Assembly (NCBI GenBank): GCA_026988525.1
Contig: JALSLC010000031.1
Coordinates: forward strand, 1 to 35,161
DNA from: Archaeoglobaceae archaeon
GTDB taxonomy: Archaea; Halobacteriota; Archaeoglobi; Archaeoglobales; Archaeoglobaceae
Direction of reading: 5' to 3'
Length of the DNA: 35,161 nt
In this document: piece by piece, positions 1-35,161 of the stretch
Position numbering within the stretch: position 1 is the stretch's first letter
Layout: each line of letters starts with the position of its first letter
Notes under the pieces: model-generated
What the model was told of the DNA's origin: nothing
The model's input: the letters and a program-made list of their open reading frames with translations, nothing else
The model's database searches: none
Program-made: the position numbers and the translations under genes

Positions 1-221
1 GAGCTTTATTCACTTACGAAGCAATTCCAAGAGGAACGGTTTTCTGGTTTGAAATAACTTATCAGAATCCCAAACATTTTGGACTAAACGACTGGGAAAC
101 AGATTTGATCATAAAAACGGTTGAAGACGGGCTCAGATACTTTGAGTTCTTAGGGGTTGGAGGCATGGGATCAAGAGGTTTCGGTAGGTTGAAAGTTCTT
201 AATATAGGTGATAAAAAATGA
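1..221 (+). CDS. Type III CRISPR Cas7-like RAMP protein, C-terminal fragment
   Basis: The reading frame is open from the window edge (first full codon at base 3) and ends at TGA 219-221. The last residues contain the glycine-rich signature GVGGMGSRGFGRLKV, typical of the C-terminal loop of Cas7-type RAMP subunits (Csm3/Cmr4 group) that form the crRNA-binding backbone of type III effectors. Its stop overlaps the start of the next gene (ATGA, 218-221), so the two are probably translated together. The following small helical subunit and second RAMP support a type III (Cmr-like) effector operon. Only about 70 residues are visible, so the exact family (Cmr4, Csm3 or other) cannot be fixed. Confidence 0.72.
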   Translation, partial: ALFTYEAIPRGTVFWFEITYQNPKHFGLNDWETDLIIKTVEDGLRYFEFLGVGGMGSRGFGRLKVLNIGDKK

Positions 222-607
222 TAGGGAGCGATAATTTAGATATGATTTCCGCCCAATTTGGTTTTAGCATACCTGAACTATTTAAACAACAAAAGGAAGA
301 TTTAGAAAAAATTGAAACATTAGCCAATAAGGCTTTAGGTATCATTATAGGGGAAGGATTACTTGCATATGCAGTTTGGCTTAAAAGCAGAAGTGAAAAA
401 GAAAAGAAATACGCAAAAGTTATTGAAAATAAAAGCTTAGAACTTTTAAAGAGTGAATGTATTAAATTGACAAATAAAGAAGATTTAACAGAAGCTGCAC
501 TTGAAATCTCGGAGAGTATCCAAAAAACACTCCTCGCAAGACAACTACTAGAAAGAATGCTTGTCTATGCAAGATATAGAGCTAAAGCTATGCAAAAAGG
601 TGATTAA
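218..607 (+). CDS. cmr5: Small helical subunit of type III CRISPR effector, Cmr5-like
   Basis: This 129-residue protein is almost entirely charged helix, with a WLKSRSEKEKKYAKV segment around residues 53-67 and a second helical block ending LLERMLVYARYRAKAM. Size, helical character and position between two RAMP genes match the Cmr5/Csm2-type small subunit, which stacks along the effector backbone and contacts target RNA. It starts inside the stop of the Cas7-like gene and ends 2 nt before the next start, so it lies within an operon. Sequence similarity alone is weak for such small helical proteins; the call leans on context. Confidence 0.6.
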   Translation: MIGSDNLDMISAQFGFSIPELFKQQKEDLEKIETLANKALGIIIGEGLLAYAVWLKSRSEKEKKYAKVIENKSLELLKSECIKLTNKEDLTEAALEISESIQKTLLARQLLERMLVYARYRAKAMQKGD

Positions 608-609
608 TA

Positions 610-1575
610 ATGGCTTGGAACTGCTATATTACAATCTTTAAAGCTGAAGCTCCAGTGCACATAGGATACAAGCAGGTTGGCATTTTGAAAACAACCCGCT
701 ATTACATCACAGGTAGAGCAATGTGGGGAGCTATAACTGCAAATTTGACGAGGGCTTTATTTAATTACCCAAAAGCAGAAGATTATCGAGATATAGGAGA
801 TTTCGTCAGAGAAAACATCAGAACGACTTACTTTTACCCAGCCATAAGGAAAAATGAGATGGAAGATCCGGAAAACTGGAACAAGTATGAGACTGATAAC
901 TATCTCGTTTTTCTGCCAAAATATACACAGGAAGGAATAAAGTTCGGCGAAAAAATTAAAGAAGAATTTGAACAAAGCTTCGTAGGTTCGTTCGTTTCAA
1001 CAGCTTTAGATTCCGGTACAAAGACAGCCGAAGAAGGAAGTCTGCACGAATTCGAGTTTATAAAAAATAAGGTCAAAATCGGTAATAAAACAGTAGATAC
1101 CTACTGGGTTGGCTATTTGTTTGTAAAAGAAAAAGCAGAAAATAAGAAAGTAGAAATCGAGAAGTGCAAAGAGGAGGATGTAATAATAAAGAGAGTGAAT
1201 AATAACAAAAGGGTAGAGTTGAGAAACGTTTTAAGTTTAATTCATGTAGGTGGAGAAAAAAATTACGGATTAGGCAAGTTAAAGTTAATAGCAATGCAAA
1301 AAACTAACGGTAAAGTTTTCGGAAAGTTTGATTTCGAACTCAGTAATAAATATCCAATTATCAAAAATTTGAATGTTCTTGTAGCTCATGCAATTTTAAA
1401 CAAAATTAGATTAGAATTGGGTGAAATTGAACCTCTTGTGGGCTTAGAATGGTCTGGTAAAGGTGCAGGACAGAGTGTAAGCACGGCTGTAATATGTATT
1501 ACCCCAGGAAGTAAAATTTCTGGAAAATATGCCTTAGGTGAGTACGGCCTTATTAAATGCTTAACAAACGAGTAA
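610..1575 (+). CDS. RAMP-superfamily CRISPR-associated protein
   Basis: The 321-residue protein begins with a RAMP-like strand and the motif PVHIGYKQVGILKTTRYY followed by ITGRAMWGAI (residues about 15-42), which resembles the N-terminal GxRG/GS-loop region of Cas5/Cas7-like RAMPs. Around residue 213 is a glycine-rich loop, HVGGEKNYGLGKLKL, typical of the RAMP fold. It follows the Cmr5-like gene by 2 nt and is the last gene of the visible type III operon; a tRNA on the other strand follows. It may occupy the Cmr1/Cmr6 or Csx10 role, but I could not assign it to a named subunit. No catalytic residues are evident. Confidence 0.62.
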   Translation: MAWNCYITIFKAEAPVHIGYKQVGILKTTRYYITGRAMWGAITANLTRALFNYPKAEDYRDIGDFVRENIRTTYFYPAIRKNEMEDPENWNKYETDNYLVFLPKYTQEGIKFGEKIKEEFEQSFVGSFVSTALDSGTKTAEEGSLHEFEFIKNKVKIGNKTVDTYWVGYLFVKEKAENKKVEIEKCKEEDVIIKRVNNNKRVELRNVLSLIHVGGEKNYGLGKLKLIAMQKTNGKVFGKFDFELSNKYPIIKNLNVLVAHAILNKIRLELGEIEPLVGLEWSGKGAGQSVSTAVICITPGSKISGKYALGEYGLIKCLTNE

Positions 1576-1628
1576 ATAATATTAAATCATAATTAAATCA
1601 TAGCAAAAACTAAAACTCGAATCAGAAG

Positions 1629-1701
1629 GGCCCGGACCGGGATTCGAACCCGGCTCCTGGGATCCACAGTCCCAGAGGATAGCCACTACCCCATCCGGGC
1701 C
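1629..1701 (-). tRNA. tRNA-His (GTG anticodon)
   Basis: The minus strand folds into a full cloverleaf with anticodon stem TGGGA/TCCCA around the loop CTGTGGA, giving anticodon GTG. The acceptor stem GCCCGGA/TCCGGGC carries an encoded G at position -1 opposite C73, the histidine identity element. CCA is not encoded. The T arm contains GGTTCGAATCC. There is no intron. Confidence 0.95.
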
Positions 1702-1727
1702 ATCTACATTAAACACTGATTAACTGA

Positions 1728-1736
1728 TTTTAAAAA
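1728..1736 (-). promoter_or_regulatory. TATA-like box for tRNA-His
   Basis: TTTTTAAAA on the minus strand is centred about 31 nt before the tRNA 5' end, the usual archaeal distance. It overlaps the region just after the cofD stop, so tRNA-His seems to have its own promoter. Confidence 0.45.
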
Positions 1737-1738
1737 TT

Positions 1739-2641
1739 TTATCCTATGTACTCTCTTAGGGTGTTGATTAAAAATTTTGCCAGCCTAACTTCATCTTCTT
1801 TACACTTCATTAATATATTTGTTTCAATATGCTCAAACTCACACGTATCTCCACTGTGAACTATAATTAAATCTAAAAAGTCAGAGTAGTAATTGGCGAC
1901 GCCATTTGCAGAGACTTCTAAACCAAAAGCTCTCATCAATTTTCCAGCTGGACCACTTACTGGTTTATTACCGATTATAGGTGATATTGCCAACACGAAT
2001 TTACTCTTTAAAAGCATCCTCATGTTTTCAATCTCAATTATAGGAGTTATACTTGTTATAGGATTGCTGGGGCCTATAACAACAGCATCGCTATTTTTTA
2101 TTGCGAATTTAACATCATTCGTTAACTTAGCTTTCTCTATTCCTCTAAACTCTACGTCTAAAACTTCAGGCTCCCCTTTACTACACACCCAAAACTCCTG
2201 AAAATGCAACCATCCATCGCATGTTTTTATATATGTAGATATTTCTTCATTACAAACTGGAAGTACCTCAGCTTTAACTCCAAACATGTTTTTTATTTCT
2301 CTTGTCGCATCTGTTAGAGAGTAGCCTTTTCTAAGTAGTTCACTTCTAATAATATGTGTGGCTCTATCTAAATCGCCTATCATCATTTTTTCATCAAAAC
2401 CAAGCATTTTTAACCTTCTATGTGTAACAAAACTATCGTTTTTAATCCCCCACCATTTTTTGTCGTCTATGATGTCTGCAATTGCATAAATAACGGAGTC
2501 AATATCTGGGCAAACTTTGTTTCCTGAAACCCACACATCTTCTGCCACATTTACAATAACATTGAATTCAGGGCATATACTTGAGTATCCCCTAAGAAGC
2601 TTTGGTGTTCCAGTACCTCCAGAAAGAAAACTAACTATCAT
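1739..2641 (-). CDS. cofD: 2-phospho-L-lactate transferase (F420 biosynthesis)
   Basis: CofD transfers the phospholactyl (or phosphoenolpyruvyl-derived) group from its guanosine-diphosphate-activated donor to the deazaflavin Fo, forming the F420-0 skeleton or its dehydro form. The 300-residue length is typical. The protein opens with the nucleotide-binding loop [14 protein letters not shown] (residues 4-17). The family signature [12 protein letters not shown] lies near residue 191 and [15 protein letters not shown] near residue 222. It is the last gene of a minus-strand operon and overlaps the upstream nucleotidyltransferase gene by 4 nt (2638-2641). F420 dependence agrees with Mch at the far end of the window. 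Confidence 0.95.
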
Positions 2642-3570
2642 ATTCGATCAATCAAAGTTTTGGAAAATAAATATTCATCACACTCTCTTTTAGTTCCAAC
2701 AATAACTTTGTATCCCTCAACAGTCTTTTCTAAAATTCCATGTACTTCTACTCTCTCACCTTTAAATGCTTGTCCGGTATAGGTGTGTGTAAAACATAGA
2801 ACTTCTATTTTTGTGCTTGTTAATGGTTTAACACTCGATTTAACACATACATCTTTAAGCGGATACCTTGACGGATAATCAAATATTGCAGAATCGTCAA
2901 TAACTGTTCCTTCAAGAGTAACTTCTCCAAGTTTTTTTCCTGAAATTTCTGGGTATTTATACAGCTCATTGTAGTCTCTAACAAATAGTAAATCAAAGTA
3001 TATTCCGTCAAGTACAGCTCTATTGTACTTTCTTATCTCATGAGCAACAAAAATATCGAAGTCTATGTGTGGTTTTCTTTTTTTGTATATTTTTTTCCAG
3101 TTTGGTTGTGAAAGAATTCCTTTTTCAATACATTTTTTCAAATATTCTCTTGCAATTTTCCAGTATTTGCCATATACAACAAAATCTACATCTGAATTTT
3201 TTTCTGCTAACCCTAAGAGCCTTGATCCAGTAACGCCTTTGTGTGTACTTGGTATATTTGAAAAGAATTCGTAAATTTTTGAAACTATATGGTCTTTTTT
3301 TATTATTTCTGGTGTTAGAATCTCAGGTTTCAACACTTTTAAATCTGAATTTGGTAAAATAAATATTCCATCCTTCTGATATTCTTTAAAATAATTCAAG
3401 GCTTCTTTATGACTGAGCTTTACGTATTCATTTCTCTTTTCCTTAATTTCCTTAGCAATAGATAACGGGATATACCTAAGTAAGCATTTTACGTACTCAT
3501 CATTAAAGTATGATACTACAGAAAAATAACAATCTTCGAATTTTATAAAATCTCTCAATCTTATTTTCAT
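2638..3570 (-). CDS. Predicted nucleotidyltransferase (COG1665-like)
   Basis: A central nucleotidyltransferase (Pol-beta fold) domain is shown by [22 protein letters not shown] around residues 113-134, the GS...DxD metal-binding motif, with a likely third acidic residue in HIDFDIF near residue 168. The N-terminal 100 residues and a C-terminal beta-rich region ([10 protein letters not shown]) flank it. The architecture recalls the archaeal COG1665 family; the substrate is unknown. It overlaps its neighbours by 4 nt on both sides, so it is tightly coupled with the zinc-finger protein upstream and cofD downstream. Coupling to cofD need not mean a role in F420 synthesis. Confidence 0.72.
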
Positions 3571-4160
3571 CTTCTCCTTCTTTTATTTCTTTTGCCTTTA
3601 TATTGGTACATAGCATAAACTCTTCTTATTTCCTTGGCTTCAGCTTTATCACCCTCTCTCTTTAGCAATCTTCCATTTATTAGCTTTATTCTTGTTATTT
3701 TAAAGTGTTTTCCGTTTATTTCTAGAACTTCGCCAACTTCAAATTCAGTATCTCCTGAAACGAGTGTTTTATATGGAGTAGTAATAGCTCCTTTATGTAA
3801 ACTAATTTTAACAATTACTTCTCCTACATCTCTTAACCAAACAGTAGATACATCTTTGGCTAAAGCATGTTCAGCTCTTGAACCATTCTTAAATTCGAGA
3901 GAAGTAATCTCTCCAACCTTAAAACCATCTTCAACTTCTACAACAACTTCATTTCCAACTTCAAGAATTGAATCTGCTTTAACTTTAAGCTTACCTTTTT
4001 CAGATTCGGCTCCAGAACTTATTATTGCTCTTAACTCAATTTCCTTCTCTTCTCTAAGCTCTACAACACTACCACAAACTTTACATCTATACAGATTTTT
4101 GTCAGCTCTAATCAATTCATGTTCAGTTTGCTCTTTACAAACATCGCAATAGATTTCCAT
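3567..4160 (-). CDS. HVO_0476-type archaeal zinc-finger protein
   Basis: The 197-residue protein has an N-terminal zinc ribbon (CDVC at residues 5-8, CKVC at 27-30) followed by repeated small beta domains and a strongly basic tail ([10 protein letters not shown]). This layout matches the uncharacterised archaeal HVO_0476/COG1326 zinc-finger family. A good ribosome binding site, GAGGTGAG, precedes the ATG on the minus strand. The basic tail suggests nucleic acid or ribosome binding, but this is inference. It lies 14 nt after pcc1 and overlaps the nucleotidyltransferase gene by 4 nt. Confidence 0.75.
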   Translation of the reverse strand: MEIYCDVCKEQTEHELIRADKNLYRCKVCGSVVELREEKEIELRAIISSGAESEKGKLKVKADSILEVGNEVVVEVEDGFKVGEITSLEFKNGSRAEHALAKDVSTVWLRDVGEVIVKISLHKGAITTPYKTLVSGDTEFEVGEVLEINGKHFKITRIKLINGRLLKREGDKAEAKEIRRVYAMYQYKGKRNKRRRR

Positions 4161-4174
4161 AGTGTTCTCACCTC

Positions 4175-4399
4175 TTATTTATTATTTAGGGCATTTAAAG
4201 TATCTACAGCCGCTTTTATATTTCTGAAGTAGTCTTCAAAAGCCGAAATCAAACTCTCTACTCTATCTGTTTTTATTTGAATAATCAACTTGTTATCGCT
4301 AAATTTAGTATTGCACCAACTGGGATCATCAACTTTTAACGCTTTAGCAACAATTTTTGCATCATCTATTTCTAAGAAGGTTTCAGCATCGCACAACAA
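4175..4399 (-). CDS. pcc1: KEOPS complex subunit Pcc1
   Basis: The 74-residue protein matches the Pcc1 pattern: an initial strand, a helix with AKIVAKALKVDDP (residues 15-27), two strands (KLIIQIKTDRVE) and a long C-terminal helix ending NIKAAVDTLNALNN. Pcc1 dimerises KEOPS, which installs the threonylcarbamoyl group of t6A37 on ANN-decoding tRNAs. The start ATG lies 28 nt inside the upstream RecJ-like gene, in another frame; this long overlap is real because no later start would keep the fold. Bud32, another KEOPS subunit, is encoded at 25658. Confidence 0.85.
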   Translation of the reverse strand: MLCDAETFLEIDDAKIVAKALKVDDPSWCNTKFSDNKLIIQIKTDRVESLISAFEDYFRNIKAAVDTLNALNNK

Positions 4400-5676
4400 A
4401 GCTTATCCACCTCTTTAACAAAATCTTCAGCTTTATCAGCAGGTATAATTGCTCCAGCTGCTACACTATGCCCACCGCCTCTTCCACCAACCTTTTCTGC
4501 TGCTACATTCATAACTTCACCCAAGTTGACTTTTATTTTTGGATTTGCCCTTGAAGAAACTTTTGCAGAATCATTCTTTATATTTACTGCTATAAAAGGT
4601 TTATCTGAATAGATGTATCTGGATAATACAGTTGCTATAGGGCCCGTGGATGGAGCTTTTTCCATTATTAAATACCTTATGCATTCTCCCTCTTTTATTT
4701 CTTCTCTTCTTTTGGTAATCTCATCTAAAAGCTCTATTTGAAATTTTTTCCAGATATTATATCCTTTTTCAAGAAATTTTTCATCTTTTGAACAAATTGC
4801 AAAACCAATACCACATGCTGTAGCCCTTCCACAAGCATTTATGACATCTGTGTAAGTTACTGCGTTCTCTATTAACTCATTTTTTAATATTATTTTTTTA
4901 CCTACGAACTCTTCAATTACACCCTCATAAGCTCCCTGTTTTAATAACTTTAAGATTATAGCATTTGCAAGTCTTCTTATTTCATCATTACTTAGCGAAT
5001 CTACATCTTCTTCACCGCTAAGTCCAACTTTTTTTAAGAATTCATCAAGTTCCTCATCCTTACCATAGAAATCTAAAAATGGTTCAGTGGATAATTGTAG
5101 TACTTCTCTTAGTTTTCCAGAATGAAGATTTAACCCTTTCTTAACTTCTATGTACCCCGATTTTAACCCTCTTTTTACAACTTCCTCGTTACCTCCCACA
5201 ATTTTCTGTTTATCACCAAGTATTCCTGCAATTGATACAGCTGTTAGATCATCATTATTTCCAAGGCAATCTGCAACTATAAATGCTGTACTACTTGCAC
5301 ATAGTTCGTAAGTACCATCAAGCCCCGCTAAATGTGGATTAACGTGAACGACAACATTATCGTTTAATGGCTCAATTTTGCCCACAGGAGCATGATGGTC
5401 AACTATAACTACATCTTTTTCTATTTTGGATACTATGTTTGGATAACCACTACCCATGTCCGATAAGATTATTAAATCCGAATCACTCTCCGGAACTGTA
5501 TTAAGCCCTTTTAAAAAAGTAACATGAAATTGTTTATTCAATCTACTTACAGCTATAGCTAATATAGCACCGCTACTAATTCCATCAGCATCGTAATGTG
5601 TGAATATATGAACACTATCTGCCTTTCTTATTAATTCAGCCGCTTTACTAGCTTCTATCCTAAGTATGTCAAGCAT
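4372..5676 (-). CDS. Archaeal RecJ-like DHH-family exonuclease
   Basis: The 434-residue protein has the DHH phosphoesterase motifs in order: HYDADGISSG (residues 27-36), SDMGSG near residue 72, VDHHAP near residue 92, and the C-terminal DHHA1 signature GGRGGGHSVAAGA near residue 403. These form the two-manganese active site of archaeal RecJ/GAN-type single-strand nucleases, which act at replication forks or in repair. It is the first gene of the five-gene minus-strand operon with pcc1, the zinc-finger protein, the nucleotidyltransferase and cofD. Which archaeal RecJ paralogue it is (GINS-associated or other) cannot be decided. Confidence 0.88.
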   Translation of the reverse strand: MLDILRIEASKAAELIRKADSVHIFTHYDADGISSGAILAIAVSRLNKQFHVTFLKGLNTVPESDSDLIILSDMGSGYPNIVSKIEKDVVIVDHHAPVGKIEPLNDNVVVHVNPHLAGLDGTYELCASSTAFIVADCLGNNDDLTAVSIAGILGDKQKIVGGNEEVVKRGLKSGYIEVKKGLNLHSGKLREVLQLSTEPFLDFYGKDEELDEFLKKVGLSGEEDVDSLSNDEIRRLANAIILKLLKQGAYEGVIEEFVGKKIILKNELIENAVTYTDVINACGRATACGIGFAICSKDEKFLEKGYNIWKKFQIELLDEITKRREEIKEGECIRYLIMEKAPSTGPIATVLSRYIYSDKPFIAVNIKNDSAKVSSRANPKIKVNLGEVMNVAAEKVGGRGGGHSVAAGAIIPADKAEDFVKEVDKLCCAMLKPS

Positions 5677-5700
5677 AAGTAAAAGAGATACTCTACACTT

Positions 5701-5710
5701 TTAATATTTT
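5701..5710 (-). promoter_or_regulatory. TATA-like box of the recJ-pcc1-cofD operon
   Basis: AAAATATTAA on the minus strand lies about 29 nt before the ATG at 5676, consistent with a transcript starting at or within a few bases of the start codon. Confidence 0.45.
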
Positions 5711-5751
5711 TTACTGAGTTTTTACCGAGTTACAGTTATTTCACCAAAAAC

Positions 5752-5760
5752 TTTATATAT
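5752..5760 (+). promoter_or_regulatory. TATA box of the TRAM gene
   Basis: TTTATATAT is preceded by a purine-rich BRE-like stretch (CCAAAAAC). The expected start of transcription is near 5780-5785. A strong ribosome binding site, GGAGGTG, at 5792-5798 follows, so this gene would have a short leader. Confidence 0.65.
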
Positions 5761-5804
5761 TTTATAATTAAAACTTGATGAGTTGAAATTTGGAGGTGCC
5801 AAAT

Positions 5805-6008
5805 TTGGAAGAATTTGTTAGAAAACCACCCGTAAAAGTCGGGGATGTTAGAAGTGTGAAAATTGAAGCCCTTGGAAGCGGAGGAGATGGGATAGCTAAG
5901 GTAAGCGGATTCGTAGTATTTGTTCCTGGAACAAATGTTGGGGACAATGTTACAGTAAGGGTGGTTAAGGTATTAAAAAAGTACGCTTTTGCTGAAGTGG
6001 TTGAGTAA
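5805..6008 (+). CDS. TRAM-domain RNA-binding protein
   Basis: This small protein (67 residues from the chosen start) is a single TRAM domain: VGDVRSVKIEALGSGGDG, then GFVVFVPGTNVGDNV, then a strand rich in hydrophobic residues ending FAEVVE. Stand-alone TRAM proteins are abundant in archaea that lack or supplement cold-shock proteins and are thought to act as RNA chaperones. I chose the TTG at 5805 because the Shine-Dalgarno GGAGGTG (5792-5798) sits 6 nt before it; a longer frame from TTG 5790 would place that site inside the coding sequence. It is monocistronic. Confidence 0.88.
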   Translation: MEEFVRKPPVKVGDVRSVKIEALGSGGDGIAKVSGFVVFVPGTNVGDNVTVRVVKVLKKYAFAEVVE

Positions 6009-6049
6009 ATTAGTTGAGTTACTAAGGATTTGTTAAATTGTTTAATTGA

Positions 6050-6106
6050 TTTTTTAATACTGTATTTTATTTATTGTACAGTAATTTTTGTGGGATGTTA
6101 TTTTTT
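6050..6106 (+). terminator. T-rich termination region after the TRAM gene
   Basis: Three T runs (6050-6055, 6085-6089, 6101-6106) lie in the gap after the TRAM stop, as expected for archaeal oligo-T termination. No convincing hairpin accompanies them, and the rest of the 175-nt gap shows nothing else. Confidence 0.4.
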
Positions 6107-6183
6107 GTAGATTTACTTAGTTAAGTTTTACCTGATGGATATGCTCTCTAAAAGTTACAATAAAACGTAAAAACGAAAATAAA

Positions 6184-6256
6184 CGCCGCCGGCAGGATTC
6201 GAACCTGCGACCATCGGCTTAACAGGCCGACGCTCTACCAGCTAAGCTACGGCGGC
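6184..6256 (-). tRNA. tRNA-Asn (GTT anticodon)
   Basis: The minus strand forms a cloverleaf with acceptor stem GCCGCCG/CGGCGGC, discriminator G73, anticodon stem TCGGC/GCCGA and loop CTGTTAA, giving anticodon GTT. The T arm is GCAGGTTCGAATCCTGC. No intron and no encoded CCA. Confidence 0.95.
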
Positions 6257-6283
6257 TCCGAAATAAGAAAGATTGAAAGAGCA

Positions 6284-6290
6284 TTTAAAC
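6284..6290 (-). promoter_or_regulatory. TATA-like box for tRNA-Asn
   Basis: A GTTTAAAT element on the minus strand is centred about 31 nt before the tRNA 5' end. It lies between the tRNA and the end of proS. Confidence 0.45.
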
Positions 6291-6303
6291 TTTACCCTCA
6301 ACA

Positions 6304-7740
6304 TTAGTAAGTTTTAGCTATTGCTGTAAGTTTACCTTTTTTACCACAGATAACACACTTTCCTTCCATTTTTACATCTATTGGCAATTCTAAAATTTCT
6401 CCCAATACATTGCCTACTTCATCAAGCTCGCTTCCACATTCTTTAGAATCGCACATGTACGTTAGAACCACTCCTTCTTTAATCCAATTTTTAACTTCAT
6501 TCAGATTTTCACAAATTTTTATTTTTTCTTTAAACTTTTCTAACGCTTTATTGTATATTCTCTCTCTCATCTCTTTAGCCCATGTATCGATTTTTTCAGT
6601 TAATTCATCTCTTTTAACTTTAAACTTCTTTCTTTCATCTCTAAAAGATACAACAACTGAATTCTCTTCTACTTCCTTAGGTCCTACTTCTATCCTAATA
6701 GCTGCACCTTTTATTTCCCAATTGTAATACTTTGCTCCCGGTCTTTCGTCGCTATCATCCATAATCACTCTATATTTACCTCTTATCTCGTTGTATATTT
6801 CTCCTGAAAACCTTAGTACGATTTCTTCTTTTCCTTTATACAGTATAGGTATTATTACTATTTGTACAGGTGAGACTTCAAAAGGTAAAACCAATCCCAA
6901 ATCATCTCCGTGTATTGATATAAGAGCTGCTATACATCTCTCAGATATTCCGTAACAAGTCTGATGAACAAAACTGTGGTCTCCATCGGGCGTTTCATAA
7001 GTTATTTCAAAAGTTTTTGCAAAATTATCTCCTAAGTTATGCACAGTACCTATCTGCAAAGTCTTTCCATCTGGCATTATTGTATCGAACGCAATTGTAT
7101 AAACTGCTCCGGGAAACTTATCCCATTCAGGTCTCTTGCAAATTATACAAGGTATAGCTAATTTTTCGTAAAATTCTTTGTAATAACTTACAGCTTTTCT
7201 AACTTGTTCTTCTGCTTCTTCAAAAGTTGCATGAACTGTATGAGCCTCTTTAAATGATGTTATCTCCCTTAATCTTATAAGCGGTCTTGTATGTTTTGTT
7301 TCATAGCGAAATGTGTTTACTATTTGATAAACTTTTAGTGGTAAATTTGCATGACTCCTTATCCATAGTTTAAACATTGGGTACATAGCAGTCTCGCTTG
7401 TCGGTCTTAGAGCTAATTTTATATCTAAGGGTGTGTTACCTCCATGAGTTACCCAGTAAACTTCATCTTCAAAACCTTTTATATGCTCTCCTTCCTTTCC
7501 AAGCTCGGTTTCTGGTATTAAAGCTGGGAAGTAAACTTCGTCGTGTTCCCTGTCCATTATTTCTCTTAGAATATCGTACACATTTTTCCTTATTTTAAAA
7601 CCGAATGGAAACCACACGTAAAGACCTTTTACTGGATATCTCACATCCATAATTTCAGCTTTCTGAATTAACTCGTGGTACCATTCTGAAAATTTTTCTT
7701 TTTTAGGTAAATTTTTTGATTCATCTTTTGATTTTGACAT
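6304..7740 (-). CDS. proS: Prolyl-tRNA synthetase, archaeal/eukaryotic type
   Basis: ProRS charges tRNA-Pro with proline. The 478-residue enzyme lacks the bacterial editing insertion and has the archaeal C-terminal extension. Class II motif 2 is visible as FRYETKHTRPLIRLREI, with the nearby TSETAMYP substrate-site segment. A C-terminal zinc site is formed by CDSKECG and CVICGKK (last 45 residues), and the chain ends in the typical KTY. It follows the DUF2103 gene by 4 nt in the same minus-strand operon. Confidence 0.97.
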   Translation of the reverse strand: MSKSKDESKNLPKKEKFSEWYHELIQKAEIMDVRYPVKGLYVWFPFGFKIRKNVYDILREIMDREHDEVYFPALIPETELGKEGEHIKGFEDEVYWVTHGGNTPLDIKLALRPTSETAMYPMFKLWIRSHANLPLKVYQIVNTFRYETKHTRPLIRLREITSFKEAHTVHATFEEAEEQVRKAVSYYKEFYEKLAIPCIICKRPEWDKFPGAVYTIAFDTIMPDGKTLQIGTVHNLGDNFAKTFEITYETPDGDHSFVHQTCYGISERCIAALISIHGDDLGLVLPFEVSPVQIVIIPILYKGKEEIVLRFSGEIYNEIRGKYRVIMDDSDERPGAKYYNWEIKGAAIRIEVGPKEVEENSVVVSFRDERKKFKVKRDELTEKIDTWAKEMRERIYNKALEKFKEKIKICENLNEVKNWIKEGVVLTYMCDSKECGSELDEVGNVLGEILELPIDVKMEGKCVICGKKGKLTAIAKTY

Positions 7741-7744
7741 ATTA

Positions 7745-8458
7745 TCACCCCTCCGAAAGCATCTTTCTAATAAACTCTCCTTCGTCTTTGCAAGAAGCAG
7801 TAGTAATTATAAGTATTTTCTGCACACTTGTACCATCAATAAGTATAGCTTTTATGTTTCCTTTCTCATCACTTCTCGTCAATTTTAGTCTTACACCTCC
7901 TCCACTCGAAGTGCTACAACCCTCAATCACACCTGGTATTATTTTTTTGACATATTCACATTTAGCAACTTTATGCAATAGTTTTCTACCCTCCCTTCCA
8001 CCAATTATTGTTGTGTGTGATCCCCCTATCTTTTCTTCAGGTCTAAGGTTAACTTTTCTTAGTTTTCTTGTTAATAACAGATTAGATTTTATGTTCTCTA
8101 AAATTTCATTTAGTTCTCCTTTAACTCTGATAATTTTTACATCTGAAAGCGAGTATTTCTGTATTATTTCAGCACACAACTGTTCTTTAAAGTCAACACC
8201 TGATACTATAACTTCTTTAATTCTCCTCCAATGAATTCTTTCAGCTATCAATTCTACAGAATTTCTGAGTGAGTCTGGATATGCGGAGAAAGAATATTTT
8301 TCTACGAATACAGATTGCCCATAAACTCTAAAGAAAAATAACTTAAGTTCATCATCAAAATACACAAAACAAGCATCAGCATTTATTTCTCCACAGTTTA
8401 AACAGAACTGAGTAGGATATTCCAATACAGTCCCACATTTTCTACATCTTGTCATCAT
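7745..8458 (-). CDS. DUF2103 family protein with N-terminal zinc ribbon
   Basis: The 237-residue protein begins with a zinc ribbon (CRKC at residues 5-8, CLNC at 19-22). Its C-terminal half carries the DUF2103 signature GGSHTTIIGGREGRKLL (residues about 142-158), GVIEGCSTSSGGGVRLKL and an ending rich in hydrophobic strands. The biochemical role is unknown; the basic conserved core suggests nucleic acid or nucleotide binding, which is inference only. Two ATG codons open the gene (8458 and 8455). It precedes proS by 4 nt and follows initiator tRNA-Met on the same strand, so the three may form one translation-related transcription unit. A TATA-like box at 8481-8490 also permits separate transcription. 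Confidence 0.75.
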   Translation of the reverse strand: MMTRCRKCGTVLEYPTQFCLNCGEINADACFVYFDDELKLFFFRVYGQSVFVEKYSFSAYPDSLRNSVELIAERIHWRRIKEVIVSGVDFKEQLCAEIIQKYSLSDVKIIRVKGELNEILENIKSNLLLTRKLRKVNLRPEEKIGGSHTTIIGGREGRKLLHKVAKCEYVKKIIPGVIEGCSTSSGGGVRLKLTRSDEKGNIKAILIDGTSVQKILIITTASCKDEGEFIRKMLSEG

Positions 8459-8480
8459 AAAAGGTAGGGTAGCAGGTGTT

Positions 8481-8490
8481 TTTATTTGAT
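8481..8490 (-). promoter_or_regulatory. TATA-like box of the DUF2103-proS operon
   Basis: TCAAATAAAA on the minus strand is centred about 27-30 nt before the two ATG codons of the DUF2103 gene. Confidence 0.35.
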
Positions 8491-8493
8491 TAT

Positions 8494-8567
8494 AGCGGGG
8501 CGTGGATTTGAACCACGGATCTGCGGGTTATGAGCCCGCCGGGATTACCTGGCTACCCCACCCCGCT
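8494..8567 (-). tRNA. Initiator tRNA-Met (CAT anticodon)
   Basis: The cloverleaf has anticodon CAT in loop CTCATAA. Two initiator hallmarks are visible: the A1-U72 pair at the end of acceptor stem AGCGGGG/CCCCGCT, and three consecutive G-C pairs (GGG/CCC) next to the anticodon loop. The discriminator is A73. No intron; CCA is not encoded. Confidence 0.93.
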
Positions 8568-8591
8568 TCAATTTTTTCTTAGCTGTATGGA

Positions 8592-8599
8592 TATATAAA
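8592..8599. promoter_or_regulatory. Shared TATA box for tRNA-iMet and the DUF1648 gene
   Basis: TATATAAA (TTTATATA on the minus strand) is centred about 28 nt from the tRNA 5' end at 8567 and about 25 nt from the ATG at 8621 on the other strand. One element could drive both units; the minus-strand orientation fits the consensus better. Confidence 0.5.
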
Positions 8600-8620
8600 G
8601 TTCTCGGTCACAACTGTTAA

Positions 8621-9166
8621 ATGTTAAACTATAAAATTAGTTTTATGAAAGCGATTAAGAGATTATCGATTGCAATAACTATTTCTGTTTTAATGATGTG
8701 GATTCTTGCATTTTATTATTACTTTACTCTCCCCAGTACAGTTGCAACTCACTTTGGTGTGAGCGGTACAGCAGACAGTTATGGTAGTAAAACCATTCTG
8801 TTAATAATACCATTTTTGTTTAGCATTGCGCCTATTTTGATATTGGTTTTAACAAAGTATAGATTTAAAATAATAGAAAACTACCCCTACTTGATAAAGT
8901 TACCAGCTTTTATTTTATATGGAAATAACAAGCTTAAAGATTATCTGATAGATAGGTACTTTGAAGCTATGCTCAGCTACACATTAATTTTGAGTATATC
9001 TCTGCTTTTTGTTGAAGTTGGTGTTTTTGAAGGGGCTTTTTCAGGGAGACTACCTGAATGGTTTAATTTAGCAGTTTTAATTCCAGTATTAACTATAGTT
9101 CCTTACCTGTTTTACTTAAAAAAGCTGTACAAAACGTCTAAGCTTATGCTTAACAAACAACCTTAG
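8621..9166 (+). CDS. DUF1648-domain membrane protein
   Basis: The 181-residue protein has an N-terminal membrane segment, then the DUF1648 signature LPSTVATHFGVSGTADSYGSK (around residues 38-58, partial match), then three more hydrophobic segments near residues 59-77, 115-135 and 148-166. DUF1648 is found in SdpI-like immunity proteins and in unrelated integral membrane proteins of unknown role. The ATG at 8621 fits a leaderless transcript from the TATA box at 8592-8599; an internal ATG at 8645 is the alternative. It stands alone ahead of the cyd genes. Confidence 0.65.
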   Translation: MLNYKISFMKAIKRLSIAITISVLMMWILAFYYYFTLPSTVATHFGVSGTADSYGSKTILLIIPFLFSIAPILILVLTKYRFKIIENYPYLIKLPAFILYGNNKLKDYLIDRYFEAMLSYTLILSISLLFVEVGVFEGAFSGRLPEWFNLAVLIPVLTIVPYLFYLKKLYKTSKLMLNKQP

Positions 9167-9190
9167 TGTAGTAGTTTTGCCTAATGTGGA

Positions 9191-9202
9191 TAGATTTATC
9201 TA
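9191..9202. promoter_or_regulatory. Palindromic candidate operator upstream of the cyd genes
   Basis: TAGAT-TT-ATCTA is a perfect 5-bp inverted repeat just upstream of the putative TATA element (TTTAAAA, 9217-9223) of the oxidase operon. This is where an activator or repressor would bind. Short palindromes are common in AT-rich DNA, so this is only a candidate. Confidence 0.25.
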
Positions 9203-9216
9203 ACTGGATAGAAAAA

Positions 9217-9223
9217 TTTAAAA
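9217..9223 (+). promoter_or_regulatory. TATA-like box of the cydA-cydA' operon
   Basis: TTTAAAA preceded by a purine run (GAAAAA). It predicts transcription from about 9246 and a leader of about 40 nt, which would contain the inverted repeat at 9259-9276 and the Shine-Dalgarno site at 9275-9280. Confidence 0.45.
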
Positions 9224-9258
9224 CCAGATACAATCAAAACTAATATAATTGAAATATT

Positions 9259-9276
9259 TCACAATAATGATTGTGA
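9259..9276 (+). promoter_or_regulatory. Inverted repeat in the cydA leader touching the ribosome binding site
   Basis: TCACAAT-AATG-ATTGTGA is a perfect 7-bp inverted repeat with a 4-nt spacer. Its last two bases are the first two of the Shine-Dalgarno GAGGTG (9275-9280). It could be an operator or an RNA hairpin that limits ribosome access. Confidence 0.4.
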
Positions 9277-9285
9277 GGTGGTGTG

Positions 9286-10791
9286 ATGAATTGGGTAAGC
9301 TATCCTGCATTTGCAGATAGATTGCTATCAATGATTGGAATAGAAGTGCACTGGATTATACTGCAATACATATTAGGTTTACCACTGATGGCTGTGATTG
9401 CAGAGATAGTATGGCTGAAAACAAAGGACGAAAAATGGCTTAAAATATCTAAAACAATAGCCAAGGGATTTATAATGGTTTTTGCAGTTGGAGCTGCAAT
9501 GGGTACTGCTGCAGAGTTTGGTCTTGTCCTATTATGGCCAAATCTCACTGAAATAGCGGGAAAATACATTTATTTCCCGTTGTATGCTGAGATTTTTGCA
9601 TTCATGATGGAAGTTGTATTTATATACATGTATTATTACGGTTGGGGGAGGTTGCCTGAAAAAGTACATGTTCTTGTTGGAACTTTGGCTTTGATTGGGG
9701 CTTGGTTTTCAGCTACAATGATAGTGAGTGTTAATTGCTACATGCAAGCTCCAACTGGAATTTTGCTTGGGAGTTATGCCAAAAGTTTTCCAAAGCTAAC
9801 GCTTTATGTTCCAAACAGTATAGTTTCAGCTTTGAATGTCACAGCATTGCAACTTGCAGGAATGGACGTTCTTGGTAAGACTGGAAACAGTGTAATTGTT
9901 GCTATGCCAAGTAAAATTGTAAAGGTAATTGTGGCTGATGCAATTTCAGGTAAGCCTCTATCAAAAAGCATTCTATGGAGTGTTTTAACATCATCTGCAA
10001 AAACTAAGCTTGCAAACGTTTCGACAATGGCAATTCTCGATGCCATAATGCTGAATACAGTCAAGCATATAGGTGTTTATACAATAACTTTCAAATCCCC
10101 AGTATTTGTTCCATCAGTTCTTCATGCTGTTGGTTCAGGTATTGTTGTATCAGCTTTCACTGTAATGGCGTTTTTCGGCTACTCAGCATACAAAAGAAAA
10201 TCCGAACATGCAAAACTTGGGTATAAGTACGGTGTGCTATTCTCATTAGTCTCCATAATCTATCAAGGTTTTGTTAGTGGACATGAAATGGGTGTAGCTG
10301 TAGCTGAGTGGAATAGAGAAAAATTTGCTGCAATACTTTATGGCTCTCCACCTTTTGTTGAAAAGATAGAGTACACTCTTGCTGGTGTAAAGAACTACAT
10401 CTCCTACAATCAGATACCTCTCTGGCTTAGACCACCAACTATAATACACTGGCTTTACTACACTAAGATAACACTCGCAGTTCTGCTTGGGTTAAGTACT
10501 TTAATTCTTGCCTACTTCTTGTTCATTAAAAAGAGGTATGTGTATTCAAAGTACTTCCTGATATTGCCCTTAATAGCCCAATTAGTTAGTTTTCTCGGAT
10601 GGGCGGTGAGAGAAATAGGAAGAAAACCTTGGACAATATATGGAATAATGGATGTAAAAACTGCACACACAATAAATCCACCGCCACTTTGGGTGGACTT
10701 CTTAGTAGAAGCTTACTTTATAGGATTGCTAATTGTTCTTTGTTATGCTGTCTATAGATTTCTCTGGAAGGCAGGGGAGGTGAAAGCATGA
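9286..10791 (+). CDS. cydA: Cytochrome bd-type oxidase subunit I (CydA)
   Basis: This 501-residue multi-spanning membrane protein carries CydA landmarks: His22 in IEVHWIILQ (high-spin haem ligand position), MGTAAEFG (72-79), the proton-path glutamates Glu102 and Glu109 followed by YYYGWGRL, MQAPTG (153-158), His280 in SVLHAVGSG (haem b558 ligand position), a Q-loop-like AEWNREKFAAILYG (340-353) and GRKPW (445-449). By hand alignment, the position of the second b558 ligand (Met in E. coli) is not obviously Met here. ATG 9286 is preferred over GTG 9283 because of the Shine-Dalgarno GAGGTG at 9275-9280. It overlaps the next gene by 4 nt. Expected function is quinol:oxygen oxidoreduction in the membrane. 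Confidence 0.9.
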   Translation: MNWVSYPAFADRLLSMIGIEVHWIILQYILGLPLMAVIAEIVWLKTKDEKWLKISKTIAKGFIMVFAVGAAMGTAAEFGLVLLWPNLTEIAGKYIYFPLYAEIFAFMMEVVFIYMYYYGWGRLPEKVHVLVGTLALIGAWFSATMIVSVNCYMQAPTGILLGSYAKSFPKLTLYVPNSIVSALNVTALQLAGMDVLGKTGNSVIVAMPSKIVKVIVADAISGKPLSKSILWSVLTSSAKTKLANVSTMAILDAIMLNTVKHIGVYTITFKSPVFVPSVLHAVGSGIVVSAFTVMAFFGYSAYKRKSEHAKLGYKYGVLFSLVSIIYQGFVSGHEMGVAVAEWNREKFAAILYGSPPFVEKIEYTLAGVKNYISYNQIPLWLRPPTIIHWLYYTKITLAVLLGLSTLILAYFLFIKKRYVYSKYFLILPLIAQLVSFLGWAVREIGRKPWTIYGIMDVKTAHTINPPPLWVDFLVEAYFIGLLIVLCYAVYRFLWKAGEVKA

Positions 10792-11876
10792 TAATAGAAT
10801 TCTTAGCTTTAACTTTTGGACTACATATTTTGTTGGTAAACTTAGCAATAGGATTATCTACTGTAATCCCTCTAATGAAGAGAGCTGGAGAAAAAAGTGG
10901 GAACGATGAACTAATTCTAACTTCAAGAAAACTTATGAAGTTCTATGCTGCAACCTATGGTTTGGGTGGTGTTCTCGGTACTGCTTTCACGGTATTTTTA
11001 CTTAGCTTTTATCCGGGATTTATTGGTTTGGCAGGAAACATAGCCTTTGTACCATTTGCAATATCTATACTGCTTATTTGCTTGCACTTCATATCAATTG
11101 TTGTTTACTGGTATGGATGGGATAGATTATCCAAGAATACCCATTTCTTAGTTGGATTGTGCATGATGACTTCTGCCATACTAATTCCACTTGGATTCAG
11201 AGCAATATTTGGATTCTTAAACGCACCAATTGGTTTAGAATTACAACCCAAGTTACATCTAAATACAATCCAAGCTTTAATGAATCCGACTTTCTTAGTA
11301 TTGTATCCAAAGAGTATTTTTGCGTCATATACTCTAACATTTTTCATCCTATCAGCGTTTCTTTCCAAAAACAAAGAGTTATCTATTAAATTTGCAAAGT
11401 ATGGTCTTGTAACTCTATTAATTACAGTATTACTTGGTGTAGCATATGCTGAGACTTTGAGAGTTATATCTCCATACAAATTTGCAAATGCACTCGGATT
11501 TATCTTTAGTATGCATGCTGAGTATAACATTAGCTGGCTATTCATCTTTAAGATAATCTTTGTTGTAATTCAGTTCATAGCAGCCATTCTCTATCTAAGG
11601 TCAAGAAAAAGCTTAGCTGCAAAAGTTGCAGGTGTTTCTGCAATGATTTCTGTTGTATCTGGTGAATTACTTAATGCACTTAGCCAATATCCAATGCTCG
11701 TAGCAAACGTTTCTGGATTACCGTCTAATGTAGTAAAGCAACTTGAAAACATTCTCAATATGGCAAAACCAAACCCGCTAACTACTATGAACAGTTTGTA
11801 CGCGATAACCTTGGCTTTCCTAATACCCTTGCTTATTTGCTTTGCCCTTTTAATGTATATGGTCTCAAAAGATTGA
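10788..11876 (+). CDS. Second CydA-like oxidase subunit (CydA' type)
   Basis: The 362-residue membrane protein is not a classical CydB. It repeats the CydA plan: His13 in FGLHILLVN, LGTAFTVF, YWYGWDRLSKNTH (about residues 107-119) and a NAPIG segment like the QNPVG motif. Key residues of CydA are replaced: the two proton-path Glu positions read Ser and His, the b558 His region reads KSIFASYTLT, and GRQPW is absent. This matches the CydA' partner of archaeal CydAA' oxidases, where the second subunit is a degenerate CydA copy. It starts 4 nt inside cydA (ATGA overlap), so it is translationally coupled. Confidence 0.82.
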   Translation: MIIEFLALTFGLHILLVNLAIGLSTVIPLMKRAGEKSGNDELILTSRKLMKFYAATYGLGGVLGTAFTVFLLSFYPGFIGLAGNIAFVPFAISILLICLHFISIVVYWYGWDRLSKNTHFLVGLCMMTSAILIPLGFRAIFGFLNAPIGLELQPKLHLNTIQALMNPTFLVLYPKSIFASYTLTFFILSAFLSKNKELSIKFAKYGLVTLLITVLLGVAYAETLRVISPYKFANALGFIFSMHAEYNISWLFIFKIIFVVIQFIAAILYLRSRKSLAAKVAGVSAMISVVSGELLNALSQYPMLVANVSGLPSNVVKQLENILNMAKPNPLTTMNSLYAITLAFLIPLLICFALLMYMVSKD

Positions 11877-12001
11877 TTTTAAATTATTTTTAAATTATTT
11901 TTTGATTTCTGTTTTTAGAATTTTAAAACAAAATTTAAAACAAAATATAACAAAAATATAATAAACAAAATAATAAATAAGGGAAACAAAGTTAATAAAG
12001 G
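11877..12001. other. AT-rich low-complexity intergenic segment
   Basis: The stretch holds two near-copies of TTTTTAAATTA and two of AAAACAAAAT, with T runs just after the oxidase stop that probably terminate the cyd transcript. I see no gene or structured RNA here. Confidence 0.5.
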
Positions 12002-12010
12002 TTATAAATA
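12002..12010 (+). promoter_or_regulatory. TATA box of the exported FmdE-domain gene
   Basis: TTATAAATA lies about 39 nt before the chosen ATG. It predicts a start near 12030 and a short leader with the GGTGA ribosome binding site at 12035-12039. Confidence 0.5.
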
Positions 12011-12044
12011 TTCATCGAACAAGTGTTACTAAAGGGTGAGTACT

Positions 12045-13235
12045 ATGTCAAAAATTGGGAAAATACTATGTTTAATTGTAATTATTGCTACCATTCTCAT
12101 ACCATTAGCTCAAGGAGAAGATGTAATGTACAGTATAGGGTACAAAGCCGCAAAATTGGCAATTGAGAATCTCTCTATTAAAAAAGGTAGTGAAAACCTT
12201 CTTGTCATAACTGATGCGGGACATGTGTTGCTTGATGGAAAAAATACTGCAAGAGCTTATGATGGAGTGATGGATGGCAGTGGTGCTAGTTATGGTAAAG
12301 GTAATTTAATACAAGTTAATAGACCTATAAACTCGAAGTTATGGTTTATGTTTTACAATAAAAAAACTAAGGAAGGATTATACTTAGAAGTAAGAAATGG
12401 TATTGCTAAGAGAGATATTCAAAATTCCACTCCAAGTGAAATGTTTTCAAAAGCTATTAAACTTAAAATAGATCCAAATGAACTAATAAATGAGAGTGAA
12501 GCTAAAAACTGGAACGTTCACTTCACAAACAAAACTTTAGATGGAAACGAATTTAGCATAATTACAATTGTTACAATCTGGAGCGAATTTCCAAATGATA
12601 CCAAATACTTATTGAATGCTATTGAATTACACAATCATGTCTGTCCGGGATTAATTTCAGGATACTACATAGCCAAATACTTAGAAGTACATTATCCACT
12701 AAGCAATAAAACATTGATAGTTTGGGCAATACCACCTTGGTGTAAGGATGATGTTTTTCAGGAGTTGTTTGATGCTACGGTTGGCAAAAGAAGAATGGCT
12801 GTTATGTATCTTCAACAAAAGGATAAACTTTATCCAAAATATAAAGATTTAGCTGGAATATACGTTGAAGTAAGTAAAAATGGTTATGCAAAGGCTATTG
12901 TGATTGGCTTCAATTGGAGTAAACTGTTTAAAGATTGCAATATAAGTAGTGAGTATTTCAAAGACTTCAAATCTTACAAATGGTGGTGGGCAAGACTTAA
13001 AGCAGACGTTGTAATGTTAAAACACAATCCTGAGAGATACGTTGAAACACTTAAAATAGTAGATCTTGGAAATCAGCATAGTATTAAGAGTATGAATGCC
13101 AACTGGGTTAGTGTGGGAGAAAATCCACTTGTAAAGTTGGGGTTAATGCCCAAAGAAGAGAAAAAGTCACCTATATCCCTTTTACCTGCAATTTTAGGAT
13201 TAGTGATTGCTTTAGCTATTCGCAGAATTATTTAA
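12045..13235 (+). CDS. Exported, membrane-anchored FmdE-domain protein
   Basis: The 396-residue protein starts with a signal peptide (basic start, hydrophobic core ILCLIVIIATILIPL, then AQG/ED as a possible cleavage point). It ends with one hydrophobic helix (SLLPAILGLVIALAI) followed by RR, a likely C-terminal anchor. The centre contains an FmdE-like motif, LHNHVCPGLISGYYIAKYLE (near residues 196-215), and a later Cys in PPWCKDDVFQ, both typical of the FmdE family associated with formylmethanofuran dehydrogenase and metal or pterin chemistry. Location outside the membrane is inferred from the signal and anchor. It follows the oxidase operon but has its own promoter. I start at ATG 12045 because GTG 12036 lies within the ribosome binding site. 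Confidence 0.75.
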   Translation: MSKIGKILCLIVIIATILIPLAQGEDVMYSIGYKAAKLAIENLSIKKGSENLLVITDAGHVLLDGKNTARAYDGVMDGSGASYGKGNLIQVNRPINSKLWFMFYNKKTKEGLYLEVRNGIAKRDIQNSTPSEMFSKAIKLKIDPNELINESEAKNWNVHFTNKTLDGNEFSIITIVTIWSEFPNDTKYLLNAIELHNHVCPGLISGYYIAKYLEVHYPLSNKTLIVWAIPPWCKDDVFQELFDATVGKRRMAVMYLQQKDKLYPKYKDLAGIYVEVSKNGYAKAIVIGFNWSKLFKDCNISSEYFKDFKSYKWWWARLKADVVMLKHNPERYVETLKIVDLGNQHSIKSMNANWVSVGENPLVKLGLMPKEEKKSPISLLPAILGLVIALAIRRII

Positions 13236-13286
13236 ACTTAATTTTTTATTAAATTCGTAAAGCATTTCTGATATTTCAATCGCAAC

Positions 13287-13296
13287 TAAAATATAT
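13287..13296 (+). promoter_or_regulatory. TATA-like box of the RecA-fold/GTPase/Roadblock operon
   Basis: TAAAATATATG lies about 25-28 nt before the ATG at 13318. No Shine-Dalgarno site precedes that ATG, so the first message is probably leaderless. Confidence 0.4.
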
Positions 13297-13317
13297 GTCT
13301 TTTAATACATCATAATC

Positions 13318-13983
13318 ATGAATATGGGAGTACAGGAGAGTATACTTCCCGGTGTTAGCTTAAAAAAAGGATCCAATATCATGATATATGGCCCCACTTT
13401 TGCTGGAAAAGCAATGTTTACAAGGACAATGTTCAAAAAATTTGTAAAAGCCGGTTATTGCGGAATATATGTTTTAACGAGAGAATCAGCAGAACAATTT
13501 ATAGATTGGTTTGGTGAGGAATACGATAGTAATACTGTGAAGATTATAGATTGTGTAACCAAATCTATGACTGGAGATGCAAAGGACACTGAAGCTATAA
13601 AAAGAGAAACTGTAATGAATTTAACTGGAATTTCAGCTAAAATAAATAAATTTCTTGAAGAATTTTGGAGAAAAGGTAACAGAAATATAATTCTGGTTTT
13701 TGATTCACTATCTACTTTGTTAATGTATTTGAACTTGCAAACAGTTTTCAGGTTCTTGCACATTCTTACCGGTAGAGTTAAGATGACGGGAGCTATAGCA
13801 TTCTACATTGTTGAAGAAGGTATGCATGATGAAAAAACGATAGTTACTTTAAAACAATTATTTAACGGAATGATAGAATTTAAAGAGGAAAATGGAAAAA
13901 AATTTGTAAGATTTGTTAGTCCATTTACTAAAACGGATTGGCTTGAAATTCACGTTGATGAAGGGGGAGTGATAATAACATGA
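13318..13983 (+). CDS. KaiC/RecA-superfamily ATPase-like protein with altered P-loop
   Basis: The 221-residue protein has the KaiC/GvpD-like RecA fold: GSNIMIYGPTFAGKAMF at residues 18-34 as the Walker A region, a strand-helix pattern with YVLTRESAEQFIDWF, and Walker B NIILVFDS with Asp129. The P-loop reads GPTFAGKA: the Ser/Thr that normally follows the Lys and binds magnesium is Ala32. Single-domain KaiC-like proteins are common hubs of archaeal signalling. It begins a four-gene operon and overlaps the next gene by 4 nt. ATG 13324 is an alternative start. ATP may still bind, but hydrolysis is doubtful. Confidence 0.72.
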   Translation: MNMGVQESILPGVSLKKGSNIMIYGPTFAGKAMFTRTMFKKFVKAGYCGIYVLTRESAEQFIDWFGEEYDSNTVKIIDCVTKSMTGDAKDTEAIKRETVMNLTGISAKINKFLEEFWRKGNRNIILVFDSLSTLLMYLNLQTVFRFLHILTGRVKMTGAIAFYIVEEGMHDEKTIVTLKQLFNGMIEFKEENGKKFVRFVSPFTKTDWLEIHVDEGGVIIT

Positions 13984-15161
13984 AAGTTGTTACCGGCATA
14001 CCTGTTTTAGATGATTTAATCGATGAGATACCCAATGGTAAAACACTTACTTATTGGATAAATCCGGAAGTAGAGGGTGATGTTTTTGCCATGCAAACAA
14101 TATATACGAACGTTGAAGAAGGTTTGAAGTGTGCTTATACAACAATAACAATTTCTCCTGAATCTATATTAGCTGAGTTTGAAGAATTTGGTTGGAATGT
14201 AAAAGATTTTGAAAACTTTGAAATTGTAGATTTGTATTCAGAGTACGTTGGCTACCCATCTAAGTATAAGTATAGTGCAAACCCTTTAAAAATTGATGAA
14301 GTATGTGGTCTGTTGAAAAATGTTTTAGAAGAATTTGATGTTATATATATACCTATATCCTCTATAATAGACGTTTGTGGTGATGAGTCAATTAGTTGTA
14401 TTGAATCGATATTTAAACTTGTAAAGGAGAAAGGGAAAGTTCTAATTACTTCTTTTGTATCTTGGCCGTATCCTGAAAAAATTAAGAAAATCGTGGGAGA
14501 TTTATCAAATGCAATAGTTAAAATAGGCGGAATTCATCACAGAGTTATCCTTGGCTACTACTATGGACTTGTAAAAGTCGATTGGAAAAACGTTAAAAGT
14601 AAATCAATTTTATTTAAACTTGTTAGGCCGGGTGGGGTTAGAGCTTACATACCTAAAATACTTGTTACCGGTCCCTACAATGCTGGCAAGTCAACTTTTG
14701 TCCATGCAGTATCCAATGTAGCTTTATCTGTTGATAGACTTGGGACCACTGTAGCTTTGGATCACGGCCATTTAGAATACAAGGGTTTCTCCATAGATCT
14801 GTTTGGAACTCCTGGGCAGGAGAGATTTGACCCAATTCTAAGGATGCTTGGTAAAGATGCTCTTGGAGTAATTCTCGTAGTAGATTCCACTAAACCCGAA
14901 ACTTTTCCGAGGGCTAAGCAAATGTTAGAATCGGTAACGCACTTTGGGTTGCCATACGTTGTTGCAGCCAACAAACAAGATTTAAGTAACGCTCTATCGC
15001 CTGAAGAAATAAGAAAGAAGATGTACCTCCCAGAAGATGTACCTATAATTCCAATTTCAGCTTCAAAAGGTGAGGGGATCTTTAAAGTAATTGATGCTCT
15101 GCTCGATATCCTTGTAGGTTCTTGGAAGGAGGGAGAAAATGAGTTTGAGATCTCAACTTGA
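13980..15161 (+). CDS. RecA-like domain fused to a Ras-like small GTPase
   Basis: Residues 1-200 resemble a KaiC-type RecA domain (VVTGIPVLDDLIDEIPNGKTL at the start) but the Walker A site is lost, reading INPEVEGDVF at 27-36. Residues about 224-381 form a complete small GTPase of the COG2229/Arf-like type: P-loop GPYNAGKST (231-239), switch I threonines in LGTTVALD, switch II FGTPGQERF with catalytic-position Gln280, NKQD (331-334) and SAS (360-362). All guanine-specificity motifs are intact. The gene overlaps the RecA-like gene by 4 nt and the Roadblock gene by 23 nt, implying coupled synthesis. It is likely a GTP switch joined to a KaiC-derived docking domain; the effector is unknown. Confidence 0.82.
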   Translation: MKVVTGIPVLDDLIDEIPNGKTLTYWINPEVEGDVFAMQTIYTNVEEGLKCAYTTITISPESILAEFEEFGWNVKDFENFEIVDLYSEYVGYPSKYKYSANPLKIDEVCGLLKNVLEEFDVIYIPISSIIDVCGDESISCIESIFKLVKEKGKVLITSFVSWPYPEKIKKIVGDLSNAIVKIGGIHHRVILGYYYGLVKVDWKNVKSKSILFKLVRPGGVRAYIPKILVTGPYNAGKSTFVHAVSNVALSVDRLGTTVALDHGHLEYKGFSIDLFGTPGQERFDPILRMLGKDALGVILVVDSTKPETFPRAKQMLESVTHFGLPYVVAANKQDLSNALSPEEIRKKMYLPEDVPIIPISASKGEGIFKVIDALLDILVGSWKEGENEFEIST

Positions 15162-15504
15162 AGATATTTTAAAAGATCTTAAATCAACGGGAGATATAGA
15201 AGCATCTGCCATAGTGTCGAGAGATGGATTGCTTATAGCAGCGGATATATCAGCGAATGTTAATGCTGAAGCTTTTGCAGCTATGAGTGCTACAATGCTT
15301 GGAGCAGCAGAAACTGCAATGACTGAACTTGGAAAAGGAATTCCAGATAGGGTTGTTGTTGAAAGTTCAAACGGAAAGATAGTAGCAACCGGAGCTGGAG
15401 AAAAAGCTTTGTTAGTTGTTATGACTTCACCAAAAGCAAATCTCGGTTTAATACTACTTCAAATTGGTAAGGCAAGTAGAAGAGTTGAAGAGTTACTGGG
15501 GTGA
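15139..15504 (+). CDS. Roadblock/LC7-domain protein
   Basis: The 121-residue protein is a single Roadblock/LC7 domain: initial helix, IEASAIVSRDGLLIAADI (residues 19-36), a helix with EAFAAMSATMLGAAETAM, then strands RVVVESSNGKIVATGAG and KALLVVMTS, and a closing helix. Roadblock proteins bind small GTPases; bacterial MglB activates GTP hydrolysis by MglA, and eukaryotic relatives scaffold Rag GTPases. Here the gene lies immediately downstream of, and overlaps, a Ras-like GTPase gene, making that GTPase the natural partner. A Shine-Dalgarno GGAGGG (15127-15132) precedes the ATG. Confidence 0.88.
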   Translation: MSLRSQLEDILKDLKSTGDIEASAIVSRDGLLIAADISANVNAEAFAAMSATMLGAAETAMTELGKGIPDRVVVESSNGKIVATGAGEKALLVVMTSPKANLGLILLQIGKASRRVEELLG

Positions 15505-15508
15505 AATC

Positions 15509-16084
15509 ATGTTCGAAATTTTAGTTAATGAAGATTTAACAGATATGAGTGAAGGAGAGCTCGATAAAATCTTTGTTGCTCATGAGGAAGGTATAAAAAG
15601 ATTTCTTGGCAGAATACCTCTTGGATGTATATATGCAACTTTTCTTGCTGGTTTGTATGTAGAGATGGAAAAAATTGTTGGTAGAGCTGCAAAAGGATTG
15701 ATAGTGAATGCTTCAAAAAATAGGGGTAAAGTTGCTGGAATGGCTATAAGAAAAAGATACGAGAAAAAATATGGAAAGATGGATGAAGATAGAGTGAAAA
15801 TGGTAGCGAGAAACATGTTAACTGTGTGGGGTAAGTGCTTTGGATGGGGAAAAATGAACTTTAAAATAAATGATAGCGAGTTTATACTTGAGGTGGAGGA
15901 CTCACTCGAATCAACGGGTTTTATAAAGTTAAAGGTAAAAAGAGAGCAGCCTGCTTGCTGGATGTTACTTGGATACACTTGGGGGTTGCTTGAAGGTTTG
16001 TTTAATTCAAAGTTCGTAGGGGATGAAGTAGAGTGTAGAGCATCCGGAGGTAGCATTTGTAGATTCGTTTTTAGAACTGAATAA
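15509..16084 (+). CDS. V4R-domain protein
   Basis: The 191-residue protein has an N-terminal helical part and a C-terminal V4R (4-vinyl reductase-like) domain, seen in CWMLLGYTWGLLEGLF and the final CRASGGSICRFVF. The two Cys flanking a GG pair are a feature of V4R domains in archaeal regulators and of BchJ, and suggest a small-ligand or metal sensor. I use ATG 15509, which has the ribosome binding site GGGGTGA at 15498-15504, rather than an earlier in-frame start that would run into the Roadblock gene. It is the fourth gene of the GTPase operon and the obvious candidate for its input domain; the ligand is unknown. Confidence 0.8.
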   Translation: MFEILVNEDLTDMSEGELDKIFVAHEEGIKRFLGRIPLGCIYATFLAGLYVEMEKIVGRAAKGLIVNASKNRGKVAGMAIRKRYEKKYGKMDEDRVKMVARNMLTVWGKCFGWGKMNFKINDSEFILEVEDSLESTGFIKLKVKREQPACWMLLGYTWGLLEGLFNSKFVGDEVECRASGGSICRFVFRTE

Positions 16085-16119
16085 CAAAGTTTTTTTACTG
16101 ATTTACCCTACTGCCACTA

Positions 16120-16821
16120 ATGAGATTGCCTTTGTACATTGAGTTTGAAGGAAAAAACGTTTTAGTGTTGGGTGGAGGAGGAGTGGGCACTTCAAGAGCG
16201 AAAAAATTTCTTGATGCTGGGGCAAATGTTAGAGTTTTAAGTCTCGACTTTTGTGATGAATTACTGGAACTTGAGAAAAGAGGAAAAGTCGAACTTATAA
16301 AGGGAAACGCATTTGACGATAAACTGTTAGAAGAGCACATTTCTTGGGCTAACTTAGTTACAGTAGCTATTCCTACAACAGATATGAACGAAAAAATAAT
16401 TGAAATAGCAAAGAAATATAGAACCCTTGTAAATTTGGCAAACGATGCAGAAAAGACAGAAGTTGTTGTTCCATTTGAAGGAGAAGTTGATGGCATTAGA
16501 TTTGCAGTAACAACAGAAGGTAAGAGCGGTGTTGTTGCTAGAAAAGTTAGAGATTCGATATATAAGATGCTTGAGGAAGATGAGGAGATCATATACTTTT
16601 TAAAGGCAATGTACTACTTGAAAAAGTATATGAAAGCTAGAAATATACCAGTTCAGTTGAGGATGAAGCTTTACTTCGTTATTGCATCAAATCCAGATTT
16701 TGTTTCTCTTGTTAAAAAGGAAGATGTGGAAGGAGCTAAAAGATTGGTTGAAAAACTCGTTGATGAGTATGTTTCTGGAAAGAGGGAGATAGATGATGCA
16801 GAAGTCAAGATCAATTTTTGA
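16120..16821 (+). CDS. Precorrin-2 dehydrogenase / sirohydrochlorin ferrochelatase-type protein
   Basis: SirC/Met8-type enzymes oxidise precorrin-2 to sirohydrochlorin with NAD; some also insert iron. The 233-residue protein opens with LPLYIEFEGKNVLVLGGGGVG, whose Rossmann loop GGGGVGTSRAKKFLDAGA (residues 18-35, partial quote) binds NAD. TTEGKSGVVARKVR near residue 127 is the family's second conserved segment (usually TxGxSPxLA), here with VVA. A C-terminal helical dimer domain follows. It overlaps the siroheme decarboxylase gene by 29 nt, linking both to siroheme-dependent haem synthesis. It starts 35 nt after the V4R gene. Confidence 0.88.
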   Translation: MRLPLYIEFEGKNVLVLGGGGVGTSRAKKFLDAGANVRVLSLDFCDELLELEKRGKVELIKGNAFDDKLLEEHISWANLVTVAIPTTDMNEKIIEIAKKYRTLVNLANDAEKTEVVVPFEGEVDGIRFAVTTEGKSGVVARKVRDSIYKMLEEDEEIIYFLKAMYYLKKYMKARNIPVQLRMKLYFVIASNPDFVSLVKKEDVEGAKRLVEKLVDEYVSGKREIDDAEVKINF

Positions 16822-17746
16822 TAAGGATACAACAAAACTCTTAATGGGTATTCAGTATAACCTACCTTTAACAACTACACCTCTCGTTGATTTAGCTGAA
16901 GAACTAAGATTAGATAAGGAATTTGTATTTAGGAAAATAAAAGAATTTTATAAAAATAAAACTTTGAAAAGATACGGTGCAAATCTAAATTATAGAGCAT
17001 TTTCAAATCAGCAAAGAGCAGCATTAGTGGCAGCTAAGGTTGAAACAGAGAGAATAGAAGAAGTAGCTAAAATCATAAATTCCTACAAACCAAAGCACAA
17101 TTACTGGAGAGACAACTACTATAACATCTGGTTCACTTTAAAGGCTGAAGATTATGAATCGGTAAAGTTGTTGGCGGAGGAAGTTTTGAAAAAGTGTAAA
17201 GTAAAAGAATATTTAATCATGCCAACAAAAAGAGTGTATAAAATGGATGTTAAATATGACTTAAATAGAGGAATATCTTGGAGTGAAAAGAAAGAGGAGA
17301 AATTCGATGTTCCAAAAATTGAGGAGCTTGGATTAGACGTCAAATTGTTAAAAAAACTTGAAAAATTGGATGTTGTTGAAAGACCTTTTTCTGGAATGGG
17401 TTATAGCGAGGAAGAAATTGTTGATTTGATTGAAGAATTAATTAAATTGGGAATTGTTAGGGATTTTAGTGGTGTTTTAAAGGAAAGACATATCGGATTT
17501 ATGGAAAATGGTATGCATGTTGTAAAAACAGACAATCCAGAAAAGTTAGCAAAAAATCTTGCAAAGAGAGAGGAAATAACGCACCTTGTTGAGAGAATTG
17601 TTCCAGAAAATTGGCCATATCCAATATACTTCATGGTCCACGCAGTTAGTAGAGACCTAATAGAAAACGTAAAAGAGGAAATAGAAAAAATGAAATATGT
17701 AGAGGAAATAAAAGTTCTTTACAGCTTGAAAGACTTGCTCAGCTAA
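16793..17746 (+). CDS. Siroheme decarboxylase, AhbA-AhbB fusion
   Basis: AhbA/AhbB proteins are Lrp/AsnC-like and decarboxylate siroheme to 12,18-didecarboxysiroheme in the archaeal haem pathway. The 317-residue chain holds two copies of the unit. The first has a winged-helix region followed by KRYGANLNYRAF and NYWRDNYYNIWFTL (residues about 50-120). The second has a winged-helix region with IEELIKLGIVRDFSGVL, then HIGFMENGMHVV and ENWPYPIYFMVHA (residues about 195-290). Single-domain subunits are usual, so this is a natural fusion of the heterodimer. ATG 16793 or 16796 starts it, behind GAGGGAG. It overlaps sirC by 29 nt. Supply of haem for the bd-type oxidase is a plausible use. Confidence 0.85.
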   Translation: MMQKSRSIFDKDTTKLLMGIQYNLPLTTTPLVDLAEELRLDKEFVFRKIKEFYKNKTLKRYGANLNYRAFSNQQRAALVAAKVETERIEEVAKIINSYKPKHNYWRDNYYNIWFTLKAEDYESVKLLAEEVLKKCKVKEYLIMPTKRVYKMDVKYDLNRGISWSEKKEEKFDVPKIEELGLDVKLLKKLEKLDVVERPFSGMGYSEEEIVDLIEELIKLGIVRDFSGVLKERHIGFMENGMHVVKTDNPEKLAKNLAKREEITHLVERIVPENWPYPIYFMVHAVSRDLIENVKEEIEKMKYVEEIKVLYSLKDLLS

Positions 17747-17747
17747 A

Positions 17748-17754
17748 TTTTTTT
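17748..17754 (+). terminator. Oligo-T terminator after the siroheme decarboxylase gene
   Basis: Seven consecutive T on the plus strand lie 2 nt after the stop at 17746, in the 6-nt gap to a convergent gene. This fits archaeal oligo-T termination. Confidence 0.5.
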
Positions 17755-18052
17755 ATAATATTACCATTTGTGCATGAGGGCAACCATCTATTACAAGAAC
17801 TTTATCTTTGTCAATTAGTCCGAGTTTTATTGCAAGATTAACTGCTTTTCTTCCACTTATATTCGCTATTGTTGCCCTCTTTAACAAGTCTTTTGCTTTC
17901 TCCTCATTTACTTCTTCTTTTCCGTAAAAATTCTCAGAGATTTCTAACTTTAGTCTTCTTTCTTTATCTCTAAAAGTTCTTCCCACTATATCTGAATCGC
18001 AGATCGCAACTAAGAATTCTCCCTGAACTCTGTAAACTTTCACTCTGAACAT
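17753..18052 (-). CDS. DUF424 family protein
   Basis: The 99-residue protein matches the archaeal DUF424 pattern: FRVKVYRVQGEFLVAICDSDIVG at the start (partial), helix with LEISENFYGKEEV, then ANISGRKAVNLAIKLGLID and a C-terminal HAQMV. Function is unknown. It follows aIF2-beta by 6 nt on the minus strand, the usual archaeal neighbourhood, suggesting a role near translation initiation or tRNA biology; this is inference from context. Confidence 0.85.
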   Translation of the reverse strand: MFRVKVYRVQGEFLVAICDSDIVGRTFRDKERRLKLEISENFYGKEEVNEEKAKDLLKRATIANISGRKAVNLAIKLGLIDKDKVLVIDGCPHAQMVIL

Positions 18053-18058
18053 GTTTTT

Positions 18059-18466
18059 TTAGAAAGATCTAACTGGATGTTTTGCTCCACATGCCATGCA
18101 TTTTAGGAAGAGTATTCTCTCCTCTCTAACCAGCACTGTATCTGGGGAATTGCATTCTTTACATAGAACATAATCTTTAACATAAGAATTTATTTCCTTC
18201 TGTATTTCTTCTTCATTAAACTTACCTTGTAGAGTTAATCTCCCACTCTCAAGAAAGCCTGCAGTACCCAAGGACTTTACAAGATACTTGTAGATGTGTT
18301 CTTCACTTCTATTGATAGTTTTTGCAATCTGTGAGAAATTCTTAATTATAGTTCTACTACCTTCTCTATGAATGCTCACTTTTGGAATTTCAAACCTTTC
18401 TCTTTTAATAACTTCCTCAGGTAACTCTGAAAGTGCCTTTTCCAATAACTCTTCATAACTTCTCAT
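18059..18466 (-). CDS. Translation initiation factor aIF2 subunit beta
   Basis: aIF2-beta is part of the GTPase complex that delivers initiator tRNA to the ribosome. The 135-residue length is typical of archaea. It has an N-terminal helix, the central alpha-beta domain with SREGSRTIIKNFS-like sequence (here IHREGSRTIIKNFSQI, residues about 32-47) and a C-terminal zinc ribbon CKEC...CMAC (residues about 107-129). It sits between taw3 (40 nt upstream) and DUF424. Confidence 0.96.
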   Translation of the reverse strand: MRSYEELLEKALSELPEEVIKRERFEIPKVSIHREGSRTIIKNFSQIAKTINRSEEHIYKYLVKSLGTAGFLESGRLTLQGKFNEEEIQKEINSYVKDYVLCKECNSPDTVLVREERILFLKCMACGAKHPVRSF

Positions 18467-18506
18467 GTTAATATTGAAGTTTGAAAGTATTGATAAGCCT
18501 TTGGTT

Positions 18507-19064
18507 TCAGCTTTCGAACATTTCAGAAAATCTAAGAAATTTTTCTCTGCTTCTTCTAAGCTTCATTTCTGCAATTTTCAAAACAGATTCTAAATCTATT
18601 GGAAGAGTTTTCCCAAATCTAACTGGTATCTCCATTCTTTCATGTCCGCAAACTTCCACTACAAAGTTTTTTAAAGATATTATTCCAGCTCTTCTTATTC
18701 CAGCTTTTTGTGAAAATATTAAAACGTTTCTTGCATACTCTAAATTTTTGCATGCAATATGGATTATTGGGGGATTTAAAATTAGCCAAGTTGTTCTCCT
18801 ACCACGATCTATCGCTTTTTTTACACTCAACTGATCTGGTATATCATGCCACTTACCCAAAAATATAGCTTCACCTTTATTACCAAAGTTTGGCATGTCC
18901 ATTACAGCCAATCTACCAGCACAACTTGAAAGAGTAACATAGCAGTCATTGTTATTTATTTTGTTAAGTATGGGTATCATCCACTCATCTACTTCTTTTC
19001 TTTCCTTAGCTAATTGAAAGGATCTAAGCTTAGACTTCCTGTACATTTCCCATCTACTTTGCAT
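18507..19064 (-). CDS. taw3: tRNA wybutosine-family methyltransferase Taw3
   Basis: Taw3/Tyw3 methylates N4 of the 7-aminocarboxypropyl-demethylwyosine at G37 of tRNA-Phe. The 185-residue protein has the characteristic CYVTLSSCAGRLAVMD (SSCxGR motif, residues about 42-57), FLGKWHDI, RTTWLILNPPIIHI and KAGIRRAGIIS, in the family's order. It is the first gene of a minus-strand operon with aIF2-beta and DUF424, and is divergent from purP. Confidence 0.92.
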   Translation of the reverse strand: MQSRWEMYRKSKLRSFQLAKERKEVDEWMIPILNKINNNDCYVTLSSCAGRLAVMDMPNFGNKGEAIFLGKWHDIPDQLSVKKAIDRGRRTTWLILNPPIIHIACKNLEYARNVLIFSQKAGIRRAGIISLKNFVVEVCGHERMEIPVRFGKTLPIDLESVLKIAEMKLRRSREKFLRFSEMFES

Positions 19065-19122
19065 TAGTGTTATTTAATGTGCTGAGTTTAAGAGTATTTA
19101 AGTTGGCAATTTAACGAAAAGC

Positions 19123-19131
19123 AAATTTATT
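19123..19131 (+). promoter_or_regulatory. TATA-like box of purP
   Basis: AAATTTATT is centred 25 nt before the purP ATG at 19152, and no Shine-Dalgarno site precedes the ATG, so a leaderless transcript is likely. Confidence 0.45.
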
Positions 19132-19151
19132 GCACTTAAGTAATATGGTTT

Positions 19152-20273
19152 ATGATATCTGAAAAAGTTAGAAAGATTGCTGAAGAGTATAAAAACGTTA
19201 CAATAGGCATATTTGGTTCACATTCTGCTAAGGAGATAGGTGTTTCTGCAAAAGCATGGGGTTTTAAGACTTTAATAGTGGTTCAAAAAGGTAGAGATAA
19301 ACTATATACTAAATACAATTCCCACCTCTATGATGAAATTATAGTAGTTGACCGCTTTAAAGACATGTTGAACGATGAAATTCAGGAAAAAATGATTGAA
19401 TTAAATACAATATTTATACCTAACAGAAGTTTTGCTGTGTATGTTGGTTATGATGGAATAGAAAATAAATTTGAAGTACCAATATACGGTAACAGGTTTT
19501 TACTTAGAGCGGAGGAAAGAAATTATGAAAAAGGGCAATACTATCTATTGAAGAAAGCTGGTATTAGAATACCAAAGGAGTTTAAGAGTCCAGAGGAAAT
19601 AGATAGACTTGTTGTAGTTAAAGTTCAACAAGCTAAGAATCCCTTAGAAAGAGCGTTCTTCTACGCTAAATCACCAGAAGACTACTATGAACAAGCTGAA
19701 AAACTTATAAAAGAAGGAGTTATTGATGAAGAAGGTTTAAAAAAAGCAAGAATAGAAGAGTACGTTTTAGGTGCAAGATTTAACGCAAACTTCCACAGCT
19801 ATGCAATTAAGGATGTTTTTGGTGATTTTGACTTCGTTGGTTTTAGTGACAGAAGACAAGTTAACTTACAAGGTTTCCTGAACTTACCCGCAAAAGACCA
19901 ATTGAAAATAGATGTACCTGTTAAAAACGAGGAAATTGGACACTTTGGTGTAACTATGAGGGAAAGCAAACAAGAAATGGTTTACGATGCAGCTGAGAAA
20001 TTTTTGAGAGTGTGTGAAAAAGAATATCCTCCCGGTATGATTGGTTTGTTCGGTTTGCAAGGTGCTGTAGCGTACTCGTTCGATAAATTGGAGTTCATAA
20101 TATTTGATGTTTCAATGAGAGTTCCCGGAGACCCATGCATAGGACCAACGTCCCCAGAAATGAGAAATTTAAGTTTAAAGCATGGAGTGAAAATAGAAGA
20201 CCCACTCGATCTCAGTATGATGGAGCTAAAAAAAGCTTTTGAAATTGGAAGATTAAACGAAGTAGTAACCTAA
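19152..20273 (+). CDS. purP: IMP biosynthesis FAICAR synthetase PurP
   Basis: PurP is the archaeal ATP-grasp ligase that formylates AICAR with free formate and ATP, replacing the PurH transformylase. The 373-residue protein contains the family's start FGSHSAKEIGVSAKAWGFKT (residues 21-40), GRDKLYTKYN, an ATP-grasp core with VVVKVQQAKNP, and the C-terminal metal-site region DVSMRVPGDPCIGPTSPEM. It is monocistronic and convergent with the DUF2070 gene, with only 2 nt between stops. Confidence 0.95.
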   Translation: MISEKVRKIAEEYKNVTIGIFGSHSAKEIGVSAKAWGFKTLIVVQKGRDKLYTKYNSHLYDEIIVVDRFKDMLNDEIQEKMIELNTIFIPNRSFAVYVGYDGIENKFEVPIYGNRFLLRAEERNYEKGQYYLLKKAGIRIPKEFKSPEEIDRLVVVKVQQAKNPLERAFFYAKSPEDYYEQAEKLIKEGVIDEEGLKKARIEEYVLGARFNANFHSYAIKDVFGDFDFVGFSDRRQVNLQGFLNLPAKDQLKIDVPVKNEEIGHFGVTMRESKQEMVYDAAEKFLRVCEKEYPPGMIGLFGLQGAVAYSFDKLEFIIFDVSMRVPGDPCIGPTSPEMRNLSLKHGVKIEDPLDLSMMELKKAFEIGRLNEVVT

Positions 20274-20275
20274 CC

Positions 20276-21922
20276 TTAAACAATAACGTATATGCCTAAA
20301 AGGATTGAAACAACCATTTCTATGAATATTAGAGCCCAGAACAAGTAAAGAGCTTTCTCCCCAATCTCTTTAAATCCTTTTTCAATACCTTCAAAAAATC
20401 TTTTACCCATGACTTTTACTTCTACCTCGTTTTTTCCGTATGTAATATTTAGCACATTTTCTACATCTTTCTTGAGAAAGTTCTTTAAAAATTTTAAAAC
20501 TTCAAAATCTCTCTTATCACTACCTACAGGTTTATAACCTATTTTTGGAGAAATGCCTGTTTTAGAATGATTGTCTGTGGTTATAGCAATTAGTTCAAAA
20601 CCTTTTTCTTTAGCTATCCTTTCAAGCTCTCTCCTAAAATCTAAGAGCATGTTGTTTCCATCAATCATTAATAAACAGTACTTTTTATCACCATAATCTA
20701 AAATTACAGCTCTAACATAACCACATATATCTTCAGTTTCAATTCTTTTTTCAGAAAAACTACATTTTAACTCTACTTTTTCATTAACTTTTATTTCAGA
20801 TGCTTTCTTTATTAGATCCATCGCTTCTTTTATTTCTTTTTCATCTACACTCCTTTCCTTATGAGCATTATGAGCCTCACAAACTATAACTTCTCCAAAG
20901 AGTTTTTCTGCATATTCGTTTAATTTTGGAGGTAAATCATCTGTAAAATTCTTTCCACTCAAAATAATTAAAGTCACGCAATTGAATGGAAAGCAGTAGA
21001 GTGTATAGTAATTTCCCTCAATTTTAAATGGTTTTTCGGCAATACACGTTTTTTTACAGCATACTATAGAGTTTACAATTTTCTCAACATCTTTTTCACT
21101 TGTAGGATTCAATTCATGCTTGGTTGCAGAATGTAAATACACTGTATTTTCGTTATTCAAAATCCTGCCAACCAATTTAGCTCCACCAACGTTTCTCATT
21201 GGGCCGGGATGAAAAGCTGTATTTATCAATTTAAAATTTTTCTTACATTTAAACTCTATGCATTTAATAAATCCCCTATAATTTATACCATATTCCCGCA
21301 ACTTTTCTTCAAATTTCTCTGGATTGGTTGTTAACCAGAAAATTATAAAAGATTTTAACATATCTTTTATATTAATACCTTTAAATTCTTTGTCAAGATA
21401 TTTTATATAAATTGAGGCAAGAAAAATACCAAAAACAGTAGCAATTGTGTAACTCAACATTCTATGTGGCGCACTAAATGAGAAAGCATAGTCAACAGGA
21501 TAGAGGAGTAATAGCAAGAATAGTACAGCCATAATAACTTTTTTTAAGTCTGCCTGAGATGTAAAGTATAGAACTATTGTAATGAGAGTTGATAAAGCTG
21601 CAGGAGAAAGAATTATCAGCTCAAAGTAACCAAAATGTATTACTAAGAAGTCAAAAATTTCTATGAAGATTAATATTAATAATGCAAGAAAAAAAGTTCT
21701 TCTACTATTAAATGCTAAGTTTATGTAGCGTGAAACTAATAGTAGGAGAACTATTAAAGCGAGTCCAATAAAAATATATCTTTTAGCAAAAAATGATTTA
21801 TTAACACCATTCAGTATTGAGGCTAATAGTATGGTAATAATTCCTAAGGAAACTGTAATTCTTTTCTTTGGAGTTGTAAAGATTTTCGAATAAAACTTCT
21901 CCAGCAGTTCGGTATCAACCAT
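20276..21922 (-). CDS. DUF2070 membrane protein
   Basis: The 548-residue protein has six or seven hydrophobic segments in the first 190 residues, a long cytoplasmic-type domain, and a final membrane helix (LFWALIFIEMVVSILLGIYV). The soluble part has INTAFHPGPMRNVGGAKLV (partial) near residue 234 and YLHSATKHELNP near residue 259, hallmarks of the archaeal DUF2070 family, which has His-rich, hydrolase-like motifs but no known function. The later TTDNHSKTG motif (near residue 450) adds further conserved polar residues. It is a single-gene unit with a TATA-like AAATAAATTA at 21945-21954. Confidence 0.85.
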   Translation of the reverse strand: MVDTELLEKFYSKIFTTPKKRITVSLGIITILLASILNGVNKSFFAKRYIFIGLALIVLLLLVSRYINLAFNSRRTFFLALLILIFIEIFDFLVIHFGYFELIILSPAALSTLITIVLYFTSQADLKKVIMAVLFLLLLLYPVDYAFSFSAPHRMLSYTIATVFGIFLASIYIKYLDKEFKGINIKDMLKSFIIFWLTTNPEKFEEKLREYGINYRGFIKCIEFKCKKNFKLINTAFHPGPMRNVGGAKLVGRILNNENTVYLHSATKHELNPTSEKDVEKIVNSIVCCKKTCIAEKPFKIEGNYYTLYCFPFNCVTLIILSGKNFTDDLPPKLNEYAEKLFGEVIVCEAHNAHKERSVDEKEIKEAMDLIKKASEIKVNEKVELKCSFSEKRIETEDICGYVRAVILDYGDKKYCLLMIDGNNMLLDFRRELERIAKEKGFELIAITTDNHSKTGISPKIGYKPVGSDKRDFEVLKFLKNFLKKDVENVLNITYGKNEVEVKVMGKRFFEGIEKGFKEIGEKALYLFWALIFIEMVVSILLGIYVIV

Positions 21923-21944
21923 TGTTTTGCAAAAATGAGTGGGG

Positions 21945-21954
21945 TAATTTATTT
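21945..21954 (-). promoter_or_regulatory. TATA-like box of the DUF2070 gene
   Basis: AAATAAATTA on the minus strand is centred about 27 nt before the ATG at 21922. Confidence 0.4.
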
Positions 21955-22058
21955 GTTACTCTTGTTTTACTAACTTGTTGGTCAGTTTGAAGTTAAAGTT
22001 ATTTACGATTGCGAGCTTAGAGTATGATTTAATAGTATGACTTACTTTGGAATAAAAG

Positions 22059-22067
22059 TTTTAAATA
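22059..22067 (+). promoter_or_regulatory. TATA box of the QueD/PTPS-protease operon
   Basis: TTTTAAATA predicts transcription near 22088. This lies downstream of a possible upstream ATG (22037) and before the Shine-Dalgarno GGAGGTGAT at 22097-22105, so it fixes the start at 22109. Confidence 0.55.
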
Positions 22068-22108
22068 CCCCTTCTTATTTCGATAGAAATTCCCTTGGAG
22101 GTGATGAT

Positions 22109-22471
22109 ATGAACGTTATCTCTTCGAAAATAGTAACAAGTTTTAGGTTTAGCGGAGCTCATAAGCTCAATCTATCCTATGAAAGCAAATGTTGTAGATT
22201 ACATGGGCATTGTTGGAGAGTAGAAGTGGAGGTAGAAGGAGAAATTCTTGATGATGGTATGATCATGGACTTTTCTGAAATAAAAAAGTTAAAGTGTGAA
22301 CTTGACCACACCTACCTAAACGAATTGATGGACCAACCTACAGCTGAAAATATAGCACTTTGGGTATGTAGAAAAGTTTTAAATGTTGCAAAAAGCAGAA
22401 AGGTGAAAAATGTAATTGTCAGAGTTTGGGAATCAGAGGATAGTTACGTTGAAATAAAGGTGAGCGAATGA
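22109..22471 (+). CDS. 6-pyruvoyl/6-carboxytetrahydropterin synthase family protein (QueD-like)
   Basis: The 120-residue protein has the three zinc histidines of the family: FSGAHKL (residues about 14-20) and LHGHCW (about 30-35). A Cys four residues before HGH (CCRLHGH) is the QueD-type catalytic cysteine. The conserved DHTYLNE with its catalytic His and a late Glu in VRVWESEDS are also present. In archaea such enzymes feed preQ0/archaeosine or pterin synthesis; which applies here cannot be told. Start ATG 22109 is set by GGAGGTGAT (22097-22105) and the TATA box at 22059. It overlaps the protease gene by 4 nt. Confidence 0.88.
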   Translation: MNVISSKIVTSFRFSGAHKLNLSYESKCCRLHGHCWRVEVEVEGEILDDGMIMDFSEIKKLKCELDHTYLNELMDQPTAENIALWVCRKVLNVAKSRKVKNVIVRVWESEDSYVEIKVSE

Positions 22472-23310
22472 ATGAAGAAAAAAAGCAGAACAAAAAACTG
22501 CCTAAGAAAGTAATAGCAGTTATATTAGCAATATATATTTCAGCCGGTTTTTTTGGGGCTATACTAACACCACAGTACAAAGCTGCTGGTATGCAAGCTT
22601 TCAAAAATCCACAAAATATTAGTAATTCTATATACTATTTTATTGCAATAATCTTATTCACCGGAATAGTCTTATTTTTATCCAAGTACAAATCCTTTTT
22701 AAAAGCTATGCTGTATATGGTAATCTTTTTGTCGTGTTACTACACATTTTATCCTTTTCTTGGAGTTTTTGGGTTTGTACCTTCAGCTTTAATAATCTTA
22801 GCACTTATAAAAAGACCAAACTGGATTGTAATAGATATTGCAGCTTATTTCTTGTCCATAGGTGTAATTTCAATATTTGGAATTAGTTTAGCTCCAATTC
22901 CTGCAATAATTTTAATGTTGATTCTTGCAGTTTATGATGCTATATCAGTGTATAAAACCAAACACATGCTTACACTTGCAGAATCAGTTACCGATTTGAG
23001 CATACCAATGTTGTTTGTTGTACCAATTTCAAGAGATATCAAAGATATAAAAATTAATGAAGATGAAAGAAAAGCAGTTTTTCTTGGGGTGGGAGATGTC
23101 GTTATACCAAACATTCTTGTAGCTTCAGCCCAGAGATTTGCAGTTTCTCCCGTAATTTTTGGATTAAAACTTGCAGCTCTATTACCTCTGTTTGGTGGAG
23201 CTTTGGGTCTGCTAATTTTGTTAACAAAGTTTGCAGATAGACCGCAGGCTGGCTTGCCTTTCTTAAACTTACCTACAATTGCTGCATACTTAATATCTTT
23301 TTGGGTATAG
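22468..23310 (+). CDS. Presenilin-type (A22) intramembrane aspartyl protease
   Basis: The 280-residue protein has about nine hydrophobic segments and the two catalytic motifs of presenilin/signal-peptide-peptidase homologues: YD at residues 156-157 and GVGD with Asp210. The C-terminal PAL-like motif appears as QAGLPFLN (about 250-257). Archaeal PSH enzymes of this type cleave single-span membrane proteins. The gene begins 4 nt inside the QueD-like gene. The pairing of a pterin enzyme and an intramembrane protease has no obvious functional link. Confidence 0.88.
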   Translation: MNEEKKQNKKLPKKVIAVILAIYISAGFFGAILTPQYKAAGMQAFKNPQNISNSIYYFIAIILFTGIVLFLSKYKSFLKAMLYMVIFLSCYYTFYPFLGVFGFVPSALIILALIKRPNWIVIDIAAYFLSIGVISIFGISLAPIPAIILMLILAVYDAISVYKTKHMLTLAESVTDLSIPMLFVVPISRDIKDIKINEDERKAVFLGVGDVVIPNILVASAQRFAVSPVIFGLKLAALLPLFGGALGLLILLTKFADRPQAGLPFLNLPTIAAYLISFWV

Positions 23311-23320
23311 TATTAAATAA
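23311..23320 (+). promoter_or_regulatory. TATA-like box of gyrA
   Basis: TATTAAATAA is centred about 28 nt before the gyrA ATG at 23343, directly after the protease stop. No Shine-Dalgarno site is seen before the ATG, so gyrA probably has its own leaderless promoter. Confidence 0.5.
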
Positions 23321-23342
23321 CAATTAGGTATATTCCGGAATA

Positions 23343-25652
23343 ATGGAGCTGATTAGAGAGATTACTGAAGAGCTTAAAAGCTCATACATAGATTACGCAA
23401 TGAGTGTTATAGTCGGTAGAGCTTTACCAGATGTAAGGGATGGTCTAAAACCAGTTCAAAGAAGAATACTTTACTCAATGTATGAAATGGGTCTTTTCTC
23501 AAACAAACCTTATAGAAAGTGTGCTAGGATAGTTGGAGATGTACTAGGTAAGTACCATCCACATGGTGATGCTGCAGTTTACGATGCCTTAGTTAGAATG
23601 GCACAGGATTTTGTAATGAGATATCCTCTAATAGATGGGCAAGGTAACTTTGGATCAATAGATGGAGATTCCCCAGCAGCAATGAGATACACAGAAGCGA
23701 GATTGTCTAAGATAGCTGAGGAGATTTTAAGCGACATAGATAAAAATACAGTTGATTTTCAACCAAACTTCGATGCAACTTTAAAAGAACCCGTTGTTCT
23801 CCCATCTAAGATTCCAAATTTACTCGTGAACGGATGCACGGGAATTGCGGTGGGTATGGCTACAAACATTCCACCTCACAATTTAAGTGAAGTTTGTAGG
23901 GCAATTATAGCGTTTATAAAAAATCCGGATATTAGCGTAGAGGAGCTTATGAAGTATATTAAAGGACCTGATTTTCCAACAGGAGGCATTATTGCCGGTG
24001 ATAAAGGTGTTTTAGAGGCTTATAAAACAGGTAGAGGTAAAATAATAGTTAGGGGTAAAGTTGAAATTGAAGGTAAAAAAATAATTATTAAAGAAATACC
24101 TTATCTTGTAAATAAATCCAAACTTGTAGAAAAAATAGCTGAATTGATAGAAGAAGGCAAACTTGATGGCAAGGCAGTTAGAGATGAATCGGATAGAGAT
24201 GGAATAAGAGTTGTAGTAGAAGTTAGAGAAGACGTTTATACAGCCCTTAACAAATTGTATGCCTACACGAACTTACAAACAACGTTTGGTGTGATTATGC
24301 TCGCTTTAGTTGATGGAGAGCCAAGAATTTTAAATTTGAAAGACATGATAGAATGTTATGTAAATCATAGAAGAGATGTTGTTATTAGAAGAACTAAATT
24401 TGAACTTGAAAAAGCAAAAGATAGATTACACATTGTTGAAGGTTTAAAAAAGGCTATAGAAAATATTGATGATGTAATATCTCTAATAAAATCCTCAAGT
24501 TCTCCAAAAGAAGCTAAGGAATCATTAATGAAAAAATACGACATGAGTGAAAAGCAGGCTGAGGCAATTCTTCAAACAAGATTACAGAAGCTAACAGCTA
24601 TTGAAATTGATTCTATAATGAAGGAATTTAAGGAATTAAAAGATAAAATAGCTGAATACATGTCAATTTTATCCTCAAAAGAGAGAATTGATGAAATAAT
24701 TATTAAAGAAATGGAATACATACTGGAGAAGTATGGAGATAAAAGAAAAACTGAAGTAGTTGGTAAAGTTGAAGAAATATCAAGTGAAGAACTTATTAGT
24801 GAAGAGGAGTGTTTAATCGTTTTCACAAAGGCTGGATTTGTTAAGAGAATGTCTTTAAACTTTAAATTACAGAAAAGGGGTGGAGTTGGTGTAATAGGCA
24901 TTCAGCTTAAAGATGATGAACCTTCTTTTGTAACCGTTTGCAGTTCAAAAGATAAGCTGTTAATATTCAGTGAAAACAAAGCATATTGGATAAATGCTTA
25001 TGAAATTCCAAAATTTGATAGGCATGCGAAGGGTGTAAAGCTAACAAACTTTGTTGCTTGTAGCAATATTGTTTCTGCAATACCACTTAGGGAGTTTGAT
25101 GATACTGAGCTACTGATAGTAAGTAAAGATGGATACATCAAAAAGATAAAAGCAAAAGAGTTCGAAAACGCTAAGAGATCCGGAATAATAGCCTCTTCCT
25201 CGAACATCGCCTTTGCTTGTATAGTTGAAGGAAACGATGTATTTATTTCCACAAGAAAAGGTTATACCGTTAGATTTGATGTTAAAGAAGTGCCAAAACT
25301 TAGTAGAAATGCAAAAGGAGTTAAGGGAATTAATCTAAGAGAAGGAGATTCTGTAGCATGGGTTAGCTGTAGAAATGGAGGTTATTTGCTAACAGTATCT
25401 AAGGATGGTTATGCAAGGAGAAGTGCTGTAAAAGAGTATAGAAAAGTTTCCAGAGGAAGCATGGGCGTTATAAACTACAAAGGAGATGTAATTATGGCAG
25501 AAGTCGTGGAAGGCATTGAAAAACTTGTAATTCTAAGTTTTGATGGATATTTGCTAAGAACCGACATCTCAGAAGTCCCCGTTCAGAGTAGAACTGCGAA
25601 AGGAGTTATACTCTGTAAAAAGGATGTTGCCTGTTGTACAATTGAAAGGTGA
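23343..25652 (+). CDS. gyrA: DNA gyrase subunit A
   Basis: GyrA cleaves and reseals DNA during ATP-driven negative supercoiling together with GyrB. The 769-residue protein has the breakage-reunion domain with [36 protein letters not shown] and catalytic Tyr116 in AMRYTEAR. The C-terminal beta-pinwheel contains repeated DGY blades and the GyrA box QKRGGVG (about residue 513), which distinguishes gyrase from topoisomerase IV. Length is normal for a compact GyrA. No gyrB lies next to it in this window. The gene is bacterial in type, as in other gyrase-bearing euryarchaea, and its base composition is like its neighbours, so any transfer is old. Confidence 0.97.
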
Positions 25653-25657
25653 TAGAT

Positions 25658-26296
25658 GTGTTTAGCGACTCTTCATTTATATATAAAGGAGAAATTATTA
25701 AAGGAAAACTTCTAAGGAAATATATTGGAGGAGAAGCTATAGTAGAAATATATGAAAATGTAGTTTTAAAGAAAAGAATTCCAAAGAGATATAGAATTAA
25801 GGAGCTGGATACATCTTTAAGGAAAAAGAGGACAAAAACAGAAGTTAAACTTATGAGTCTCGCAAGAAAACAGGGTGTAGCCACACCTATTGTACTTGAC
25901 GTAGTCGATGACACCATAGTTATGGAAAGAATTGATGGATTGCCAGTAAGAGATATTTTGAACGAAGAAATTTGTAAAAGCATAGGGAGAGATTTAGCAA
26001 AAATGCATAATATGAACATAGTTCACGGGGACGTAACACCCATGAATCTTATTCTTAAAGAAAATAGAATTTACTTTGTAGATTTTGGTTTGGCTTTTAT
26101 AGATTCGGATATAGAGCCCAAGGGTGTTGACTTGCACATTTTTTTTGAAGCTTTAAGAGCCTACTACGACAATTGGGAAAATTTAAAAAAAGCTTTTTTG
26201 GAAGGGTATCTTGAATTGGGGGACAAGGATGTTATTGATAGGGCTGAAGAAATAGCAGAAAGGGGCAGATATGTGAAAAGAGTCTCACAAATCTAA
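25658..26296 (+). CDS. bud32: KEOPS complex kinase Bud32
   Basis: Bud32 is the small atypical kinase/ATPase of KEOPS, needed for t6A37 tRNA modification. It has a short N-lobe (GGEAIVEIYENVVLKKRIPK, with Lys in VVLKK), RTKTEVKLMSLARK for the helix-C region, the catalytic loop VHGDVTPMNLIL and DFGLA. The chain ends in the compact C-terminal tail typical of stand-alone Bud32, not fused to Kae1. GTG 25658 is favoured over GTG 25649 because GGTGA at 25648-25652 gives it a proper ribosome binding site. It directly follows gyrA (5 nt). Confidence 0.92.
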   Translation: MFSDSSFIYKGEIIKGKLLRKYIGGEAIVEIYENVVLKKRIPKRYRIKELDTSLRKKRTKTEVKLMSLARKQGVATPIVLDVVDDTIVMERIDGLPVRDILNEEICKSIGRDLAKMHNMNIVHGDVTPMNLILKENRIYFVDFGLAFIDSDIEPKGVDLHIFFEALRAYYDNWENLKKAFLEGYLELGDKDVIDRAEEIAERGRYVKRVSQI

Positions 26297-26557
26297 TTTA
26301 ATTTTAAGAACTTTTTCGTCAACGTATATCTTTTTTACTCTTTTACTTATTTCTGATCTCACCTTATCTGTAATTCTTTCAGATGGAATTCCAAGTTTCG
26401 TAAATAAACAGCTCATTAAAAGCGTGCTATTAGAGAAAAAAAGACTTGATAGTCCATTGCCAAGGTACATTCTTAAATTCTCTTCCCCAAACATTTTTGC
26501 ATAACCCCTATCTCTCAACCAATTTTCAAACTCATCAATACTTATTTCCACTTCCAT
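26285..26557 (-). CDS. Hypothetical small protein, 90 residues
   Basis: I do not recognise this protein. It begins MEVEISIDEFENWLRDRG, has a mixed central region with FFSNSTLLMSCLF, and ends in a basic strand-rich segment (SKRVKKIYVDEKVLKIKLDL, partial). It resembles a small alpha-beta protein without zinc or catalytic motifs. Its 3' end overlaps bud32 by 12 nt on the opposite strand. A TATA box (26580-26587), 26 nt before the ATG and shared with the divergent zinc-ribbon gene, supports it as a real gene. Confidence 0.6.
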   Translation of the reverse strand: MEVEISIDEFENWLRDRGYAKMFGEENLRMYLGNGLSSLFFSNSTLLMSCLFTKLGIPSERITDKVRSEISKRVKKIYVDEKVLKIKLDL

Positions 26558-26579
26558 ATTTTGTCTCAGGCAAAAGGAG

Positions 26580-26587
26580 TATATAAT
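26580..26587. promoter_or_regulatory. Bidirectional TATA box
   Basis: TATATAAT is centred at 26583.5, about 26 nt from the minus-strand ATG at 26557 and about 26 nt from the plus-strand ATG at 26609. One element seems to set both leaderless transcripts. Confidence 0.5.
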
Positions 26588-26608
26588 TGGTTTTACATAA
26601 TCTATTTT

Positions 26609-26803
26609 ATGAAAACAATTTTAGTATGCCCTGTATGTAAATCGACTGAAATAACTCTTGATACTGGTGGTATAACTGGAAAATATATGTGTAAAAACTG
26701 TGGTTATGTTGGATCTTTTGTTCTTGAATTAAGTGAAGGAGAATATAAAGAGATGATTGAGGGTGAAAAAATGACAGAAATGGAAAATGATAAAAAATCC
26801 TAA
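26609..26803 (+). CDS. Small zinc-ribbon protein
   Basis: The 64-residue protein is a zinc ribbon, CPVC (residues 7-10) and CKNCGY (about 27-32), followed by an acidic tail (EGEYKEMIEGEKMTEMENDK). The ribbon recalls TFIIS/TFB-like or ribosomal-type fingers, but I cannot assign a role. An upstream in-frame start at 26561 would include the TATA box, so I choose ATG 26609, which sits 26 nt after it. Its stop overlaps the convergent PRPP synthetase gene by 4 nt. Confidence 0.72.
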   Translation: MKTILVCPVCKSTEITLDTGGITGKYMCKNCGYVGSFVLELSEGEYKEMIEGEKMTEMENDKKS

Positions 26804-27657
26804 GATTTGAGAGCTTTTGCTATAAGTTCAGATACGCTAACTTTACTTACGGGACTTGGAACTGTATCAGTCCCATATATTTCTTCTACTCCAACTTCGT
26901 ATATTTTTCTGAGAGTTTCAGTTTTTGCAAGAACGTGTGTTGAAAAAACGTAGATTTTTCTACATTTTGCCTTTTTTAAAACTTTTACAGCTTGAATCAC
27001 TGTAGATCCGGCTGAAATCATGTCATCCACTATAAAAATATCTCTGTCTTTTACATCCGGTGGTTTTGACGCTATAACAACGTTTTCGGCATCCACTCTT
27101 ATTTTTGTTAAATAGAAGTAATCAATATTTAACTTCTTTGAAAAGCGGGATGCCCATCTAACTCCTTCTTCATCTGGAGAGACAACTATTGGATCTTTTA
27201 CATCCAAACTTTCAGCTACTTCTGCAAGTTTTTCCATTGCACTTATGTTGTATATCTCAATTTTTTTTGATATTTCGTTTATATAATCTTCAAGGTGGTA
27301 ATCCACAACGTATATCTTGTCGAACACTGAGAAAAAGTTGGAAATTAGAGTTTTAGCAGGAAAAGCTTCACCTTTAATAAATCTTTTGCGGGAATATGGC
27401 ATGTATGGAAAGACACCATATACTTTTTTGCTACCATATTCTCTTAAAGTCTCTGCTATTAGTATTGATTCCATAATCATTTCATCAGGTTTGTAAGCTA
27501 AGCTGTTTACTATAACTGCATTTTCAGGAGGTTGAGGAACTCTAATGTATTTTTCACCGCTTGGGAGTTTCTCTAATTGAACGTATCCAAGACTAAATCC
27601 AGTTAATCTACTTAACTTAACTCCAAGCAAACCTTGGGAACCGGGAATTATTTGCAT
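26800..27657 (-). CDS. prs: Ribose-phosphate pyrophosphokinase (PRPP synthetase)
   Basis: The enzyme makes PRPP from ribose 5-phosphate and ATP for nucleotide and other syntheses. With start ATG 27657 the protein has 285 residues, normal for archaeal Prs, and begins MQIIPGSQGLLGVKLSRL like other members. Other landmarks are PYSRKRFIKGEAFPAKT, VDYHLEDYI (catalytic flexible region), VSPDEEGVRWA and the PRPP loop IFIVDDMISAGST. A longer frame to 27744 would overlap the YkgJ-type gene and lacks homologous sequence. A TTTAAATTT element about 30 nt upstream supports a leaderless start. Confidence 0.92.
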   Translation of the reverse strand: MQIIPGSQGLLGVKLSRLTGFSLGYVQLEKLPSGEKYIRVPQPPENAVIVNSLAYKPDEMIMESILIAETLREYGSKKVYGVFPYMPYSRKRFIKGEAFPAKTLISNFFSVFDKIYVVDYHLEDYINEISKKIEIYNISAMEKLAEVAESLDVKDPIVVSPDEEGVRWASRFSKKLNIDYFYLTKIRVDAENVVIASKPPDVKDRDIFIVDDMISAGSTVIQAVKVLKKAKCRKIYVFSTHVLAKTETLRKIYEVGVEEIYGTDTVPSPVSKVSVSELIAKALKS

Positions 27658-27682
27658 TAAATTCTTAATATTTTCACAAAAT

Positions 27683-28156
27683 TTAAACTTTGGGTTTTGA
27701 AGATTGTACCCATGTAATCCATTCAACTTCTCTTTTTCTCCCAATAACTAATTCAATAGCTTCTTTTACAAGTTTTTTCAGATTTTCTGTTGGGTTTTTT
27801 GATAAAATTGTATTTTTACAGTATGTGGAAACATAAACGTAGTACTCTTCCCCATCGTATTCATAATATGCTAAATCTTCATTTTTTGCTGGTTTTTTTC
27901 TTACTAAGAATGGAAAAACTTTACAGGATATGGGTTTTAAGCTACCTTGCAAAGAACATAAGTTGTCGATCTGAAAAGGACATTTACCATTAATTTTTTT
28001 TATGTAGTATCTCCCAGCTTTTTCCTCTACAAATCCTGTCTTTCTTAATTTCAGATACTCATAGTAGGTTAGTTTTGGTTTGAAATCTATACAACATTTA
28101 CCGCAAGCGACACAGTGCCATGAATAAACTTTTCTCCATGGCACGTACATAGACAT
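27683..28156 (-). CDS. YkgJ-type cysteine-cluster protein
   Basis: The 157-residue protein has the CxxCxxCC cluster CVACGKCC (residues 15-22) and later cysteines in CPFQIDNLC and PISCKVFPF, the eight-Cys pattern of the YkgJ/UPF0153 family, which is thought to bind zinc or an iron-sulfur centre. The function of this family is not established. The gene ends 25 nt before the Prs start on the same strand and may be cotranscribed with it. An ATG at 28150 is an alternative start. Confidence 0.82.
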   Translation of the reverse strand: MSMYVPWRKVYSWHCVACGKCCIDFKPKLTYYEYLKLRKTGFVEEKAGRYYIKKINGKCPFQIDNLCSLQGSLKPISCKVFPFLVRKKPAKNEDLAYYEYDGEEYYVYVSTYCKNTILSKNPTENLKKLVKEAIELVIGRKREVEWITWVQSSKPKV

Positions 28157-28291
28157 ACTTTTAACATTCTGATAATTACGTTTTTTGAGTGGGTGGAGAT
28201 TTTTTACTTTAATATTAACGAAGAAAGAGAGACCGGTAACTTGTCTAACCTGAGTTAAAAGGTTTTGACGTAAAAAATTTTAATAATTAAG

Positions 28292-28366
28292 TGGGCCCGG
28301 AGGGATTCGAACCCTCGACCGTCCGGTTATGAGCCGGACGCTCTAACCTGGCTAAGCTACGGGCCC
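28292..28366 (-). tRNA. tRNA with CAT anticodon (Ile2 or elongator Met)
   Basis: The cloverleaf has acceptor stem GGGCCCG/CGGGCCC, A73, D arm with TAGCTTAGCCAGG, anticodon stem TCCGG/CCGGA with loop CTCATAA and T arm GAGGGTTCGAATCCCTC. It lacks the initiator features A1-U72 and GGG/CCC next to the loop. The body resembles archaeal tRNA-Ile2, whose C34 is modified to agmatidine to read AUA; elongator Met remains possible. Confidence 0.88.
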
Positions 28367-28391
28367 TTTTAATAGCAGACACTATACCTGA

Positions 28392-28400
28392 ATTTAAAAT
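28392..28400 (-). promoter_or_regulatory. TATA-like box for the CAT-anticodon tRNA
   Basis: TTTTAAATT on the minus strand is centred about 30 nt before the tRNA 5' end. Confidence 0.45.
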
Positions 28401-28443
28401 TTGTGTTCGGAAGCAACATATACCGGAAAGTGTACTTACTATT

Positions 28444-29382
28444 ATGGACAGGATTCATAAACTTTCCGAAGAAGTTGTTAAAAAATTTAAAAATTCAGGA
28501 TACGATGTAAACATTAAAGATGTTTATAAAAGGCTTAAACTTCTAATAGATGAATTCAAAGTTCCGGAAGATGAAGCCGTTAGAACAGTAACAAACTATC
28601 TGCTAAAAGAATTAGATATACCGAGAGATAAACTCGTTGTAGATAGTCCTCTTGTAAAAATAGCCGATATAGGCTCACCGGGACAGTGGATTAGCTTGAA
28701 AGCTAAGGTTGTTCAACTGTGGGATTCAAGTAGTCCAAATGTTTCTCAAGTGGGGTTGATTGGAGATGAAACGGGTATAATCAAATTTGTAATTTGGGCA
28801 AAAGCAAATAAACCAGAAGTTGAAGAAGGGAAAAATTATCTTTTTGCAAATGTAGTTACAGATAGATTTGGAGGTAAAATGCAAGTTAACATTAACAAGT
28901 ATAGTAGGATAGAAGAAATAGACGAGGATATAAGTTTGCCACCAAGAGACGTTGATATTGTTGGAGCACTTGTTGCAATTCAGCAGAATAGTGGTTTAAT
29001 TAGACGATGTAAAATTTGCAATAGAGTTTTGACTAAGGGTGTTTGTCCAATACATGGTAAAACAGAAGCTTACGACGATCTCAGGATTAAAGGAGTTATG
29101 GATGATGGAGAAAACTACTATGAAGTAATATTAAATGAAGAAAATATAAAAAATCTTACTGGAATCGGGCTTGAGGAAGCGATAGAATTAGCAAGAAAAC
29201 ACTACGATAGAGAGATCGTGCTTTCAGAGTTAAAAAATAAACTCTTGGGCAGATACTTTAGATTTAAAGGGAGAAGGGGTGAAAGATATCTAATAGTAAA
29301 CGATATTGAGTTTCTCCAATATGACGAAGTAGAAAAAGCAAAAGAAATTCTGAGCAAAATAGGGGGTGAAACAATTGGATAA
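28444..29382 (+). CDS. Replication protein A (RPA-type ssDNA-binding protein)
   Basis: RPA coats single-stranded DNA in replication and repair. The 312-residue protein has a helical N-terminal part, then an OB fold (IADIGSPGQWISLKAKVVQLW, partial, to MQVNINKYSRIEEI, residues about 77-160) and a second OB fold that carries a zinc site, CKIC...CPIHG (near residues 192-209). The layout fits euryarchaeal RPA41-like proteins. It lies just upstream of, and overlapping with, the RPA-associated OB protein, a standard pair. A weak TATA-like CATATACC (28417-28424) precedes ATG 28444. Confidence 0.9.
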   Translation: MDRIHKLSEEVVKKFKNSGYDVNIKDVYKRLKLLIDEFKVPEDEAVRTVTNYLLKELDIPRDKLVVDSPLVKIADIGSPGQWISLKAKVVQLWDSSSPNVSQVGLIGDETGIIKFVIWAKANKPEVEEGKNYLFANVVTDRFGGKMQVNINKYSRIEEIDEDISLPPRDVDIVGALVAIQQNSGLIRRCKICNRVLTKGVCPIHGKTEAYDDLRIKGVMDDGENYYEVILNEENIKNLTGIGLEEAIELARKHYDREIVLSELKNKLLGRYFRFKGRRGERYLIVNDIEFLQYDEVEKAKEILSKIGGETIG

Positions 29383-30082
29383 ATTTCTCAAGAGGTCTGT
29401 GGCTAAAAGAGTGTTCTCATTTGAACTAAACGAAGCAACATACAAAGTTGAAAGTGACGAAAAACTTGTGCAAATATTACTTCCAACTGGTACACTTTGT
29501 AGCAGAGTATTTATTGTAGGAGTACTGCTGGATAGAGAGGAAACAAGACCAGATTCAGATTTTTGGAAAATTAGAGTTAGTGATCCTACGGGCGTTTTTA
29601 GAGGTTTTGTTGGAAAATTTCAACCTGATGCATTGGAAAACTTGCTAAAAATAGATCCACCAGAAATAGTGGCTATAGTTTCCAAAGTAAGGATATTTGA
29701 AGGTACAACATCAAACTTAGTTACTCTTAGACCTGAAGTTATAGTTCCGGTTGAAAGAGATGTTATGAACTACTGGATTCTTGAAACAGCTGAACAAACT
29801 CTTAAGAGAATTAAAGACATGAAAAAAGGGGAGAGTGAGTTGGTAGAGATGGCTTGGAAAATTTATAACCCCGACCTGAGTTACTATGAGAGCAAAATTA
29901 GAGATGCCGTTAGTGCAATCTTAAAAGTTGAAAAAGAAGAGGAAGTTAGCGAAGAAGAAATTGAAGAGGAAACAGCTGATATAAGTGAGAGTTTTGAGGA
30001 AGATCTTGAATTAGAGATTCCGGATATTGATGAATTTGAATTTGAAGAGGAAGAGATTGATCTTAATGATATATTGGGGTGA
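29375..30082 (+). CDS. RPA-associated OB-fold protein
   Basis: The 235-residue protein has one OB fold (LCSRVFIVGVLLDREE..., DSDFWKIRVSDPTGVFRGFVG, residues about 35-90) and a long acidic tail rich in Glu and Asp. This is the COG3390-type partner that follows RPA in euryarchaea and joins it in a heteromeric complex. I start at TTG 29375, 5 nt after GGGGGTGA (29362-29369); GTG 29366 is an alternative within that site. The gene overlaps rpa by 8 nt at the chosen start. The acidic tail may mimic DNA or contact partners; this is inference. Confidence 0.85.
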   Translation: MDKFLKRSVAKRVFSFELNEATYKVESDEKLVQILLPTGTLCSRVFIVGVLLDREETRPDSDFWKIRVSDPTGVFRGFVGKFQPDALENLLKIDPPEIVAIVSKVRIFEGTTSNLVTLRPEVIVPVERDVMNYWILETAEQTLKRIKDMKKGESELVEMAWKIYNPDLSYYESKIRDAVSAILKVEKEEEVSEEEIEEETADISESFEEDLELEIPDIDEFEFEEEEIDLNDILG

Positions 30083-30086
30083 GAGT

Positions 30087-31217
30087 TTGAGAGAAGCTGA
30101 AAGAGTTAGAGAAATATCTACATCTATGATAAGAAAAATGTTTGAAATTGTAGCTAAAGCTAAAAAAGAAGGTATAGATGTTGTAAGCTTAAGCATAGGT
30201 GAGCCTGACTTTGATACAGATGAGAGAATAATTGATTTTGCATGTAAGGCAAAAAAAATGGGCTATACGCATTATACATCCAACTTGGGGTTAGATGAGC
30301 TAAGAGAAGCTATAGCAGACAGATATCATGTAGATAAAGATGAAGTTATGGTTACGGCTGGAGGTAGCGAAGGTTTAATAAATGCATCTCTCTCTTTCAT
30401 CGATAGAGGTAGCGAAGTTATTATACCTACTCCAAACTTCCTCTCCTACTTCATATATACAAAATTGTGTGAAGCAAAGACAATTCAAATAAGAACACAT
30501 CCAGAATTTAAGTTGGATATAAATAAAATTTCTGAAAGTGCGAGTAAAAAAACGTCTGCTATATTCCTTAACTATCCAAACAATCCTACTGGAAAAGTTG
30601 AAACCAAAAAAAATCTTGAAGCTGTCTTAGAAATAGCAGAAGATTGTGGAGCTATTGTGATAAGTGATGAAATTTATGATCAAATTTACTATGAAAAGAA
30701 GCCCGTAAATCTTGTTGACTACGAAAATGTAGTTGTTGTCAATGGATTTTCAAAGTCTCTTGCAATGACTGGATGGAGAATAGGTTTCGTAATAGCAAGA
30801 AAAGATTTGATAAACACTATGCTTAAAGTTCACCAAGTCAATGGAGTTTGTGCTCCCGCTTTCGCTCAAAAAGCTGTAGCAGAAGCGTTTGCATGCGGTA
30901 TATTTGACGAATTTACTTCTAAGATTAGAAATGCTTTCAGAGAGAGAAGGGATTACATATATCGAGAACTAAAAAAATTGGGATTTAAAGCAGTAAAACC
31001 TGAGGGGGCATTTTACATATTTCCAGAAATACCCGAATACTTTGAAAACTGTAATGAGTTTGTAGAAAAATTAGTTATGAACGGTGTTGCTTTAACTCCC
31101 GGAACACCTTTTGGTGATGGGAATGAAAGATACGTTAGAATTTCCTACGCTTGCTCTATTGAATCTCTGAAAAAAGCTGTTGAAAGAATAAAAATTTTCC
31201 TTGATTCTCAATCTTAG
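30087..31217 (+). CDS. Class I/II PLP-dependent aminotransferase
   Basis: The 376-residue enzyme has fold type I aminotransferase motifs: SLSIGEPDFDTDE near the start, TAGGSEGLINASLSFI, NYPNNPTGKV, SDEIYDQIYYE and the PLP lysine in NGFSKSLAMTGWRIG. A late RISYA supplies the substrate carboxylate Arg. It belongs to the aspartate aminotransferase I-gamma-like group, but the amino acid substrate cannot be read from sequence. TTG 30087 is chosen because GGGGTGA (30076-30082) sits 4 nt before it and overlaps the stop of the preceding gene; a longer frame would overlap that gene in a second frame. It is in the rpa operon and converges with gltX (4-nt overlap). Confidence 0.9.
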   Translation: MREAERVREISTSMIRKMFEIVAKAKKEGIDVVSLSIGEPDFDTDERIIDFACKAKKMGYTHYTSNLGLDELREAIADRYHVDKDEVMVTAGGSEGLINASLSFIDRGSEVIIPTPNFLSYFIYTKLCEAKTIQIRTHPEFKLDINKISESASKKTSAIFLNYPNNPTGKVETKKNLEAVLEIAEDCGAIVISDEIYDQIYYEKKPVNLVDYENVVVVNGFSKSLAMTGWRIGFVIARKDLINTMLKVHQVNGVCAPAFAQKAVAEAFACGIFDEFTSKIRNAFRERRDYIYRELKKLGFKAVKPEGAFYIFPEIPEYFENCNEFVEKLVMNGVALTPGTPFGDGNERYVRISYACSIESLKKAVERIKIFLDSQS

Positions 31218-32899
31218 GGATGTGTGTAGATTGCTCTAACACCGCTTTCATCTGCAAATTCAATCCTACAAAACGCAAACCTTTCGAACTGCACGACTTT
31301 ATCTATTTCCTTTAAAACATTTCTTTCAACAAACCCTCCCCACTTGAGATTTGGTTTATCCCCTAAAACCACACAAACTACCGCATCTTTCCAACATAGC
31401 CAATGGATTATGTTTTTACCTTTCTTTACATTTTCATTTAATTCCCAAGAAACAAATTTTAATTTTTGTTCGTTTTTATCGATTTCAACAGTACAGAAGT
31501 CTTTTAGTCTCACTATTTCTCCATTTTTGAATCTAATCCAATCATCCTTAGTCAAAAGAACTTTTCTTTCACCAGTTAGCTCTCTGAATTCTTTACTTTC
31601 CGGACTCTTTGGTATTTTAACTTTAACTTTCTCTGGTAAACCCTCTATTTCCAGCTCTATTACATCCCATACAAAAAAGTATCTATTTGCCTCTTTATCT
31701 ATAATTTTTCTATTTTCAGCGTACAAATTTTTTAGACTAATAGCTACATCGTTTTCTCCTACACCTAAGGAAAGAAGAAACTTTCTTATTGCCTCCGGTC
31801 TAAAACCTCTTCTTCTAAAAGCTCTTATTGTTGGTAATGCTGGGTCATCCCAGCCTTCATATTCTCCACTTTCGATTTTCTTTCTTATTTCACTTGTTGA
31901 CAACTTACCAAACTCGTGTATTTTTATTCTACCCCAGTGCTTTGTAATTGGATATTCCCATCCAAAATATTTGTATATATATTTTTGTCTTCTTTCTGAA
32001 TCTATAAGATCTTTACCTCTAATTATGTGTGTTATACCCAGCAAGTGATCTTCTATTGCAGACTCAAAATCCAATGTTGGATAGACAATATACTTATCGC
32101 CAACAAGTGGGTGATCAGCTTTTATTATCCTAAAAGCAACCCAATCTCTTATTGCCGGATCTTTATGTTTCATATCTGTTTTTATTCTTATTACAACTTC
32201 ACCTTCATCGTACTCTCCAGCCAACATTTTCTCCCAAATTTCAAGAGCTTCCTCAGCAGAAGTACATCTATGAGGGCATTCTATACCAGAATCCCTATAC
32301 TTCTTGAATTCATCTCTTGAACAAAAACATGGATAAGCTTTCTCCATTTCAAGCAGTTTTTCTATATATTCGTAGTAAATCGGTATTCTTTTTGAAGCAT
32401 ATACTATTTCATTTGGCTTTACATCTAACCATTCCGCATCCTCTATATACCAATCGTAAGCCTCAATTAGAGGTCTCTTAGTTCTTGGATCTGTGTCATC
32501 AAATCTCAATACAAGTTTCCCATCGTAAATTTTTACGTATTCGTCGTTTACAACCATTCCTCTTGCAGAACCAAGAGTTGGTGGTCCATTTGGATTTGGA
32601 GCAAATCTCATAACGACTTTTCCTTTTTTTGCATTTGGTAATTCTGGAAGAATTTTTTCTTTTTTCTTTTCCTCTTTTTCTTCTTTTATATTTTCTAAAA
32701 TGGATCTTTTTTCTTCTTCGCTTAAACTTTCAAACTTTTTCACACATTCTTTAACAATCTCAAGTGTCTCCTTAGCTTTTTTTCTTAACTCTGGTTTTTC
32801 TGCCATAATTTTTCCCATAACTGCCTTTTCGTTTGGTTTTCCGTATTTTAATGCGTTTACTGCAACGTACTTCATTATGAGTTCTTCCAACTCATTCAC
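31214..32899 (-). CDS. gltX: Glutamyl-tRNA synthetase, archaeal type
   Basis: GluRS charges tRNA-Glu and, in archaea that also use GatDE, usually only Glu. The 561-residue protein has an archaeal N-terminal helical region, then MRFAPNPNGPPTLGSARGM, where the class I HIGH motif is changed to TLGS, followed by LRFDDTDPRTKRP. The KMSKS equivalent is KLSTS (in HEFGKLSTSEIRK). A beta-barrel anticodon domain follows. A GTG at 32899 is the likely start, 26 nt from a TATA-like element (32921-32930); a longer frame to 32959 would run through the divergent promoter. Confidence 0.93.
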   Translation of the reverse strand: MNELEELIMKYVAVNALKYGKPNEKAVMGKIMAEKPELRKKAKETLEIVKECVKKFESLSEEEKRSILENIKEEKEEKKKEKILPELPNAKKGKVVMRFAPNPNGPPTLGSARGMVVNDEYVKIYDGKLVLRFDDTDPRTKRPLIEAYDWYIEDAEWLDVKPNEIVYASKRIPIYYEYIEKLLEMEKAYPCFCSRDEFKKYRDSGIECPHRCTSAEEALEIWEKMLAGEYDEGEVVIRIKTDMKHKDPAIRDWVAFRIIKADHPLVGDKYIVYPTLDFESAIEDHLLGITHIIRGKDLIDSERRQKYIYKYFGWEYPITKHWGRIKIHEFGKLSTSEIRKKIESGEYEGWDDPALPTIRAFRRRGFRPEAIRKFLLSLGVGENDVAISLKNLYAENRKIIDKEANRYFFVWDVIELEIEGLPEKVKVKIPKSPESKEFRELTGERKVLLTKDDWIRFKNGEIVRLKDFCTVEIDKNEQKLKFVSWELNENVKKGKNIIHWLCWKDAVVCVVLGDKPNLKWGGFVERNVLKEIDKVVQFERFAFCRIEFADESGVRAIYTHP

Positions 32900-32920
32900 A
32901 ACTGAAACCTCTGCGAAAGT

Positions 32921-32930
32921 TATTAAAAAT
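32921..32930. promoter_or_regulatory. Divergent TATA-like element between gltX and the ThiF-like gene
   Basis: TATTAAAAAT (ATTTTTAATA on the minus strand) is centred 26 nt before the gltX GTG at 32899 and about 32 nt before the plus-strand ATG at 32958, so it could serve both. Confidence 0.45.
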
Positions 32931-32957
32931 TTGCCGGAGAAATGAGATGAGATTAAC

Positions 32958-33557
32958 ATGTCGATCGAACTTATGAACTATACACTAAATGAAAAATTGA
33001 GTGACTACATTTCAAAACTTAGAGTTGGTGTTGTTTGCAGTAGACAAATTGTAAACTTACTTTGGAGAGTTGGAATAGATCGTATAATGTATTTGGGCGA
33101 CTTTATAACTCCTCAGGATGTGTTTTGCGATGTTTCTCTCGATTTAGATGATGCTAACAGCTATGATGTACCTGAATCGAGAGAGAACACACTCGTTGTA
33201 TCTCACTTAGCTGAAAGTTTGGATGTAAAAACGTTTAAAAGAGCTATGAGAGGATGTGATCTAATAATAGCTCATAGATATTGCAGAATTTCGGCGGAAG
33301 TTGCTGAGATGCTCGGAGTTCCCTTTATACCTACTATAGTAACAAACATACTGCCAGAAGATATAATTGAAAGGATAGATATCATAGATAAGCTTGAAAA
33401 GTTTTTACCAAAAAATCCTATATGCTACTCTTTTCTATGTTCAGCCCAAGTTATAGAAGCTTTAAGATTGTCTATAGATGGTAACACAATTATAGCTCCT
33501 GAAGCGTACATACCCTCTGAAAAACCACCGTTTTTTAAGAAGAGCAAGATATGGTAA
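32958..33557 (+). CDS. Unknown Rossmann-like protein, weakly ThiF/E1-like
   Basis: I cannot name this 199-residue protein with confidence. VGVVCSRQIVNLLWRVGIDRI (partial, residues about 23-43) has the spacing of a Rossmann start but without the GxGxxG loop; RGCDLIIAHRYC, and a late FLCSAQVIEALRLSIDG resemble the closing helix of ThiF/MoeB-type E1-like proteins. If related, it has lost the canonical ATP loop and adenylation residues. It is divergent from gltX and 60 nt upstream of mch on the same strand, so it may belong with the methanopterin gene functionally. Confidence 0.5.
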   Translation: MSIELMNYTLNEKLSDYISKLRVGVVCSRQIVNLLWRVGIDRIMYLGDFITPQDVFCDVSLDLDDANSYDVPESRENTLVVSHLAESLDVKTFKRAMRGCDLIIAHRYCRISAEVAEMLGVPFIPTIVTNILPEDIIERIDIIDKLEKFLPKNPICYSFLCSAQVIEALRLSIDGNTIIAPEAYIPSEKPPFFKKSKIW

Positions 33558-33617
33558 AATCACTAAAACAAAACCATTAAAACAAAACACTGATATAGTG
33601 ATAAGTAGAGTTGTTTT

Positions 33618-34583
33618 GTGTTAAGTGTTAATGAGTTAGCTTACGATATAGTAGAAGAGATGCTGGACTACATGGACGAATATAGAGAAGAGTATAAAAT
33701 AGATTTCTATAGATTAGAGAATAAAGCTTGGGTTATAGACTTTGGAGTTAATGTGAAAGGTAGCATCTCAGCAGGAATTCTATACTCTGAAGTGTGTATG
33801 GCTGGCCTGGGAGAAATAGATGTCAAAACAGATAATTTAGCAGAGTTAGTTCTACCCTTTGTTGAGGTTAGAACTGATAACCCATCTCTTGCGTGCTTAG
33901 CAGCTCAAAAAGCTGGCTGGCAAATAAAAGTTGGAGATTATTTTGCTATGGGCAGTGGGCCAGCAAGAGCCTTAGCATTAAAACCCAAGAAAACTTATGA
34001 GATTTTGGATTACGAAGATGATGCCGAATACGCAATTATAACCCTTGAATCAGATAATTTGCCAAACGAAAAAGTAATAGACTACATAGCAAAAGAGTGT
34101 GATGTTGAAAGTGAAGATGTTTACGCGCTTGTAGCTCCAACTACTTCCCTTGTTGGTTGCATTCAAATATCTGCAAGAATAGTTGAGGTTGCTATGTATA
34201 GATTGCTTCAACTCGGCTTCAATGTTAATAAAGTACTTTCAGGATGTGGTAATGCGCCTATTTCACCCCCTTCAAAGGATAATCTAAAAGCAATGGGAAT
34301 AACAAACGATTGTATTCTCTATTGTGGAAAAGCGTTTTTATACACTGAATTTGATGAATCTGAAATTAGAAAGCTTAATAATTCAAGTTTGGTTTCAAAT
34401 GAATCCAAGGACTACGGTTTACCATTCTACGAAATATTTAAGAGGGCAAACTACAACTTCTATAACATAGATCCATCTCTTTTTGCTCCAGCAAAAGTTA
34501 CTATTTCTTCACCCTGCGGATGTGTTATAAAAGGCAAAATTGATGAAAAAGTTCTTTTAAAGTCCTTAGGGGTGATAAGTTGA
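33618..34583 (+). CDS. mch: Methenyltetrahydromethanopterin cyclohydrolase
   Basis: Mch interconverts formyl- and methenyl-tetrahydromethanopterin in the C1 pathway of methanogens and Archaeoglobi. The 321-residue length is standard. The N-terminal LSVNELAYDIVEEML, the segments GEIDVKTDN and YFAMGSGPARALALKPK, and VALVAPTTSLVGCIQISARIVE-like sequence (here YALVAPTTSLVGCIQIS) identify the family. The start is GTG 33618 with no ribosome binding site, so it is probably leaderless, with a weak GATATAG element about 25 nt upstream. It overlaps the next small gene by 4 nt. Confidence 0.97.
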   Translation: MLSVNELAYDIVEEMLDYMDEYREEYKIDFYRLENKAWVIDFGVNVKGSISAGILYSEVCMAGLGEIDVKTDNLAELVLPFVEVRTDNPSLACLAAQKAGWQIKVGDYFAMGSGPARALALKPKKTYEILDYEDDAEYAIITLESDNLPNEKVIDYIAKECDVESEDVYALVAPTTSLVGCIQISARIVEVAMYRLLQLGFNVNKVLSGCGNAPISPPSKDNLKAMGITNDCILYCGKAFLYTEFDESEIRKLNNSSLVSNESKDYGLPFYEIFKRANYNFYNIDPSLFAPAKVTISSPCGCVIKGKIDEKVLLKSLGVIS

Positions 34584-34903
34584 ACGATATTTTAAGAGAT
34601 GTTGTTGTTGCAGTGGTGATGGTTTTATCTTCAATATTTTTAACAGCACAGTGGCTCTCTCTTTACAACAGCTTTAATCCTGTAGTCGTGTTTTTCGCAT
34701 TTCTCTTCACACTCTCTCTTAGCTTTCTAATACTAAGCTTGATACTCAGAATTTCAGAGTTAATGGCTGAGTTAGAAAGTACTAAGAGAATAATCGCTAT
34801 GAATTCGGCTGAAATAGAAGAAAGAATTGACTCCCGGCTCAGAGAGTATTTAAGAGATTTAGAAGAAAGAATTGAATCGCTGGAGAAAAGAATTTATAGA
34901 TAA
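34580..34903 (+). CDS. Small membrane protein with C-terminal coiled coil
   Basis: The 107-residue protein has two hydrophobic segments (residues about 8-26 and 33-56) and then a charged coiled-coil-like helix with LEERIESLEKRIYR at the end. I recognise no family. It begins with TTG 34580, 4 nt inside mch and behind GGGGTGAT (34569-34576), so it is translationally coupled to mch. A membrane adaptor or scaffold is conceivable, but there is no direct evidence. Confidence 0.72.
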   Translation: MNDILRDVVVAVVMVLSSIFLTAQWLSLYNSFNPVVVFFAFLFTLSLSFLILSLILRISELMAELESTKRIIAMNSAEIEERIDSRLREYLRDLEERIESLEKRIYR

Positions 34904-34913
34904 CATTATTTTA

Positions 34914-35000
34914 TCAATATACTTTAATCAAGTCGAGTGCAGATCTCAGCTTTGTAATTGCAAGAACTGTAATTATGTAAAGAACTTTAATCCACTTCAT
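34914..35000 (-). CDS. Possible 28-residue leaderless microprotein
   Basis: An ATG at 35000 opens a short frame (MKWIKVLYIITVLAITKL..., 28 residues, stop 34914-34916) with a hydrophobic helix and basic residues at both ends. Its ATG lies 25 nt after a good TATA box (35021-35030) on the same strand. Without homology this remains a candidate; the box could serve another RNA. Confidence 0.3.
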   Translation of the reverse strand: MKWIKVLYIITVLAITKLRSALDLIKVY

Positions 35001-35020
35001 GTTATGATTTGTAATTAATT

Positions 35021-35030
35021 TTTATATAAA
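35021..35030 (-). promoter_or_regulatory. TATA box upstream of the candidate microprotein
   Basis: TTTATATAAA is palindromic and stands about 25 nt from ATG 35000 on the minus strand. On the plus strand it lies too far (over 110 nt) from the ATG at 35142 to be its leaderless promoter. Confidence 0.4.
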
Positions 35031-35141
35031 CTAAAATTATATACGTAATTATTTAATCTCGTAAATATTATTCTCATTATATAGTCAGAAAATATTTGTA
35101 GGATTAGACCTAAATGCAATCTGGAGAAAATAGGTGGTAAA

Positions 35142-35161
35142 ATGAAACGAGTTAAGTCGTT
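35142..35161 (+). CDS. Start of a further gene, truncated by the window
   Basis: ATG 35142 is preceded by the ribosome binding site AGGTGG (35132-35137), and an ATTATATAG element lies at 35077-35085. Only MKRVKS is visible, so nothing can be said of its function. Confidence 0.45.

Follow-up and report, generated by a model that had tools for sequence, protein, structure and literature searches.

Analysis of a 35,161-nucleotide stretch of Archaeoglobaceae DNA (here called the window; contig 31 of its genome) revealed an adjacent gene pair for a cytochrome bd-type enzyme consisting of CydA and a degenerate second CydA copy (CydA′), in which lysine takes the place of the methionine that otherwise provides the second ligand of heme b558. 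On balance, we favor the reading that the pair encodes a CydAA′ oxygen reductase, probably fed by menaquinol, with a heme b558 ligated by histidine and lysine. While the CydAA′ type itself is known, the lysine at position 393 (position numbers are those of E. coli CydA unless given as window residues) may be new.

The cydAA′ locus

The host (genome, 1.43 Mb, 99.8% complete) is a heat-loving archaeon of the Archaeoglobaceae and an anaerobe by lineage. A methanopterin cyclohydrolase at positions 33618 to 34583 agrees with the initial annotation, which had placed the gene pair in a methanopterin archaeon. The longest cydA open reading frame (ORF) spans positions 9283 to 10791, with GTG as an alternative start, and an ATG is found at 9286. 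The latter is the better start, since a Shine-Dalgarno-like sequence precedes it and relatives start there too. The cydA and cydA′ ORFs share an ATGA overlap.

9275..9282, plus strand: Shine-Dalgarno-like GAGGTGGT upstream of the 9286 start codon (direct reading)
9286..10791, plus strand: CydA, heme-bearing subunit; 501 amino acids from the ATG; PF01654, E value 4.8e-61; residue numbers count the GTG at 9283 as 1
10788..11876, plus strand: CydA′, degenerate second CydA; 362 amino acids; PF01654, E value 2.7e-23

In the Pfam scan, PF01654 was matched with 207 bits by CydA and 82.7 bits by CydA′ (curated cut-off, 26.2), and no other family was found in either protein at an E value of ≤0.01. PF02322 (CydB), which was the only match of E. 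coli CydB used as a control, was absent among the scanned neighbors of cydAA′ in the window. Misassembly or sequencing error was ruled out as the source of the pair, as it recurs across many assemblies.

The second subunit

The initial annotation had taken the second subunit for a degenerate CydA rather than a CydB, and profile, tree, and fold all bear this out. A profile of 74 CydA′ sequences matched E. coli CydA with a probability of 92.7 (E value, 4.2e-7), compared to 0.4 (E value, 0.14) for E. coli CydB, the latter searched as a single sequence and not as a profile. In a tree of 47 CydA, 47 CydA′, and 13 canonical CydA sequences, each group formed one side of a branch, with support of 92, 100, and 99, respectively. 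The AlphaFold model of CydA′, built from 74 rows, has a pLDDT of 94.2 and a pTM of 0.92, and its comparison with solved chains returned ten CydA-type chains first (TM score, 0.76 to 0.83), followed by ten CydB-type chains (0.60 to 0.71). The CydA chain was the best match in all ten bd entries (Z score, 33.2 to 37.7). Since profile, tree, and structural matches favor CydA over CydB, we assign the second protein as CydA′ and rule out CydB.

The residue changes previously read from a hand alignment were also recovered. Glu99 and Glu107 are replaced by Ser93 and His100 (window residues), the b558 ligand His186 by Lys175, and the GRQPW signature by SQYPM, while the N-terminal His19 is retained as His13; in addition, Glu445 is replaced by Ala297. 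For comparison, the first histidine of E. coli CydB does not occur before residue 56.

10824..10826, plus strand: His13 of CydA′ at the His19 position; kept in 111/111 distinct CydA′ rows
11310..11312, plus strand: Lys175 of CydA′ at the His186 position (alignment); histidine in the A. fulgidus-type CydA′
11550..11552, plus strand: Lys255 of CydA′ at the Met393 position; register less certain, a few columns off in one of three alignments

Glu99 is replaced by serine or alanine in 109 of 112 CydA′ rows. The residues at positions 186 and 393 of CydA′ were sorted for the 75 rows (one of them repeated) whose CydA carries Lys393: 45 have Lys/Lys, as in the window, 14 have His/Lys (A. fulgidus type), and 10 have His/Met (Aigarchaeota, Geothermarchaeota, and Geocrenenecus type), with four other combinations and two sequences cut short. 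Lys/Lys occurs in just one of 36 rows with a Met393 CydA. As one alignment placed position 393 of CydA′ in a different register, its residue pairs are less secure than the CydA ones. At ten loci (L111, L115 to L118, L120, L121, L124, L126, and L135), CydA′ carries the canonical b558 His/Met, and the CydA beside it has His/Lys.

Heme and quinol residues of CydA

The AlphaFold model of CydA (pLDDT, 92.1; pTM, 0.90; 72 rows) has the CydA chains of bd oxidases as its nearest solved structures (Z score, 39.8 to 43.7). The positions of its main features are as follows.

9349..9351, plus strand: O2-site heme ligand His23, equivalent to E. coli His19; histidine in 108/108 rows with letters
9589..9612, plus strand: Glu103 and Glu110, equivalent to E. 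coli Glu99 and Glu107; 108/108 rows with letters
9775..10086, plus strand: insert separating helices 4 and 5, residues ~165 to 268 (alignment and AlphaFold)
10123..10125, plus strand: His281, equivalent to E. coli His186, first heme b558 ligand; 110/110 archaeal CydAA′ CydA
10321..10323, plus strand: Lys347, equivalent to E. coli Lys252, quinol site (alignment)
10465..10467, plus strand: Lys395 (AAG), replacing Met393, position of the second b558 ligand; ungapped against Geobacillus thermodenitrificans Met325
10600..10614, plus strand: Trp440 and Glu444, equivalent to E. coli Trp441 and Glu445 (heme b595 ligand) (alignment)
10618..10632, plus strand: GRKPW (446 to 450), variant of GRQPW; Lys448 is position 449 (alignment)

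The residues of the O2 site and of heme b595 as well as His186 are kept in all rows with letters (108 to 110 of 110), which argues that the heme sites are under selection. GRKPW replaces the GRQPW signature in the window CydA, and glutamine at position 449 was found in only 9 of 112 archaeal rows. The insert between helices 4 and 5 adds about 95 residues, which AlphaFold predicts to form a small alpha/beta domain (pLDDT mostly 93 to 97) with strands at residues 171 to 177, 195 to 199, and 203 to 209 plus helices; by analogy with the Q-loop side, it would sit outside the membrane.

Exchange of Met393 for lysine

The missing b558 methionine of the first subunit, which had already been pointed out, was traced to a single exchange: Lys395 occupies the Met393 position, and all other canonical heme ligands are kept. 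The phmmer alignment of the window CydA with that of G. thermodenitrificans has no gap around Lys395 and Met325, the latter described as a ligand of heme b558 (PMC8324918). Same-clade relatives swap lysine and methionine within one local frame (YYTK and YYGK versus YYGM and YYAM); together with the stable register over several alignments, this rules out a misaligned methionine. Lys393 and GRKPW are present in 15/15 aligned Archaeoglobaceae CydA sequences and are thus no sequencing error. As a substitute ligand, His389 (window residue) is less likely, given that G. thermodenitrificans has a histidine there yet keeps its methionine and that Lys rows of the Aigarchaeota type have no histidine at this site. 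Six residues before position 393, four rows of the wider clade of the window in which Lys393 has reverted to methionine (L086, L090, L094, and L095) carry aspartate, and the Lys rows compared carry histidine.

In bd structures, heme b558 is described as ligated by histidine and methionine (PMC8324918, PMC8951039), a pair reported as conserved across the structures available (PMC8951039), and the region of Met393 is reported to be hardly variable in proteobacteria (PMC5322542). No lysine heme ligand of a bd oxidase was found in the largely open-access literature searched (Murali 2021 may mention one); the lysine discussed in one paper found there is that of the quinol site. The nearest precedent is cytochrome bc1, in which an engineered His-Lys heme b was described as low-spin and functional; the exchange of bis-His for His-Lys raised the midpoint potential by 50 to 160 mV, and Met-to-Lys was not among the exchanges measured (PMC4807273). 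These mutants resemble the window enzyme in the proposed axial lysine and the transmembrane heme b but differ in being laboratory changes of bis-His hemes in an unrelated protein. The authors of that study state that they know of no natural lysine ligand of a membrane-protein heme and that such ligands may "still await identification" (PMC4807273); a natural lysine at b558, if it ligates, would be a His-Lys membrane heme of this kind.

From its position, its recurrence, and its coupling with position 449, we infer that Lys395 ligates the b558 iron. It is also conceivable, though we think it rather unlikely, that heme b558 is five-coordinate, bound by His281 alone, with Lys395 filling space or pairing with a propionate or the quinol and the heme being high-spin and open to small ligands. 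Position by itself is no proof of ligation, as Lys395 could point away, and the accompanying change at Lys448 would also fit a charge network. Against this, the axial ligand is replaced in exact register by a residue able to ligate a membrane heme b (PMC4807273), and the lysine is kept in 79 of 121 rows from several phyla.

Frequency of Lys393 and suggested coupling to position 449

The sample comprised 111 CydA sequences adjoining a CydA′ (110 distinct), to which 47 further archaeal CydA sequences were added. Archaeal CydA were counted as lone if their locus held no CydA′ ORF of 300 amino acids, irrespective of CydB. Ten loci repeating Archaeoglobaceae genomes already in the set as well as L107, L109, and L112 (no CydA ORF of 400 amino acids) were dropped before alignment, L193 (a copy of L067) before the large tree, 14 repeats in the round that added the 47 sequences, and L273 before the final count. 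Of 31 matching genomes, 26 yielded pairs, with G071 already represented as L088; the fragments in G087, G115, G116, and G129 and one G125 copy with an internal stop were left out of the pair set.

Lys393 was found in 79 of 121 archaeal CydAA′-type CydA sequences and methionine in the other 42. All 49 other CydA, namely 36 archaeal sequences without CydA′ in the locus and 13 canonical ones, carry Met393. These shares are no estimates of prevalence: sampling favors Lys and GRKPW, because the contigs were scanned with two patterns and one of these was the peptide GRKPWT[IV]Y. Among samples found by PF01654 alone, lysine was present in 11 of 33 loci (including one repeat of L067) and in 5 of 11.

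Residues 393 and 449 were combined as Lys/Lys in 78 rows, Lys/other in one (L093), Met/Lys in one (L094), and Met/other in 90. On a tree built without both columns, each position changed five times, and four of five independent contrasts switched jointly in the same direction with none opposite (sign test, P = 0.125); with fewer than six contrasts, this test is unable to reach 0.05. The alignments thus make a coupling of Lys393 with Lys449 suggestive, not proved. They further indicate that the loss of Met393 is not random: lysine takes its place, recurrently and over many archaea. Such a natural set of Met/Lys exchanges offers a test of how the axial ligand tunes the heme at which electrons enter from quinol.

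For the Lys393 branch as a whole, we tentatively propose a wider reading, less secure than that for the window enzyme: Met and Lys would have been exchanged several times, in step with position 449, to give a natural His/Lys transmembrane b558, and a further heme would be held by CydA′. In some lineages, represented by 10 rows, this additional heme would occupy a second, b558-like His/Met site. The background to the proposed CydA′ heme is the invariant His19 equivalent (111/111) and the loss of the O2-site glutamates.

Phylogeny and distribution in the Archaeoglobaceae

The window CydA clusters with nine relatives (support, 100). This clade lies in a group of 53 rows (support, 99) that otherwise contains Desulfurococcales, Thermofilales, other Thermoproteota, and Heimdallarchaeota. 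Sequences of the A. fulgidus type fall into a separate 44-row group (support, 98) together with Thermoproteales-type and other sequences. By this tree, the Archaeoglobaceae hold two separate CydAA′ lineages, and that of the window is not the one of A. fulgidus; transfer of cydAA′ between phyla is likely. Six Thermoproteota genomes (G112, G113, G114, G117, G118, and G132) have two distinct CydAA′ pairs each, both of the Met type.

Within the family, a cyd match was found in 18 of 55 genomes and none in 37; in the genus of the window, three of six genomes had a match. Fifteen of the 18 have an uninterrupted CydA (one with its CydA′ cut by a contig end), and three have broken or partial copies, observed as a split CydA, several stops, and a remnant among L049 (G013), L055 (G047), and L059 (G061). 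That these three genomes hold broken or partial copies alone and that 37 lack a match would fit a relic in decay that is being lost. As to the window pair, we consider this very improbable, as both ORFs are open, all residues conserved among relatives save Glu257 are kept, and the two ORFs are 86% and 81% identical to those of the sister genome.

Comparison with known CydAA′ and CydAB enzymes

The CydAA′ enzyme of Caldivirga maquilingensis was reportedly purified and active (Murali, Gennis, and Hemp, 2021). We take L189 in genome G103 to be its CydA. It resembles the window pair in having adjacent CydA paralogs with no CydB beside them and in keeping the O2-site ligands and His186, but differs from it by Met393, alanine at position 441, and GRVPF, which places it in another branch. 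Being that of a Met-type relative, its reported activity is no direct evidence for the window enzyme, and one Met-type CydAA′ cannot represent the whole group. To our knowledge, the Lys branch has no characterized member.

We presume that G040/L054 is the CydA locus of A. fulgidus. This CydA comes from the same family and shares Lys393 and GRKPW with the window CydA, but the two are only about 25% identical (28% in a smaller alignment) and fall into different supported parts of the tree; moreover, the A. fulgidus CydA′ has histidine at position 186, where that of the window has lysine. Two adjacent CydA copies (CydA1 and CydA2) have been described for A. fulgidus, so that CydAA′ was already known in the family (PMC3512248). 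E. coli cytochrome bd-I shares the CydA fold and all heme ligands but one with the window CydA and differs in its CydB partner, Met393, Arg391, GRQPW, long Q-loop, and lack of the domain inserted after helix 4 and before helix 5.

Proposed function

In the proposed enzyme, the three hemes would reside in CydA, with CydA′ taking over the structural role of CydB. Menaquinol would most likely donate the electrons. These would enter at heme b558, held by His281 and Lys395 with Lys448 of GRKPW as the coupled change, and continue via Trp440 and the heme ligated by Glu444 to the His23/Glu103 heme, where O2 would be reduced to water. An equivalent route from b558 over the Trp441/Glu445 heme to the His19/Glu99 heme is described for solved bd enzymes (PMC6853902, PMC8324918, PMC8951039).

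The host genome encodes two proteins of PF02621, a family of the menaquinone pathway, and has matches to PF00346 and three to PF01077 (dissimilatory sulfite reductase type), which make menaquinol the likely donor and removal of O2 the likely use. The enzyme would thus probably serve to clear stray O2 in an anaerobic archaeon resembling sulfate reducers. An Archaeoglobus assembly has been called aerotolerant on the ground of its "CydABX" (PMC8579995).

Two residues weaken the case for quinol as the donor: in the clade of the window, the Glu257 position holds leucine in eight of ten rows (Leu352 in the window) and glutamate in the other two, and Arg391 is replaced by tyrosine (Tyr393); the A. 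fulgidus type has Glu257 in five of five. Lys252 and Glu257 are named as quinol-site residues of bd enzymes (PMC6853902). These changes in the quinol/b558 region, the anaerobic lineage of the host, and the quinol peroxidase activity recorded for a canonical bd (PMC4899803) could point to an enzyme that mainly reduces another small acceptor, such as NO or peroxide, or that takes its electrons from a donor other than quinol. We regard this as improbable, given that the O2-site residues are complete, Lys252 is kept, and a menaquinone-pathway family is present in the genome.

Gene neighborhood

In the flanks compared, no neighbor gene is kept beside cydAA′ beyond the genus; conservation is confined to the genus. 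Directly downstream, positions 12036 to 13235 encode a protein that combines an FmdE domain, an apparent signal peptide, and a hydrophobic C-terminal end. A functional link between it and cydAA′ is unsupported, as no relative lies beside cydAA′ in the sister genome. The adjoining cassette at 13318 to 16084 (DUF7504/KaiC-like protein, KaiC-Arf-type GTPase fusion, Roadblock, and V4R) is kept next to cydAA′ in the sister genome (L044) and looks like a signaling module. At 16120 to 17746, a CysG-type precorrin-2 dehydrogenase stands beside a single polypeptide that matches AhbA (residues 14 to 157) and AhbB (190 to 314). By these matches, it is a fused AhbAB, the siroheme decarboxylase of the alternative heme pathway, encoded 4 kb from the heme enzyme. 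Far upstream, positions 610 to 1575 gave a weak match to the RAMP superfamily (22.0 bits; cut-off, 22.1), perhaps a piece of a type III CRISPR system.
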